NCBI RefSeq assembly: GCF_013425525.1
Contig: NZ_JACCKA010000088.1
Coordinates: 1-64,000, forward strand
Length of the DNA stretch: 64,000 bases
Direction of reading: 5' to 3'
Source of the DNA: Luteimonas salinisoli
GTDB lineage: Bacteria > Pseudomonadota > Gammaproteobacteria > Xanthomonadales > Xanthomonadaceae
Part shown: positions 1 through 64,000 of the stretch, piece after piece
Layout of the letters: each line of letters starts with the position of its first letter
Position numbering within the stretch: the stretch's first letter is position 1
Notes under the pieces: generated by a model
What the model saw: the letters and a program-made list of their open reading frames with translations, nothing else
Told to the model about the DNA's origin: nothing
Database searches by the model: none
Made by a program: the position numbers and the translations under genes

Positions 1-20
1 GCCCCGGCGCGACTGCCGGG

Positions 21-959
21 ATGGCGCCCACCGTCACCCCGTGGCAGGCTTGCACGGTGCATGCCCACCACCATCACCACCCGAAACCCGGTTCCGGGTC
101 GGCGACCCGGGCATTCGCTGCCGTCACCCTGATCAATCTGGCCTATACCGTACTGGAGGCCGGCTACGGCTTCGCCATCAACTCGCTGGCCCTGCTGTCC
201 GATGCGCTCCACAACCTCGGCGACGTGCTCGGCCTGGCGCTGGCCTGGGGGGCCGCGGTGCTGGCCCAGCGCCCCGCCCGGGGGCGCCTCACCTACGGCT
301 GGGGCCGCGCCACCCTGCTCTCGCCGCTGGCCAACGGCCTGCTGATCGTCGGCTTCGCCGGGGCGCTGCTCTGGGAGGCGCTGCGCCGGATCGCGCAACC
401 GCCCGAGGTCCCGGGGTCGACGGTGATCGCCGTGGCGGCGCTGGGCATCGCGGTCAACCTGGGCGCGGCCTGGTTCGTGCGCGGTGGCCATACCCACGAC
501 CTGAACCGCCGCGGCGCCTACCTGCATCTGATGGCCGACGCCGCGGTGTCGCTGGCGGCGGTACTGGCGGGCGTGGGGATGCTCGTCTTCGGCTGGGCCT
601 GGCTCGACCCGGCGATCGCGCTGCTGATCGGCGTGGTGATCGCCTGGAGCGCGGCCGGGCTGCTGCGCGAGAGCTTCGAGGCGGTGATGGATGCGGTGCC
701 TCCGCAGGTCGACCAGGCACAGGTCCATGGTTTCCTCTCGGGCCTCGACGGCGTCCGCGCCGTCCATCACCTGCACATCTGGCGGCTGGCGGCCGGCCGG
801 ATCGCGCTGACCGCGCACCTGGTGCGCGACCCGGCCGCGGACCACGATGCCTTCCTGCGAGCAGCGGCGGAGGCGCTCGACCACCGCTTTTCGATCAATC
901 ACGCCACCCTGCAGATCGAGCACGAAGGCGCCTGCGGGGGCCCGCCGGCTGCGCACTGA
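21..959 (+). CDS. Cation diffusion facilitator (CDF) metal exporter
   Basis: CDF-family secondary transporter, expected to export divalent metal (Zn, Co, Cd or Ni) from the cytoplasm in exchange for protons. Of 312 residues, the N-terminal tail carries a His cluster (HAHHHHH near residues 14-20) that may bind metal. The TM2 metal site is visible as SDALHNLGD (D61, H64, D68) and the TM5 partner as HLMADAAVS near residue 170; about six hydrophobic segments precede a cytoplasmic C-terminal domain with HHLHIW, typical of CDF proteins. The ATG at 21 is close to the window edge; an in-frame GTG at 57 is an alternative start but would lose no membrane segment. It sits immediately upstream of frr, where pyrH is the usual neighbour. 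Metal specificity cannot be read from the sequence. Confidence 0.93.
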   Translation: MAPTVTPWQACTVHAHHHHHPKPGSGSATRAFAAVTLINLAYTVLEAGYGFAINSLALLSDALHNLGDVLGLALAWGAAVLAQRPARGRLTYGWGRATLLSPLANGLLIVGFAGALLWEALRRIAQPPEVPGSTVIAVAALGIAVNLGAAWFVRGGHTHDLNRRGAYLHLMADAAVSLAAVLAGVGMLVFGWAWLDPAIALLIGVVIAWSAAGLLRESFEAVMDAVPPQVDQAQVHGFLSGLDGVRAVHHLHIWRLAAGRIALTAHLVRDPAADHDAFLRAAAEALDHRFSINHATLQIEHEGACGGPPAAH

Positions 960-1025
960 CCGCGAGCCACGGCCCGCGGCGCGGCGGCCGCGCCCGCCGC
1001 GCCGGGCAGCGCCCGCCTGCCCCGC

Positions 1026-1031
1026 TATAAT
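1026..1031 (+). promoter_or_regulatory. Probable -10 box (TATAAT) of the frr operon
   Basis: A perfect TATAAT lies 33 bases before the frr ATG in an otherwise very GC-rich 105-base gap. No good -35 hexamer is visible at 17-base spacing. The same CCGCTATAATCC context recurs before rsfS at about 35.06 kb, which supports a real promoter. Confidence 0.6.
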
Positions 1032-1064
1032 CCCGCGGTTACCGATAACCGACCGGAGCCGGCG

Positions 1065-1622
1065 ATGCTCAACGAAATCCACAAGGACGCGCAGACCCGC
1101 ATGCAGAAGAGCATCGAGGCGCTGCGCCACGACCTGACCAAGGTCCGCACCGGGCGCGCCTCGACGGCACTGGTCGACCACCTCAAGGTCAACTACTACG
1201 GCTCGGAGATGCCGCTGTCGCAGGTCGCCAGCATCGCCGTGACCGATGCGCGCTCGCTGACCATCACCCCCTGGGAGAAGCAGATGGTCGCGCCGGTGGA
1301 GAAGGCGATCCTGGCCTCCGACCTCGGCCTGACCCCCAACACCGCCGGCACGGTGATCCGCATCAACATGCCGGCGCTGACCGAGGAGCGCCGCCGCGAG
1401 CTGTCCAAGCACGTCCACAACGAGGGCGAGAACGCCAAGATCGCGATCCGCAACATCCGCCGCGACGCCAACCAGAAGGTCAAGGAGCTGCTGAAGGAGA
1501 AGCAGATCAGCGAGGACGAGGAGCGCCGCAGCGAGGATGAGGTGCAGAAGCTGACCGACCAGGCGATCCGCGACGTCGACGACGTGGTCAAGGCGAAGGA
1601 GCAGGAGCTGATGGCGGTATGA
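1065..1622 (+). CDS. frr: Ribosome recycling factor
   Basis: Frees ribosomes from mRNA after termination, working with EF-G. The 185 residues match the family's usual length. Start MLNEIHKDAQTRM, the central RINMPALTEERRREL and the C-terminal coiled-coil rich in KxxKExLKEKQISEDE are diagnostic. A GGAGCC ribosome binding site precedes the ATG. It is first in a + strand run (uppS, cdsA, dxr, rseP, bamA) that is widely conserved; pyrH, normally upstream, is not seen, the preceding gene being a CDF transporter. Confidence 0.98.
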   Translation: MLNEIHKDAQTRMQKSIEALRHDLTKVRTGRASTALVDHLKVNYYGSEMPLSQVASIAVTDARSLTITPWEKQMVAPVEKAILASDLGLTPNTAGTVIRINMPALTEERRRELSKHVHNEGENAKIAIRNIRRDANQKVKELLKEKQISEDEERRSEDEVQKLTDQAIRDVDDVVKAKEQELMAV

Positions 1623-1627
1623 AGGCC

Positions 1628-1763
1628 GTGATTGGTGATTCGTGATTCGTGATTCGTGATTGGCCAGAAGCCACAGCCTGGAGAGGCCATACCATTGTCT
1701 GAAATGCAGGATTCGCAGGACCGCGCTCCTTCGAATCGCCAATCGCCAATCCCCAATCACGGC
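1628..1763 (+). repeat. Heptad-type palindromic repeat between frr and uppS
   Basis: Left arm 1628-1663 repeats GTGATTC/GTGATTG five times with a 7-base period. The right arm near 1733-1763 is its approximate reverse complement (GATTGGGGATTGGCGATT read on the other strand). The arms are diverged but the layout matches the heptad palindromes at 14.6, 24.3 and 29.9 kb. The right arm is translated as part of the uppS N-terminus. Confidence 0.75.
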
Positions 1764-2510
1764 GCCCTGCCCCGCCACATCGCGGTGATCATGGACGGCA
1801 ACGGGCGCTGGGCGGCGCGCCGTCGGCGCCCGCGCATGATCGGCCATCGCGCCGGCGCGCGGGCCGTCAACCTGTGCATCGACTTCTGCCTCGAGCGCGG
1901 CATCGGCGCGTTGACGCTGTTCGCCTTCTCCAGCGAGAACTGGGGCCGCCCGGAGGACGAGGTGGGCGCGCTGATGAAGCTGTTCCTCAACGCGCTCGAG
2001 CGCGAGGTCGAGGAGCTCGACCGGCGCGGGGTACGGATCCGCTTCATCGGCGAACGCGAGCGCTTCGCCGCGGCGATCCGCGAGCGCATGGACGCCGCCG
2101 AAGAGCGCACCAGCGGCAACGCCCGTCTGCACCTGGTCGTCGCCGCCAGCTACGGCGGGCGCCAGGACATCGCCGCCGCGGCCCGGGCGCTCGGCACGGA
2201 GGTCGCCGCCGGCAGGCTGCGGCCCGAGGACATCGACGAGCGCGCCGTGGGCGCGCGGATGGCGCTGTCCGACCTGCCCGACCCCGACCTGTTCATCCGC
2301 ACCGGCGGCGACCTGCGGATCAGCAATTTCCTGCTCTGGCAGCTCGCCTACACCGAGCTGTGGTTCACCGAGACCCTGTGGCCGGAACTCGATACCGCCA
2401 CGCTCGAGCGGGCGCTGGCCGACTACGCGGCGCGCGAGCGCCGCTTCGGACTGACCGGCGAACAGAGCGGTGCCTTCCCCAACCCCCACTCGGAGCGGGC
2501 CCCGGAATGA
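1704..2510 (+). CDS. uppS: Undecaprenyl diphosphate synthase (UPP synthase)
   Basis: Condenses eight IPP units onto farnesyl-PP to make the C55 carrier lipid for peptidoglycan and O-antigen; cytosolic face of the inner membrane. HIAVIMDGNGRWA holds the catalytic Asp (residue 31 with this start); FAFSSENWGRP and the C-terminal DLFIRTGGDLRISNFLLWQ are family signatures. The frame opens further upstream at a GTG at 1656, but that lies in the heptad repeat; ATG 1704 was chosen, and a TTG at 1695 with GAGAGG eight bases ahead is also possible. The first ~22 residues (including QSPIPNHG) are repeat-encoded. Overlaps cdsA by ATGA. Confidence 0.95.
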   Translation: MQDSQDRAPSNRQSPIPNHGALPRHIAVIMDGNGRWAARRRRPRMIGHRAGARAVNLCIDFCLERGIGALTLFAFSSENWGRPEDEVGALMKLFLNALEREVEELDRRGVRIRFIGERERFAAAIRERMDAAEERTSGNARLHLVVAASYGGRQDIAAAARALGTEVAAGRLRPEDIDERAVGARMALSDLPDPDLFIRTGGDLRISNFLLWQLAYTELWFTETLWPELDTATLERALADYAARERRFGLTGEQSGAFPNPHSERAPE

Positions 2511-3343
2511 CGAGAACACGCGTACTCGCGGCGATGATCATGGCGCCGGTGGCGATCGCCGCGGTGCTGCTGCTGTCCACCCCCTGGATGGTGGCGGCGG
2601 CGGCGGTGCTGTTCCTTGCCGGGCTGTGGGAGTGGTTCCGCCTGGCCGAGATCGACGACGCGCTGGCGCGCGGCGTGCTGCTGCTGGCCAACCTGCTGCT
2701 GATGGTGGCGCTGGTCTGGGCCTCGTCCACCGACGGCAGCGGCTCGCTGGTGCTGTTCAAGCTGCTGGCGCTGCTCGGGCTGGTCTGGTGGTTGCTCGCG
2801 GCGCTATGGCTGCGGCGCCCGCAGTTCGCATCCGACCACGACACCCACGCCCGGGTGCTCAAGCTGGCCGCCGCCACCGCGAGCGTGATCCCCGCATGGT
2901 GCGCGCTGGCGGTGATCCACGCCGGCCAGCCTCACGGCCACCGCTGGCTGCTGATCGCCCTGGCGATCGTCTGGGCCGCCGACACCGGCGCCTACTTCGC
3001 CGGCCGCCGCTTCGGGCGGCGCAAGCTGGCGCCGCGAATCAGCCCGAACAAGACCATCGAAGGCCTGCTCGGCGGCATCGTCGCCGGCGTCCTGGTGGCG
3101 GTGCTGGCGGCGCCGCTGGCCGGCGCCGGCCTGGCGCAGCTGCCGCTGGTGGCGCTGGTGGCGCTGCTGACGGTGCTGTTCTCGGTGATCGGCGACCTGT
3201 TCGAGAGCCTGCTCAAGCGCCACGTCGGCGCCAAGGACTCGGGAACCATGATTCCCGGCCATGGCGGCCTGCTCGACCGCATCGACGGCGTCCTGGCAGC
3301 GCTGCCGGCCTTTGCGGTCGCCCAGATCTGGCTCGGATTCTGA
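2507..3343 (+). CDS. cdsA: Phosphatidate cytidylyltransferase (CDP-diglyceride synthase)
   Basis: Makes CDP-diacylglycerol from phosphatidate and CTP, the branch point of phospholipid synthesis; polytopic inner-membrane enzyme. 278 residues with about eight hydrophobic segments. The C-terminal CDS signature is present: [12 protein letters not shown] followed by [28 protein letters not shown] is also typical. Start overlaps the uppS stop (ATGA), indicating translational coupling. Confidence 0.97.
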
Positions 3344-3443
3344 GCCCGGTGCGGACCTCGACGGCCCCGCGGTTCCGGATGCCCGGCGCCGGCACGGTCC
3401 CGGCGACGGGCCTGTCCGCGGCGCACCCCGCGGGGCTGCGCAC

Positions 3444-4622
3444 GTGACGACTCGGCGCACCGTCGCGGTACTGGGCGCCACCGGCTCGATCGGCGGCTCG
3501 GCCCTGGACGTCATCGCACGCCACCCGCAGCGGCTGCGCGCCAGCGTGCTGGCCGCCGGGAGCAACGTCGATGCCCTGCTGGCGCTGTGCCGCACGCATC
3601 GCCCCGATCACGCGGTCGTCGCCGACGAATCGCGCTTCGCGGCGCTTCGCGACGGCCTGCGCGCGGCCGGCCTGCCGGTCCGCGCCCATGCCGGCGCCGC
3701 TGCCCTGGACGCGCTGGTGGCCGGCGAAGCCTGCGACATCGTGGTGGCGGCGATCGTCGGAGCGGCGGGCCTGGACTCCACCCTGGCCGCGGCGCGCGCC
3801 GGCAAGCGCCTGCTGCTGGCCAACAAGGAATCGCTGGTGCTGGCCGGGGAACTGCTCACCGCGGCGGCGCGCGCCGGCGGCGCCACGATCGTGCCGATCG
3901 ACAGCGAGCACAACGCGATCTTCCAGTGCCTGCCGGAAGGAAGGGTCGACGCGGGCGTGCGGCGCATCGTGCTGACCGCCTCGGGCGGGCCGTTCCGCGG
4001 GCGTTCGCGCGATGCGCTGGTCGCGGTCACCCCCGCACAGGCCGTGGCCCACCCGAAGTGGTCGATGGGCCCGAAGATCTCGGTCGACTCCGCGACGCTG
4101 ATGAACAAGGGCCTGGAGGTGATCGAGGCTCACCACCTCTTCGGCCTGCCCGACGACCGCATCGATGTGCTGGTGCATCCGCAAAGCCTGGTGCACTCGC
4201 TGGTCGAGTTCGTCGACGGCTCGACCCTGGCGCAGATGGGCCTGCCCGACATGCGCACCGCGCTGGCGGTGGGGCTGGGGTGGCCGCGGCGGATCGCCTC
4301 GGGCGTCTGCGGGCTGGACCTGCTGGCCCACGGGCGACTGGATTTCGAGGCCCCCGACCCGCAAGCCTTTCCTTGCCTGGGACTGGCGCGCCAGGCGCTG
4401 CAGGCGGGGGGCACCGCCCCGGCGGTGCTCAGCGCAGCCAACGAGGTGGCGGTTTCAGCCTTCCTTCAGGGCCGAATCGGTTTCCTGAACATTCCCGATC
4501 TGGTCGCCGACGCCCTCGCGGCGCTGCCCGCGGGGGCGGCCTCCACCTTGGAGGAGCTGCGCGCAGCGGACGCTGCAGCCCGTCGCCACGCCCTTTCCGC
4601 CCTCCCGCGCCACGCCCCATGA
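3444..4622 (+). CDS. dxr: 1-deoxy-D-xylulose 5-phosphate reductoisomerase
   Basis: Second step of the MEP isoprenoid pathway: DXP to 2-C-methyl-erythritol 4-phosphate with NADPH. Starting at GTG 3444 gives 392 residues, the normal length, with the NADPH-binding [11 protein letters not shown] right at the N-terminus. [13 protein letters not shown] and [13 protein letters not shown] carry the metal and substrate residues; GGPFRG and [20 protein letters not shown] follow. An open frame continues about 60 codons upstream but encodes nothing family-like. About 100 bases separate it from cdsA. Confidence 0.97.
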
Positions 4623-4632
4623 GCCTGTCCGC

Positions 4633-5988
4633 ATGACTACATTCCTCGGTTCGGTCTGGTGGCTGCTCGTCAGCCTCGGCGTGCTGGTGACGTTCCACGA
4701 GTTCGGCCACTACTGGGTGGCGCGGCGCAACGGGGTCAAGGTGCTGCGCTTCTCGGTGGGCTTCGGCCGGGCGCTGTGGTCGCGGCGCGGCCGCGACGGC
4801 ACCGAATACGTCATCGCGATGCTGCCGCTGGGCGGCTACGTGAAGATGCTCGACGAGCGCGAGGCGCCGGTGGCGGCCGAACAGCTGTCGCAGGCGTTCA
4901 ACCGCAAGTCGGTCTGGCGGCGGATCGCCATCGTCGCGGCCGGCCCGGCGGCCAACCTGCTGCTGTGCGTGGCGCTGCTGTGGGCGATGTTCGTGGTCGG
5001 CCGCCCGGACTACGCCCCGGTGGTCGGCCACAGCGACGGCATCGCCGCCGAGGCCGGCCTGCGCCGCGGCGACACCATCGAGGCCGTGGGCGGGCGCCAG
5101 ACCCCGACCTGGAACGAACTGCAGCTGGCGCTGCTGCCACCGGCCCTGGATCGCGCCGACGTCCCGCTGCGCGTGCGCGGGGCCGATGGCGCCGTCGGCA
5201 CGCGCACGCTGCCCCTGTCACGGCTGGCGGCAGATCTCGACGACCGGCAGTTGCTGTCCGGGATCGGCCTGCTGCCGCGGCACCGGCTGCTTCCGCCGGT
5301 CGTCGGGCGGGTGATCCCCGATTCCGCGGCCTGGGGCGTGCTCGCCGAAGGCGACCGCGTCACCGCGGTCGACGGCGCCGCGGTCTCCACCTTCGACGAG
5401 ATCGGGCCGCTGGTGCAGGCCCTGGGCGGCGACAGCGGCATGATCGAGGTCGAGCGCGACGGCGTGCGCCTGGCCCTGGAGATCGCCCCGCGCCTGGACG
5501 AGGACCCGCGACGCGGCGAGTACTGGGTGCTCGGGATCAATCCCGCGGCCGCCACTGCGCCCCCGCGCGACGCGCTGCAGCGCCACGGTCCGCTGCAGGC
5601 GTTCCCCGCGGCCCTGCGCGAAACCGGGCACCTGACCGGGCAGCTGTTCGGCATGATCGGCCGCGCCTTCAGCGGCCGGGTGGCGGTGGAGAACACCGTG
5701 GCCGGCCCGATCACCATCGCCCGCGCCGCCAATGCCTACGCGCAGCAGGGGATCGCCTGGTACCTGACGATCCTCGCGCTGCTGTCGCTGAGCCTGGCGA
5801 TCCTCAACCTGCTGCCGATCCCGCTCTTGGATGGCGGGCATCTCCTGTATTACCTTATCGAGTTGGTCAAGGGCAGTCCGTTAAGCGAACGTGCCATGGT
5901 CGCCGGGCAATATGTCGGGCTGGCGCTGCTGGCAAGCCTGATGGGACTGGCGTTCTACAACGACATCCTGCAACTGATGTACCGATGA
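4633..5988 (+). CDS. rseP: Site-2 (intramembrane) zinc protease RseP
   Basis: Intramembrane metalloprotease that cleaves anti-sigma factor RseA (sigma-E activation) and remnant signal peptides. 451 residues, same as E. coli. TM1 carries the zinc motif HEFGH (VTFHEFGHYW, residues ~22-31); two PDZ domains lie in the periplasmic middle (about 115-300); the third zinc ligand is in NLLPIPLLDGGHLL near residue 400. Located between dxr and bamA as in most gammaproteobacteria. Confidence 0.97.
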   Translation: MTTFLGSVWWLLVSLGVLVTFHEFGHYWVARRNGVKVLRFSVGFGRALWSRRGRDGTEYVIAMLPLGGYVKMLDEREAPVAAEQLSQAFNRKSVWRRIAIVAAGPAANLLLCVALLWAMFVVGRPDYAPVVGHSDGIAAEAGLRRGDTIEAVGGRQTPTWNELQLALLPPALDRADVPLRVRGADGAVGTRTLPLSRLAADLDDRQLLSGIGLLPRHRLLPPVVGRVIPDSAAWGVLAEGDRVTAVDGAAVSTFDEIGPLVQALGGDSGMIEVERDGVRLALEIAPRLDEDPRRGEYWVLGINPAAATAPPRDALQRHGPLQAFPAALRETGHLTGQLFGMIGRAFSGRVAVENTVAGPITIARAANAYAQQGIAWYLTILALLSLSLAILNLLPIPLLDGGHLLYYLIELVKGSPLSERAMVAGQYVGLALLASLMGLAFYNDILQLMYR

Positions 5989-6049
5989 CTGCCCGCAACC
6001 CGTCCTCGCGGCTCCGCGACGGCGAGAACTCCCCAAACGGACGCACTAG

Positions 6050-8584
6050 ATGACGCGAATTCCAAGCCGCCGCCTGCTCGCCCTCGCCCTGACCGCGGCC
6101 ATCGCCGCCCCCGCCTGGGCCCAGACGGAACCGGCGCCGCCGCCATCGGGAACGTCCACCGCCAGCGCCAGCTTCACCGTCTCCGACATCCGCGTCGACG
6201 GGCTGCAGCGCATCGGCGCCGGCACGGTGTTCACCTACCTGCCGATCGAGCGCGGCGACCAGGTCGACCAGACCCGCGTCGGCGAGGCGATCCGGTCGCT
6301 GTACCGCACCGGATTCTTCGAGGACGTACGGATCGGCCGCCAGGGCGACATCCTGGTGGTGACGGTCACCGAGCGTCCGGCGATCAACCGCCTCACCCTG
6401 ACCGGCAACAAGGACATCAAGACCGAGGACCTGACCAAGGGCCTGAACGAGATCGGCCTGGCCGAAGGCGACACCTTTGACCGCCTGGCCCTGGACCGCG
6501 TGACCCAGGAACTCACCCGCCAGTACAACAACCGCGGCAAGTACAACGTCGAGATCACTCCCACCGTATCGCGGCTGGACCGCAACCGCGTCGACGTGAC
6601 CATCGCCGTCGACGAGGGCAAGGCCGCCAAGATCCGCCACATCAACCTGGTCGGCAACGAGGTGTACGAGCAGGACGACCTGCTGCAGAACTGGGAGTCG
6701 GCCGAGAGCAACTGGCTCAGCTGGTACCGGCGCGACGACCAGTACTCGCGCGAGAAGCTCGACGGCGACCGCGAGAAGCTGCAGAACTTCTACCTGGACC
6801 GCGGCCACCTCGACTTCAGCGAGGACGGCATCCAGGTCTCGATCAGCCCCGACAAGCGCGACATGTACATCACCGCCGGCATCAGCGAAGGCGAGGTGTA
6901 CCGGATCTCCGGCGTCGAGATCACCGGCGACACCATCCTGCCGAAGGAGCAGATCGAGCAGCGCGTGTTCCTGCGCGAGGGCCAGATCTTCTCGCGCGCC
7001 CTGCTCGAGCTCAGCTCCGACTCCATCATCGCCACCCTGAGCAACATCGGCTACGCCTTCGCCCAGGTCAATCCGATCCCGGAAGTCGACCGCGAAAACC
7101 GCACCGTCGCGATCAACATGCAGGTGGTGCCCGGGCCGCGGGTGAACGTGCGCCGCGTAGTGTTCAAGGGCAATACCCGCACCTCCGACGAGGTGCTGCG
7201 CCGCGAGATGCGCCAGTTCGAGGGCAGCTGGTACTCGCAGGCCGCCGTCGACCGTTCCAAGGTGCGCCTGCAGCGGCTCGGCTACTTCGAGTCCGGCAGC
7301 GTCAACGTCGAGACCGAGCCGGTGCCGGGCAGCCCCGACGAAGTCGACGTCGTGTTCAGCGTCACCGAGACCACCTCGGGCAGCTTCGTGTTCGGCCTGG
7401 GCTACTCGCAGCTCTCCGGCGTCACCACCTCGATCCAGCTGTCGCAGAACAACTTCCTCGGCAGCGGCAACCGCGTCTCGATCGAGGCCAGCCGCAACAG
7501 CTACCTGCAGCGCTACGCGTTCTCCTACCTCAACCCCTACTTCAACGACAGCGGCCTGTCGCTGGGCTACAACCTGTGGTGGCGCGAGTTCGACAACTCG
7601 GACTTCAACACCGCGCAGTACTCCTCGACCAGCGCCGCCGGCCAGACGGTCCTCGGCATCCCGATCACCGAGCACGACAGCTTCTCGCTGCTGTTCGGCC
7701 TCGACCGCAACGAGCTGATCACCTTCCGCGGGTCCACGCCGGACTCGATCGTCGACTACATCGACGCCTTCAACCAGCGCACGTTCCACGCCTGGCGCAC
7801 CGAGGTCGGCTACGCCCGCGATACCCGCAACGACTTCCTCCAGCCGACCAGGGGAACCTACCAGCGCATATCCGCCGAGGTCTCCCTGCCCGGCTCCACC
7901 GCCGAGTACTACAAGCTCAACTACGAGTTCTCCAAGTACTGGCCGATCACCCGCGCGCTCGTGCTCAACACCCGCGCCGAGCTGGGCTACGGCGACAGCT
8001 ACGGCAGCGACGTGACCCGCAACGTCTGCTACAACAATCCGGTCCTCGAGGATCACGACGACGACCCGGAGACCCCGCCGGTCTGGGTCCCCGGCGCGGA
8101 TCCCTCGGATCCCTGCGATCCGTCCTCCCCGGACTTCGTCAGGACGGTGACCGCCAGCGGCCTGCCGTTCTACGAGAACTTCTACGCCGGCGGCACGCGC
8201 TCGGTGCGCGGCTTCCGCGACAACACCCTGGGCCCGCGCGAAGCCGCCGGCAACAGCACCTTCCTGCAGCCGCTGGGCGGCGCGCTCAAGACCGTCGGCT
8301 CGCTGGAGATGTATTTCCCGACCCTGCTCGACTCGCCGGCGGCGCGCATCTCCGCATTCGTCGATTTCGGCAACGTCTACAGAGGCTTCGACGACTTCGA
8401 GGCCAAGGAGCTGCGCATCTCCGCCGGCGTGGCGCTGATGTGGCGCGCGCCGGTCGGCCCGATCTCGATCAGCTACGCGTTCCCGATCGAGAAGCAGGAC
8501 CCGGTGCGCGGCGGTTCGGGCGACCTGATCCGCCAGGGTGACGAGGTCGAGCGCCTGCAGTTCACCTTCGGCGGCGCGTTCTGA
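6050..8584 (+). CDS. bamA: Outer membrane protein assembly factor BamA
   Basis: Omp85 barrel that inserts beta-barrel proteins into the outer membrane. 844 residues: signal peptide (residues 1-25, cleavage after APAWA), five POTRA domains (starting at FTVSDIRVDGLQRIGAG, to about residue 425) and a C-terminal 16-strand barrel ending in phenylalanine (FTFGGAF). The conserved loop-6 motif RSVRGF is present. An acidic, proline-rich extracellular insertion with two Cys (near NVCYNNP to DPSDPCDP, about residues 657-690) precedes it. No skp gene follows: lpxD begins 25 bases after the stop. Confidence 0.98.
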   Translation: MTRIPSRRLLALALTAAIAAPAWAQTEPAPPPSGTSTASASFTVSDIRVDGLQRIGAGTVFTYLPIERGDQVDQTRVGEAIRSLYRTGFFEDVRIGRQGDILVVTVTERPAINRLTLTGNKDIKTEDLTKGLNEIGLAEGDTFDRLALDRVTQELTRQYNNRGKYNVEITPTVSRLDRNRVDVTIAVDEGKAAKIRHINLVGNEVYEQDDLLQNWESAESNWLSWYRRDDQYSREKLDGDREKLQNFYLDRGHLDFSEDGIQVSISPDKRDMYITAGISEGEVYRISGVEITGDTILPKEQIEQRVFLREGQIFSRALLELSSDSIIATLSNIGYAFAQVNPIPEVDRENRTVAINMQVVPGPRVNVRRVVFKGNTRTSDEVLRREMRQFEGSWYSQAAVDRSKVRLQRLGYFESGSVNVETEPVPGSPDEVDVVFSVTETTSGSFVFGLGYSQLSGVTTSIQLSQNNFLGSGNRVSIEASRNSYLQRYAFSYLNPYFNDSGLSLGYNLWWREFDNSDFNTAQYSSTSAAGQTVLGIPITEHDSFSLLFGLDRNELITFRGSTPDSIVDYIDAFNQRTFHAWRTEVGYARDTRNDFLQPTRGTYQRISAEVSLPGSTAEYYKLNYEFSKYWPITRALVLNTRAELGYGDSYGSDVTRNVCYNNPVLEDHDDDPETPPVWVPGADPSDPCDPSSPDFVRTVTASGLPFYENFYAGGTRSVRGFRDNTLGPREAAGNSTFLQPLGGALKTVGSLEMYFPTLLDSPAARISAFVDFGNVYRGFDDFEAKELRISAGVALMWRAPVGPISISYAFPIEKQDPVRGGSGDLIRQGDEVERLQFTFGGAF

Positions 8585-8609
8585 GGGCGCGGCGACGTCC
8601 GGACCGCCG

Positions 8610-9635
8610 ATGGATGCCAGCCACCCCCTGACCACCGCCGAACTGGCGCAGCGGCTCGGACTGGAGTTGCGCGGCGATCCCGCCGTGCGCCTGCGCGGCG
8701 TCGGCTCGCTGGAGGGCGCCGGCCCGGACGAACTCGCGTTCCTGTCCAGCCCGCAATACCGCGCCCGGCTGGCCGCCACGCGCGCCGGCGCGGTGCTGCT
8801 GCGGGAGGAGGACGCCGCCGGCCACGTCGGCACTGTGATCCTCGCCAGGGATCCCTACGCGGCCTACGCGCGGGCCGCGGCGTTGTTCCACCCGCGGGCG
8901 GTGGCCCGGCCGGGCATCCATCCCGCCGCCGTGGTCCATCCCGAAGCGGAGATCGATCCGGCCGCCGAGATCGGGCCGCTGGCGTGCATCGGCGCGCGCA
9001 GCCGCGTGGCTGCCGGCGCGATCGTCGGTGCCGGATGCGTGATCGGCGAAGACTGCGAGGTCGGCCGCGACTGCGAGCTGGTCGCGCGCGTCACCCTGGT
9101 GACGCGGGTGCGGCTGGGCGCACGGGTGCGGATCCATCCCGGAGCGGTGCTCGGCGCCGACGGCTTCGGGCTGGCGATGGACGGCGGGCGCTGGCTCAAC
9201 GTGCCCCAGCTGGGCGGCGTGCGCATCGGCGACGACTGCGAGATCGGCGCCAACACCACGATCGACCGCGGCGCCATCGACGACACCGTGCTGGAGGAGG
9301 ACGTCCGCCTGGACAACCTGATCCAGATCGCCCACAACGTGCACGTCGGCGCGCATACGGCCATGGCCGGCTGCGTCGGGGTCGCCGGCAGCGCGAGGAT
9401 CGGGCGCTACTGCATGATCGCGGGCGCCGCAGGCGTCGCCGGCCACCTCGAGATCTGCGACCATGTGACGGTCACCGCGATGAGCATGGTCTCGCAGTCG
9501 ATCCGCGAGCCGGGCGAGTATTCTTCGGGCATCTCGGTCATGCGCAGCCGCGACTGGCGCAGGAACGCGGCGCGCCTGCGCCAGCTGGACGGCTTCGCGC
9601 GCCGCGTCATCGCCCTCGAAAGGGAACAGGAATGA
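8610..9635 (+). CDS. lpxD: UDP-3-O-(3-hydroxyacyl)glucosamine N-acyltransferase
   Basis: Third step of lipid A synthesis: transfers a 3-hydroxyacyl chain from ACP to the 2-amino group of UDP-3-O-acyl-glucosamine. 341 residues from ATG 8610, identical to the E. coli length. N-terminal uridine-binding domain ([17 protein letters not shown]), then a long left-handed hexapeptide beta-helix with the catalytic His in [10 protein letters not shown] (about residue 240). Downstream fabZ overlaps by ATGA. Confidence 0.97.
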
Positions 9636-10093
9636 TCCAGGAACCATCGCTGCCGATCGACATCCACGGCATCCAGCGACTGCTGCCGCACCGCTATCCG
9701 TTCCTGCTGGTCGACAGGGTGGTCGAGTTCGAGCGCAACCGCCGGGTCCGCTGCTACAAGAACGTCTCGGCCAACGAGCACTTCTTCCAGGGACATTTCC
9801 CGGGCCGCCCGGTGATGCCGGGCGTGCTGGTGGTCGAGGCCCTGGCGCAGGCCGGCGGCGTCCTCAGCCACCTGAGCAAGGACATCGAGTGCACGGGCCG
9901 GATTTCCTACCTGGTCAAGGTGGACAAGGCCAGGTTCGCGCGCATGGTGGTTCCCGGCGACCGCCTCGAGCTGGACGTGGAGATCCGCCGCGAGATCCGC
10001 AACATGACGCTGTACGCCGGCACCGCCAGCGTGGACGGCGCGGAGGTCGCCTGCGCCGAGATCCTCTGCGCCGAGGTCCAGGAGCGGGAATGA
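9632..10093 (+). CDS. fabZ: 3-hydroxyacyl-[ACP] dehydratase FabZ
   Basis: Dehydrates 3-hydroxyacyl-ACP in fatty-acid elongation and competes with LpxA/LpxD for the same substrate, which explains its conserved place in the lipid A cluster. 153 residues, hot-dog fold; [14 protein letters not shown] carries the catalytic His and [20 protein letters not shown] the catalytic Glu helix. Start overlaps the lpxD stop and its stop overlaps lpxA (ATGA at both ends). Confidence 0.97.
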
Positions 10094-10878
10094 CCGACGC
10101 CGCGGCGATCCACCCGTCCGCGGCCGTCGATCCGTCGGCGCGGATCGGCGCGGGCGTCTCGATCGGCGCCTTCACCATGATCGGGCCGGAGGTCGAGATC
10201 GGCGCCGGCACCAGCGTCGGGCCGCACTGCAGCATCTCCGGGCCGACCCGGATCGGCCGCGACAACCGCATCCACGGCCATGCCGCGATCGGCGGCGAGC
10301 CGCAGGACAAGAAGTACCGCGGCGAGCGCGTCGAGCTCGAGATCGGCCACCGCAACACCGTCCGCGAGTTCGTCACCATCAACCGCGGCACCGGCGAGGG
10401 CGGCGGCTGCACGCGCATCGGCGACGACAACTGGCTGCTCGCCTACGTCCATATCGCCCACGACTGCCGGGTCGGCAGCCACTGCGTGTTCTCCAACAAC
10501 GCCACCCTCGCCGGGCACGTCGAGATCGGCGACCACGTGATCCTCAGCGGCTTCGTCGGCATCCACCAGTTCTGCCGGATCGGCATGCACGCCTTCGTCG
10601 GCATGGGCGCGTTCGTCAACGGCGACGTCCCGCCATTCGTGATGGTGGCGCAGGAAGGCTACGGTCGCCCGCGCGGGATCAACGGCGAGGGCCTGAAGCG
10701 CCGGGGTTTCGACGCCGCACGCACCGCGGCGATCAAGCGCGCCTACCGCGCCCTGTACCTGTCCGGCGGCAGCCAGGAGGAGATCCGCGCCCGCCTGGCG
10801 GAGATCGCCGGCGAGAGCGAGGACGTCCGCCGCATGCTCGAGTTCGTCGAGGCCGGCCAGCGCCCCCTGCTAAGATGA
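10090..10878 (+). CDS. lpxA: Acyl-ACP--UDP-N-acetylglucosamine O-acyltransferase
   Basis: First step of lipid A synthesis, adding 3-hydroxyacyl to the 3-OH of UDP-GlcNAc. 262 residues, the family length. Hexapeptide beta-helix from residue 5 ([14 protein letters not shown]), the catalytic His in [11 protein letters not shown], and the C-terminal helical domain ([23 protein letters not shown]). Translationally coupled to fabZ. Confidence 0.97.
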
Positions 10879-10917
10879 GCCGCCCCGGGCCGCGATGACC
10901 GCGACGACCGCCGAGCC

Positions 10918-12126
10918 GTGAACAGCGCATCGAATCCCGCCGCCACGGCCCCCCGCCCCCCGCCTCACGCCCCGCCCGCGCCGCGCTTCGCGCTGGTCGC
11001 CGGCGAGGCGTCCGGGGACCAGCTCGGCGCCGGCCTGATCCGCGAGCTGCGGCAGCGTCATCCGGCCGCGACATTCGCCGGCGTCGGCGGCAACGCCATG
11101 CGCGCGGCGGGGCTCGATGCCTGGCACGACGCTTCCGAACTCGCGGTCATGGGGCTGAGCGAGGTGCTCTCGCACCTGCCGCGGCTGCTGATGCTGCGTG
11201 CCGCGCTGCGGCGCCGGATCCTGGCGTGGCGGCCCGATGCCTTCATCGGCGTCGACGCGCCCGACTTCAACCTCGGCCTGGAACGCATGCTGCGCCTGCG
11301 CGGCGTGCGCACGGTGCACTACGTCAGTCCCTCGGTCTGGGCATGGCGCCGCGGCCGCGCGCGCGGCATCGGGCGCAGCGCCGACCGGGTACTGTGCCTG
11401 TTCCCGATGGAGCCGGAGATCTACGCCGGCTACGGCGTCGATGCGCGCTTCGTCGGCCACCCGATGGCCGACGAGATGGCACTCGACCCGGACCGGCGCG
11501 CGGCGCGAACGCGCCTCGACGTGCCCCGCGACGCTACCGTTCTGGCGGTGCTGCCCGGCTCGCGTCAGGGCGAGATCGCGCGGCTCGCGGAGGTGTTCCT
11601 GGAAGCCGCGGCGCTGGTGGCGGCGGAGATCCCGGGGCTGCAGGTGCTGGTGCCGGCGGCCGATGCGCACTGTGCGGAGGCGCTGCGCGCGCGGATCGCC
11701 GCCTCGCCGCTGCGCGGCGCCGGCGTACGCCTGCTCGACGGCCAGGCGCGCGAGGCGATGGTGGCGGCCGATGCGGTACTGCTGGCGTCCGGCACCGCCG
11801 CCCTGGAGGCGATGCTGGCCAAGCGCCCGATGGTGGTCGGCTACCGCATCGCCCGCGGGACATCCATCCTGGTCAGGGCCCTGGGCCTGCTGAAGATCGA
11901 CCGCTATTCGCTGCCCAACGTCCTCGCCGGCGAGACGCTGGTCCCTGAACTCGTGCAGGAGCAATGCACCGCTCCCAACCTCGCGGCCGCCGTGCTCGGC
12001 TGGCTGCGCGATCCCCAGGCCGTGGCCGCGCTGGAGCCGCGGTTCCGCCAGATCCACACCACGCTGCGGCGCGACGCCTCGGCGCGCGCCGCCGACGTGG
12101 TCGAGGCGCTGGTGGCCCGCCGGTGA
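10918..12126 (+). CDS. lpxB: Lipid-A-disaccharide synthase
   Basis: Glycosyltransferase (GT19) that joins UDP-2,3-diacylglucosamine and lipid X into the lipid A disaccharide; peripheral inner membrane. 402 residues from GTG 10918. A Pro/Ala-rich lead of about 25 residues precedes the conserved [21 protein letters not shown]. Also typical: [38 protein letters not shown]-like [12 protein letters not shown], and [11 protein letters not shown]. Stop overlaps rnhB (GTGA). The exact start is uncertain because no clear ribosome binding site precedes the GTG. Confidence 0.96.
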
Positions 12127-12761
12127 GCATTCTCGTCGCCGGCATCGACGAGGCGGGACGCGGGCCGCTGGCGGGGCCGGTGGTCGTCGCCGCCGTGGTG
12201 TTCGATCCGGCCCGGCCGCGCATCAACGGGCTCGACGATTCCAAGCGGCTGTGCGCGGCGCGGCGCGAGACGCTGTACGGACGCATCGTCGAGCGCGCGC
12301 TGGCCTGGCGCATCGTGTTCATCGAGGCCGACGAGATCGACCGCATCAACATCCTCCAGGCCACCCTGCTGGGCATGCGCCGCGCGCTGGAGGGCGTGCT
12401 GGAGACGGTCGGGGACCCGGCCGCCTGCGTCGCCCGCGTCGACGGCAACCAGCTGCCGCCGGGGCTGCCGTGCGCGGCCGAGGCGCTGGTCGGCGGCGAC
12501 GCGCGCGAGCGTTCGATCATGGCCGCATCGATCCTGGCCAAGGTGGCCAGGGACCGCGCAATGCACGAGCGCCATGCCCACCATCCCGGCTATCGCTTCG
12601 ACCTGCACAAGGGCTATTCGACGCCCGCCCACCTGGATGCCCTGGGCCGGCTCGGTCCCTGCCCGGAGCACCGTCGCAGCTTCGCGCCGGTGCGCCTGGC
12701 CGCACAGGGGTCGATGTTCGCGCTCGCCGCTTCGCCACTGCTGCCGGAAGCGTCAACCTGA
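12123..12761 (+). CDS. rnhB: Ribonuclease HII
   Basis: Removes ribonucleotides and RNA primers from DNA hybrids. 212 residues with the DEDD catalytic set: [12 protein letters not shown] (residues 7-18), [15 protein letters not shown] and [22 protein letters not shown] start overlaps the lpxB stop. Placement between lpxB and dnaE is conserved in gammaproteobacteria. Confidence 0.97.
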
Positions 12762-12865
12762 ACCGGCGCGACGCGGCCGGCGTCGGGCGCCGGGCCCGGC
12801 CGCTGTCAAGCCTTGTCGGCACCGCCCCCCCGCCCTACCCTGCGTGCTGACGCGACGGTCGTCCG

Positions 12866-16441
<3,576 letters not shown>

Positions 16442-16499
16442 GCCGCGCCCCACGGGCGCGGCCATCCCTGGCCGTACGCGGGCGCGGGCCCGGTTCGGC

Positions 16500-16505
16500 T
16501 AGACT
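16500..16505 (+). promoter_or_regulatory. Probable -10 box (TAGACT) of accA
   Basis: GGCTAGACTGT lies 28 bases before the accA ATG, at the end of a GC-only stretch. The same CTAGACT/TTAGACT word precedes xseB (19.89 kb) and the second M13 peptidase (63.56 kb), suggesting a shared vegetative -10 element. Confidence 0.4.
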
Positions 16506-16532
16506 GTCGCCTTTCCGCGGCCGATCCCGCCG

Positions 16533-17492
16533 ATGAACCCGAATTACCTCGATTTCGAACAGCCCATCGCCGACCTGGAAGCCAAGATCCAGGAACTGCG
16601 CCAAGCCAGCTCCGGGCCCGCGGTCAACATCGACGCCGAGATCCATGCGCTGCAGGACAAGCTGCGCAAGCGCACCGCGCAGATCTTCCGCGACCTCAGC
16701 CCCTGGCAGGTCTCGCAGCTCGCCCGCCACCCGGCCAGGCCGTACACCTACGACTACGTGCGGGTGATGTGCGACGAGTTCGAGGAGCTGGCCGGCGACC
16801 GCGCCTTCTCCGACGACGCCGCCATCGTCGGCGGGCTGGGCCGCATCGACGGACGCAGCGTGATGATCGTCGGCCACGAAAAGGGCCGCGATACCAAGGC
16901 CAAGGTGCGCCGCAATTTCGGCATGCCGCGACCGGAGGGCTACCGCAAGGCGCTCCGGCTGATGAAGATGGCCGAGCGCTTCGGCCTGCCGCTGCTGACC
17001 TTCATCGACACCCCCGGAGCCTACCCCGGCATCGGCGCCGAGGAGCGCGGGCAGTCCGAGGCGATCGCGCGCAACCTGCTGGAAATGGCGGAACTGCGCG
17101 TCCCGATCGTCTGCACGGTGATCGGCGAGGGCGGCTCCGGCGGTGCGCTGGCGATCGGCGTGGGCGACCGCACCCTGATGATGGAGTACAGCACCTACTC
17201 GGTGATCTCTCCCGAGGGCTGCGCCTCGATCCTGTGGAAGGATGCCGAGAGGAAGCGCGACGCCGCCGAGCAGCTGGGGCTGACCGCTCGGCGCCTGCTC
17301 GAACTCGGACTGATCGACAAGCTGGTGCGCGAGCCGATCGGCGGCGCCCACCGCAACCCGCGGCAGACCGCCACCCGGCTGAAGGCGGTGCTGCTCAACG
17401 AACTGGACGCGCTGCAGCAGCTTCCGCTGCCGGAGCTGCTGGAACGCCGCTACCGCCGGCTGCGCGGCTATGGCGCCTACGAGGCCGCCTGA
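16533..17492 (+). CDS. accA: Acetyl-CoA carboxylase carboxyltransferase subunit alpha
   Basis: With AccD transfers the carboxyl group from biotin to acetyl-CoA, giving malonyl-CoA for fatty acids. 319 residues, same as E. coli. [19 protein letters not shown] start, [40 protein letters not shown] and [14 protein letters not shown] are crotonase-fold signatures. Follows dnaE as in related bacteria, after a 91-base gap with its own likely promoter. Confidence 0.98.
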
Positions 17493-17530
17493 TCCGGCTG
17501 CCGGCCGTCCGCCACTGACAGGGAGCGTCG

Positions 17531-18265
17531 ATGAGCCCGATCCTGCTGTTCTCGATCCTGCTGCAGATCGGCTGCGCGGTGCACGTGGTGCGCACCGGGC
17601 GCCCGCTGTACTGGGTCTTCATCCTGCTGATCGGTTCGTACATCGCCGTGGCGATCTACCTGGTCGCCGAGGTACTGCCCGGCACGGGCGGCGGCCGGGT
17701 CCGGCCGGTGATCCGCGGCCTGCACGACCGGATCGACCCCGAACGCGGAAAGCGCCAGGCCGCCCGCCAGCTCGAGCTGGCGGACACCGGCGACAACCGC
17801 CGCAGGCTGGCCGAGCAGAGCCTGGCCGCGGGCGACTACCAGCAGGCCTCGGAGCTGTACCGCTCCGCTCTCCGCGGCATCTACGCCACCGATCCGTACC
17901 TCATGCTCGGACTGGCGAAGGCGCAATTCGCGCTCGAACTGCCGCACGAGGCCAGGAAAACGCTCGACGGGCTGATCGCCGCGAATCCGGACTTCCGTTC
18001 CAGCGACGGCCACCTGCTGTACGCCCGCGCCGTCGAAGCCAGCGGCGACGTCGCGGCGGCGCTGCACGAGTACGAAGCGCTGGCGCCGGGCTATCCCGGC
18101 GAGGAAGCGCGCGTCCGCCATGGCCTGCTGCTGAAACGGACCGGCGATCGCGACGCGGCCGCCGAACTGTTCAGGGAGACGCTCAAGCGCGCGGAGACCT
18201 CGCCGCCCTACTACCGGCGTGAACAGCGCGAGTGGATCGCCATCGCCGAGCGCGAACTGGGCTGA
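17531..18265 (+). CDS. Membrane-anchored tetratricopeptide-repeat protein
   Basis: 244 residues. Two hydrophobic segments at the N-terminus (about 2-18 and 25-45; PILLFSILLQIGCAVHVV, YWVFILLIGSYIAVAIYLV), then a soluble helical part with TPR-like repeats (ADTGDNRRRLAEQSLAAGDY from about residue 84; YLMLGLAKAQFALELPHEA; HLLYARAVEASGDVAAALHEYEAL). A GGGAG ribosome binding site sits six bases before the ATG. 38 bases after accA, so possibly co-transcribed. The function is unknown; a scaffold role for an inner-membrane complex is only suggested by the TPRs. Confidence 0.8.
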   Translation: MSPILLFSILLQIGCAVHVVRTGRPLYWVFILLIGSYIAVAIYLVAEVLPGTGGGRVRPVIRGLHDRIDPERGKRQAARQLELADTGDNRRRLAEQSLAAGDYQQASELYRSALRGIYATDPYLMLGLAKAQFALELPHEARKTLDGLIAANPDFRSSDGHLLYARAVEASGDVAAALHEYEALAPGYPGEEARVRHGLLLKRTGDRDAAAELFRETLKRAETSPPYYRREQREWIAIAERELG

Positions 18266-18475
18266 ACGCCGCCTGCGGACCGCCCTTGGCGCCCGAATCG
18301 GCGGAAGGCTACCATCGGGCGACCGGCACGGCCCGGCATCGGGCAAGAGACGCATGACCACCCAGGGAACCGCCGCGCTTCGGACCGCCAGGGTCGCCGG
18401 CATCCGGATCGCAGCCGAATGAGCCGTTCCGTGCAGCGGAGCCGGACCCGACGGCCGGGCGACCGTCCCCCAGCG

Positions 18476-19852
18476 ATGCGCATTTCCACCCTGCAGGCGC
18501 AACTGTCGCGATACGCGCACCTCGCCGAGGCGCATCCGCTGCTGATCGGCTACAGCGGCGGCGTCGACTCCACGGTGCTGCTGCACGCTCTCCTGGAGAG
18601 CCGGGCGCCAGGGCGCAGCCGCGGCCTGCGCGCGATCCACGTCCATCACGGGCTGCAGCCCGAGGCCGATGCCTGGGCCGCCCACTGCCGGCGCACCTGC
18701 GATGCGCTCGGCGTGCCGTTGCGGATCGTTCGCGTCGACGTACGCAGCGACACCGGCACCGGCCCGGAGGCGGCCGCCCGCGCGGCGCGCCACGCCGCGT
18801 TCGAGGCGGAACTCGAGCCCGGCGAGGTCCTGGCGCTCGCGCACCACCGCGACGATCAGGCCGAGACCTTCCTGCTGCGCGCGCTGAGAGGCGCGGGTGC
18901 GGACGGCCTGGGCGCCATGGCGCCATGGCGGCGCCATGGCCGAGGCTGGCTGTGGCGGCCGCTGCTCGGGGTCGCGCGCGCCGAGCTTCTGGCCGAGGCG
19001 CGGGCGCGCGGCCTGGAATGGATCGAGGATCCCGCCAACGCCGAGAGCCGCCACGACCGCAATTTCCTCCGCCACCAGGTGCTGCCGCTGCTGCAGCAAC
19101 GTTGGCCGCACGCCCACGCCGCGTTCGCCGAAAGCGCACGGCTGTCCGCCGAGGCCTGCGCGCTGCTCGGCGAGGAGGACGCCCTGGCGCTGGCGATGGC
19201 GCGCACCGCCGATCCGCAGGCGCTGTCGGTCGCACGCCTGCTGCAGTTGCCGGAGCCCCGGCGCGCGCGGGTGCTGCGGCTGTGGGTGGGAGCCGCAGGG
19301 CTGCCGCCGCTGCCGGCGCGCGGAGTGCGGCAGATCGAGGCGCAGCTCCTGCACGCCGGCGTCGACCGCATCCCGGCTTTCGCCTGGCACGGTGCGGAGC
19401 TGCGGCGCTGGCGCGGGCAGCTGCACGCCGACTGGCAGCGCCCGGCGCTGCCCGCGGATCTCGATCTCGCCTGGAAGGCGCCATACGCGCCGCTGCCGCT
19501 GCCGGGCGGCGGCCGGCTGGCGTTCGATCCGCCCATCCACGGCCATGCGGATGCGCCGGCCGACGAGGCGCCCGCCGGCGCTTCGCTCGGGTCGACGCTC
19601 CGGGTGCGGGCACGCCGCGGCGGCGAACGCATCCGCCTGCCCGGGCGCCGCCACAGCCATTCGCTCAAGCACGTGCTGCAGGCACTGGGCGTTCCGCCCT
19701 GGGTGCGCGAGCGGATGCCGCTGCTGGTGAACGACGACGGCAGCGTGCTCGCCGCCGGGTGCGTGGCGGTCTCCGCCTCCCTCGACGCCTGGCTGCGCGT
19801 CCGGCGGCTGCGACTGGCCTGGTCGCCGGACCCGGACCCTGACACGGACTGA
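18476..19852 (+). CDS. tilS: tRNA(Ile)-lysidine synthetase
   Basis: ATP-dependent modification of C34 of the CAU-anticodon tRNA-Ile to lysidine, changing charging from Met to Ile; essential. 458 residues from ATG 18476; an in-frame ATG at 18419 would add 19 Arg-rich residues. PP-loop SGGVDSTVLLHALL near residue 25, IHVHHGLQ, ALAHHRDDQAETFLLRALRG and NFLRHQVLPLLQ define the catalytic half; the C-terminal TilS domain shows the GGERIRLPGRRHSHSLK motif. About 210 bases upstream carry nothing I can assign. Confidence 0.95.
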   Translation: MRISTLQAQLSRYAHLAEAHPLLIGYSGGVDSTVLLHALLESRAPGRSRGLRAIHVHHGLQPEADAWAAHCRRTCDALGVPLRIVRVDVRSDTGTGPEAAARAARHAAFEAELEPGEVLALAHHRDDQAETFLLRALRGAGADGLGAMAPWRRHGRGWLWRPLLGVARAELLAEARARGLEWIEDPANAESRHDRNFLRHQVLPLLQQRWPHAHAAFAESARLSAEACALLGEEDALALAMARTADPQALSVARLLQLPEPRRARVLRLWVGAAGLPPLPARGVRQIEAQLLHAGVDRIPAFAWHGAELRRWRGQLHADWQRPALPADLDLAWKAPYAPLPLPGGGRLAFDPPIHGHADAPADEAPAGASLGSTLRVRARRGGERIRLPGRRHSHSLKHVLQALGVPPWVRERMPLLVNDDGSVLAAGCVAVSASLDAWLRVRRLRLAWSPDPDPDTD

Positions 19853-19892
19853 CCGCGACCGCCGCCGGCCTGCGTCCGCGCAACGCTTCGCT

Positions 19893-19898
19893 TAGACT
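19893..19898 (+). promoter_or_regulatory. Possible -10 box (TAGACT) at a leaderless-like xseB start
   Basis: TTAGACT ends six bases before the xseB ATG, and no ribosome binding site fits between. If used, transcription would begin at about the start codon, giving a leaderless mRNA. The -35 region is weak. Confidence 0.35.
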
Positions 19899-19904
19899 TG
19901 TCCG

Positions 19905-20192
19905 ATGCCGCGCAAACCAGCCCCCGACACCGACCCGACCCCCGGCGTCGCCGACTTCGAACAGTCGCTCGACCAGCTCGAACAGCTGGTGGAGAAGATG
20001 GAAGGCGGCGAAATGAGCCTGGACGAATCCCTGGCCGCCTACGAACGCGGCGTGGGCCTTTACCGGCGCTGCCAGCAGGCACTCGAGCGGGCCGAGCTGC
20101 GCGTGAAGCTGCTCAGCGAACCCGAGCGTCCCGACAGCGCCGAGCCCTTTCCAGGCGCGTCCCGCGCACCCGGCGCTGGCGACGATGCCTGA
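19905..20192 (+). CDS. xseB: Exodeoxyribonuclease VII small subunit
   Basis: Small subunit that coats and regulates XseA in ssDNA degradation. 95 residues; the core [40 protein letters not shown] and [14 protein letters not shown] is typical, with an added hydrophilic tail (about 30 residues). Stop lies inside the start of ispA (8-base overlap), the classic xseB-ispA pair; dxs, often next, is not here. Confidence 0.96.
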
Positions 20193-21171
20193 GACGGTCG
20201 CGGGGCCCGACCTGCAGCCGCGGCTGCAGGCTTGGCGCGGGCGCGCCGACGCCGCGCTCGAACGCGCACTGTTCTCGCTCCGCCACGGCGAGCCGCGGCT
20301 GCTGGCGGCGATGCGCTACGCGGTGCTGCCGGGCGGCAAGCGCATCCGGCCGCTGCTGGTCTACGCGAGCGGCCACGCATTCGGCGCCGCGGACGACGTC
20401 CTGGACGCACCCGCGGCGGCGGTGGAACTGATTCACGCCTATTCCCTGGTGCACGACGACCTGCCTGCGATGGACGACGACGCGCTGCGCCGCGGCCGGC
20501 CGACCCTCCACGTCGCCTTCGACGAGGCGACGGCGATCCTGGCCGGCGACGCGCTGCAGGCGCTGGCCTTCTCGGTGCTGGCCGAATCGCCGGTGGACAA
20601 CGGGCGCCGCGTGGCGATGCTGCGCGAGCTGGCCGGCGCCGCCGGCGCCGACGGCATGTGCGGCGGGCAGGCGCGCGATCTGGCGGCGACGGGAAAGAAA
20701 AGGGGTCAGAGTCATTTTTTGGATCGGGAACCTGAAGCGACCCGGCATCTACCTCCAAAAAATGACTCTGACCCCTTTTCTTCTTTTCCGCCCGCCGATC
20801 TCGAACGCCTGCACGCCATGAAGACCGGCGCCCTCCTGCGCGCGGCGGTGCGGCTGGGCGCGATCGCCGCGGGCGCAGACGCTTCAGCGCGGATGCATCT
20901 CGACCGCTATGCGGCGGCGCTCGGCCTCGGTTTCCAGATCCGCGACGACCTGCTCGACATCGAGGGCGACAGCGCCACCCTCGGCAAGACCGCCGGCAAG
21001 GACGCAGCCCAGGCCAAGGCCACCTTCCCGGCCGTCCTCGGGGTGGAGGCCTCGCGCAGGCGGCTGGCCGAACTGGACGACGAGATGACCGGCGCGCTCG
21101 ACGCGCTCGGAGCGGGCTCCTTCGCCCCGCTGCGGCACCTCGGTCGCCAGGCGATCGAGCGCAGCCACTAG
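20185..21171 (+). CDS. ispA: (2E,6E)-farnesyl diphosphate synthase with palindrome-encoded insertion
   Basis: Makes farnesyl-PP from DMAPP/GPP and IPP, feeding UppS and quinone synthesis. 328 residues against about 299 in E. coli. First Asp-rich motif [16 protein letters not shown] (around residue 92), GGKRIRP, and second Asp-rich motif [13 protein letters not shown] near residue 255. Between [13 protein letters not shown] and [18 protein letters not shown] there are about 34 extra residues (169-202; KKRGQSHF ... KNDSDPF) encoded by an inverted-repeat element at 20697-20780. In E. coli IspA this site is a short loop (AEGKHVPL). The reading frame is intact, so activity is probably kept. Confidence 0.95.
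20697..20780 (+). repeat. GGGGTCAGAGTC palindromic element inside ispA
   Basis: Perfect 24-base inverted repeat: left arm 20697-20720, right arm 20757-20780, each built on AAAAGGGGTCAGAGTCATTT. The 36-base spacer (GGATCGGGAACCTGAAGCGA...) is nearly the same as the spacer of the element at 24310-24395, so both are copies of one dispersed family. Similar words flank REP-associated (RAYT) elements in many proteobacteria, but no transposase is in the window. Confidence 0.9.
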
Positions 21172-21176
21172 TCCGC

Positions 21177-21617
21177 TCAGGTCAGCACGCGGATGCTCAG
21201 CGGGTAGCGGTAGGTCTCGCCGTTCCAGGCCTTGACCATGGCGACGATGCTGCACACCAGCCACAGCAGGGCGATCGCCGCGATCAGCAGCAGCAGTACG
21301 ATGCCCGCCGGGATGGTGAGGATCGCACCCAGCCCCAGCGTCAGCACCGTCGCACCGACCAGGGCAACGCCCGCGGCCAGCGCGACGGCGGCGTAGATCA
21401 GCATGCTGAGGTTGAAATTGACCGCTTCGCGCGCGTGTTCGGCCGCGAACGGCGAATCGTCGCGCTTGAGCAGATAGACGATGCCTGCGCCCACCACACC
21501 GGCCACGCCCACCAGCCAGCTGGTCATCAGCGCCAGGATCAGCGCCGCGAGGTGCGCGGCGGCGGCCCACTGCCGCTCCGTGGCGGCCGGGTTCGCGGTT
21601 TGCACGGTAGGTTCCAT
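21177..21617 (-). CDS. DUF4870 (Tic20-like) small membrane protein, copy 1
   Basis: 146 residues from ATG 21617, which has GGGAG eight bases ahead; the frame extends 23 codons further without a good start. TERQWAAAAHLAALI opens the domain, then three or four hydrophobic segments and the conserved FAAEHAREAVNFNLSMLIY and YRYPLSIRVL ending. DUF4870 proteins are uncharacterised inner-membrane proteins. Paralogue of the next gene on the same strand; converges with ispA, only 5 bases between stops. Confidence 0.88.
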   Translation of the reverse strand: MEPTVQTANPAATERQWAAAAHLAALILALMTSWLVGVAGVVGAGIVYLLKRDDSPFAAEHAREAVNFNLSMLIYAAVALAAGVALVGATVLTLGLGAILTIPAGIVLLLLIAAIALLWLVCSIVAMVKAWNGETYRYPLSIRVLT

Positions 21618-21753
21618 CGCTCGACTCCCGCCGGAAGGAGATTGTCCGGCCATAGTCGATGATGGGGCCACGGCTCCCGCGCTCAAGCCAACTCATGGCC
21701 TATGCCGGGCATGCCGGCCGTGCACGCGGCGCCCGGCCGCCGTCGCGGAGGCG

Positions 21754-22206
21754 CTACTTGACCAGCCGGATGGCGAACGGATAGCGGTAGGCCACGCCCT
21801 CGTTGGACTTGATCGCCGCAATGACGATGAACACCAGCGCCGCGACGCCAATGATCAGCATGAGCGGGATGACGATCAGGAAGCCGATGCCGAAGGTCAG
21901 GATGCCGAGCATGAACAGCACCAGGAACAGCCCCGCCAGGGTGATGTTGAAGTTCAGCGCCTCCCTGGCCTGGTCCGCGACGAAGGGCATGGTCTCCTTC
22001 TTCACCAGCCAGATGACCAGCGGACCGATGAAGCATCCGATGCTGCCCGCCCAGCCGGCCGTGACCAGGCCGCCCAGCAGCGCGGACAGATGCGCGAACA
22101 TCGCCCACTGCCGCTCCTCGGCGCCGATGCCGCTGGCGTGCTCGGGTGCGGGCGCGGGTGGCGGCGCCGGTGGTGGTGGTGGTGCGGTTTCGTGTGGATC
22201 GGTCAT
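21754..22206 (-). CDS. DUF4870 (Tic20-like) small membrane protein, copy 2
   Basis: 150 residues from ATG 22206, with an AGAGGGGG ribosome binding site. A Pro/Ala-rich N-terminus (ETAPPPPPAPPPAPAPEH) precedes AEERQWAMFAHLSALLGGL, hydrophobic segments, FVADQAREALNFNITL and YRYPFAIRLVK. Shares domain layout with the 21.2-kb gene, consistent with tandem duplication and divergence. Lies downstream of pmbA on the same strand. Function unknown. Confidence 0.9.
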   Translation of the reverse strand: MTDPHETAPPPPPAPPPAPAPEHASGIGAEERQWAMFAHLSALLGGLVTAGWAGSIGCFIGPLVIWLVKKETMPFVADQAREALNFNITLAGLFLVLFMLGILTFGIGFLIVIPLMLIIGVAALVFIVIAAIKSNEGVAYRYPFAIRLVK

Positions 22207-22298
22207 GAAAGCCCCCTCTGCGCCGACGCGTTTCACCCGCCGGGACAGGCGCGTTCCCGGCGGCCGTTGGGACCGAGTCCCATCCCCCAAGCTTAACG

Positions 22299-23666
22299 TC
22301 AATCGCCGCCGGCGACGGTCATCCGGCCGATCATGATGGAACCGGTGCGTATGTGAGAGCGCGGATCGACGTCGTTGCCCACCGCCTCGACACCGCCGAA
22401 CATCGCCCGCAGGTTGCCGGCCACGGTGATCCCGTCCACCGCATGGGCGACCGCGCCGTCCTCGACCCAGAGCCCGGAAGCGCCGCGCGAATAGTCGCCG
22501 GTCACCGGGTTGACGCCCTGCCCCATCAGTTCCGTCACCACCAGGCCGCGGCCCATCCCGCGTACCAGCTCCTCGAAGCCGCCGGCGTTGGACGCCACCT
22601 CGATGTTGTGCACGCCGCCGGCGTTGCCGGTGGTGCGCAGGCCGAGCTTGCGCGCCGCATAGCTGCCGAGCACGTAGCGCTGCAGCACGCCGTCCTCGAC
22701 CAGCGGCGACTCGCGCGTGGCCACGCCGTCGTCGTCGAAGCTGGTGGAGCGGAAGCCGCGCATCAGGAACGGCCGTTCGCGGATCGTCATCCATTCCGGG
22801 AACAGCCGCTCGCCGACGCTGTCGAGCAGGAAGCTCGCGCGCCGGTATTGCGCACCGCCAGAGACCGCACCGAGCAGGTGGCCGACCAGGGAGCGCGCCA
22901 TCTCCGCAGCGAACAACACCGGGTACTTCCCGGTCGGCACCGGGCGCGGATCCAGCCGCGCCAACGCCCGTTGCGCGGCCTTGCGCCCGATCGCGACCGG
23001 CGCATCGAGGTCGCCCTCGGCAAGGCCGATGCTGTACCAGCCGTCGCGCTGCATCCGATCGCCGCGCCCGGCGATCAGTCCGCAGCCGATGCTGTGCTGG
23101 GTGTCGCGATCGACACCGGTGAAGCCGTGGGAATTGGCATACACCGAAAGCGACTCGCCGCTGCCGACGGATGCACCGTCGGAGTTGGCGATCCGTGCGT
23201 CGTAGTCGCGTCCGCCGGCCTCGCAGGCCAGAGCCAGCGCGGCGGCGCGCTCGGCGTCGAGCGCCCACGGATGCCAGGTGTCGAATTGGCGCACTTCGCC
23301 GGCCATCAGCGCCGCGTCGGCAAGTCCGGCGGCCGGATCCTCCTCGGTGAAGCGGGCGATCGCACAGGCCTGCTCGACGGTGGCGCGCAGGCTTTCCTCG
23401 CGCAGGTCGGCGGTGCTCGCGGTGCCCTTCCGGCGACCGAAGTACACCGTCAATCCGATGCCGCGGTCGCGCGTGGCCTCCACCGTCTCCACCTCGCCCA
23501 TGCGCACTCCCACGGTGAGGCCGCGCTCCTCGGTGCACGAAACCTCGACCTGCGAGGCGCCGGCCGCGCGCGCAAGCGCCAGCATCCGCTGGGCGGTCTC
23601 GCGCATCCGCTCCAGGCGCAGCGCGGAATCGTCGGACGTGACGGGCGTGAGGGCGATATCGGTCAT
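22299..23666 (-). CDS. pmbA: Metalloprotease PmbA/TldE
   Basis: Partner of TldD in the TldD/E heterodimeric protease that matures peptide antibiotics and degrades unfolded small proteins. 455 residues from ATG 23666 with AAGGAT upstream. [10 protein letters not shown]-like [32 protein letters not shown] and the C-terminal [19 protein letters not shown] are typical; as expected for the E subunit, the HExxxH zinc motif is absent. Divergent from darP with a 71-base shared promoter region; tldD lies 0.8 kb away. Confidence 0.96.
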
Positions 23667-23737
23667 CGATGACTTATCCTTGGCTCTGGTTCGGATGGCG
23701 GCTCCGCGTCGCGGCGTCGCCCCCTGCGGAAGGACGC

Positions 23738-24277
23738 ATGCGCGGCATCGACGAAGACAGCGGCGAGTACCTCGGCCCCAGCCGCAGCCAGCAGCGGCGC
23801 GAAGCGCTCGGAGTGCTGGAGCTGGGCGAACGGCTTGCGGCACTGTCGCCGGCGCAACTGCAGCAGCTGCCGCTGCCGGAGGCGCTGCTGGCGCAGGTGC
23901 TGGAGACGCGCAGGATCACCTCGCACATCGCCCGCAAGCGCCAGCTGGCGTTCCTGGCCAAGCAGATGCGGCGCGAAGACGACGCCACCCTGCAGGCGAT
24001 CCGCGACGCCCTGGAAGCCGGCGGCGAGGCGGCGCGCCAGGAAACCGCGCTGCTGCACCGCGCCGAGGCCTGGCGCGAGCGCCTGCTCGCCGACGGCGAT
24101 GCGGCGCTGTCCGAATTGCTGGACGCCCACCCGGCCGTGGACCGCCAGCACCTGCGCCAGCTGGTGCGCAACGCGCTGGAAGAACACCGCCGCGGCAAGC
24201 CGCCGCGGGCGCAGCGCGAGCTGTTCCGGCTGCTGCGCGAGCTGCTGGAGCAGCCGGGAATCGCGAATAGGGAATAG
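23738..24277 (+). CDS. darP: Ribosome biogenesis factor DarP (YjgA, DUF615)
   Basis: Associates with late 50S assembly intermediates. 179 residues from ATG 23738, preceded by GGAAGGA; the frame is open 23 codons further upstream. [40 protein letters not shown] and [15 protein letters not shown] are family hallmarks. The last residues (GIANRE and stop) are encoded by the start of a heptad repeat, so the C-terminus may have been rewritten by the element. Divergent from pmbA. Confidence 0.93.
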
Positions 24278-24446
24278 GGAATCGAAAAGCCGAAAAGAAG
24301 GGGTCGAAGAAAAAGGGGTCAGAGTCATTTTTCGGATCGAGATCCTGAATCGACCCGGCATCTTCCTCCGAAAACTGACTCTGACCCCCTTTTTTCCGGG
24401 GCGAGGCGCTTTTTCGAATCGCCAATCGCCAATCTCCCATCACCAG
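24258..24446 (+). repeat. Nested palindromes between darP and tldD
   Basis: Outer element: heptad arm 24258-24287 (GGGAATCGCGAATAGGGAAT...) and an opposing arm 24415-24446 (GAATCGCCAATCGCCAAT...). Inner element 24310-24395: inverted repeat of AAAAAGGGGTCAGAGTCATT (arms 24310-24335 and 24368-24395, one mismatch in the core), with a spacer matching the ispA copy. The inner element appears inserted between the heptad arms. The outer arms encode the end of darP and abut the tldD stop. Confidence 0.88.
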
Positions 24447-25934
24447 TCACGGCTCCTGGGCCTGCGTTCCGCCCACCGTCAGCCGGTCGATCAACAGCGA
24501 AGGCTGCCCGACGCCGACCGGCACGCTCTGGCCGTCCTTGCCGCAGACGCCGACGCCGTCGTCGAGAGCGAAGTCGTTGCCGACCATGGTCACGCGCTGC
24601 ATCGTCTCCGGGCCGTTGCCGATCAGCGTCGCGCCCTTGACCGGCGCGGTGACGCGGCCGTCCTCGATCAGGTACGCCTCGGTGGCCGAGAACACGTACT
24701 TGCCGCTGGTGATGTCGACCTGGCCGCCGCCGAAATTGACCGCGTACAGGCCCTTCTTCACCGAGCGGATCATCTCCTCGCGCTCGTGGGCGCCGCCCAG
24801 CATGTAGGTATTGGTCATCCTCGGCATCACCAGGTGCGCGTACGACTCGCGGCGGCCGTTGCCGGTGGGCCGCGCGCCCATCAGCCGGGCGTTGTGCGTG
24901 TCCTGCATGTAGCCGGCGAGCACGCCGTCCTCGATCAGCGTGGTGCACTGGGTCGGCGTACCCTCGTCGTCGATGTTGAGCGAGCCCCTGCGGGCCTCCA
25001 GGGTGCCGTCGTCGACGATGGTGACGCCCGGCGCGGCCACGCGCTGGCCCATGCGCCCGGCGTAGGTGCTGGTGCCCTTGCGGTTGAAGTCGCCTTCCAG
25101 CCCGTGGCCGACGGCCTCGTGCAGGAGCACCCCGGGCCAGCCGGCGCCCAGCACCACCGGCATCACCCCGGCCGGCGCGTCCACCGCCTCCAGGTTCACC
25201 AGCGCCTGGCGCAATGCCTCGCGCGCAAAGCTCTCCGGACGGTCGGCGGCCAGCAGTTCCGCGTACGAGTAGCGGCCTCCGTAGCCCGCGGAGCCGGATT
25301 CGCGGCGCCCACCCTGCTCGACGATGACCTGCACGTTCAGCCGCACCAGCGGCCGGACGTCTCCGGCCAGCACGCCATCGCTGCGTGCGACCAGCACGGT
25401 GTCCACCACGGCGCTCAGGGCCACGACCACCTGGCGCACCCGCGGGTCGGCGGCGCGCAGCATGCGATCGACCCGGCGCAGCGCTTCCACCTTGACGGCA
25501 CTGCCCAGCGCATCGATCGGATCCTCCGGACGGTACAGCGAACGCCCTGCCCCGGCGACCAGCCCCCGGGCGCCGTGGGCGTTCCCGCTGCGCGCGATCG
25601 CCCGCGCCGAGCCCGCCGCGGCCAGCAGCGCATCGGCATTGATCTCGTCGGAATAGGCGAAGCCGGTCTTCTCGCCGGAGATCGCGCGCACGCCCACGCC
25701 CTGCTCGATCGAGTGGGCCCCGTCCTTGACGATGCCGTCCTCCACCGTCCAGCCCTCGCGCCGGGTGTGCTGGAAGTAGAGGTCGCCGAAATCGACCCCC
25801 GGGCCGAGCAGGGCGGCGAATGCGCGCTCCAGGCCGCGTTCGTCGAGGCCTGCGGGGCCCAGCAGGCGACTGCGGGCGAGCGCGAGCGGGTCCTGCGCGG
25901 CGGCGATGGCGGTCCGGGTCGTGTCGTCGGTCAT
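24447..25934 (-). CDS. tldD: Metalloprotease TldD
   Basis: Catalytic subunit of TldD/TldE. 495 residues from ATG 25934 (frame open 23 codons further). Zinc motif HEAVGH in [20 protein letters not shown] (about residue 275) and the third ligand region [16 protein letters not shown]...; [20 protein letters not shown] closes the barrel. Its stop codon lies at the edge of a heptad repeat arm. Same strand as yhdP, 46 bases downstream of it. Confidence 0.96.
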
Positions 25935-25980
25935 GGCTCTCGATCTTGGGGTGCGGGATGCGGATGGCAAGCGGCCACGG

Positions 25981-28900
25981 TCAGCCGCCCGATTGCCGGG
26001 CATCGCGATCGGCCACGCGCGGCGGCTCCCGGCGGATCACCTCCACCTTGGGCTCGCTCCACGGGCCAGTGACCCGGTAAGTGGTCGCACCGAGCTCGCC
26101 GAGCGGCTTCCTGAGCACCGCGTTGGCCACCGCGCCGACCGCCGCGCCCACCGGCCCGGCGGCGATCGCGCCGACCGCGGTCAACAGGTTGCCCGATTTC
26201 GGCAGCACGTCGATGGTCTGGTCGTAGGTCCGGGCACGCAGGTCGGCGCTGCCGGCGATGCGGATCTCGGCCGCCGGGCCGTCGATCAGCAGGTCGTCGG
26301 CGCGCGCCCGGCCGCGATCGAATCGGACCTCGCCGGCGATCCGGTTGAAGGCGAAACCCCTCTCGAAGAAGTCGCGGAAATCCAGGGTCAGGCGCCGCGG
26401 CAGCTCGGCGACGCTGAGCAGGCCGAGCACGCGGCCCGCGCCGGGCTCGATCTCGACCAGTTGCCCGTCCTTCACCTTCAGCGCCAGGGTGCCGTTCACG
26501 GCCTCGGCGCGGAACCCGGCGGGGCTGCCCGGCCAGGCCCCGTCCAGCCGCACCTCGCCCTCGCCGCCGCGGATGCGGCCGGCGAGCCCCAGTCCGCCGA
26601 GCAACTCGCCGAAATCCTTGCTGCCGATATCGATCGCCAGGCGGGTCCGGGCGCCGCCGCCGCGGCCCGTCCAGTCGCCGTCCGCATCGATGCGCTGGCG
26701 TGCCGAGCGCGTCTGCAGCTGCTCCACGCGCAACCCGCCCGGTGTCGGGCGGGTACGCAGCGCGGCCTCGCCCAGTTCCACCCCGCGTACGCGCAGGTCG
26801 CCGACCCGCAGGTCGATCGGCGGGATGCGCGCTGGATCCATCGCCTGCGAGGGGTCCGCAGGATCCGCCCGGGGCGCGTCCTCCGGTCGGGGCGCGGAAG
26901 CGCGCGGCCCGGCCGCATCGCGCCAGTGCAGGCGCTGGAACTGCCCGGCGAGCGCGCCAGCGGGTCCGCCCGACAGCGACAGCGCGCCCGCCAGCGCGGG
27001 GCCGTCGAAACGCAGGGTGGTGGCGACGCCTTCGCGGGCGCCGCGAATGGCGGTCTCGGGGAACGCGCCCCCGAGTAGCAGCAGGCGGTCGACCTGCAGG
27101 TCGATGCGCTGCAGGTCGGGCCCGCCGCCCGCATTCGCCGCAGCGGGATCGCCACCGTCGCCGACGCCGGCCGCGGCCACCGCCAGCGCCGCCCATTCCA
27201 GCGCGTCCAGCGCGGCGGTCCGGCCGCCGATGGTCAGGCCGGCGTCCGGCGGCGCGGCCGCCTCGGCGCCACCGAGCATGATGCTGGTGCCGTCGCGCGA
27301 GCGCAGCGCCAGGCGCTCGCCGAGCCGGACCGACAGCTCCCCATCGCCGAGCGGCAGCGGGGTCTCGATGCGACTGGGCAGCGCCGCCGCCGCCGGCTTG
27401 TCCAGGGGCGCGGGCAGCTGCAGGGCGGTGCCGGCCAGCTCGGACGCCATGTGCAGGCGTGCCGGTGCGGACGGCCGCCCCGGGGGCGCGGAAGCCGGGA
27501 CCGCCACCGCAACGGTCCAGTCGGAAACGCCGCGCACGTGCGGCCGCAGCCAGGCGAGTTCCGGCGCCTGCGCCAGCAGCTCGGCCGCATCCAGCGGGGC
27601 GTGCAGCTCGCCCTCGAAGGCCTGGGCAGGATCGCGCACATGCCCTGCTCCGGCGCGCAGCACCAGGGTGCCGGGCCGGCCCTGCTGCAGGGCCGTCAGG
27701 CGCTCGGCGGCGAAACCGTGCTCATCGTAGCGAGCCTCGCCGCGCACTTCGTCCAGAACCAGGCCCCATTCCGGCATCCGCGCACGCGCGCCGTGCAGCT
27801 GCACGCGGCCGTCGATGCGCGGCCCGCCACCGCCGCCGTGCAGCGGCAGCGTCATCGCGAAGCTCGCATCGGCGGCGCCGGCCACTGCCAGCTGGTCGAG
27901 CGCTCCGCCCCTCAGGCCCTGCAGCGGGCTCTCGCGCAACAGCGCCAGCAGCGCAGCCGCATCGGTGCCGGTCCGCGCCTCCACCTGCAGCAGCGCGCGG
28001 CCGAAGCGCGGGATGCCGCCCTCGAGCCCGCTGAAGGCCACCTTGCCGAGCGCGCCGCGCCCGCGCACGTCGAAGCCGTCGGCGATGAACCGCACCGTGC
28101 CGGAAAGTCCCTGCGCAGCGGGCCAGTCTGGCTGGAACTTCAGCTCCACCCCGTCCAGCTCCGCCTCGGCGTGGAACAGGCCCGGCGCCGGGACCGAGCC
28201 CGCCGCCCGGAACGGCCAATCGTCGAGGTCGCCCGAGACCACAGCACGCGCGTTGCGCACCATGCCGTCGACGAGCGCCGAATCGAGCCAGTCGATCGTC
28301 GCCTCGGACATTTCATGGCGAATCCAGAAGCGCTTCGCCACCGACACGTGCGCATCGTCCAGACGGGCGGCCAGATCGATGCGCGGCCGGCCGGCGCCGA
28401 AACGCAGGCCGCCACGGAGGTCGGCACCGTAGCCGCGGCCGTCGATCCGCAGCGCCGGCGTCTGCACCTGCCAGTGGCCGTCGTCGCGCCAGGCCACCAG
28501 GTCGCCGCGCAGGGCGATGTCGTGCGCCTCGCCGAACCCGCTGGGCCAGTCCACGCGCACCCCGGCGTCGGGATCGAACGAAAGCACCAGGCCGTCGCCG
28601 CTGCCGTGCAGCGCCCCTTTCACGCCCTGCATCCCGGGGCGGTCGCCGACGCTGGCGAAGGCCAGGTCTTCGATGCGCGCGTGCAGCCGCAGCGCACCGC
28701 CGCGCATGCCGGCGAGCTCGACATCGCCCAGTACCGCGGCGGGCCGCGCCCGGCGCAGCCAGTCGCGCAGGCCGGCCGGGATCCGGTCGCTGAGTGCCAG
28801 CAGCGCCAGCGCCGGCCCGGCGTCGAGGCGCTCGGCGGCGAAGGCGTAGCGCTCGCCGGCCGCCAGCAGCAGCCCGTCGAGCGATCGTTCTTCGCCATCG

Positions 28901-29850
28901 TCGCCGGCGATGCGCAGCAGCGGTACGTCGATGCGCCAGCCGCCGCCGGTATCGACCCAGTGCAACTGCGTGCGGATCGCTGCGAAATCGACGCGCGACG
29001 GCGCTCCGCCGGCGGTGCGGGTCGAGCGCAGCCCGACCTCCTCCAGCGTCGCGCGCAGGCCGAGCGCGGTGATGCGATGGCCGCGCAGCGTCGCCCATGC
29101 CTCGGCACGGCCGTGGCCGTCGTCGACGGCGACTCCGGCGTAGCGCATCAGCGGGGCCCAGCGATCGAGGTCGGCGTCGCGTAGCGCGGCGTAGGCGCGG
29201 CCGTCGCCCCCGTCGCGCTCCAGGTCGAACGCCGCGTGGACGGGCGCGCGGTCGTCGGCCATCCAGGCGCGCGCGGCCGCCCGCACCCGGCGGCCGTCCA
29301 CGCGCAGGCGCAGATCGATCCGCGGCACCGTGGCGTCGATGTCCAGCTCCGGGGCCAGCACGGTCAGGCTGCCGCCGATCACATGCAGCTCGCCGAGCCG
29401 CTCCAGCGCCGCGAAGCGGTCGTCGTCAGCCCGGTCGTGTCCCGGCAGGCCGCGTACGCTCCAGCGCCCGTCGCCGTCGCGCTCGAGGGTCAGCGCGAGA
29501 TCGCGCAGGCGCAACTCGGTCAGCGAGCGCCCCGGCAGCAGCCCGGCATACTGCGCGACCAGGATCTCGGCGGCACCGACCTGCACCGCATCCTCGCCGC
29601 TGCCGATGCGCAGACCGTCCAGGCGCAACAGCGGCCCGCGCCTGGTCCACTCGGTCTCCAGCCTGTCGAATCCGATCTTGCGGCCGACGCGCTCGCCGAG
29701 CCAGTCCGCGACGCGATCGGGATGCCGCTCCACCAGCGGCAGCATCTGGCTGGTGATGCCGGCGGTCAGCGCCATCAACACCAGCACCACGGCCAGTCCC
29801 AGCCACAGCACGCGGCGCAGCGCCCGCAGACGATGGCGCAGCAGGCTCAC
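25981..29850 (-). CDS. yhdP: AsmA-like YhdP family protein (DUF3971)
   Basis: Large bridge-like protein thought to move phospholipids from inner to outer membrane, partly redundant with TamB and YdbH. 1289 residues from GTG 29850: one N-terminal TM ([19 protein letters not shown]), a long repetitive beta-rich periplasmic part with the DUF3971 signature ([24 protein letters not shown]), and an AsmA-like C-terminus ([28 protein letters not shown]). An upstream GTG (29955) in the heptad repeat is less likely. A 19-base perfect hairpin (29851-29869) directly abuts the chosen start and no ribosome binding site is obvious, so the start is uncertain. Confidence 0.92.
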
Positions 29851-29877
29851 CGGCGCGCTTCGCGCGCCGGTGGCGCC

Positions 29878-30013
29878 GGGAATCGGGAACCGGGAATCGG
29901 GAATCGGAAAAGCGCTGTCGAGGAGTGCCTGGGAACGTCGATTCCCCGCTTGCACGATCCGGGAGCATCGACATGGACCTGCCCATTCCCGATCCCCGAT
30001 TCCCGATTCCCGG
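29878..30013 (+). repeat. Heptad palindrome between rng and yhdP
   Basis: Left arm 29878-29907 (GGGAATCGGGAACCGGGAAT...) and right arm about 29983-30013 (CCATTCCCGATCCCCGATTC...) are near-perfect reverse complements with a 7-base period, separated by about 75 bases. Same family as the dnaE insertion. It fills the whole gap between rng and yhdP. Confidence 0.88.
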
Positions 30014-30015
30014 CC

Positions 30016-31506
30016 CTAGAGCAGCACGACATCGAACTGTTCCTGCAGGTACTGCTCGTCGGGCTGGAAGCGGATCGACTTGCCCAGGAACTCCTCGAGC
30101 TCGGCCACCGCCGCCGATTCCTCGTCGGTGATGCGCGCCACCACCTTGGGCGAGGCGATCACCAGCAGCCGCGCCGCCTCGAACTGGCGCACCGCCCGGG
30201 TGATCTCGCGGAAGATCTCGTAGGTCACCGTTTCCGAGGTCTTGAGCATGCCGCGACCGCCGCAGGCGTGGCACGGCTCGCTGAGCTGGCGCTGCAGGCT
30301 CTCCACGGTGCGCTTGCGGGTCATCTCCACCAGGCCCAGCGGCGAGAAGTCGTACACCGTGGTCTTGGCATGGTCGCGCGCCAGCGACTTCTCCAGCGTG
30401 CGCAATACCTGGCGGCGGTGCTCCGGATCGACCATGTCGATGAAGTCGATGATGATGATTCCGCCCAGGTTGCGCAGCCGCAGCTGGCGCGCCACCGCCT
30501 GCGCGGCCTCGAGGTTGGTCCGGTAGACGGTTTCCTCGAGATTGCGCTGGCCCAGGAACGAGCCGGTGTTGACGTCGACCGTGGTCATGGCCTCGGTCTG
30601 GTCGATGACCAGGTAGCCGCCCGACTTGAGCGGCACCTCCTTGTCCAGCGCGCGCTGGATCTCGTCCTCGACGCCGTACAGGTCGAACACCGGCCGCTCG
30701 CCGCCGTAGTGCTCGATCTTCTCGGCCAGGCCGGGCATGTACTGGGCGGCGAAGGTGCGCAGGCGCTGCCAGGTTTCGCGCGAGTCGACCTTCACCTTCT
30801 CCACGTCGCGCCGCATCAGGTCGCGTACGGCACGCATCGGCAGGGTGAGATCCTCGTACACGCAGGCGCCAACGCGCGCTTCGCGCACCTGCTGCTCGAC
30901 CAGGGCCCAGACCCGCGCCAGGTAGGCGATGTCCTCGGCCAGCGCCTCGGCCGGCTGGCCCTCGGCGTTGGTCCGCACGATGTAGCCGTGGCTGGAGCCG
31001 GCCAGCGCCAGTTCGGCCACCAGGCCCTTGAGCCGCGCGCGCTCGGCCTCGTCCTCGATCCGCGCCGAGACCCCGACCACGCTCGACTGCGGCAGCAGCA
31101 CCAGGTAGCGCGAGGGAATGCTGATCTGGGTGGTCAGGCGGGCGCCCTTGGAGCCGATCGGCTCCTTGACCACCTGCACCACCACGTCCTGGCCCTCGCG
31201 CAGCAGCTCGGCGATCGGCAGCACCGGCGGCGGCACCGACAGCGCCGCCGGCTCGCCTTCGATCTCGGCCGGGGGCAGGGATCGCATCACGTCGTTGGCG
31301 TGCAGGAACGCGGCGCGGTCCAGGCCGATCTCGACGAACGCCGCCTGCATCCCGGGCATCACCCGCTGCACCCTGCCCTTGTAGATGTTGCCGACCACGC
31401 CGCGGCTCCAGCCGCGCTCGATGTGCAGTTCCTGCAGCATGCCGTTCTCGACCACCGCAACGCGGGTCTCGCGCGGGGTCACGTTGACCAGGATCTCCTC
31501 GGTCAC
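30016..31506 (-). CDS. rng: Ribonuclease G
   Basis: Endoribonuclease that trims the 16S rRNA 5' end and takes part in mRNA decay. 496 residues, RNase G length (no long RNase E tail). N-terminal S1 domain ([21 protein letters not shown]), the catalytic DNase-I-like region with [11 protein letters not shown] (catalytic Asp), and the zinc link [12 protein letters not shown] start overlaps the maf stop by ATGA, so the two are translationally coupled. Confidence 0.96.
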
Positions 31507-32141
31507 GGCGCCGCCATCCCGGCATCGGCGGCGATGTCCGCGATGGCGCCAGCGCCGATGTCGGCATCCACGGGAAGCAGGCCGGCGGCGCGAAGCAGGC
31601 GGTCCGTCTCGAACAGCGGCAGCCCCATCACGGCCGAATAGCTGCCTTCCAGTCGCTCGACGAACGCCTCGGCCGCGCCCTGGATGGCGTAGGCGCCGGC
31701 CTTGCCCATGGCCTCGTCTCCGGCGACGTAGGCGGCGATGCGCGCCTCGGACAGCGGCGCGAAGCGCACCCGCGTCACCGCGACCGCCTCGCGCTCGGTA
31801 TCCGCCGCGGCGAGGACGACCGCGGAGATCGCCAGATGGTCACGCCCCGACAGCCGTCGCAGCATCGACGCGGCATCATCGCGGTCGACGGGCTTGCCGA
31901 ACACCACGTCGTCCAGCACCACCTCGGTGTCCGCACCGAGCACGGCGGGTCCTCCGCCGGCGGCGCCGAGCATCCGTAACCCGGCGCGCGCCTTGTCGCG
32001 CGCCACCCGGCGCACGTAGGCTTCGGGCGACTCGCCAGCCGCGCGCACTTCCGGGACGTCGACGTGAAGGGGCACGAACGGCACGCCGAGGCGCTCCAGG
32101 AGTTCGCGGCGGCGGGGGGATTTCGAGGCGAGATGCAGCAT
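31503..32141 (-). CDS. maf: Maf-family nucleoside triphosphate pyrophosphatase (YhdE type)
   Basis: Hydrolyses non-canonical or dTTP/UTP nucleotides to monophosphates. 212 residues from ATG 32141 (a GTG two codons earlier is possible). [32 protein letters not shown] and [21 protein letters not shown] are the family motifs, the last favouring the YhdE (dTTPase/UTPase) branch. C-terminal Ala-rich tail is a little long. Divergent from the SIMPL gene, coupled to rng. Confidence 0.94.
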
Positions 32142-32263
32142 CCGCACAGGATACCCCGCAGCCCCGGCGCGACCGCGCCTTCGCCCGCTTCGACCCCGTT
32201 CCGGCTCACGACCCGTTCACCGGTTGGATTCGACCCTGTCCCCCATCGATCGAGGAGATCCGC

Positions 32264-33001
32264 ATGACCCGTCACGCCCTGTTGCCCCTGCTGCTGGCCG
32301 CCGCGCTGGCCGCCCCCGCCGCCGTCGCCGTCGCGCAAACACCGACCGGCCCCCAGGCCGCCGTCACCGACGGCACCCTGCTTTCGGTCTCGGCCCAGGC
32401 CGAGGCCAGCCGGGTTCCCGACGTGGCCACCCTCTCGGCCGGCGTGGTCACCCAGGCGCCCGATGCCAATGCCGCGCTGCGCGCCAACGCCGCGCAGATG
32501 CAGCAGCTGATGGCGGCGGTGCGCAAGGCCGGCATCGCCGAGAAGGACACCCAGACCAGCGGCCTGAACGTCCACCCCCAATACCGCCACGATGGCGACA
32601 AAGCGCCGACCATCACCGGCTACCAGGCCAGCAATACCGTTTCGCTGAAGGTCCGCGACATCGGCTCGCTGGGCGACGTGCTCGACGCCCTGGTCGCCAG
32701 CGGCGCCAACCAGGTGAACGGACCCAGCTTCGAGATCGACCAGCCCGACGAAGCCTACGACGAGGCGCGCCGCGCCGCCCTGGTCAAGGCGCGCGAGCGT
32801 GCGGACATGTATGCCGAATCCCTGGGCCTGCGCGTGCGCCGCATCGTCAGCATCAGCGAAGGCGGCGGGTTCATGCCGCCGCCGAGGCCGATGATGCGGA
32901 TGCAGGCCGAGGCGATGGACATGGCGGCCTCCAGCCCGGTCTCGCCCGGCGAGAGCACGCTGACCGCCAATCTCGACGTCGTCTTCGAACTGGGACGCTG
33001 A
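32264..33001 (+). CDS. SIMPL-domain (DUF541) periplasmic protein
   Basis: 245 residues from ATG 32264, preceded by an excellent GAGGAGAT ribosome binding site. Signal peptide (residues 1-25, cleavage after AVAVA). SIMPL domain: LLSVSAQAEASRVPDVATLS, QTSGLNVHPQYRH, GYQASNTVSLKVRDI, EARRAALVKARERADMYAESLGL and LTANLDVVFEL. Family members (e.g. YggE) form periplasmic oligomers and are linked to oxidative stress, but no activity is established. A Met/Pro-rich stretch (FMPPPRPMMRMQAEAMDM, about residues 205-222) is notable and could bind metal. Confidence 0.93.
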   Translation: MTRHALLPLLLAAALAAPAAVAVAQTPTGPQAAVTDGTLLSVSAQAEASRVPDVATLSAGVVTQAPDANAALRANAAQMQQLMAAVRKAGIAEKDTQTSGLNVHPQYRHDGDKAPTITGYQASNTVSLKVRDIGSLGDVLDALVASGANQVNGPSFEIDQPDEAYDEARRAALVKARERADMYAESLGLRVRRIVSISEGGGFMPPPRPMMRMQAEAMDMAASSPVSPGESTLTANLDVVFELGR

Positions 33002-33002
33002 C

Positions 33003-33194
33003 GTGACTCCGGAAAAGAACCCCGACAAGTCCACCCCCGCCGGCCGCGACGACGACAAGTCGGGCTACGCCGAACGTCTGCCACGCGACCGCGACGACGC
33101 GCGCAACGTCGGCAAGCCGCCGAAGACCGATCCGGACGCCGGGGGCCTGGAGCGCGATCCCGAGGACGATGCGGATCCGGCCGAGGACGACTGA
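33003..33194 (+). CDS. Small acidic hydrophilic protein (hypothetical)
   Basis: 63 residues from a GTG one base after the SIMPL stop. Very rich in D, E, K, P (ends GGLERDPEDDADPAEDD), no hydrophobic segment, likely disordered. Tight spacing to the SIMPL gene argues for a real co-translated ORF, but there is no recognisable family and no clear ribosome binding site other than what precedes the upstream gene's end. Confidence 0.45.
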   Translation: MTPEKNPDKSTPAGRDDDKSGYAERLPRDRDDARNVGKPPKTDPDAGGLERDPEDDADPAEDD

Positions 33195-33413
33195 CCGCGT
33201 CCGCGCGGACACCGGTGGCAGGCGACGGGCGGAAGCGGCGAGGCGACCGCCCGTCGCTTTCGCCACGCCGGCCGTCCGCGCGCGGCTTGCCTGAACCGCC
33301 CCGCCGGCGCAGCGTGAAACCGCTGTCGAGCCGGTCGCCGGATGCGGAACCGCCTGACCCCGCACCGCCCGTCCGGCCGTTGTCCGTCACGCACGACAAC
33401 CCGGAGGTGGATC

Positions 33414-34145
33414 ATGGTCCCGCAGCACGCCCACGCACACGCCCGCCCGCACTCCCGCGCACACGCCCATGCAGCGCCGTCCGTACGCGGCGCCCCTCCG
33501 CACCCGGACCCGGTGCGCATCGCCGGGATCAGCGGCACCCTGCTGCTCAACATCGTCGCCCTGGCCCTGCTGCTGGTTCCGATGGCCAACCCGGGGCTGA
33601 TCGCGCCGCCGGAGGCCGGCCAGCTCGAAATGCGCTGGATCGAGCCGCGGCCGCTGCCGCCGGATCCACCGCCGCCACAGGTGGAGGTGATGCCGCAGCA
33701 GCCCGTGCCCCCGCAGATCCGGACCCATTCCCCGCCCCGGGTCGAGGCGCCGGCGATCGCGCCGGTGGTGGTGGATACGGGCCCGCTTGCCGCCACCCCG
33801 ATCGTCGAGCCGCTGCCGGCGGGACCGCAAGCCCCGGCATTCGACGACCCGGCGACTCCGGCGCAGGGCATGCGGCTGGAATACGCCAGCGCCCCGGCGC
33901 CACGCTATCCGAACGAAGCGCTCGCCAAGGGCCTGCAGGGCACGGTACTGCTCGAAGTCCTGGTCGACGTCGACGGCACGCCGATCGAGGTGCGCATCCA
34001 CCAGAGCAGCGGCCATCGCGTGCTCGACGCCAGCGCACGCCGCCACGTGCTGCGCAACTGGCGGTTCCGGCCGGCCGTACGCGACGGGCAGCCGGTGCAG
34101 GCGATCGGCCTGGTGCCGATCGACTTCAGCCTGGAGCGGGGATGA
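33414..34145 (+). CDS. TonB-like energy transducer
   Basis: 243 residues from ATG 33414 with GGAGGTGG upstream. A His/Ala/Arg-rich cytoplasmic N-terminus (HAHAHARPHSRAHAHAA), one TM (IAGISGTLLLNIVALALLLV, about 38-57), a Pro-rich periplasmic linker (PRPLPPDPPPPQVEVMPQQP) and the C-terminal TonB domain (ARYPNEALAKGLQGTVLLEV-like PRYPNEALAKGLQGTVLLEV, NWRFRPAVRDGQPV). Transmits proton-motive force to outer-membrane receptors; no exbB, exbD or TonB receptor is adjacent, so the partner is unknown. Converges with rlmH with 4 bases between stops. Confidence 0.9.
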   Translation: MVPQHAHAHARPHSRAHAHAAPSVRGAPPHPDPVRIAGISGTLLLNIVALALLLVPMANPGLIAPPEAGQLEMRWIEPRPLPPDPPPPQVEVMPQQPVPPQIRTHSPPRVEAPAIAPVVVDTGPLAATPIVEPLPAGPQAPAFDDPATPAQGMRLEYASAPAPRYPNEALAKGLQGTVLLEVLVDVDGTPIEVRIHQSSGHRVLDASARRHVLRNWRFRPAVRDGQPVQAIGLVPIDFSLERG

Positions 34146-34149
34146 GCCG

Positions 34150-34620
34150 CTAGGCGCGGTGGTAGGGGTGGTTGGCGAGCATCGCAGCGGCGCGGTAGAG
34201 CTGCTCGGCGGCGACCAGGCGCACCAGCATGTGCGGCAGGGTCAGCGGGCCCAGCGACCAGCGCTCGTCGGCGCGCGCCAGCACCTCCGGGGCATGGCCC
34301 TCGGGGCCGCCGACCAGCAGCGCCAGGTCGCGCCCCAGGCCACGCCAGTGCTCGAGCCGCTGCGCCAGTTGCTCCGAACTGTAGTCGCGGCCGCGGCCGT
34401 CCAGCGCCACTACCTGGGCTTGCCTGGGCAGCGCCGCCAGCACCCGCGCGCCTTCGTCGTGCATCGCGCGCGCGGCGTCGCGGCCCTTGCCGCGCAGGCC
34501 GGGCTCGATCTCGACCAGTTCCAGCGGCAGCCAGTGCGACAGCCGCTTGCGGTACTCGGCGAAGCCTTCGGCCACCCACGCGGGCGGTCGCTCGCCAACG
34601 GCGACCAGCCGCGCCTTCAA
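34150..34620 (-). CDS. rlmH: 23S rRNA (pseudouridine1915-N3)-methyltransferase
   Basis: SPOUT methyltransferase acting on m3-psi1915 in the 50S subunit. 156 residues from TTG 34620, the family length, giving KARLVAVGERPPAWVAEGFAEY at the N-terminus. ELVEIEPGLRGKG, LALLVGGPEGH and LPHMLVRLVAAEQLYRA are diagnostic. No ATG fits; the TTG overlaps the rsfS stop (TTGA), a strong sign of coupled translation. Confidence 0.95.
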   Translation of the reverse strand: MKARLVAVGERPPAWVAEGFAEYRKRLSHWLPLELVEIEPGLRGKGRDAARAMHDEGARVLAALPRQAQVVALDGRGRDYSSEQLAQRLEHWRGLGRDLALLVGGPEGHAPEVLARADERWSLGPLTLPHMLVRLVAAEQLYRAAAMLANHPYHRA

Positions 34621-35033
34621 CGCGGGGCGGCACTCCCGCCGTCGCCATCCTCCGGCGGCTGGTCGCCGACCGTCCACAGGCGCTCGAGCGCGTAGAACTC
34701 GCGGATCCGCGGCAGCATGACGTGCACCACGACGTCGCCGAGATCGACCAGCACCCATTCCGCCTCGCGCTCGCCCTCGACGCCGAGCGGCTGCACGTCG
34801 AGACGCTTGGCGTATCGGACCACTTCCTCGGCGATCGACTTGACGTGGCGGCTGGAGGTGCCCGAGGCCACCACCATGTAGTCGCAGACGCTGGTCTTGC
34901 CGCGCACGTCGATCTCGACGACGTCCTTGGCCTTGAGCTCGTCGATGGCGTTGCGCACGTGCGCGAGCAGCACCTCGACGGGCGGCGGCGGATCGGGAAG
35001 GCGGGTCTTGATGACGTGTGCGGGGCTGGTCAA
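34617..35033 (-). CDS. rsfS: Ribosomal silencing factor RsfS
   Basis: Binds L14 and blocks subunit joining under nutrient limitation. 138 residues from TTG 35033; the frame runs upstream but into promoter DNA. KTRLPDPPPPVEVLLAHV, DVRGKTSVCDYMVVASGTSS and DLGDVVVHVMLPRIREFYAL are typical. Both this gene and rlmH appear to start with TTG. Downstream of nadD, as usual. Confidence 0.94.
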   Translation of the reverse strand: MTSPAHVIKTRLPDPPPPVEVLLAHVRNAIDELKAKDVVEIDVRGKTSVCDYMVVASGTSSRHVKSIAEEVVRYAKRLDVQPLGVEGEREAEWVLVDLGDVVVHVMLPRIREFYALERLWTVGDQPPEDGDGGSAAPR

Positions 35034-35060
35034 AGCGCTGGACTCTGGGATGAGCGGCGG

Positions 35061-35066
35061 ATTATA
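35061..35066 (-). promoter_or_regulatory. Probable -10 box (TATAAT) for rsfS-rlmH
   Basis: On the minus strand CCGCTATAATCCGCCG lies 28 bases before the rsfS TTG and overlaps the nadD stop region. The same word occurs before frr. No clear -35 is visible. Confidence 0.55.
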
Positions 35067-35751
35067 GCGGAGCGGCCGTGTCGCCACCGTCACGATACAG
35101 GCCGTGGCGGTCGATGTAGCCGGCCACGGGCGCGGGGACCAGCGCACGCCAGTCGCCGCCGGCGGCGACCAGCGCGCGCAGGCCGGTGGCCGATTCGCCG
35201 CTCAGCGGCTGGCCCAGGCGGAGGATGCGGCCGGCCGGCCCGCCTTCCAGCGCCGCGGGGTCCGCGCATCCGCGCGCGTCGAGTTCGGCCGCCAACGGTG
35301 CGGGCAGATCGTCGAGCGCGTTTCCGGCACGCTCGGCGACCACCAGGTGGGCAAGGCTGAACAGATCGCGCCAATCCTTCCACGACATCAGCCCGGCGAA
35401 GCTGTCGGCACCCATCAGCAACGCCACCGGGGCGGCCGGTTCTGCGCGACGCAGCGCGCGCAGGGTATCGACCGTGTAGCTGCGGCCGTCGCGCTCCAGC
35501 TCGCGCAGATCCACGCTCAGGCCGGGCTCTTCCGCCACCGCCAGCCGCAGCATCGCCGCGCGGTGCCGCGCGTCGGCGCCCGGCGGCGGCCGGTGCGGCG
35601 GGTCGGCCGCCGGCATCATCCGGACCGGGCGGCGCAGGCGATCGCGCGCGGCACGGGCGATGGCCAGGTGGCCGTTGTGCACAGGGTCGAAGGTGCCGCC
35701 GTACAGCAGCAGCAGTCCCGGGCGCCCGGATGTCTCGACGGCGCCGCTCAT
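35062..35751 (-). CDS. nadD: Nicotinate-nucleotide adenylyltransferase
   Basis: Adenylates nicotinate mononucleotide in NAD synthesis. 229 residues. Nucleotidyltransferase motif LLYGGTFDPVHNGHLAIA near residue 15, PPHRPPPGADARHR and the C-terminal SGESATGLRALVAAGGDW (the usual SST[EAK]LR site is SGESATGLR here). Starts about 65 bases after holA ends. Lengths and motifs are normal. Confidence 0.95.
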   Translation of the reverse strand: MSGAVETSGRPGLLLLYGGTFDPVHNGHLAIARAARDRLRRPVRMMPAADPPHRPPPGADARHRAAMLRLAVAEEPGLSVDLRELERDGRSYTVDTLRALRRAEPAAPVALLMGADSFAGLMSWKDWRDLFSLAHLVVAERAGNALDDLPAPLAAELDARGCADPAALEGGPAGRILRLGQPLSGESATGLRALVAAGGDWRALVPAPVAGYIDRHGLYRDGGDTAAPL

Positions 35752-35815
35752 GCTACGGACCCCACCTGCGCGCTGCGGCGGGCGGATCGCGGCCGCCGCG
35801 GATGGACCCGCACGG

Positions 35816-36850
35816 TCATCCCTGCCCGAGCAGCGTCATCGCGCGCGGCTCGGCGACCGCCAGCAGCAGGCGCTCGAGCACCTGCCAGGCATCCCCGGCG
35901 GCGCGGCCCTTGGCGATGCGGTCGATGCGCCCTGCCTCGGCCAGGAACCGCTCCCACCGGCCGGCGCCGTGGCGCTGCAGCGCGCGCCGGTACACCGCCT
36001 GTTTCGATTCCCAGACCCGCTGCGCGCGGAACTCTCCGGCCAGGTTGCCTCCGCGCGCCTGCACCTGCGCCAGCGCGGCGGCGCGCTGCAGTTCCATCAC
36101 CACCATGCCCATCAGCGCCGGCACCGCCTCGCCCTCGGCCCGCAGGCCGCCGAGCATGCGCGAGACCTGCGCGGGCTGGCCGTTGAGCGCGGCGTCGACC
36201 AGGCGGAAGACGTCGTAGCGCGCGGCATCGGCCACCAGCGCTTCCATGCGCGCGGCATCGAGGGGGGTGCCGTCGGCGAGCAGCGCCAGCTTGTCGATCT
36301 CCTGCGCCGCGGCCAGCAGGTTGCCCTCGACCCGCTCGGCCAGGCGCAGCACCGCGTCGCGGTCCGCGGCCACGCCGCGGCTGCGCAGGCGCCGCTCGAT
36401 CCATTCGGCCATCTCGTGCGGCTTGACCGCCCAGGCCACCACCACGTGGCCGATCCGTCCGATCGCCTCGCTCCACTTGCCGCCGTGCTGGCGGCTCCAC
36501 TCGCCGCCGGTGACCAGCAGCAGCACGTCGGCCGGCGGATCCGCGCAGAACCCGGCGATAGCCGCCGATCCCTCCTTGCCCGGCTTGCAGGTCGGCAGGC
36601 GCACCTCGACGACGCGTCGGGTGGCGAACAGGCTGGGTGCGCGAAACGTCGCCTCGACGGCGCCCCAGTCGAAGCCGCGGCCGTCGGCCTCGAAGACCTC
36701 GCGCTCGGCATAGCCCTCGGCTCTCGCCTTCGCACGCACCGCGTCGGCCGCCTCCAGCACCCGCAGCGGCTCCGGGCCGGCGATCAGGTACGCCGGGCTC
36801 AGCGTCCCGCCCTCGAGCTGGGCCGCCAGGCGTTCCGGGGTCAGTTCCAC
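35816..36850 (-). CDS. holA: DNA polymerase III delta subunit
   Basis: Clamp-loader subunit that opens the beta clamp. 344 residues, family length. AYLIAGPEPLRVLEAADAVR at the N-terminus, LLLVTGGEWSRQHGGKWSEA, then WIERRLRSRGVAADRDAVLRL and VEGNLLAAAQEIDKLALL. Order leuS-lptE-holA-nadD is the standard gammaproteobacterial arrangement. Confidence 0.95.
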   Translation of the reverse strand: MELTPERLAAQLEGGTLSPAYLIAGPEPLRVLEAADAVRAKARAEGYAEREVFEADGRGFDWGAVEATFRAPSLFATRRVVEVRLPTCKPGKEGSAAIAGFCADPPADVLLLVTGGEWSRQHGGKWSEAIGRIGHVVVAWAVKPHEMAEWIERRLRSRGVAADRDAVLRLAERVEGNLLAAAQEIDKLALLADGTPLDAARMEALVADAARYDVFRLVDAALNGQPAQVSRMLGGLRAEGEAVPALMGMVVMELQRAAALAQVQARGGNLAGEFRAQRVWESKQAVYRRALQRHGAGRWERFLAEAGRIDRIAKGRAAGDAWQVLERLLLAVAEPRAMTLLGQG

Positions 36851-36881
36851 GGCGGGGGCGGGATGCGGGCGGCTGCCGCGG

Positions 36882-37388
36882 TCACGGCATCGGCTGGCGC
36901 GAAGCGCCGTCGATGCGGCGGATGATCGAAGCGGTCATCTCGCGCTCCAGCTCGCGCCCGAGCAGGTCGCGCTCGCTGTCGGTACCGATCAGGTCGTCGG
37001 GGCTGGCGATGTAGTCGCGCGCCAGTTCGACCGCCTGCTGCGGCACGATGTCCTCGCCGTCGGCGTCCCGCAGGCTGAAGACCACCGCATAGCGCAGGGC
37101 GTACTCCTGTGCCCGGCCGCGGGCGTCGATGCTGATCGGCGTGGACGCCCATCGCTCCGAAAGGATCGCCAGCGTGGCCACGTCCCCGCGCTCGCGGCTG
37201 GCGCGGCTGACGTCCGCCCCGGCGCGCGCGAGCGACTGCACCAGCGCCTCGGGCAGCGGGCTGTACGGGTCCCGCGCCACCACCTGGATCGGGCCGAGAT
37301 CGGGCGGCAGCGACAGCGCGCTGCGCAGATGGAAGCCGCAGGCCGCCAGGGCCAGGGCGAGGAACGCGAGAGCGATGGACCGGATCAT
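36882..37388 (-). CDS. lptE: LPS-assembly lipoprotein LptE
   Basis: Outer-membrane lipoprotein that plugs the LptD barrel and delivers LPS to the surface. 168 residues from ATG 37388; lipoprotein signal ALAFLALALAACGFHLR with lipobox LAAC (Cys about 17). CGFHLRSALSLPPDL and the following alpha/beta core match LptE. Lies between leuS (47 bases) and holA (31 bases). Confidence 0.95.
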   Translation of the reverse strand: MIRSIALAFLALALAACGFHLRSALSLPPDLGPIQVVARDPYSPLPEALVQSLARAGADVSRASRERGDVATLAILSERWASTPISIDARGRAQEYALRYAVVFSLRDADGEDIVPQQAVELARDYIASPDDLIGTDSERDLLGRELEREMTASIIRRIDGASRQPMP

Positions 37389-37435
37389 GGCCGGAGTCTG
37401 GCCGAGGCGGCGGCTGGCGGCAAGATCATCGCGGT

Positions 37436-40198
<2,763 letters not shown>

Positions 40199-40341
40199 CG
40201 CGGGACGAGGACCGGCAAGCGTACCGCAGCGCAACACGCCCCGCCACGCGCCGGCGCGGGGGCCTTCCCCGGGCCTGGCCCCGGCCCCGGCGCCGGCCGC
40301 GCTGTGCTTCAATTCACGCCTCTTCACCGGGGAACCACACC

Positions 40342-41649
40342 ATGTCCGTACCCAACGTCCGCGCCGCGCTCGCTGCCCTGGCCCTGCTCCTCCCCGTCGC
40401 CGCGGCGGCGGCCGGGCCCAGCGCCGTGCACTGCGGCAAGTTGTTCGACGCGCGCAGCGGGCGGATGCTGGGGCCGCACACGATCCTGGTGCGCGACGGC
40501 CGCATCGACTCGCTGGTCTCCGGCGGCAATGCCAGCGTCCAGGGCGTCGAGGACATCGACCTGCGCGACCGCGTCTGTCTGCCCGGCTGGACCGACCTGC
40601 ACGTGCACCTGGGTTCGCAATCGAGCCCGCAGAGCTATTCGGAGGGGTTCCGGCTGGACCCGGTGGACTACGCGTTCCGCGCGGTCGGCTACGCCGAGAA
40701 GACCCTGCTGGCCGGCTTCACCAGCGTCCGCGACCTCGGCGGCGAGGTCGCGCCGCACCTGCGCGACGCGATCAATCAGGGCCTGGTGCGGGGGCCGCGG
40801 ATCTTCGCCGCCGGCAAGTCCATCGCCACCACCGGCGGCCATGCGGATCCCAGCAACGGCTACAACTCGATGTTGTCGCACCTCATGGGCCCGCCGGGTC
40901 CGACCGAAGGGGTGATCAACTCGGCCGACGACGCGCGTCAGGCGGTGCGCCAGCGCTACAAGGACGGCAGCGACGTGATCAAGATCACCGCCACCGGCGG
41001 AGTGCTCTCCTACGCCCGCTCCGGCGACGCTCCGCAGTTCACCGAGGACGAGGTGCGCGCGGTGGTCGAAACCGCCCGCGACTACGGCTACCGCGTCGCC
41101 GCCCACGCCCACGGCACCGAGGGCATGCTGCGCGCGGTCGAGGCGGGAGTGACCAGCATCGAGCACGGCACTCACATGACCGACGAGGTGATGCGGCTGA
41201 TGAAGCAGCGCGGTACCTGGTACGTACCGACCATCCACGCCGGCCGCTTCGTCGCCGACAAGGCGAAAGAGGACGGTTACTTTCCGGAGATCGTGCGGCC
41301 CAAGGCCGCGGCCATCGGCGCGCAGATCCAGGAGACCTTCGCCCGCGCCTGGCGCGCCGGCGTGCCGATCGCCTTCGGCACCGACATGGGCGTAGGCCCT
41401 CACGGCGACAACGCGCGCGAGTTCCTCTACATGGTCGAGGCCGGCATGCCTGCCGCCGAGGCCCTGCAGGCGGCCACCGTGCACGCCGCCGAGGTGCTGG
41501 GCGTGGACGACCAGGGCGTGATCGCGCCGGGCCGTCGCGCCGACATCATCGCCCTGGCGGCCGATCCGCTGGAGGACATCCAGGCCGTGCTCGACGTGCG
41601 CTTCGTGATGAAGGACGGCGAGGTGTTTCTCGGCCCCGGGACCCGATGA
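40342..41649 (+). CDS. Secreted metal-dependent amidohydrolase (imidazolonepropionase/prolidase-like)
   Basis: 435 residues with a signal peptide (residues 1-24, [14 protein letters not shown]). TIM-barrel amidohydrolase: metal HxH in [10 protein letters not shown], the carboxylated-lysine position in [22 protein letters not shown] and the catalytic Asp in [12 protein letters not shown]. Sequence resembles the periplasmic Xaa-Pro/Xaa-Arg dipeptidase-type amidohydrolases of this superfamily; substrate is not known. GGGGAACC ribosome binding site upstream. Stop overlaps the next gene (ATGA). Confidence 0.92.
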
Positions 41650-41897
41650 GCGCGGAATGGCTCGGCTACGCGGCAGCGGTGCTCACCAGCATCGCCTTCG
41701 TGCCGCAGGCGATCAAGACGGTGCGCAGCCGCGATACCCGCAGCATCTCGCTCGGCATGTACGTGGTGTTCACCGTCGGGGTGGGGTTCTGGTTCGCCTA
41801 TGGCGTGGCGCTGATGTCCTGGCCGATGATCCTCGCCAACAGCGTCACCTTCGCGCTGGCGGCGACCATCCTCGGGCTCAAGCTGCGCTACGGTTGA
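41646..41897 (+). CDS. SemiSWEET-type PQ-loop transporter
   Basis: 83 residues forming three TM helices (MtN3/saliva half-unit). PQ motif in [17 protein letters not shown], then [21 protein letters not shown] and [18 protein letters not shown]. SemiSWEETs dimerise and pass small sugars across the inner membrane. ATGA overlap with the amidohydrolase suggests co-translation. Its last 20 bases overlap the convergent DUF998-like gene. Confidence 0.93.
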
Positions 41898-42483
41898 GCG
41901 CGGCCGCCAGCCGCCACGGCGCCAGCGCCAGCCAGCCGAACCAGGCCGCGAACGCCAGCCGCTGCGCCAGCGCCGGCGGCAGCGACTCGAGCGGCGCCAG
42001 CGCCAGCCCAGCGACCGCTGCCGCCGCCACCGGCCCGGCGATCCGCAGCCGCGGCACCGCCGCCAGCAGCAGCGCTCCGGGTACGAAAGCCACCCACCAC
42101 AGCGTCCAGGCGCTGCCGTGCAGCCGGCCGCTGCCGCCGTCGAGTTCGCGCAGGTCCAGCGGCAGGAACCCCTGCGCGGCGAACGCCAGCGTCGAGAGCA
42201 GCAACAGGCGCGCGCCGATGCGCGGAGCCCATCCCGACGCCGGCGGCAGATCGCGGTAGACCGCGAGCGCCGCTACCGCCGCCAGCAGTCCGGGCAGCGC
42301 CAGCCCCAGCGCGTTGAACGCCGTCGCGCCCGGCACGCCGCGGGCACCGAGCAGCGCCACGGGGTGCAGCAGGTGCGAATAGCCCTGCGGCAGCAGCGCG
42401 AAGCCCGCCACCGCTCCGGCGAACAGCACCCCCGCCAGCCATCCCGCATGCCGGGCCATCGACCACCAACGGTTGACCGTCAC
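41878..42483 (-). CDS. DUF998-like integral membrane protein
   Basis: 201 residues from GTG 42483, with GGAGGAAA directly upstream. Five or six hydrophobic segments; the pattern GVLFAGAVAGFALLPQGYSHLLHPVALLG, ARLLLLSTLAFAAQGFLPLD resembles DUF998 (YdiM-like) proteins, whose role is unknown. Ala/Leu rich. Faces the cnoX-like gene from a divergent position (140 bases between starts) and overlaps the SemiSWEET 3' end. Confidence 0.72.
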   Translation of the reverse strand: MTVNRWWSMARHAGWLAGVLFAGAVAGFALLPQGYSHLLHPVALLGARGVPGATAFNALGLALPGLLAAVAALAVYRDLPPASGWAPRIGARLLLLSTLAFAAQGFLPLDLRELDGGSGRLHGSAWTLWWVAFVPGALLLAAVPRLRIAGPVAAAAVAGLALAPLESLPPALAQRLAFAAWFGWLALAPWRLAAALNRSAA

Positions 42484-42623
42484 GTTTCCTCCGGATTCTC
42501 GCGCACGCCCGGCGCGCGCGGGCGAAGTCCGCCCGGCGCCGGCGGCGACCGGCCGCACCGCAGGCGGTTGGATTCGCCGCCATCTGGCACCATCTGCTCC
42601 TGACGCTATCAGGAAATCGCCGA

Positions 42624-43514
42624 ATGTCCGCAGAGTCCCCCGCCAATCCGCACGTCTTCGACGCCACCGCCGCCAATTTCGAGACCGAAGTGCTGCAGAA
42701 GTCGCTGCAGACTCCGGTCCTGATCGATTTCTGGGCCGAGTGGTGCGGGCCGTGCAAGACCCTGGGTCCGATCCTCGAGAAGCTGGCGGCCGAGTACAAC
42801 GGCGCCTTCCTGCTGGCCAAGGTGGACGTGGACAGCGAGCAGCAGCTCGCCGCGGCCTTCCAGGTGCGTTCGATTCCGACCGTGTTCCTGCTGGTCGGCG
42901 GCCAGCCCGTCGACGGTTTCCCGGGCGCCCTGCCGGAGGGGCAGCTGCGCGAGTTCCTGCAGCGCCACGGCATCGAGCCGGCAGCGCCGGCGCTGGCAGG
43001 GATCGAGGCCGCCGGCGCCGATGCGGCCCCGCCTCCCCCGCCCGACCCCCACACCGAGGTGCAGCGGCTGCGTCGCGAGGTGGAAGCCGCGCCGGATCGC
43101 GACGAGCTCAAGCTGGACCTCGCCCTCGCTCTGCTGCGTACCGGCGCGGCCGCCGAGGCCGAGGGGCTGCTCGACGCCCTGCCCGCCAACCTGGCCACCG
43201 ACGAGCGCAGCGTACGGGCGCGTGCGAGCCTGGGCTTCGCCGCACTGCTGCAGGACGCCCCGCCGCCGGAGACCCTGGAAGCGGCGGTCTCCGCCGATCC
43301 CGACGATCTGCGCGCCCGCCACCTGCTCGGCGCCCATCGCCTCGTCGCCGGGAACGCCGAGGCGGGCCTCGAACAGTTCATCGAGATGCTGCAGCGCGAT
43401 GCCGGATACGAGGATGGGCTGCCCAGGCGGGTGCTGATCGACGCTTTCCGCGTGATCGACGATGCCGCGCTGGTCGGCCGCTACCGCAGGCGCATGGCTT
43501 CGCTGCTGTTCTGA
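42624..43514 (+). CDS. cnoX: Thioredoxin-TPR co-chaperone (CnoX/YbbN-like)
   Basis: 296 residues: thioredoxin fold (residues ~10-115) with an intact active site FWAEWCGPCKTLGP, followed by a Pro-rich hinge (PPPPPDPHTE) and a TPR-like C-terminus (LKLDLALALLRTGAAAEAEGLL; RARHLLGAHRLVAGNAEAGLEQ). CnoX protects substrates from oxidative aggregation and hands them to GroEL or DnaK. The CGPC site is complete, unlike E. coli CnoX which is not an active oxidoreductase, so this protein may also reduce disulfides. Confidence 0.9.
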   Translation: MSAESPANPHVFDATAANFETEVLQKSLQTPVLIDFWAEWCGPCKTLGPILEKLAAEYNGAFLLAKVDVDSEQQLAAAFQVRSIPTVFLLVGGQPVDGFPGALPEGQLREFLQRHGIEPAAPALAGIEAAGADAAPPPPPDPHTEVQRLRREVEAAPDRDELKLDLALALLRTGAAAEAEGLLDALPANLATDERSVRARASLGFAALLQDAPPPETLEAAVSADPDDLRARHLLGAHRLVAGNAEAGLEQFIEMLQRDAGYEDGLPRRVLIDAFRVIDDAALVGRYRRRMASLLF

Positions 43515-43803
43515 GCCGCAGCCGGCAGGCGCGCGCCTGGGAGGCGCCCGGTGCTGCGGAACGCCTCGCCCCGCCGGCGATGCGGCGCCCCCCGACCGGG
43601 CATGGCAGCTCCCGTAGAGCCGAGCTTGCTCGGCTGCTCCGCCTCGGCTGCTCCGCCTCGGCTGCTCCGCCTCGGCTGCGCGGCCTCGGCTGCGCGGCCT
43701 CGGCTGCGCGGCCTCGGCAGTCGCGAAGCGAAGGGCGATTTCGCTCGACCGCGCGGGGGCGGGAGCCGCGCCGGGTGCTCGAATCCCGACCCCGCACGGT
43801 CCA
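43515..43803 (+). repeat. Intergenic tandem and dispersed repeats upstream of the DUF4442 gene
   Basis: The gap 43515-43852 has no gene. It holds six 14-base units at 43631-43714: CGGCTGCTCCGCCT three times, then CGGCTGCGCGGCCT three times, an exact tandem array with a period that cannot encode a simple peptide repeat. Next (about 43734-43790) is a copy of the TCGACCGCGCGGGGCGGGAG repeat that recurs at 49.45 and 49.61 kb. Confidence 0.85.
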
Positions 43804-43820
43804 TACCATCGCGTATGGTA
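43804..43820 (+). promoter_or_regulatory. Possible operator palindrome upstream of the DUF4442 gene
   Basis: TACCAT and ATGGTA form a 6-bp inverted repeat with a 5-base centre (CGCGT), 32 bases before the ATG, AT-rich relative to its surroundings. Could bind a dimeric repressor or overlap the promoter; no regulator is adjacent. Confidence 0.3.
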
Positions 43821-43852
43821 GCCTTGGATCCCGCCCATCGGCCTAGCCATCG

Positions 43853-44302
43853 ATGAAGCCCAGCACCCTGCGCCTGGTCATGAACCTGTGGCCGCCGTTC
43901 CTGTTCTCGGGCATCCACGTCGACCGCATCGGCGTCGACTGGCGCAGCGCCCGGGTCGAGCTGCGGATGCGTCCGTGGAACCGCAACTACGTGGGCACCC
44001 ACTTCGGCGGCAGCCTGTTCTCGATGACCGATCCGTTCTGGATGCTGCTGGTCAAGGAGTCGCTCGGGCGCGACTACATGGTCTGGGACCGCGCCGCGGA
44101 GATCGAATTCCTGAGCCCCGGGCGCGGCACGGTCCACGCGGAATTCGCCGTCGACGAGGACATCCTGCGCACGATGCGCCAGGCCACCGCCGGCGGCGAC
44201 AAGTACCTGCACTGGTTCGCCACCGACATCGTCGACGCCGCGGGCGAGGTGGTCGCGCGGCTGCGCAAGCAGATCTACGTGCGCCGCAAGAAAGGGCGCT
44301 AG
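43853..44302 (+). CDS. DUF4442 hot-dog-fold protein
   Basis: 149 residues. Hot-dog fold of the PaaI-like/DUF4442 group: NLWPPFLFSGIHVDRIGVDW, MRPWNRNYVGTHFGGSLFSM, and MVWDRAAEIEFLSPGRGTVH. Probably acts on an acyl-CoA or acyl-ACP thioester, but no catalytic activity is known for DUF4442. Preceded by a small inverted repeat and repeat-rich DNA. Confidence 0.88.
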   Translation: MKPSTLRLVMNLWPPFLFSGIHVDRIGVDWRSARVELRMRPWNRNYVGTHFGGSLFSMTDPFWMLLVKESLGRDYMVWDRAAEIEFLSPGRGTVHAEFAVDEDILRTMRQATAGGDKYLHWFATDIVDAAGEVVARLRKQIYVRRKKGR

Positions 44303-44523
44303 AAAAATCCCCAGTCCGCCGCCGGCTCGCGCAGTTCGGGGGGAAGCATCGCTCTCCACTCGTCCACTGCCGTCCCGTAGAGCGAGATCCTCAAGCCCGT
44401 CCCGTCGGGGGTGAACGCGAGGCCGCGCGCTGCTTCCGCGCACCGGCAGGCCCGCCATTCCCGCCTCGTCCTGCCATGCGCCCGAGCTCGCGCGCACGCT
44501 CCGGACCCGTGATCCGGGTTCAC
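44299..44523 (-). CDS. Doubtful small ORF opposite the DUF4442 and kinase genes
   Basis: 74 residues, Arg-rich at the start, with a protein-like tail (GLAFTPDGTGLRISLYGT, EWRAMLPPELREPAADWGFF). It fills the gap between DUF4442 and the kinase. No family, no clear ribosome binding site; it could be a decayed fragment or chance. Confidence 0.22.
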   Translation of the reverse strand: MNPDHGSGACARARAHGRTRREWRACRCAEAARGLAFTPDGTGLRISLYGTAVDEWRAMLPPELREPAADWGFF

Positions 44524-44573
44524 AAAGCCATGGCGCAGGATCGCTATGCTTCCCGATGGAGACAGGGGGCCGG

Positions 44574-46631
44574 ATGTCGGAAGGATCGAGCCAGCGCGAC
44601 GACGCGCCGCTGCCGGAGATTGCCGGATACAGGCTGCTGCGCGTGATCGCGCACGGAGGCATGTCGACCGTCTATCTCGCCCGACAGGAGGCGCTCGGGC
44701 GCGAGGTGGCGATCAAGGTGATGCGCCCGGAGGCGCTGTCGGACGAGGTCAGCAGGCGCCGCTTCGAGAACGAGGCGCGCACCATCGGACGCCTCGAGCA
44801 CCCGCACATCGTCGGCATCTACCAGATCGGCCGCACCGCTGCGGACCTGCCCTACTACGTGATGCCGCACATGCCGCGCGGTCACCTGGGGCAGCGCGAT
44901 TTCCGCGGCCACGAGGAACGCGTGCGCGAGATCCTGCGCGCGTTGCTTTCCGCGCTCTCCTACGCGCATGCGCGCGGCGTGATCCATCGCGACGTCAAGG
45001 CGGAGAACGTCCTGTTCGACGAAGCCGAACGCCCCCTGCTGGCGGATTTCGGCATCGCCCTGCGTCGCGGCTACGGCAGCCGCGTCACCAGTGCCGGGCT
45101 GGCGTTGGGCAGCACCGCCTACATGGCGCCGGAACAAGCGCGCGGCGAGGAGGTGGACCCGCGCGCCGACCTCTATAGCGTCGGCGTGCTGGCCTGGGAG
45201 ATGTTGACCGGCGAGCTGCCGTTCAAGGCCGGCGATGCGCTGTCGATGGCGGTGATGCATGCCCAGGACCCGGTTCCCAGGCTTCCGCGCCAGCTGCGCC
45301 ACTGGCAGCGCTTCATCGACAAGGCGATGGCCAAGGGGCCGCTCAAGCGCCACCTCGATGCCGACGACATGCTGCGCGCCCTCGAACGCGTCTCGCGTCG
45401 CGGCCCGCGAAGGACCGACGCCCTGCAGGACGCGCTCCGGACGATCCCGGCGCGGCTGCGCGCGCTGCCGCGCGCGTCGTGGATCGTCGCCGGCCTCGCC
45501 GTCGCGGCCGCTGCCGGCCTGGCGCTGCGCCAGACCGGCAGCGATCCCGGCAGCGAATTCTTTCGTGCCGGCAACGCCGAAGCCCAGGTGTCCGCAGGGC
45601 GGGGCCTGCCGTCGCCCACCGCGGGCGGGGCGGGCATGCTGGCCAATCCGGACGACGCGCTGCTGCGCGCCGCGCCGGAGTCGCAGGCCAGCAGGCTGAT
45701 CGCCGCCGCCGAGCGGCAGATCCGCGCGGGCCGCCTGTACGCGCCACGCAACGACAACGCCTTCGACAACCTCGCCAATGCCGCAGCGGCGGACCCCGAT
45801 CACCTGCAACTGCCGCAGGCGGTTGCGGCGCTAGCCTCGGCGCTCGCCGCCGAGGCCAGGCGCAGGATCGGCGCCGGCGACACCGACGCAGCGGTGGAGC
45901 CGCTGCGTCGGCTGGCGCGGATGTCGGAACGGATGCCTCCGGACACCCTCGCCGGCCTCGCCGATCTGCGTCGCAAGGCGGCCGCGGCGATGACTGCGCG
46001 CATCGACGCCGAGGCCGCACGCTTCGACCGCGACGCGGCGCTGAAAGTGGCCGGACTGGCGCGCAGCGCAGCTCTGGACGAGGGCGCCGTCGACGCGCTG
46101 CGCCGGCGCGCCGCGGCGATTCCGGCCGTCGGCGAGCGGATCCCCGGCGAGGCCGCGGAGATGATCGTGATGCGCAAGGGCGACGACGCCTACGCGATCG
46201 CGCGGCGCACGGTCGGGGTCGACGAGTACCGCCGCTTCGCCGGGGCCACCGGCCGCGACGCGTCGCTGTGCCGCGAGCGCGCCTCGGTGCTGCGGGTGTT
46301 CTCGCCGCGCGACTGGACATCGCCGGGGTACGCGCAGGACGGCGGCGACGCCGTGGTCTGCGTGTCGTGGGCCGATGCCGACGCGTACGCGCGCTGGCTG
46401 GGCGAGCGCAACGGCCACCGCTACCGGCTGCCCACCGCGAGCGAGGCGCGCGGCCTGGCGCACCACGCCGGCGCCACGGCCGTCGCCGAGTGGCTGCTCG
46501 ATTGCAGCAGCGCCGGCTGCGCGCGCCGCCAGATCCGCGGCGCGAGCTGGCGCCAGGACGCCGGCACCCGCGACGGCGACGCCGCGCGCGGCTACGACGA
46601 CGTCGGCTTCAGGCTGGTGCGCGAGCCCTGA
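44574..46631 (+). CDS. Membrane Ser/Thr protein kinase fused to an FGE/SUMF1-like domain
   Basis: 685 residues from ATG 44574 (AGGGGGC six bases ahead; ATG 44556 also possible). Hanks-type kinase at ~15-270: glycine loop IAHGGMSTVYLA, VAIKVM, catalytic GVIHRDVKAENVLFD, DFG as LADFGIALR, APEQARGE. One TM (SWIVAGLAVAAAAGLAL, about 302-318), an Ala-rich helical periplasmic section, and a C-terminal formylglycine-generating/sulfatase-modifying-like domain: RRTVGVDEYRRFAGATG, VVCVSWADADAYARWLGERN, YRLPTASEARGLA and a GASWRQD...GFRLVRE end. The active-site Cys pattern of true FGE is not evident, so this is probably a binding module. Substrates unknown. Confidence 0.92.
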   Translation: MSEGSSQRDDAPLPEIAGYRLLRVIAHGGMSTVYLARQEALGREVAIKVMRPEALSDEVSRRRFENEARTIGRLEHPHIVGIYQIGRTAADLPYYVMPHMPRGHLGQRDFRGHEERVREILRALLSALSYAHARGVIHRDVKAENVLFDEAERPLLADFGIALRRGYGSRVTSAGLALGSTAYMAPEQARGEEVDPRADLYSVGVLAWEMLTGELPFKAGDALSMAVMHAQDPVPRLPRQLRHWQRFIDKAMAKGPLKRHLDADDMLRALERVSRRGPRRTDALQDALRTIPARLRALPRASWIVAGLAVAAAAGLALRQTGSDPGSEFFRAGNAEAQVSAGRGLPSPTAGGAGMLANPDDALLRAAPESQASRLIAAAERQIRAGRLYAPRNDNAFDNLANAAAADPDHLQLPQAVAALASALAAEARRRIGAGDTDAAVEPLRRLARMSERMPPDTLAGLADLRRKAAAAMTARIDAEAARFDRDAALKVAGLARSAALDEGAVDALRRRAAAIPAVGERIPGEAAEMIVMRKGDDAYAIARRTVGVDEYRRFAGATGRDASLCRERASVLRVFSPRDWTSPGYAQDGGDAVVCVSWADADAYARWLGERNGHRYRLPTASEARGLAHHAGATAVAEWLLDCSSAGCARRQIRGASWRQDAGTRDGDAARGYDDVGFRLVREP

Positions 46632-46650
46632 ATCGATCGGCGCACGGGGC

Positions 46651-46656
46651 TAAGAT
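46651..46656 (+). promoter_or_regulatory. Possible -10 box (TAAGAT) for a leaderless DUF502 mRNA
   Basis: GGGCTAAGATGTGCCC ends a few bases before the ATG at 46663, with no ribosome binding site between. CTGAAT at 46628-46633, overlapping the kinase stop, could be the -35 at 17-base spacing. Transcription would start at about the ATG. Confidence 0.4.
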
Positions 46657-46662
46657 GTGCCC

Positions 46663-47340
46663 ATGTCGCACCCGCCATCGCTCGCGCGGCGCCTGCAGCG
46701 CCTGTTTCTCGCCGGACTGCTCACCCTGCTGCCGATCTGGCTGACCTGGGTGGTGGTCAAGTTCGTCTTCGTATTGCTGGGCGACGCCAGCAAGCCATGG
46801 GTCGCCCCGCTGTCGCGGCGGATCGCGGCCTGGTTCCCCGACTCGATGGGCTGGGTCAATGCGCTCTGGGTGCAGAATTTCATCGCCCTGGTCGCCACCG
46901 TCGCGGCGATCCTCGGCGCCGGCTGGCTGACCCGGCGTGTGGTCGGCCAGCGCATGCTGGGCTGGTTCGAACGGCTGATCGCGCGCATCCCGCTCGCCAG
47001 CACCATCTATTCCAGCGCGCGCAAGCTGCTGGACATCCTGCAGACCAAGCCCGGGACCACCCAGCGCGTGGTGCTGATCGATTTCCCGCATCCGCAGATG
47101 AAGTCGGTGGGCCTGGTGACGCGGGTGATGCGCGAAATCGGCAGCGGCCGCGAACTGGCCGCGGTCTACGTGCCGACCACGCCGAATCCGACGTCCGGCT
47201 ACCTCGAGATCGTCCCGGTCGAGATGCTCACGCCGACCGACTGGACCGTGGACGAGGCGATGGCGTTCATCATTTCCGGCGGCGCCTCGGCGCCCGATAC
47301 GATCCCGTTCTCGCCCCCCGGACAGCGCCCATCGCCCTGA
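46663..47340 (+). CDS. DUF502 membrane protein
   Basis: 225 residues from ATG 46663 (a GTG two codons earlier is possible). Two TM helices (LFLAGLLTLLPIWLTWVVVK; FIALVATVAAILGAGWL), then the conserved soluble part IPLASTIYSSARKLLDIL, VVLIDFPHPQMKSVGLVT, VYVPTTPNPTSGYLEIVP and DEAMAFIISGG, the DUF502 signature. Widespread in proteobacteria and plants (COV family) but without a defined activity. Confidence 0.93.
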   Translation: MSHPPSLARRLQRLFLAGLLTLLPIWLTWVVVKFVFVLLGDASKPWVAPLSRRIAAWFPDSMGWVNALWVQNFIALVATVAAILGAGWLTRRVVGQRMLGWFERLIARIPLASTIYSSARKLLDILQTKPGTTQRVVLIDFPHPQMKSVGLVTRVMREIGSGRELAAVYVPTTPNPTSGYLEIVPVEMLTPTDWTVDEAMAFIISGGASAPDTIPFSPPGQRPSP

Positions 47341-47405
47341 GCGGGCCGAATGACCTTTGGCCCATGTCCGCCGGCGGCCGAGCGGCGAGGCTGGCCGGTC
47401 TGCCC

Positions 47406-49250
47406 ATGCCCGGAACCCTCATGATCCTGCGTCCGCTCGCACTCGCCGTCCCGCTCGCCCTCGCCGCCGTCCTGGCCGCGTGCGGGCCCTCGCCCGACAC
47501 CGGAAGCAGCGCCCGGCCCGAGTCCGCCGCCGGCCAGGAACAGGCCGGGGACCGCGCCGCCCGGCTGAACGCGCTGTACGAGGAGTTCTGGGAGGAAACG
47601 CTGCAGCTCAACCCGGTGCAGGCGACGTTCCAGGGCGATCACCGCTACGACGACCAGCTACCCGATTTCGGTTCGGCCGAATACCGGCAGCAGGTGCACG
47701 ATTTCAACACCCGCTGGCTGCAGCGCGTCGAGCAGGTCGGCGAAGAGGGCCTTGAGGGCCAGGATCTGTTGAGCTACCGGATCTTCGTGCGCGAGCGCCG
47801 CGATGCGCTGGAGGCCGAGCGCTTTCCCTCGTGGATGATGCCGGTCAACCAGATGGGCAGCCTGGCCAGCTACGCGGTGATGCTCGGCTCCGGCTCGGTC
47901 GCGCAACCGTTCAAGACGGTGAAGGACTACGACAACTGGCTGGCGCGCGCCTCGCGCATCCCGGTGCTGCTCGACACCGAGATCGCCAACATGCGCGCCG
48001 GCATGGAGGCGGGCGTGGCGCAGCCGCGGGTGGTGATGGAGAAGGTGCTGCCGCAGCTGGACGCGGTGATCGTCGACGATCCGGAGAAGAGCCAGTTCTG
48101 GGGCCCGATCTCCGGCATGCCCGAGGACTTCTCCGCGGAGGACCGCGAGCGCCTGACCGCCGCCTACCGCGAGCTGATCGCCGACCAGCTCATGCCGGCA
48201 TTGCGCGAGCAGCGCGACTTCATCGCCGACGAATACCTCCCGGCGGCCCGCGACTCGGTCAGCCTCGCCGCGCTGCCCGAGGGCGGCGACTGGTACGCGT
48301 TCTCGGCCCGCCAGAGCACCACGACGGACCTGCCGCCGGAACGGATCCACCAGATCGGCCTGGACGAGGTGGCGCGCATTCAGGGCGAGATCCGCACGGT
48401 GATGGAGGAGGTCGGCTTCGAGGGTTCGCTGCAGGAGTTCTTCGCGTTCATGCAGAACGACGCGCAGTTCGAGTTCGAGTCCGAGGAGGCCCTGCTCGCC
48501 CACTACCGCGGCTTGGAAGCCAAAGTGAACGAGCGGGTCGGCGAGCTGTTCTCGCTGACCCCCGAGGCCGGCTTCGAGATCCGCCCGGTGGAGGCGTTCC
48601 GCGCCGAATCGGCGGCCGGAGGCTCGTACATGACGCCGAGCGAGGACGGCAGCCGCCCCGGTATCTTCTACGTCAACACCCATGACCTGCCCACCCGCAA
48701 GACCTGGGACGCCGAGGACCTGTTCCTGCACGAGGCCATCCCCGGCCACCATTTCCAACTGGCCCTGCAGCAGGAACTCGAGGGCGTGCCGGCGTTCCGC
48801 CGCTTCGGCGGCGAGACCGCCTTCATCGAGGGCTGGGGCCTTTACGCCGAGGGCCTGGGCCGCGACCTCGGCCTCTATACCGATCCGTACAGCTACTTCG
48901 GCCGCCTCCAGGGGGAGCTCTGGCGCGCGGTGCGGCTGGTGGTCGACACCGGGCTGCACAGCAAGGGCTGGACCCGCCAGCAGGTGCTCGACTACATGTT
49001 CGAGAACTCTTCGGTCAGCGAGCCTGACGCGATCGCCGAGGCGGAGCGCTACATCGCATGGCCGGGCCAGGCGCTGGCCTACAAGATCGGCGAGTTGAAG
49101 ATCAAGGAACTGCGCGCCAGGGCCGAGCAGGCGCTCGGCGACCGCTTCGACGTGCGCGCCTTCCACGCCGAGGTGCTGAAGGACGGCTCGGTGCCGCTGG
49201 AAGTGCTGGAAAGCAAGATCGATGGCTGGATCGCGGCACAACAGGGCTGA
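47406..49250 (+). CDS. DUF885 zinc metallopeptidase-like lipoprotein
   Basis: 614 residues from ATG 47406 (ATG 47421 is an alternative). Lipoprotein signal LALAVPLALAAVLAACGPS (lipobox LAAC). DUF885 core: NPVQATFQGDHRYDDQLPDF, the zinc motif in LFLHEAIPGHHFQLALQ, EGWGLYAEGLGRDLG, and the C-terminal GQALAYKIGELKIKELR. Members are uncharacterised peptidases of the outer envelope. A GC-rich hairpin follows at 49297-49321. Confidence 0.93.
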   Translation: MPGTLMILRPLALAVPLALAAVLAACGPSPDTGSSARPESAAGQEQAGDRAARLNALYEEFWEETLQLNPVQATFQGDHRYDDQLPDFGSAEYRQQVHDFNTRWLQRVEQVGEEGLEGQDLLSYRIFVRERRDALEAERFPSWMMPVNQMGSLASYAVMLGSGSVAQPFKTVKDYDNWLARASRIPVLLDTEIANMRAGMEAGVAQPRVVMEKVLPQLDAVIVDDPEKSQFWGPISGMPEDFSAEDRERLTAAYRELIADQLMPALREQRDFIADEYLPAARDSVSLAALPEGGDWYAFSARQSTTTDLPPERIHQIGLDEVARIQGEIRTVMEEVGFEGSLQEFFAFMQNDAQFEFESEEALLAHYRGLEAKVNERVGELFSLTPEAGFEIRPVEAFRAESAAGGSYMTPSEDGSRPGIFYVNTHDLPTRKTWDAEDLFLHEAIPGHHFQLALQQELEGVPAFRRFGGETAFIEGWGLYAEGLGRDLGLYTDPYSYFGRLQGELWRAVRLVVDTGLHSKGWTRQQVLDYMFENSSVSEPDAIAEAERYIAWPGQALAYKIGELKIKELRARAEQALGDRFDVRAFHAEVLKDGSVPLEVLESKIDGWIAAQQG

Positions 49251-49893
49251 ACGGTACGGCCACCGCCTGCACGGCCTGCCCCATCCTTTCGCACCGCAAG
49301 GGCCGGCATGGCCGGCCCTTGCCCATCCGTTGCGAGGATCCATCACCGTCGCCGCGCCAGGCCGTCCCATCCGTCGTTGTGATCCATCACCGTCGCCACG
49401 GGGCGGCGCCAATGAATAGTCGTGTCTGGCAGATGGTTCCAAAGAGCGCCTTCGATTGACCGCGCGGGGCGGGAGCCGCGCCGGGGTGTTGCTCCGCCCT
49501 TCGGTCCGGCCGCGCCAGGCAGTTCCATCCATTGCGGGGATCCATCACCGCCGCCACGGGGCTGCGTCAATGAATCGCCGCGTCTGGCAGTTGGTTCGTC
49601 GGAAGACCGCCTTCGGTCGACCGCGCGGCGCGTGAACCGCGCCCCGGCGCGACTCCCGCTTGAACGTTGTTGGGCTTCGGAGGGATGGGTTGCCGAGCAT
49701 CCGAAAGCGAATGACAGGCCGCTTGCGCGGTACTGGCGCGCGGCCCGTGCGAACGGCACGCCCGGGGCGCGCAACGGCACGGGTCCGCGGCGGCGAGCCG
49801 GGGAGCACATTCCGGCCCGGGCGCCGCTGCCCCGAAATCCGCGAACTCGCCTCGACCGTGACGCGACACGCAAGACTCCCTGGCACCCGCGCA
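49251..49893 (+). repeat. Gene-free repeat region between DUF885 gene and rhlE
   Basis: About 640 bases without a credible ORF. Two copies (about 49370-49475 and 49531-49635) of a ~160-base direct-repeat unit: GATCCATCACCGYCGCCACG, CAATGAATMGYCGYGTCTGG, CAGWTGGTTC, GCCTTCGRTYGACCGCGCGG; short extra copies of the GATCCATCACC part lie at 49338-49350. The end of each unit (TCGACCGCGCGG...GAGCCGCGCC) also occurs at 43.74 kb. Hairpin at 49297-49321 (CAAGGGCCGGC/GCCGGCCCTTG) may end DUF885 transcription. 49660-49890 shows nothing else. Confidence 0.8.
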
Positions 49894-49919
49894 TTAAAAA
49901 GGGCCGGCATTGCCGGCCC
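49894..49919 (-). terminator. Rho-independent terminator of the rhlE-type gene
   Basis: On the minus strand GGGCCGGCAATGCCGGCCC (49901-49919) forms a strong hairpin followed by TTTTTAATG, 28 bases after the helicase stop. Confidence 0.85.
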
Positions 49920-49946
49920 TCTTCGTTCCGCGATCGCAACCGGGTC

Positions 49947-51287
49947 TCAGGCGCGCGCGCCGCGGCGCGCACCGGCCGGCTTGCCGCCGCCGCGGTGCTG
50001 CTTGGGACCGGCGTGGGCCTGGGGGCCGCGCGCCTGCGGCTTGCCGTGGGCGCGGTGCGTCGGCTTGGCCGGAGCGCGCGCCTGGGTGCGCTGGCCCTGG
50101 CGCTGGCCGCCACCGCCGTTCTTCGGGATCGGGGCGTTGAGGTCGATCGGGCGGCTCGGCTCGAAGCCCGCGACGGACTCGACCACCACGTCGGCCTTGA
50201 GCATGCGCTGGATCTGGCGCAGCAGCCCCCCCTCCTCCGGCGCCACCAGCGACAGCGCTTCGCCGGACGCGCCGTTGCGGCCGGTACGGCCGATGCGGTG
50301 GATGTAGTCCTCGGCCACCATCGGCAGGTCGTGGTTGATCACCAGCGGCAGATCGGGGATGTCGAGGCCGCGCGCGGCCACGTCGGTGGCGACCAGGATC
50401 CGCGCCTTGCCGGCCTTGAACGCGATCAGCGCCTTCTGCCGCTGCGCCTGGCTCTTGTTGCCGTGGATCGCCACCGCCGGCAGCCCGGCCTGCTCCAGCT
50501 GCTCGGCGAGCCGGTTGCAGCCGTGCTTGGTCTTGCCGAACACCAGCACCCGCTCGGTATGGCGGCGGGCCAGGATCTCGACCAGCAGATCGCGCTTGCG
50601 CGCGCCGTCGACCGGGTGCACCCGGTGGGTGATGGTCTCGGCGATGGTGTTCTGGGCGGCCACCTGCACCTGCTTCGGGTCGCGCATGAACTCCAGCGCC
50701 AGGGCCTTGATCCGCGGCTCGAAGGTGGCCGAGAACAGCAGCGTCTGGCGGTCCTTGGGGACCCGCGCCAGCACCCGCTTCATCGCCGGCAGGAAGCCCA
50801 TGTCGAGCATCCGGTCGGCCTCGTCCAGGACCAGGATCTCGACCGCATCGAGCTTGGCATGGCCGTTCTCCATGTGGTCGAGCAGGCGGCCCGGGCAGGC
50901 CACCAGGATGTCCACGCCGCGGCGCAGGTTCTCGATCTGCGGCTGCATGCCGGCGCCGCCGAAGATCGTCGCCACGTGCAGGCGCAGGTGGCGGCCGTAG
51001 GCCTTGAGGCTGTCGCCCACCTGCACCGCCAGCTCGCGGGTCGGCACCAGGATCAGCGCGCGCGGCTTGCGCGGGCCCTTGGGCGGGGTTTCCTTGGCCA
51101 GACGCTGCAGCAGCGGCAGGCCGAAGGCGGCGGTCTTGCCGGTGCCGGTCTGGGCGCCGCCCAGCAGGTCGTGGCCGGCCAGCGCCAGCGGGATCGCCTG
51201 GGTTTGGATCGGTGTGGGTACGGTGTAGTTGCTGTCGGACAGCGCGCGCAGCAGCGCGGGCGAGAGCCCGAGGGTTTCGAACGTCAT
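49947..51287 (-). CDS. DEAD-box RNA helicase, RhlE type
   Basis: 446 residues. Q-motif (FETLGLSPALLRALSDSNYT), motif I AQTGTGKT, PTRELAVQV, DEAD in VLVLDEADRMLDMGF, SAT, and HRIGRTGRNG. C-terminal 75 residues are Gly/Gln/Arg/His-rich and basic, as in RhlE. Unwinds rRNA or mRNA structures in ribosome maturation and cold adaptation. Preceded by a 330-base gene-free leader and followed by a terminator; so probably a single-gene transcript. Confidence 0.95.
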   Translation of the reverse strand: MTFETLGLSPALLRALSDSNYTVPTPIQTQAIPLALAGHDLLGGAQTGTGKTAAFGLPLLQRLAKETPPKGPRKPRALILVPTRELAVQVGDSLKAYGRHLRLHVATIFGGAGMQPQIENLRRGVDILVACPGRLLDHMENGHAKLDAVEILVLDEADRMLDMGFLPAMKRVLARVPKDRQTLLFSATFEPRIKALALEFMRDPKQVQVAAQNTIAETITHRVHPVDGARKRDLLVEILARRHTERVLVFGKTKHGCNRLAEQLEQAGLPAVAIHGNKSQAQRQKALIAFKAGKARILVATDVAARGLDIPDLPLVINHDLPMVAEDYIHRIGRTGRNGASGEALSLVAPEEGGLLRQIQRMLKADVVVESVAGFEPSRPIDLNAPIPKNGGGGQRQGQRTQARAPAKPTHRAHGKPQARGPQAHAGPKQHRGGGKPAGARRGARA

Positions 51288-51618
51288 GCGTTTGATGCTC
51301 CTGTACGTCGCGGCGCGGCGCCGGCCGCCATGGGGCGGGCCGGTCGGGCGACCGTGACGGCTTACTCGGAGCTATCCAGAACCGCGCTGCGAGTAATTGG
51401 TGACGGTGCGGAAAGGTTCCGGACCGTTGATCTGCGCGACGTTGGACGTGCGGAATAAGTTGCCGGGGAATCCCCGCGGCGGGCATACCAGGATCGTCTC
51501 TGCCCGTGGGCAGGGGGAGCCGTGTTGCAGAACAGCCGCGGAGTCTACGCTAGCCCGGACCGCCCCGCCAGCGCCGCCTGCGCCGGGCGTTCAGCCGCCG
51601 CGCCCGGACGCGCACGGC
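51288..51618 (-). other. Gene-free region, likely long 5' leader of the helicase
   Basis: 331 bases with no ORF of note. Holds a 7-bp inverted repeat TTACTCG (51362-51368) / CGAGTAA (51390-51396) and a further small hairpin around AGCCGTGTTGC near 51516. Long 5' leaders are common for cold-induced helicases, but no RNA family is recognisable. Confidence 0.4.
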
Positions 51619-52386
51619 TCAGACCGTGTGCAGGCCCTCCCCGCCCCGCAGGTGCGGCGCGCGGGAGATGCCCAGCGCCTGCCGCAACTGATCGCGGTAG
51701 CTGCGACCCGAGGTCACGCACGCGCCGCTGCGCAGCCGCAGCCAGTACTGCGCCGCGCCCCAGGCCTCGATCTGCTCGATCGCGTCGATGCGCACGATCC
51801 GCGAGCGGTGGATCCGCACGAACCGCCGCGGATCGAGTCGCTGCGCGAACGCCGCCATGGTCTCGCGCAGCAGCAACGCACGGCCGTCCAGGTGCAGCTC
51901 CAGGTAGTTGCCCTGGGCGAGCACGTACTCGATGTCGGCCACCGCGACCATGCGCAGGCGCTGGCCGTCCGGCACCGCCAGGCGCTCGGGATAGTCGCCG
52001 CTGGCGGGCGCCGCGCCGCCGGCCAGCCGCAGCCGGAGCCTGGCCACGGCCTCGCGCAGCCGCTCCGGCGCCACCGGCTTCATCAGGTAGTCCACGGCAG
52101 CGGCGTCGAACGCCTGCAGGGCGTGGGCGGAATACGCGGTCACGAACACCACCAGCGGGCGCCGTGCCGCAGGCAGCCGCTCGAGCATCGCGAAACCGTC
52201 GACATGCGGCATCCGCACGTCGACGAAGGCCACGTCCGCCGCCGCCTGCAGCAGGCCCGAGGCGGCCTGGAGCCCGTCGGCATACTCGGCCACCACCTCC
52301 ACGTCGCCCTCGGCCTGCAGCAGGCGCGCCAGGCGCGCGCGCGCCAACGGCTCGTCGTCGACGATCGCGACGCGCAGGCGGCTCAC
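51619..52386 (-). CDS. LytTR-family response regulator
   Basis: 255 residues from GTG 52386. Receiver domain with VDDEPLARARL, phospho-acceptor Asp in AFVDVRMPHVDG (D56) and LMKP; LytTR DNA-binding domain from about residue 140 (LAVPDGQRLRMVAVADIEYVLAQGNYLELHL; FVRIHRSRIVRIDAI). AlgR-like architecture. Overlaps the kinase stop by GTGA (4 bases), so translationally coupled. Confidence 0.95.
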   Translation of the reverse strand: MSRLRVAIVDDEPLARARLARLLQAEGDVEVVAEYADGLQAASGLLQAAADVAFVDVRMPHVDGFAMLERLPAARRPLVVFVTAYSAHALQAFDAAAVDYLMKPVAPERLREAVARLRLRLAGGAAPASGDYPERLAVPDGQRLRMVAVADIEYVLAQGNYLELHLDGRALLLRETMAAFAQRLDPRRFVRIHRSRIVRIDAIEQIEAWGAAQYWLRLRSGACVTSGRSYRDQLRQALGISRAPHLRGGEGLHTV

Positions 52387-53450
52387 GCCGCCACCGCCCG
52401 GCGCCCGCACGGCAGCCGCACCCGCGCCGTGGTGCCGCCGCCCTCGCCGATCTGCAGTTCGACGGCCTGGTCGTCGCCGAACAGATAGTGCAGGCGCGCG
52501 CGGATGTTGCTCAGCCCGGTGCCGTGCCGGTGCGCGCCCGGGACGCCGTCGCCGTCGTCGCTGACCTCGAGCAGCAGGTGGGCGCCCTCGCGCCGCGCCA
52601 CCACCTGCAGCAGTCCGGCCGCGGTCCGCGGGGCGATGGCATGGAGAATCGCGTTCTCGGCCAGCGGCTGCAGCACCAGCGGCGGCACAAGCACATCGTC
52701 GAGCCCCGGGTCGACCCGCCAGCGCAGCCGCAGGCGCGCGCCGAGCCGCACTTTCTCGATCTCCAGGTAGTGGCGCAGCAGCCGCAGCTCCTCGCCCAGC
52801 GGCACCAGCTGCGAACGCTGGTGGTCGAGGCTGCTGCGCAGCAGCTCTCCCAGCCCCACCAGCATGCGGTCGGCGGCATCGGCGTCCCGGTGCACCATCT
52901 CGGCGATCGAATTGAGCGCGTTGAACATGAAATGCGGGTTGAGCTGCGCTCCCAGCGCCTCCAGTCGGGTCTCGGTCAGCCGCGCCTGCAGCTGTTCGGC
53001 CTCGCGCTCGCGCTGGCGCGCGCGCTGCGCGTACAGCCAGGCGTGGGCGACTCCGACCATCAGGCAAAGCAGCAGGAAATTCCTGGGAAAACTCGCCGCG
53101 AGTTCGCGCCAGAAGCCCGGGAACTCCTGGTACCAGCCGATCCACGGATTGAGCAGCGCCACCGCCGCCACGCGCAGCATCACCAGCGCCACCACCAGCA
53201 GCAGCGCCGCGACGATCGAGACCACCAGCCGCGGGCGCTCGATCGGGAGGGTCCGCAGCCACCACAGCAGCACCACGACCATGGGGACCCAGAGCAGGCC
53301 CGAGGCCATGCCGAGGCGGAACGCGGTCGCCGTCGCCATCCTGGTGCCGTCGGCGAGGTCCATGGTCAGCAGCTGGGCCGACAGCAGCAGGCCGTAGAGC
53401 GTCCAGCCACCGACGATCGCGAGCCAGAAAAGGGGCGAACGGAAGCTCAT
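52383..53450 (-). CDS. LytS/YehU-type sensor histidine kinase
   Basis: 355 residues. Four hydrophobic segments in the first ~145 residues (e.g. RLVVSIVAALLLVVALVMLR), a coiled coil, then the His_kinase box QLNPHFMFNALNSIAEMVHR with phospho-acceptor H173, and the ATPase VPPLVLQPLAENAILHAI, DDGDGVPG. No periplasmic sensor domain of size, so it may sense the membrane. Partner of the adjacent LytTR regulator; divergent from the FecR/LysM gene. Confidence 0.95.
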   Translation of the reverse strand: MSFRSPLFWLAIVGGWTLYGLLLSAQLLTMDLADGTRMATATAFRLGMASGLLWVPMVVVLLWWLRTLPIERPRLVVSIVAALLLVVALVMLRVAAVALLNPWIGWYQEFPGFWRELAASFPRNFLLLCLMVGVAHAWLYAQRARQREREAEQLQARLTETRLEALGAQLNPHFMFNALNSIAEMVHRDADAADRMLVGLGELLRSSLDHQRSQLVPLGEELRLLRHYLEIEKVRLGARLRLRWRVDPGLDDVLVPPLVLQPLAENAILHAIAPRTAAGLLQVVARREGAHLLLEVSDDGDGVPGAHRHGTGLSNIRARLHYLFGDDQAVELQIGEGGGTTARVRLPCGRRAVAA

Positions 53451-53570
53451 CCGACCAAGCTAGGCCAGCGCGGCCCCGTCCGCAACAGCGGGAAGTCGTT
53501 CGTCCCCGCGGGTCGACCGTTGGTCCCGCCCTGAGTGCCGCGAGCGGCGGCGCGACTGGCGCGGACACGG

Positions 53571-53600
53571 CTGCCACGCATGAACGCCATCGCCTACAAT
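53571..53600 (+). promoter_or_regulatory. Probable promoter of the FecR/CHASE2 genes
   Basis: CTGCCA (53571-53576) and TACAAT (53595-53600) with an 18-base spacer. The TACAAT overlaps an in-frame ATG at 53599, which argues for a later start at TTG 53629. Confidence 0.45.
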
Positions 53601-53628
53601 GGCGCCGGTCCCCGCCAGAGCGTCGGTA

Positions 53629-55338
53629 TTGAAGCGCAACCACGGCAACGCGCCGCCAGCGTACGGACACGCGCCTGACGGGGATGCGGCATGCCGCCCC
53701 CGGCGCTCCAGCATCGTCTGGGTGCTCGCGATCCTGCTGGCGCTGCTGGCCAGCGGCACGGTCGCCGCGCAGGAGTGGCGCTACCGGGTGCGTCCGGGCG
53801 ATACCGTCTGGGACCTGAGCCGGAAACACCTGCGCCCGGACATCCCGTGGCAGCGCCTGCAGGCGCACAACGCCATCGACGATCCCTGGCGGATGCCCCC
53901 GGGCATCCAGGTGCGGATCCCGGTCGCCTGGCTACGAGTGCAACCGGCCACGGCCACCATCGTCGCGCTGCACGGGGAGGCGAGCGTCGCCGACGCCGGC
54001 GGCAGGCAGGATCCGGCGCGCACCGGGATGCAGGTCGGCGCCGGCAGCATCGTCCGCACGGCCGACGATGCCAACCTCACCCTGCGCTTCGCCGACGGCT
54101 CGCGGCTGCAACTGCACGCGGACAGCGAACTGCGCCTGGACAAGCTCAGCGCCTACGGCTCCACCGGCATGGTCGACACCCGCACGCGCCTGCTTCGCGG
54201 CCGCAGCACCAATTCGGCCGCCCGCGCCCGCGGCCCGGCCTCGCACTTCATCGTCGACACTCCCGGCACCATGGCCTCGGTCCGGGGCACCGGGTTCCGC
54301 ATCGGCTACGACACCCAGGCGCGCACCACCCGCTCCGAGGTGCTCGAAGGCCGCGTGGCGGTCAGCGGCGGCGGCCGCAGCCTGCTCCTCGGCGCCGGGC
54401 TCGGCACGCTCAACGACGACCGCAACCGCCCCCGGCCGGCCGCCCCGCTGCTGCCCGCGCCGGACCTGTCCTCGTGGCCGGCGGAACTGCAGCAGATGCC
54501 CGCCCCGCTGAGCTGGCCGGCGCTGGACGGCGCACAGGGATACCGCTTACAGCTGGCCGCGGACCCCGAGTTCCTGACCCTGCTGCAGGACCGCACCAGC
54601 GACACGCCCGTCGTCGAACTGTCCGCGCCGGGCGACGGCGTCTTCCACGCGCGCGTCCGCGCGATCGACGCGCGCGGGCTGGAAGGCCTGGACGCGGTGC
54701 GCGAGGTCCGGGTCGCCGCCAATCCCCCGCCGCCGTTCGCGATCGCGCCGATCGAGGAGGGCGCCACGCACGGGCCGCGGCCGCGGTTCCGCTGGACCCG
54801 CAGCGAGGGGGCCGCACGCTACCGTCTGCAGGTCGCCGCCGATGCCTCGTTCGCCACGCCGCTGATCGATCGCGCCGGGCTGGCCCGCACCGAGCTCCGG
54901 GCGCCGCAGGAGCTGCCGCCGGGCGACTACTTCTGGCGCATCGGCGCCATCGATGCCGACGGCAAACACGGCCCCTACGGCAAGCCCGTCCGGTTCGCGC
55001 TGCGCGACCCGGAGCCGGGTCCGGCGATCGGCACCGGCGACGTCGACCGCGACAGGCGCAGCCTGCAGGTGCGCTGGCCGGCCGGCGGCGACGACCAGCG
55101 CTACCATTTCCAGCTCTCTCGCGACCGCGACTTCGCGCGCATCGAGCTGGAACGCGAGCTCGACGAAAACCGCATCGAACTGCCCGGGCTCGGCTCCGGT
55201 ACCTGGTACATGCGCACCCGGCTGGTCGACAGCGACGGCTACGCGCATCCGTTCGGTCCGGTGCAGAGCGTCAGGATCGGCTGCCTGCCGTGCAGGATCG
55301 CGCTGGGCGTCGGCGCTGCGCTTCTGCTGGTGCTGTGA
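53629..55338 (+). CDS. LysM-FecR domain envelope protein with fibronectin-like repeats
   Basis: 569 residues from TTG 53629; an ATG at 53599 sits in a likely -10 box. Signal/TM IVWVLAILLALLASGTVAAQ; LysM-like YRVRPGDTVWDLSRKHL (about 55-70); FecR domain (TGMQVGAGSIVRTADDANLT, FIVDTPGTMASVRGTGFRIG, SEVLEGRVAVSG); then three repeats each ending YRLQVAADASF- or FHFQLSRDRDF-like, resembling Fn3 or Y_Y_Y folds, and a C-terminal hydrophobic tail. Peptidoglycan or membrane-tethered; FecR-domain proteins of this layout are commonly paired with CHASE2 proteins. No sigma factor is near, so not a classical FecR. Confidence 0.9.
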   Translation: MKRNHGNAPPAYGHAPDGDAACRPRRSSIVWVLAILLALLASGTVAAQEWRYRVRPGDTVWDLSRKHLRPDIPWQRLQAHNAIDDPWRMPPGIQVRIPVAWLRVQPATATIVALHGEASVADAGGRQDPARTGMQVGAGSIVRTADDANLTLRFADGSRLQLHADSELRLDKLSAYGSTGMVDTRTRLLRGRSTNSAARARGPASHFIVDTPGTMASVRGTGFRIGYDTQARTTRSEVLEGRVAVSGGGRSLLLGAGLGTLNDDRNRPRPAAPLLPAPDLSSWPAELQQMPAPLSWPALDGAQGYRLQLAADPEFLTLLQDRTSDTPVVELSAPGDGVFHARVRAIDARGLEGLDAVREVRVAANPPPPFAIAPIEEGATHGPRPRFRWTRSEGAARYRLQVAADASFATPLIDRAGLARTELRAPQELPPGDYFWRIGAIDADGKHGPYGKPVRFALRDPEPGPAIGTGDVDRDRRSLQVRWPAGGDDQRYHFQLSRDRDFARIELERELDENRIELPGLGSGTWYMRTRLVDSDGYAHPFGPVQSVRIGCLPCRIALGVGAALLLVL

Positions 55339-56534
55339 CCGCATCCGGCAGCCGGCGGCGCGAAACGGCCGGGCGCCTGGCGATCGGCCTGCTGGCCTGC
55401 CTGTGCGTGTCCGGGCTGCTGGCGCGCGACCTGACCTGGCGCATCGACACCTGGATCTACGACGCCCTGCTGGCGGGCACCCAACAGGACGTCGACGAGC
55501 GCATCGTGGTGGTCGCCATCGACGAGCGCAGCCTGGCCGCGCTCGGGCGCTGGCCCTGGCCGCGCGACACCCACGCCCGGCTGCTCGACCGCCTTCACGA
55601 GGCCGGCGCGCGCGGCGTGGCGCTGAACGTGGTTTTCGCCGAACCGGCGCGCGACGGCGGCGACGGGGATGCACGCCTGGCCGCGGCACTGGCGCGCAGC
55701 GGGCGTGCCGTCCTGCCGGTCATGGCCGAGCCGTCGGAACCGGACGGGATGCTCATCGAGGTGCTGCCGATGCCCGACCTCATCGAGGCCGCGGCCGGGC
55801 TCGGGCATGTCGAAGCCGCCGTCGACCGCGACGGTGTGGCCAGGGATGCCTACCTGCGCGCCGGCCTGGGATCGGCGCACTGGCCGGCGCTGGCGCTGGC
55901 GCTGCTGGAAGCCGGCACCGCGCCGCCCGCCGCCCTGCCGGGCACGCGCGATCCGCAGCCCCGGCAGCCCTCGCCCTATCACTGGGTGCGCGACCACCGG
56001 ATCATGGTGCCCTACGCGCCCGACGCATTCGCGCAGGTGTCCTATCTCGACGTGCTGCAGGGCCGGGCCGGCGACGCGCTGCTGCACGATCGCTGGGTGC
56101 TGGTCGGCACCACCGCCGCCGGCATCGACCAGGGCGTGCCGTCGCCGCTCACCGGCCCCGGTCGAAGCCTGCCGGCGATCGCGTACCACGCCAACCTGCT
56201 CAACACGCTGCTCCTCGACCAGGCGATCGCGCCGCTCACCCGCCTGCAGCAGTGGATCCTCGCGATCGGCCTGGTGCTGCTGCCGGTGATGCTCTACGGC
56301 GGGAGCGCCCCGTGGCGCCGCCCATGGGCGATGGCGCTGCTGGGCGTCGCCGTGACGCTGCTGTCGAGCGCGCTGCTGCTGCGCTACGGCCGCTACTGGT
56401 TCCCGCCGGCCGCGACGGTGGCGGTGTTGACGGCCGGCAGCGCGGTCCTGGCGCTGTGGCGGCCGAGCCGCTCGCACCGCACTGCCGCGGACGTGCTGGG
56501 GCAGCGTCCGCCGCCCGGGGTTCCCGGCGGATGA
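55335..56534 (+). CDS. CHASE2-domain membrane sensor without an output domain
   Basis: 399 residues from GTG 55335, overlapping the FecR-gene stop (GTGA). N-terminal TM (LAIGLLACLCVSGLLARDL), periplasmic CHASE2 domain (IVVVAIDERSLAALGRWPWPR, VLVGTTAAGIDQGVPSPL, IAYHANLLNTLL), then three TM helices (WILAIGLVLLPVMLY; AMALLGVAVTLLSSALLL; AATVAVLTAGSAVLAL) and a short Arg/Pro tail. Adenylate or diguanylate cyclase or kinase domains that normally follow CHASE2 are absent. Confidence 0.9.
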   Translation: MTASGSRRRETAGRLAIGLLACLCVSGLLARDLTWRIDTWIYDALLAGTQQDVDERIVVVAIDERSLAALGRWPWPRDTHARLLDRLHEAGARGVALNVVFAEPARDGGDGDARLAAALARSGRAVLPVMAEPSEPDGMLIEVLPMPDLIEAAAGLGHVEAAVDRDGVARDAYLRAGLGSAHWPALALALLEAGTAPPAALPGTRDPQPRQPSPYHWVRDHRIMVPYAPDAFAQVSYLDVLQGRAGDALLHDRWVLVGTTAAGIDQGVPSPLTGPGRSLPAIAYHANLLNTLLLDQAIAPLTRLQQWILAIGLVLLPVMLYGGSAPWRRPWAMALLGVAVTLLSSALLLRYGRYWFPPAATVAVLTAGSAVLALWRPSRSHRTAADVLGQRPPPGVPGG

Positions 56535-56623
56535 GCGGCCGGCGGACGCCCTCGAAGCGCTTCCCGTCGACCGGCGGCCACGCGCCGCCGACCGGCGCTC
56601 CGGTCGTCCGCAGGAGCTGAGCG

Positions 56624-58474
56624 ATGGCGCTGGAAGGCGATGCCGGGCAACTGGTCAAGGTGGTGACCCTGCTGGGCGCGGCGGTGGTGGCTGTGCCGCT
56701 GTTCCGCCGCCTCGGGCTCGGCTCGGTGCTCGGCTACCTCGCCGCGGGGCTGGCGATCGGTCCGTTCGGGCTGGCACTGTTCGCCGAGCCCCAGGCCATC
56801 CTGCATTTCGCCGAACTGGGCGTGGTGATGTTCCTGTTCGTGGTCGGGCTGGAGATGCGCCCCTCGCACCTGTGGAGCCTGCGGCGGCAGATCTTCGGCC
56901 TCGGCACCGTGCAGATCCTCGCCTGCACCGCGGCGCTGCTCGGGGTCGGGATGGCGTTCGGTTTCAGCCTGCCGGTGGCCTTCATCGGCGCGGCCGGTTT
57001 CGTGCTCACCTCGACCGCGATCGTGATGCAGCTGCTCGGCGAGCGCGGCGACATCGCCCTGCCCCGCGGCCAGCGCATGGTCTCGGTCCTGCTGTTCGAG
57101 GACCTGCTGATCGTGCCGCTGCTGGCGCTGGTGGCGCTGATGTCGCCGACCGCGGCCGATCCGGAGGCCGGGTCGCGGCTTGCCTCGATCGGCGTCGCGG
57201 TCGCCTCGCTGGCCGGCCTGATCGTCGCCGGTCTGTACCTGCTCAACCCGCTGTTCCGGATCCTCGCCGTGGCCGGTGCGCGCGAAGTGATGACCGCGGC
57301 CGCGCTGCTGGTGGTGCTGGGCGCGGCGCTGCTGATGGAGATGGGCGGCCTGTCGACCGCGATGGGAGCGTTCCTGGCCGGCGTGCTGCTGTCCGAGTCG
57401 ACCTTCCGGCATCAGCTCGAGGCCGATATCGAACCGTTCCGCGGACTGCTGCTCGGCCTGTTCTTCCTCGCCGTGGGAATGTCGCTGGACCTGTCGGTGG
57501 TCGCCGCCAACTGGCCGCTGATCGCCGCCGCCGTGCCGGCGATGATGGTCGCCAAGGGCGCGTGCATCTACCTGGTCGCCCGCCTGACCCGCAGCAGCCA
57601 CGGCGATGCCCTGGACCGCGCGGTGCTGATGGCGCAGGGCGGCGAGTTCGCCTTCGTGCTGTACGCGGCGGCGGCCTCCGGCGGCATCCTCGACGCGCAG
57701 GTCAACGCCACCCTGACCGCGGTCGTGGTGCTGTCGATGGCGCTGACGCCGCTGGCGGTGCTGCTGGCGAAGCGCTTCACCGTCCCGTCGGCGCCGTCGA
57801 TGGACGGGGTGGAACGCGCCGGCGGGCAGAGCGGCAGCGTGCTGATCATCGGCTTCGGCCGCTTCGGCCAGGTGATGAGCCAGTCGCTGCTGGCGCGCGA
57901 CGTCGACGTGACCATCATCGACACCGACATCGAGATGATCAGGAGCGCCGCCGAGTTCGGCTTCAAGGTCTACTACGGCGATGGCACCCGGCTCGACGTG
58001 CTGCACGCCTCCGGCGCGCATCGCGCGCGGGCGATCGCGGTCTGCATCGACGACCGCGCGGCCGCAACCCGCATCGCCGGACTGGCGGCGCAGGCCTTCC
58101 CGCACGCCAGGTTGCTGGTACGCGCGTTCGACCGCGAACATTCGCTGCAGCTGGTGGCCGCCGGCGTCGACTACCAGATCCGCGAGACCTTCGAGTCGGC
58201 GGTGCGCTTCGGCGAGGCAGCGCTGCGCGCGCTCGGCGTCGGGGCCGACGAGGCGGCGGCGATCGCGGCGGAAGTGCGGCGGCTGGACGCCGAGCGCTTC
58301 GAACTGGAGCTGGCGGCCGGCGGCGACCCGCGCGCCGGCATCCCGCTGCTGCGCGGCAACGCGCCGCCGAAGCCGACGCCGTTCACCACCCCGAAGCGCG
58401 AGGGACGCGCCCTCAACGACGCGACGGCCGGCGCCGCGCAGTCTGAGGACGGCTCCCCGGACTCCGGAACCTGA
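56624..58474 (+). CDS. Monovalent cation/proton antiporter (Kef family)
   Basis: 616 residues. CPA2-type membrane domain of about twelve TM (GLGSVLGYLAAGLAIGPFG, TSTAIVMQLLGERGDI, LLFEDLLIVPLLAL, GAFLAGVLLSEST) followed by a cytoplasmic TrkA-N/RCK domain (VLIIGFGRFGQVMSQSLL, DTDIEM, KVYYGDGTRLDVL). Exports K+ (KefB/KefC-like) or exchanges Na+/K+ for H+ under electrophile or pH stress. The GSH-binding features of KefC cannot be confirmed. Thus K+/H+ is the best guess. Confidence 0.92.
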   Translation: MALEGDAGQLVKVVTLLGAAVVAVPLFRRLGLGSVLGYLAAGLAIGPFGLALFAEPQAILHFAELGVVMFLFVVGLEMRPSHLWSLRRQIFGLGTVQILACTAALLGVGMAFGFSLPVAFIGAAGFVLTSTAIVMQLLGERGDIALPRGQRMVSVLLFEDLLIVPLLALVALMSPTAADPEAGSRLASIGVAVASLAGLIVAGLYLLNPLFRILAVAGAREVMTAAALLVVLGAALLMEMGGLSTAMGAFLAGVLLSESTFRHQLEADIEPFRGLLLGLFFLAVGMSLDLSVVAANWPLIAAAVPAMMVAKGACIYLVARLTRSSHGDALDRAVLMAQGGEFAFVLYAAAASGGILDAQVNATLTAVVVLSMALTPLAVLLAKRFTVPSAPSMDGVERAGGQSGSVLIIGFGRFGQVMSQSLLARDVDVTIIDTDIEMIRSAAEFGFKVYYGDGTRLDVLHASGAHRARAIAVCIDDRAAATRIAGLAAQAFPHARLLVRAFDREHSLQLVAAGVDYQIRETFESAVRFGEAALRALGVGADEAAAIAAEVRRLDAERFELELAAGGDPRAGIPLLRGNAPPKPTPFTTPKREGRALNDATAGAAQSEDGSPDSGT

Positions 58475-58758
58475 GTCGACTGCCGGAAACGGACGGGGGC
58501 GCCGGGCTTTGACGCGACTGGTTGCCTGGCCGCCCTGCTGCTATCATGCTGCGATGCAGCAACGGACCGCCCTGGCACCCGATCCAGCCCCGCCCTGCGA
58601 CCGGCCCCTTCCGGGCTGCGCGATCGCGGCGCGACCGACGCCACCATAGCGCGTCCAGCCGGTCCCCGCCGGCGCCCGCGAATGGCGCCCGCTTCCTTCT
58701 CCCCCCGAAATCCCTCATCGACCGCCCGGATTCCCGGCCGGTCCAGGATCACTCGCCC
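58475..58758 (+). promoter_or_regulatory. Leader of the SulP-Usp operon
   Basis: 284 bases without a firm gene. TATCAT at 58542-58547 is a candidate -10. A 31-codon ORF (58554-58649, [14 protein letters not shown]...) lies in the leader and could be an upstream peptide, but its codon content gives no proof. No known riboswitch is recognisable. Confidence 0.3.
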
Positions 58759-60240
58759 ATGACGTTTCCCAACCTGCGCGCGGAATGGTTCCCGAACGTG
58801 CGCGCCGACCTGCTCGCCGGCCTGGTGGTCGCGCTGGCGCTGATTCCCGAAGCGATCGCCTTCTCCATCATCGCCGGCGTCGACCCCAAGGTCGGGCTGT
58901 ACGCCTCGTTCTGCATCGCCGTGGTGATCGCGTTCACGGGCGGCCGGCCCGGGATGATCTCCGCCGCCACCGGCGCCATGGCGCTGCTGATGGTGACGCT
59001 GGTGCGGGACCACGGCCTGCAGTACCTGCTCGCCGCGACGGTGCTCACCGGCATCCTCCAGATCGTCGCCGGTTATCTGCGCCTGGCCGACCTGATGCGG
59101 TTCGTGTCGCGCTCGGTGATCACCGGCTTCGTCAACGCGCTGGCGATCCTGATCTTCATGGCGCAGATCCCCGAACTCATCGCGGTGCCGTGGATGGTCT
59201 ACCCGATGGTGGCGATCGGCCTGGGGATCATCTACGGCCTGCCGCGGTTGACCCGCACGGTGCCCTCGCCGCTGGTGGCGATCGTGCTGCTGACCGGTGC
59301 CGCGATGCTGATGGGGATCGAGGTGCCCACCGTGGGCGACAAGGGCGAACTGCCCGACAGCCTGCCGGTGTTCCTGCTGCCGGACATTCCCCTGAACCTG
59401 GAAACCCTGCGGATCATCCTGCCGGTCTCGCTGACGCTGATGGTGGTCGGCCTGCTGGAGTCGTTCCTGACCGCCAGCATCGTCGACGATCTCACCGATA
59501 CCCCCAGCGACAAGCACCGCGAGGCCAAGGGCCAGGGCATCGCCAACATCGCCTCGGGCTTCCTCGGCGGCATGGCCGGCTGCGCGATGATCGGGCAGTC
59601 GGTGATCAACGTGAAATCCGGCGGCCGCGGCCGGCTGTCGACGCTGACCGCCGGCGTGGTGCTGCTGCTGATGGTGGTGTTCGCCGCCGACTGGGTGGGG
59701 CGGATCCCGATGGCCGCACTGGTGGCGGTGATGATCATGGTGTCGATCGGCACCTTCAGCTGGCGCTCGGTCGCCGACCTGCGCACCTTCCCGAAGTCTT
59801 CCAGCCTGGTGATGATCGCTACGGTGGTGGTCACGGTGTTGACCCACGACCTGGCCAAAGGCGTGCTGACCGGGGTGCTGCTGTCGGCGCTGTTCTTCGC
59901 CCGCAAGGTCGGCCAGGTGCTGCATGTCGGCTCGGTCCCGGCCGAGGACGGCGCCGCCCGTCACTACACGGTGACCGGACAGGTATTCTTCGCCTCGGCG
60001 GAGCGCTTCATCGCCGCGTTCGACTTCGGCGAGGTGCTCGAGCGGGTCCGCATCGACGTCTCCGATGCGCACTTCTGGGACCTGAGCGCGGTCGGTGCGC
60101 TCGACAAGGTGGTGCTCAAGTTCCGCCGCGAGGGCACCGAGGTCGAGCTTGTGGGCATGGACGAGGCCAGCCGCACCCTGGTCGACCGGCTGGGCGTGCA
60201 CGACAAGCCCGGCGCCGAGCACCTGATGGGCGGACACTGA
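58759..60240 (+). CDS. SulP-family inorganic anion transporter with STAS domain
   Basis: 493 residues from ATG 58759 (AGGAT nine bases ahead; frame open further upstream in a 5' leader). SulP core: [39 protein letters not shown], then about ten TM helices and a short C-terminal STAS domain ([20 protein letters not shown]). Shorter than DauA/YchM (559). Candidate substrates are sulfate, bicarbonate or dicarboxylate; no direct evidence. Next gene is a tandem Usp protein, 10 bases away, a pairing that suggests regulated anion or bicarbonate uptake. Confidence 0.92.
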
Positions 60241-60250
60241 GGACTACGAG

Positions 60251-61138
<888 letters not shown>

Positions 61139-61358
61139 GATCGCCGCCCTCGGCCACGACCATGCTCCTTGCGATCTCGCAGCAGCAGGTGGCCAGGGTC
61201 TGAGGCGCACGGCTGGCGCAGCAACCGGTCCGGGTCGAAGCCGCCCTTGCCAGCCCATGACCATCGACACCCCCGGCCGTGGGATTCGCGGCGTAGAGTG
61301 GCCCCGCGTCCGCAGGGCGCCCCCTTTTCTACAGTGCCCACCGGGCGGAGCGTTGCAC

Positions 61359-63464
61359 GTGTCTTCCAGATTCCCGAACTCCATTGCCCTGACGCTGGCG
61401 ATCTCGCTGGCGCTGTCCGCCTGCGCCCGCGACCAGGGCGATCCGGCGGCGACCGACGCCGATGCCGACCCCGGCGCCGCGCCCACTCTCGCCCTCGACG
61501 AGACCACCCTGCCGCCCGTCAACCGCTTCCAGCTCTCGGACCTTGACGCCGAAGCCGACGCCTGCCGCGACTTCAACGCCTTCGCCAACGGCACCTGGCT
61601 GGCGGCCAATCCGATTCCCGGCGACCGCAGCTCGTGGGGCGCGTTCGAGATGCTCGACGAGCGCTCCACCGCCGTGCAGCGCCAGCTGGCCGAACAGTCC
61701 GCGGCGAACGCGGACGCCACCGGCCCGCAGAAACTCGTCGGCGATTTCTGGGCCACCGGCATGGACGCGGAGAAGATCAACGCCCAGGGCATCGAACCGC
61801 TGCGCGAGGAACTGGCCGAGATCGACGCGCTGGCCGACGGCCCCGCCGTGGCCGACTACCTGCGCAGGTCCGCGGCGAAGGGCGGCGGCTTCCTGGTGGG
61901 CATCGGCGCGATGCCCGACTTCCAGGACGCGACCGTCAACATCGCCGCCACCGGCCAGGGCGGCCTGGGCCTGCCGGACGCGCCGTACTACACCGCCGAG
62001 GACAAGCAGAAGATCCGCGATGCCTATGTCGCCCACATCGCCAAGGTGCTGGAACTGTCCGACGTTCCCGCGGCGGATGCCGCGACCCAGGCCGCCGACG
62101 TGATGGCGTTCGAGACCCGGCTGGCCTCGGTGTCGAAGTCCCGGGAGCAGTTCTCGCGCGACGTCGGGCTCTACTACAACCCGGTGACCCCGGCCGAGGC
62201 CGACGCGCTCTCGCCCAACTTCCCGTTCACGGCATTCTTCGAGTCGCAGGGCGTCGAGGTGCCCGAGACGTTCTCGCTGTCGGTACCCGAGTACCACGCC
62301 GAGGTCAGCACGATGCTCGCCGAGGTGCCGGTCGAGCAGTGGAAGAGCTACCTGCGCTTCCACCTGGTCGACGAGGCCTCGCCGTTCCTGTCCGACGCGT
62401 TCGTCGAGCAGAACCACGCCTTCTACGGCCGCACCCTCGGTGGCCAGCAGGAGCTGAAGGAGCGCGGCAAGCGCGTGCTCCAGACCATCGACCGCAGCGC
62501 CGGCGAGGCGCTGGGCCAGCTGTACGTGAAGGTGGCCTTCCCGCCCGAGTCCAAGGCCAGGATGGAGGAGCTGATCGGCAACCTCAGCGATGCGCTCAAG
62601 GTCCGCATCGAGAACCTCGAATGGATGAGCGAGGAGACCAAGGCCAGGGCGCTGGAGAAGTGGGAAACGTTCGAGCCGCGGGTGGGCTATCCGGACAAGT
62701 GGCGCGACTGGAGCGGCCTGGCCACCGGCCGCGACAGCTACATCGGCAACGTGCTGGCCGCGCGCGAGTTCAACCATCGCTGGGACATCGGCAAGATCGG
62801 CCAGCCGGTGGACCGGTCCGAATGGGGCATGCGTCCGCAGACCGTCAACGCCTCCTACAACCCGCTCGCCAACCAGCTCACCTTCCCGGCAGCGATCCTG
62901 CAGCCGCCGTTCTTCGACCCCGAAGCGGACGATCCGCTCAACTACGGCGGCATCGGCGCGGTGATCGGCCACGAGATGACCCACGGCTACGACGACCAGG
63001 GCGCGCGCTTCGACCCGCAGGGCAACATGGTGAACTGGTGGACCGAGGCCGACCTGGAAGGCTTCAAGGCGCGCACCGGCAAGCTGGTGACGCAGTTCGA
63101 CGCCTACACCACCGAGGACGGCCGCAACCTCAACGGCAACCATACCCTGGGCGAGAACATCGCCGACCTCGGCGGACTGGCCACGGCCTACGACGCGATG
63201 AAGACCGCCACCGACGGCGCCGAGGACCCGGTGATCGACGGACTCACCCGCGACCAGCGCTTCTTCCTCGGCTGGGCCACGGTTTGGCGCCGCAACTTCA
63301 CCGGCGAGGAGCTGGACCGCCGCCTGCAGACCGACGAGCACGCGCTGGCCGGGTTCCGCGCGATCGGCGCACCGTCCAACCTGCCGGCCTTCGCCGCCGC
63401 GTTCGACTGCAAGCCCGGCGACCCGATGGTGCGCGGTGGCGACGAGCAGGTGGTGATCTGGTAG
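61359..63464 (+). CDS. M13 (neprilysin-type) zinc metallopeptidase, lipoprotein
   Basis: 701 residues from GTG 61359 with GGAG nine bases ahead. Lipoprotein signal IALTLAISLALSACARD (lipobox LSAC). Peptidase M13 N- and C-terminal domains: DACRDFNAFANGTWLAANPI, VNASYNPLANQLTFPAAIL, zinc motif HEMTH in GAVIGHEMTHGYDDQGARFD, GENIADLGG with the third ligand Glu, and MVRGGDEQVVIW at the end. Envelope oligopeptidase acting on small peptides. Followed by a terminator and a second M13 gene. Confidence 0.95.
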   Translation: MSSRFPNSIALTLAISLALSACARDQGDPAATDADADPGAAPTLALDETTLPPVNRFQLSDLDAEADACRDFNAFANGTWLAANPIPGDRSSWGAFEMLDERSTAVQRQLAEQSAANADATGPQKLVGDFWATGMDAEKINAQGIEPLREELAEIDALADGPAVADYLRRSAAKGGGFLVGIGAMPDFQDATVNIAATGQGGLGLPDAPYYTAEDKQKIRDAYVAHIAKVLELSDVPAADAATQAADVMAFETRLASVSKSREQFSRDVGLYYNPVTPAEADALSPNFPFTAFFESQGVEVPETFSLSVPEYHAEVSTMLAEVPVEQWKSYLRFHLVDEASPFLSDAFVEQNHAFYGRTLGGQQELKERGKRVLQTIDRSAGEALGQLYVKVAFPPESKARMEELIGNLSDALKVRIENLEWMSEETKARALEKWETFEPRVGYPDKWRDWSGLATGRDSYIGNVLAAREFNHRWDIGKIGQPVDRSEWGMRPQTVNASYNPLANQLTFPAAILQPPFFDPEADDPLNYGGIGAVIGHEMTHGYDDQGARFDPQGNMVNWWTEADLEGFKARTGKLVTQFDAYTTEDGRNLNGNHTLGENIADLGGLATAYDAMKTATDGAEDPVIDGLTRDQRFFLGWATVWRRNFTGEELDRRLQTDEHALAGFRAIGAPSNLPAFAAAFDCKPGDPMVRGGDEQVVIW

Positions 63465-63488
63465 CCGGCCGCGAGCGCCGCGACCGCG

Positions 63489-63520
63489 AAGGGCCCGGCC
63501 AGCGCCGGGCCTTTTTTTTT
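63489..63520 (+). terminator. Rho-independent terminator after the first M13 peptidase
   Basis: GGGCCCGGC, a CAGC loop and GCCGGGCC form a hairpin followed by nine T residues, 25 bases after the stop. Confidence 0.92.
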
Positions 63521-63559
63521 AGCCGCCGACGCGTTCATCGCGATCGCCGGTGAGCTTGC

Positions 63560-63565
63560 TAGACT
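63560..63565 (+). promoter_or_regulatory. Probable -10 box (TAGACT) of the second M13 gene
   Basis: GCTAGACTTCC lies 28 bases before the ATG at 63594 and just after the terminator, consistent with an independent promoter. Confidence 0.45.
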
Positions 63566-63593
63566 TCCGCGACCTTTCCGGATGGATCCCGCG

Positions 63594-64000
63594 ATGCCTC
63601 ACGCCAGACCGCTCGCCTTCGCCCTCGCCGCATGCCTGGCGCTGGGCCTGCCCATCGATGCCGATGCGCAACGTCGCGCGGCCCGGGCGCCGGCCGGGCC
63701 GACCGAATGCACCGACTTCTATTCGACGGTCAACAAGGACTGGCTCGCGGCCAACATGGTGATCGGCTCGGGCAGCGTCTCGGCGCTGGGCGAACTGCAG
63801 GCGCTGGCGCTGCAGCAGCAGCGCGACCTGCTCGACGCGGCGATGCGCTCGCCGCAGAACCACGTCCAGCAGCTGCTCGGCGACTTCTGGGCCAGCGGCC
63901 TGGACGAGGCCGCCGTGGAGGCCGACGGCGCGCAGCCGATCGCGCCGCTGCTGGCGCGCATCGACGGCATCCGCCGCGCCCGCGACGTTCCGCCGGCGAT
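63594..64000 (+). CDS. Second M13 peptidase (partial, N-terminus only)
   Basis: Cut by the window end after about 135 residues. Signal peptide LAFALAACLALGLPIDADAQ (a Cys at ~13 is inside the hydrophobic core rather than in a clear lipobox), then TECTDFYSTVNKDWLAANM and LLGDFWASGLDEAAVEADG, matching the M13 N-terminal domain and paralogous to the previous gene (ACRDFNAFANGTWLAANPI, LVGDFWATGMDAEKINAQG). ATG 63582 is an alternative start. Confidence 0.88.
   Translation, partial: MPHARPLAFALAACLALGLPIDADAQRRAARAPAGPTECTDFYSTVNKDWLAANMVIGSGSVSALGELQALALQQQRDLLDAAMRSPQNHVQQLLGDFWASGLDEAAVEADGAQPIAPLLARIDGIRRARDVPPA

Follow-up and report, generated by a model that had tools for sequence, protein, structure and literature searches.

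REPs within REPINs, short dispersed doublets in which a conserved unit is repeated in inverted orientation around a spacer, are mainly extragenic, and in SBW25 only 14 of 1,067 REP 16-mers overlap genes (PMC3116915). The terminal repeats (TIRs) associated with the TIRYT transposases carry the consensus GGGG[AT][CG]A[CG], or GGGGWSAS, and occur as dimers too (Di Nocera et al. 2013, PMC3733652). Among TnpAREP proteins, subclass 2.1 probably corresponds to TIRYT; the motifs tabled for it are NHVH, WEGR and Y[IV]ELNP, the TIRYTs placed in it are said to have an HTH, and its authors report no REP-like sequences near the gene (PMC6006769).

Palindromes read in frame have been described in Rickettsia, and REPs within genes in several bacteria (PMC3733652, PMC10969869). 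REPs are described in recBCD, DnaE and RNA helicase genes, many of the REP-bearing genes being DNA repair genes, and two Xanthomonas recB genes carry REPs at about the same site; the available text of that study describes intragenic GTAG and CGTC REPs and names no intragenic TIRs (PMC3733652). In Coxiella, the palindromic MITEs called QMITEs sometimes lie in frame in ORFs (PMC5896051).

Here we describe E1, a palindrome within ispA of Luteimonas salinisoli, in a window of 64,000 nucleotides (the whole stretch of DNA analyzed). In structure E1 resembles a REPIN, with two inverted conserved units, a spacer, small size, dispersal and a predicted hairpin. It differs in its tip, GGGGTCAGAGTC, in its low copy number (5 here, and 0–10 complete elements per family genome) and in its location, as 30 of 71 hits in the family are coding by a GC test whereas REPs are mainly extragenic. 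The description ‘many copies, mainly extragenic’ does not fit five complete copies in this genome, three of which are in genes, and we regard E1 as working like a REPIN without filing it as one.

The E1 tip fits the TIRYT consensus (GGGGTCAG), and such tips stand in inverted orientation beside some Y1 genes, flanking eight ORFs that have the subclass 2.1 motifs. A C-terminal HTH or DnaA-like domain would be expected of TIRYT proteins, whereas all eight flanked Y1 proteins show only PF01797 by Pfam. Like the Rickettsia palindromic elements (RPEs), E1 is palindromic DNA lying in frame inside unrelated proteins, a likeness of description; RPEs are ~150 bp long (PMC10969869, PMC3733652) and E1 is ~84–100 bp. 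Compared with the REPs of repair genes (PMC3733652), E1 belongs to another repeat family, recurs across genera and has an exit frame fixed within the family. The QMITEs have other sequences, and recurrence in inter-domain linkers is not described in the available text on them (PMC5896051).

Gene invasion by REPs has thus been published already. For E1 itself, its exit frame and its recurrence across genera, no account was found in titles and abstract openings of the open-licence literature. There, matches to GGGGTCAGAGTC were all on animals or people, apparently by chance, and a search for GGGTCAGA with palindromes gave none on the subject, by title, among the matches listed.

Results

Structure of the palindrome in ispA

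The host gene ispA (20185..21171, + strand) is an ORF of 328 aa for farnesyl diphosphate synthase, of which PF00348 matches residues 37–293 at 6.4e-54. E1 consists of a left arm at 20697..20723 (+), containing GGGGTCAGAGTC at 20702–20713, a 30-nt spacer at 20724..20753 (+), and a right arm at 20754..20780 (−), containing GACTCTGACCCC at 20764–20775 on the + strand. The arms are perfect reverse complements of 27 nt each. The original prediction of a perfect inverted repeat at 20697–20780 was therefore correct, although its arms of 24 bases and spacer of 36 bases have to be redrawn as 27 + 30 + 27 over the same 84 bases. Its statement that the element stays in frame and free of stops also holds throughout the 328-aa ORF.

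When mismatches are allowed, the inverted repeat widens to 20674–20723 and 20754–20803 (50 nt per arm, 80%). A single RNA hairpin including imperfect outer arms is predicted at 20688..20790 (+), with a folding energy of −57.8 kcal/mol as against −25.9 (sd 3.5) for shuffles (z = −9.1). Third-position GC is 0.93 before the insert, 0.41 in it and 0.91 after it. An Rfam scan of the window found no family at the gathering score.

A second copy lies between darP and tldD at 24311..24396 (+), recognized by its arms and by 90% identity to the ispA element over 86 nt. The near-identical copy that had been proposed at this place is thus present, but its arms are imperfect. Among whole-element matches in this genome, it alone closely matches the spacer of the ispA element. 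Separately, this copy is flanked by two GGGAATC-type stretches (24260–24290 and 24415–24440), as if nested in an element of the type called E2 below, and the first of them encodes the last residues of DarP and its stop (GIANRE).

Exact GGGGTCAGAGTC occurs 12 times in the genome (7 forward, 5 reverse), and a reversed control pattern does not occur. The four exact matches in the window are the arms of the two copies just described. With up to two mismatches the window holds eight matches, which is not above chance (mean 6.94; reached by 36 of 100 shuffles), so that the signal is carried by the exact arms only.

Dispersal of E1

The genome has five complete E1 copies, in one of which the spacer contains a run of N; contigs C21 and C91 show a further, imperfect copy at their ends. 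A search for two tips separated by a gap of 34–64 nt gave matches in 43 of 395 family genomes and in 12 of 54 genera, while the control gave 0. The claim that E1 is a dispersed element is borne out by these counts. In a collection of genomes of named species, the paired tip was found in at least 118 stretches; titles among the matches listed were mostly of Proteobacteria, but also of Gemmatimonadetes, Nitrospirae, Omnitrophica and a few others, with many MAGs.

Copies within one genome have the tip in common and mostly different spacers. The bases beside the fixed 12-mer differ between copies yet remain complementary. Among 65 family elements (nested copies in loci L143 and L144 excluded), covariation of the arms exceeded all 300 shuffles at 14 of the 17 positions tested outside the 12-mer, with kinship uncontrolled; position 13, for example, is complementary at a frequency of 0.97 as against at most 0.51 in shuffles. 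As a separate observation, a palindrome with a sister tip (GGGGTCAGGTTCA / TGAACCTGCCCC) lies ~0.8 kb from an E1 copy of this genome (locus L083, contig C81, ~2875–2970).

E1 read in frame within genes

Three of the five complete copies in the genome are in frame within genes, namely ispA, recC and icmF. The prediction of an insertion that keeps the frame of its ORF thus holds for ispA and extends to two further genes. In recC, PF04257 spans the insert, and in icmF the element lies between the B12-binding and MeaB domains. The remaining copies are the one between darP and tldD and another that lies immediately upstream of the probable start of a protein we named rhomboid-like by eye.

Our family set comprises 71 pattern hits in 64 stretches, taken from among the places listed and not including the two window copies. 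On both flanks, a codon-position GC test classes 30 of the 71 as coding and in frame, a number that falls to 24 under a stricter cut; of the 30, L103 and L108 are without homology support. All 30 exit in the frame that reads DSDP. Core length was divisible by 3 in 0 of these 30 as against 12 of the 41 other hits (p = 0.0008), and in 0 of 30 as against 11 of 36 when nested copies were removed (p = 0.0006; 66 of the 71 hits). Such in-frame copies are not independent, many being one gene in related genomes.

Outside the family, 20 copies in named records pass the GC test among the matches listed; the exit is DSDP in 15 of them and TLTP in the other 5, each of which falls below the stricter GC cut. 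Length is divisible by 3 in 5 of those 20 coding copies among the matches listed. Because of the TLTP exits and these lengths, the rule on exit frame and length is firm only within the family.

Across all loci, 50 elements pass the GC test, and from these 20 coding fragments were picked, of which 18 match a Pfam family above the cut-off and two TPR-like ones do not; gene names beyond Pfam labels are our own reading. Aligned by eye, the same linker is occupied in more than one genus in icmF, hrpA, an HrpB-like helicase and a DinG-like helicase. In recC, E1 is found at the same place in two genomes of one genus (this one and L. saliphila), and in dsbD it lies between DsbD_N and DsbD_TM in both genomes that have it (L089 and L202). 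Single occurrences were seen in dnaE (two copies in the named record L205), a molybdopterin oxidoreductase (L216) and an ABC-F-like protein (L174). The sites of E1 would be exposed linkers, judging from domain borders and from breaks in PDB alignments.

A different palindrome, E2, made of GGGAATC repeats, lies in dnaE at 14611..14694 (+) with perfect 31-nt arms (14611–14641 and 14664–14694) and a 22-nt spacer, also in frame. Two palindrome families, each within an essential ORF, had been called unusual. The element in dnaE is indeed present and in frame, but the coincidence is less exceptional than supposed, because in this genome and its relatives several genes hold elements of this kind in frame.

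Two observations on other repeats may be recorded here. An icmF-like gene of the genome (locus L081, contig C34, second forward frame, ~1370–4070) has, by eye, in-frame inserts of three repeat families: E1, two inserts of the GGGAATC-type E2, and two of a REP-like repeat that reads TPVGAAHGREA. The hrpA linker that E1 occupies holds, in two other genomes (loci L313 and L317 in G254 and G390), another in-frame insert, which reads PPLKKGGRGDLLLARKANPPQSPF and resembles an inverted repeat of a different family.

Turnover in the linkers of icmF and hrpA

In one genus, the icmF stretch was found in six of the seven genomes searched, and its linker contains E1 in three of them, an E2-like (GGGAATC-like) remnant in one, and nothing in two. 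The E1 arms show 0 differences in 50 positions for each pair of the three species, 24 of these positions being fixed by the search pattern, while of the 34 spacer sites 10, 22 and 23 differ in the three pairs. Only the spacers of G104 and G180 are recognizably homologous (identity at 24 of 34 sites, reached in 0 of 5000 shuffles). For this pair, the arms differ from the spacer with p = 4.7e-5, and still with p = 0.003 when the 24 fixed positions are left out (0/26 as against 10/34); of the near upstream third positions, 11 of 97 differ.

Across the three species, all 11 third positions of the spacer are variable, compared with 19 of 97 upstream (p = 1.6e-7). The flank figures are from the near flank. 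The 900-nt flanks were misaligned in several pairs, with first and second positions differing by 23–25% upstream and by 55% downstream (two pairs). Replacement of the spacer in icmF is well supported by these counts. Vertical descent of one old insertion alone was set aside in view of the unrelated spacer in G158 and of sister species with an empty or E2-filled linker.

In another genus, hrpA contains E1 in G401, G395 and G378 and a decayed copy of it in G405. Of the 37 genomes with a match 26 were aligned, and E1 was not seen in the remaining 22 of these.

We considered whether in-frame copies are kept rather than merely tolerated, the arms having a role in DNA or RNA, such as an mRNA hairpin or a binding site, or the peptide being a working linker. 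The strong mRNA hairpin, the unchanging icmF arms beside changing spacers in all three pairs, and the contrast within the G104/G180 pair that persists without the pattern-fixed positions would all be expected then. However, arm third positions are not significantly slower than the flank (1 of 19 variable as against 19 of 97; p = 0.19), and purifying selection on them was rejected on this ground. Moreover, the hrpA copy has decayed in a sister genome and is absent from others, and identical arms are also explained by recent or repeated insertion. We therefore consider retention for a function unlikely, and toleration of the insertions the better reading.

Y1 transposases and the candidate mover

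A profile search with PF01797 found three Y1 genes in the genome and Y1 matches in 16 of the 18 genomes tested. It found none in G008 or G070, which have six and three complete elements, respectively. From 30 Y1 loci examined, 26 ORFs with full motifs were retained, and L019, L277, L282 and L286 were left out. In 8 of the 26, an 11-base tip is found on both sides of the ORF, inverted, with at most one mismatch. The exact 12-base tip occurs in three of the eight flanked loci (L266, L272 and L273), and one (L289) is without even the exact 11-mer.

All eight flanked ORFs read NHVH, WEGR and Y[IV]ELNP, the subclass 2.1 motifs, and so do two unflanked ORFs (L274 and L275). No HTH family was found in the eight by Pfam at E up to 0.1, PF01797 being the only match; a diverged HTH could be missed, and we do not claim membership in TIRYT. 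The subclass-2.1-like Y1 gene of L. salinisoli itself is partial, cut by the end of contig C40, with variant tips nearby that continue as ACATTTC and not CATTTTT. A guess that E1 is linked to a Y1/RAYT transposase is supported to the extent that the inverted tip or a near variant flanks Y1 genes of some relatives and that the partial gene lies near a variant tip.

The bases next to the tip were compared between transposase loci and elements in 12 genomes. They agree independently in G271 and, over six bases, in G068, and G142 is close. In G260 and G183 the agreement is trivial, as the element adjoins the gene, and in seven genomes (G000, G005, G126, G149, G401, G262 and G023) the bases disagree.

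A Y1 gene lies 5–8 kb from the E1-bearing icmF in G104, G271, G278, G010 and G260, which represent three genera. The distance is 16.7 kb in G005 and 22 kb in G023, and the two are on different contigs in G000; these eight genomes make up the comparison, and G158, G180, G210 and G240, which also have icmF copies, were left out. Five of eight genomes with a Y1 gene within 10 kb of icmF would have a chance probability of ~1e-7 if the genomes were independent, but they are related, and because of this relatedness an inherited neighborhood suffices to explain the proximity as well.

Could another enzyme move E1, the Y1 genes near similar tips being bystanders or distant relatives of the mover? Such a situation would account for a tip context that independently agrees in only 2–3 of 12 genomes, for the lack of a Y1 match in two genomes that hold several elements, and for the absence of a tip from the loci of three of the five icmF-neighboring Y1 genes (L268, L270 and L275). 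On the other hand, it leaves unexplained the inverted tips on both sides of eight Y1 ORFs, and the published TIRYT repeats have the consensus GGGGWSAS to which the tip conforms (PMC3733652). A different mover thus appears distinctly unlikely, and a Y1 enzyme resembling subclass 2.1 is the preferred candidate.

Fate of the IspA enzyme

E1 was predicted to lie after the GGQA motif and before the conserved KTGALLRAA helix, and to add about 34 residues. The position is confirmed, as the stretch from GGQA to KTG is 49 aa long here as compared with 21–23 aa in 21 of the 23 same-genus genomes measured (37 aa in G005 and 67 aa in G023), but the net gain comes to 26–28 aa. Three of 30 ispA loci, in which the search motif is absent, were left out of this measurement; one of them, L024 of the same genus, has an ispA without insert. 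PDB alignments are interrupted at the insert, between query residues 171–173 and 203–204 (three listed of 72 matches). In the loci of G005 and G023 (L022 and L023), the loop was observed to be ~15 and ~45 residues longer without any E1 peptide.

Conservation of the insertion across the family, which would have spoken against a mobile element, was not seen, the insert being absent from the other members of the genus examined. Nor was a second ispA, which might have left this copy dead, found in the genome; besides the gene and element stretches, only two pieces of a protein with 39–43% identity were matched (contig C47).

What we take to be the two Asp-rich motifs are both intact in the IspA translation. 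IspA is most likely still active, carrying a disordered bulge of 26–28 residues, and we presume so because the host loop varies in length in two other genus members as well. That the insertion inactivated ispA, farnesyl diphosphate being made some other way, is very improbable: a compact enzyme has indeed received 26–28 residues, with codons rare here (AGT in 1 of 110 Ser and TTT in 1 of 75 Phe; 2648 codons of window genes), but the reading frame is preserved in translation, the same loop varies naturally in length, no second ispA was found, both motifs are retained, and the completeness of the genome is given as 100.

The predicted fold of the insert (−57.8 kcal/mol, z = −9.1) might suggest that ribosomes skip the hairpin or that it is cut from the RNA, but frame and length class should then be indifferent, yet 30 of 30 family coding copies exit as DSDP, 0 of 30 have a core length divisible by 3, and the decayed hrpA copy remains in frame, which makes an untranslated hairpin scarcely credible. 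An artefact of assembly or sequencing, for which one could point to a draft of 95 contigs and to repeats being prone to misassembly, is just as scarcely tenable with two differing copies on one contig and in-frame copies in other genomes and named records, such as recC of Luteimonas saliphila.

Discussion

The best explanation, to which we assign a probability of about 0.73, is that E1 is a REPIN-like non-autonomous mobile element that is moved by a Y1 transposase similar to those of TnpAREP subclass 2.1 and is tolerated in linkers. As a unit, E1 would consist of two inverted copies of the conserved tip AAAA-nn-GGGGTCAGAGTC-nn-TTTT around a spacer of ~30 nt that is mostly specific to each copy. 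It may move, or may once have moved, as single-stranded hairpin DNA with the help of a transposase of the Y1 (HUH) type, close to TnpAREP subclass 2.1 (TIRYT). In coding sequence, insertions would survive if their length keeps the frame, if the frame read is hydrophilic (with the exit DSDP) and if the protein linker is exposed. In ispA, E1 would have landed in the length-tolerant loop that separates the GGQA motif from the KTG helix.

The disagreement of tip context together with the missing HTH counts against this explanation, as do G008 and G070 without a Y1 match and the exits other than DSDP outside the family. An integron attC site was also considered and set aside, since a fixed 12-mer with Y1 neighbors fits better.

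A more tentative idea, which we hold to be rather unlikely, is that linkers are a standing home in which a resident Y1 enzyme keeps refilling or exchanging hairpins, so that arms stay identical and the spacer peptide is replaced faster than neighboring third positions. If this is true, variable peptides would be generated naturally within conserved enzymes, ispA included.

With identical arms on the one hand and replaced spacers on the other, the persistence of such an element becomes testable. Linkers that are empty, filled with E1 or filled with another repeat in sister species provide a natural series for examining the effects of a peptide segment on IcmF, HrpA, RecC, DnaE and IspA. The finding would extend in-frame mobile palindromes, best known in Rickettsia, to free-living Gammaproteobacteria, as a habit that recurs there and may be linked with one class of single-strand transposase.
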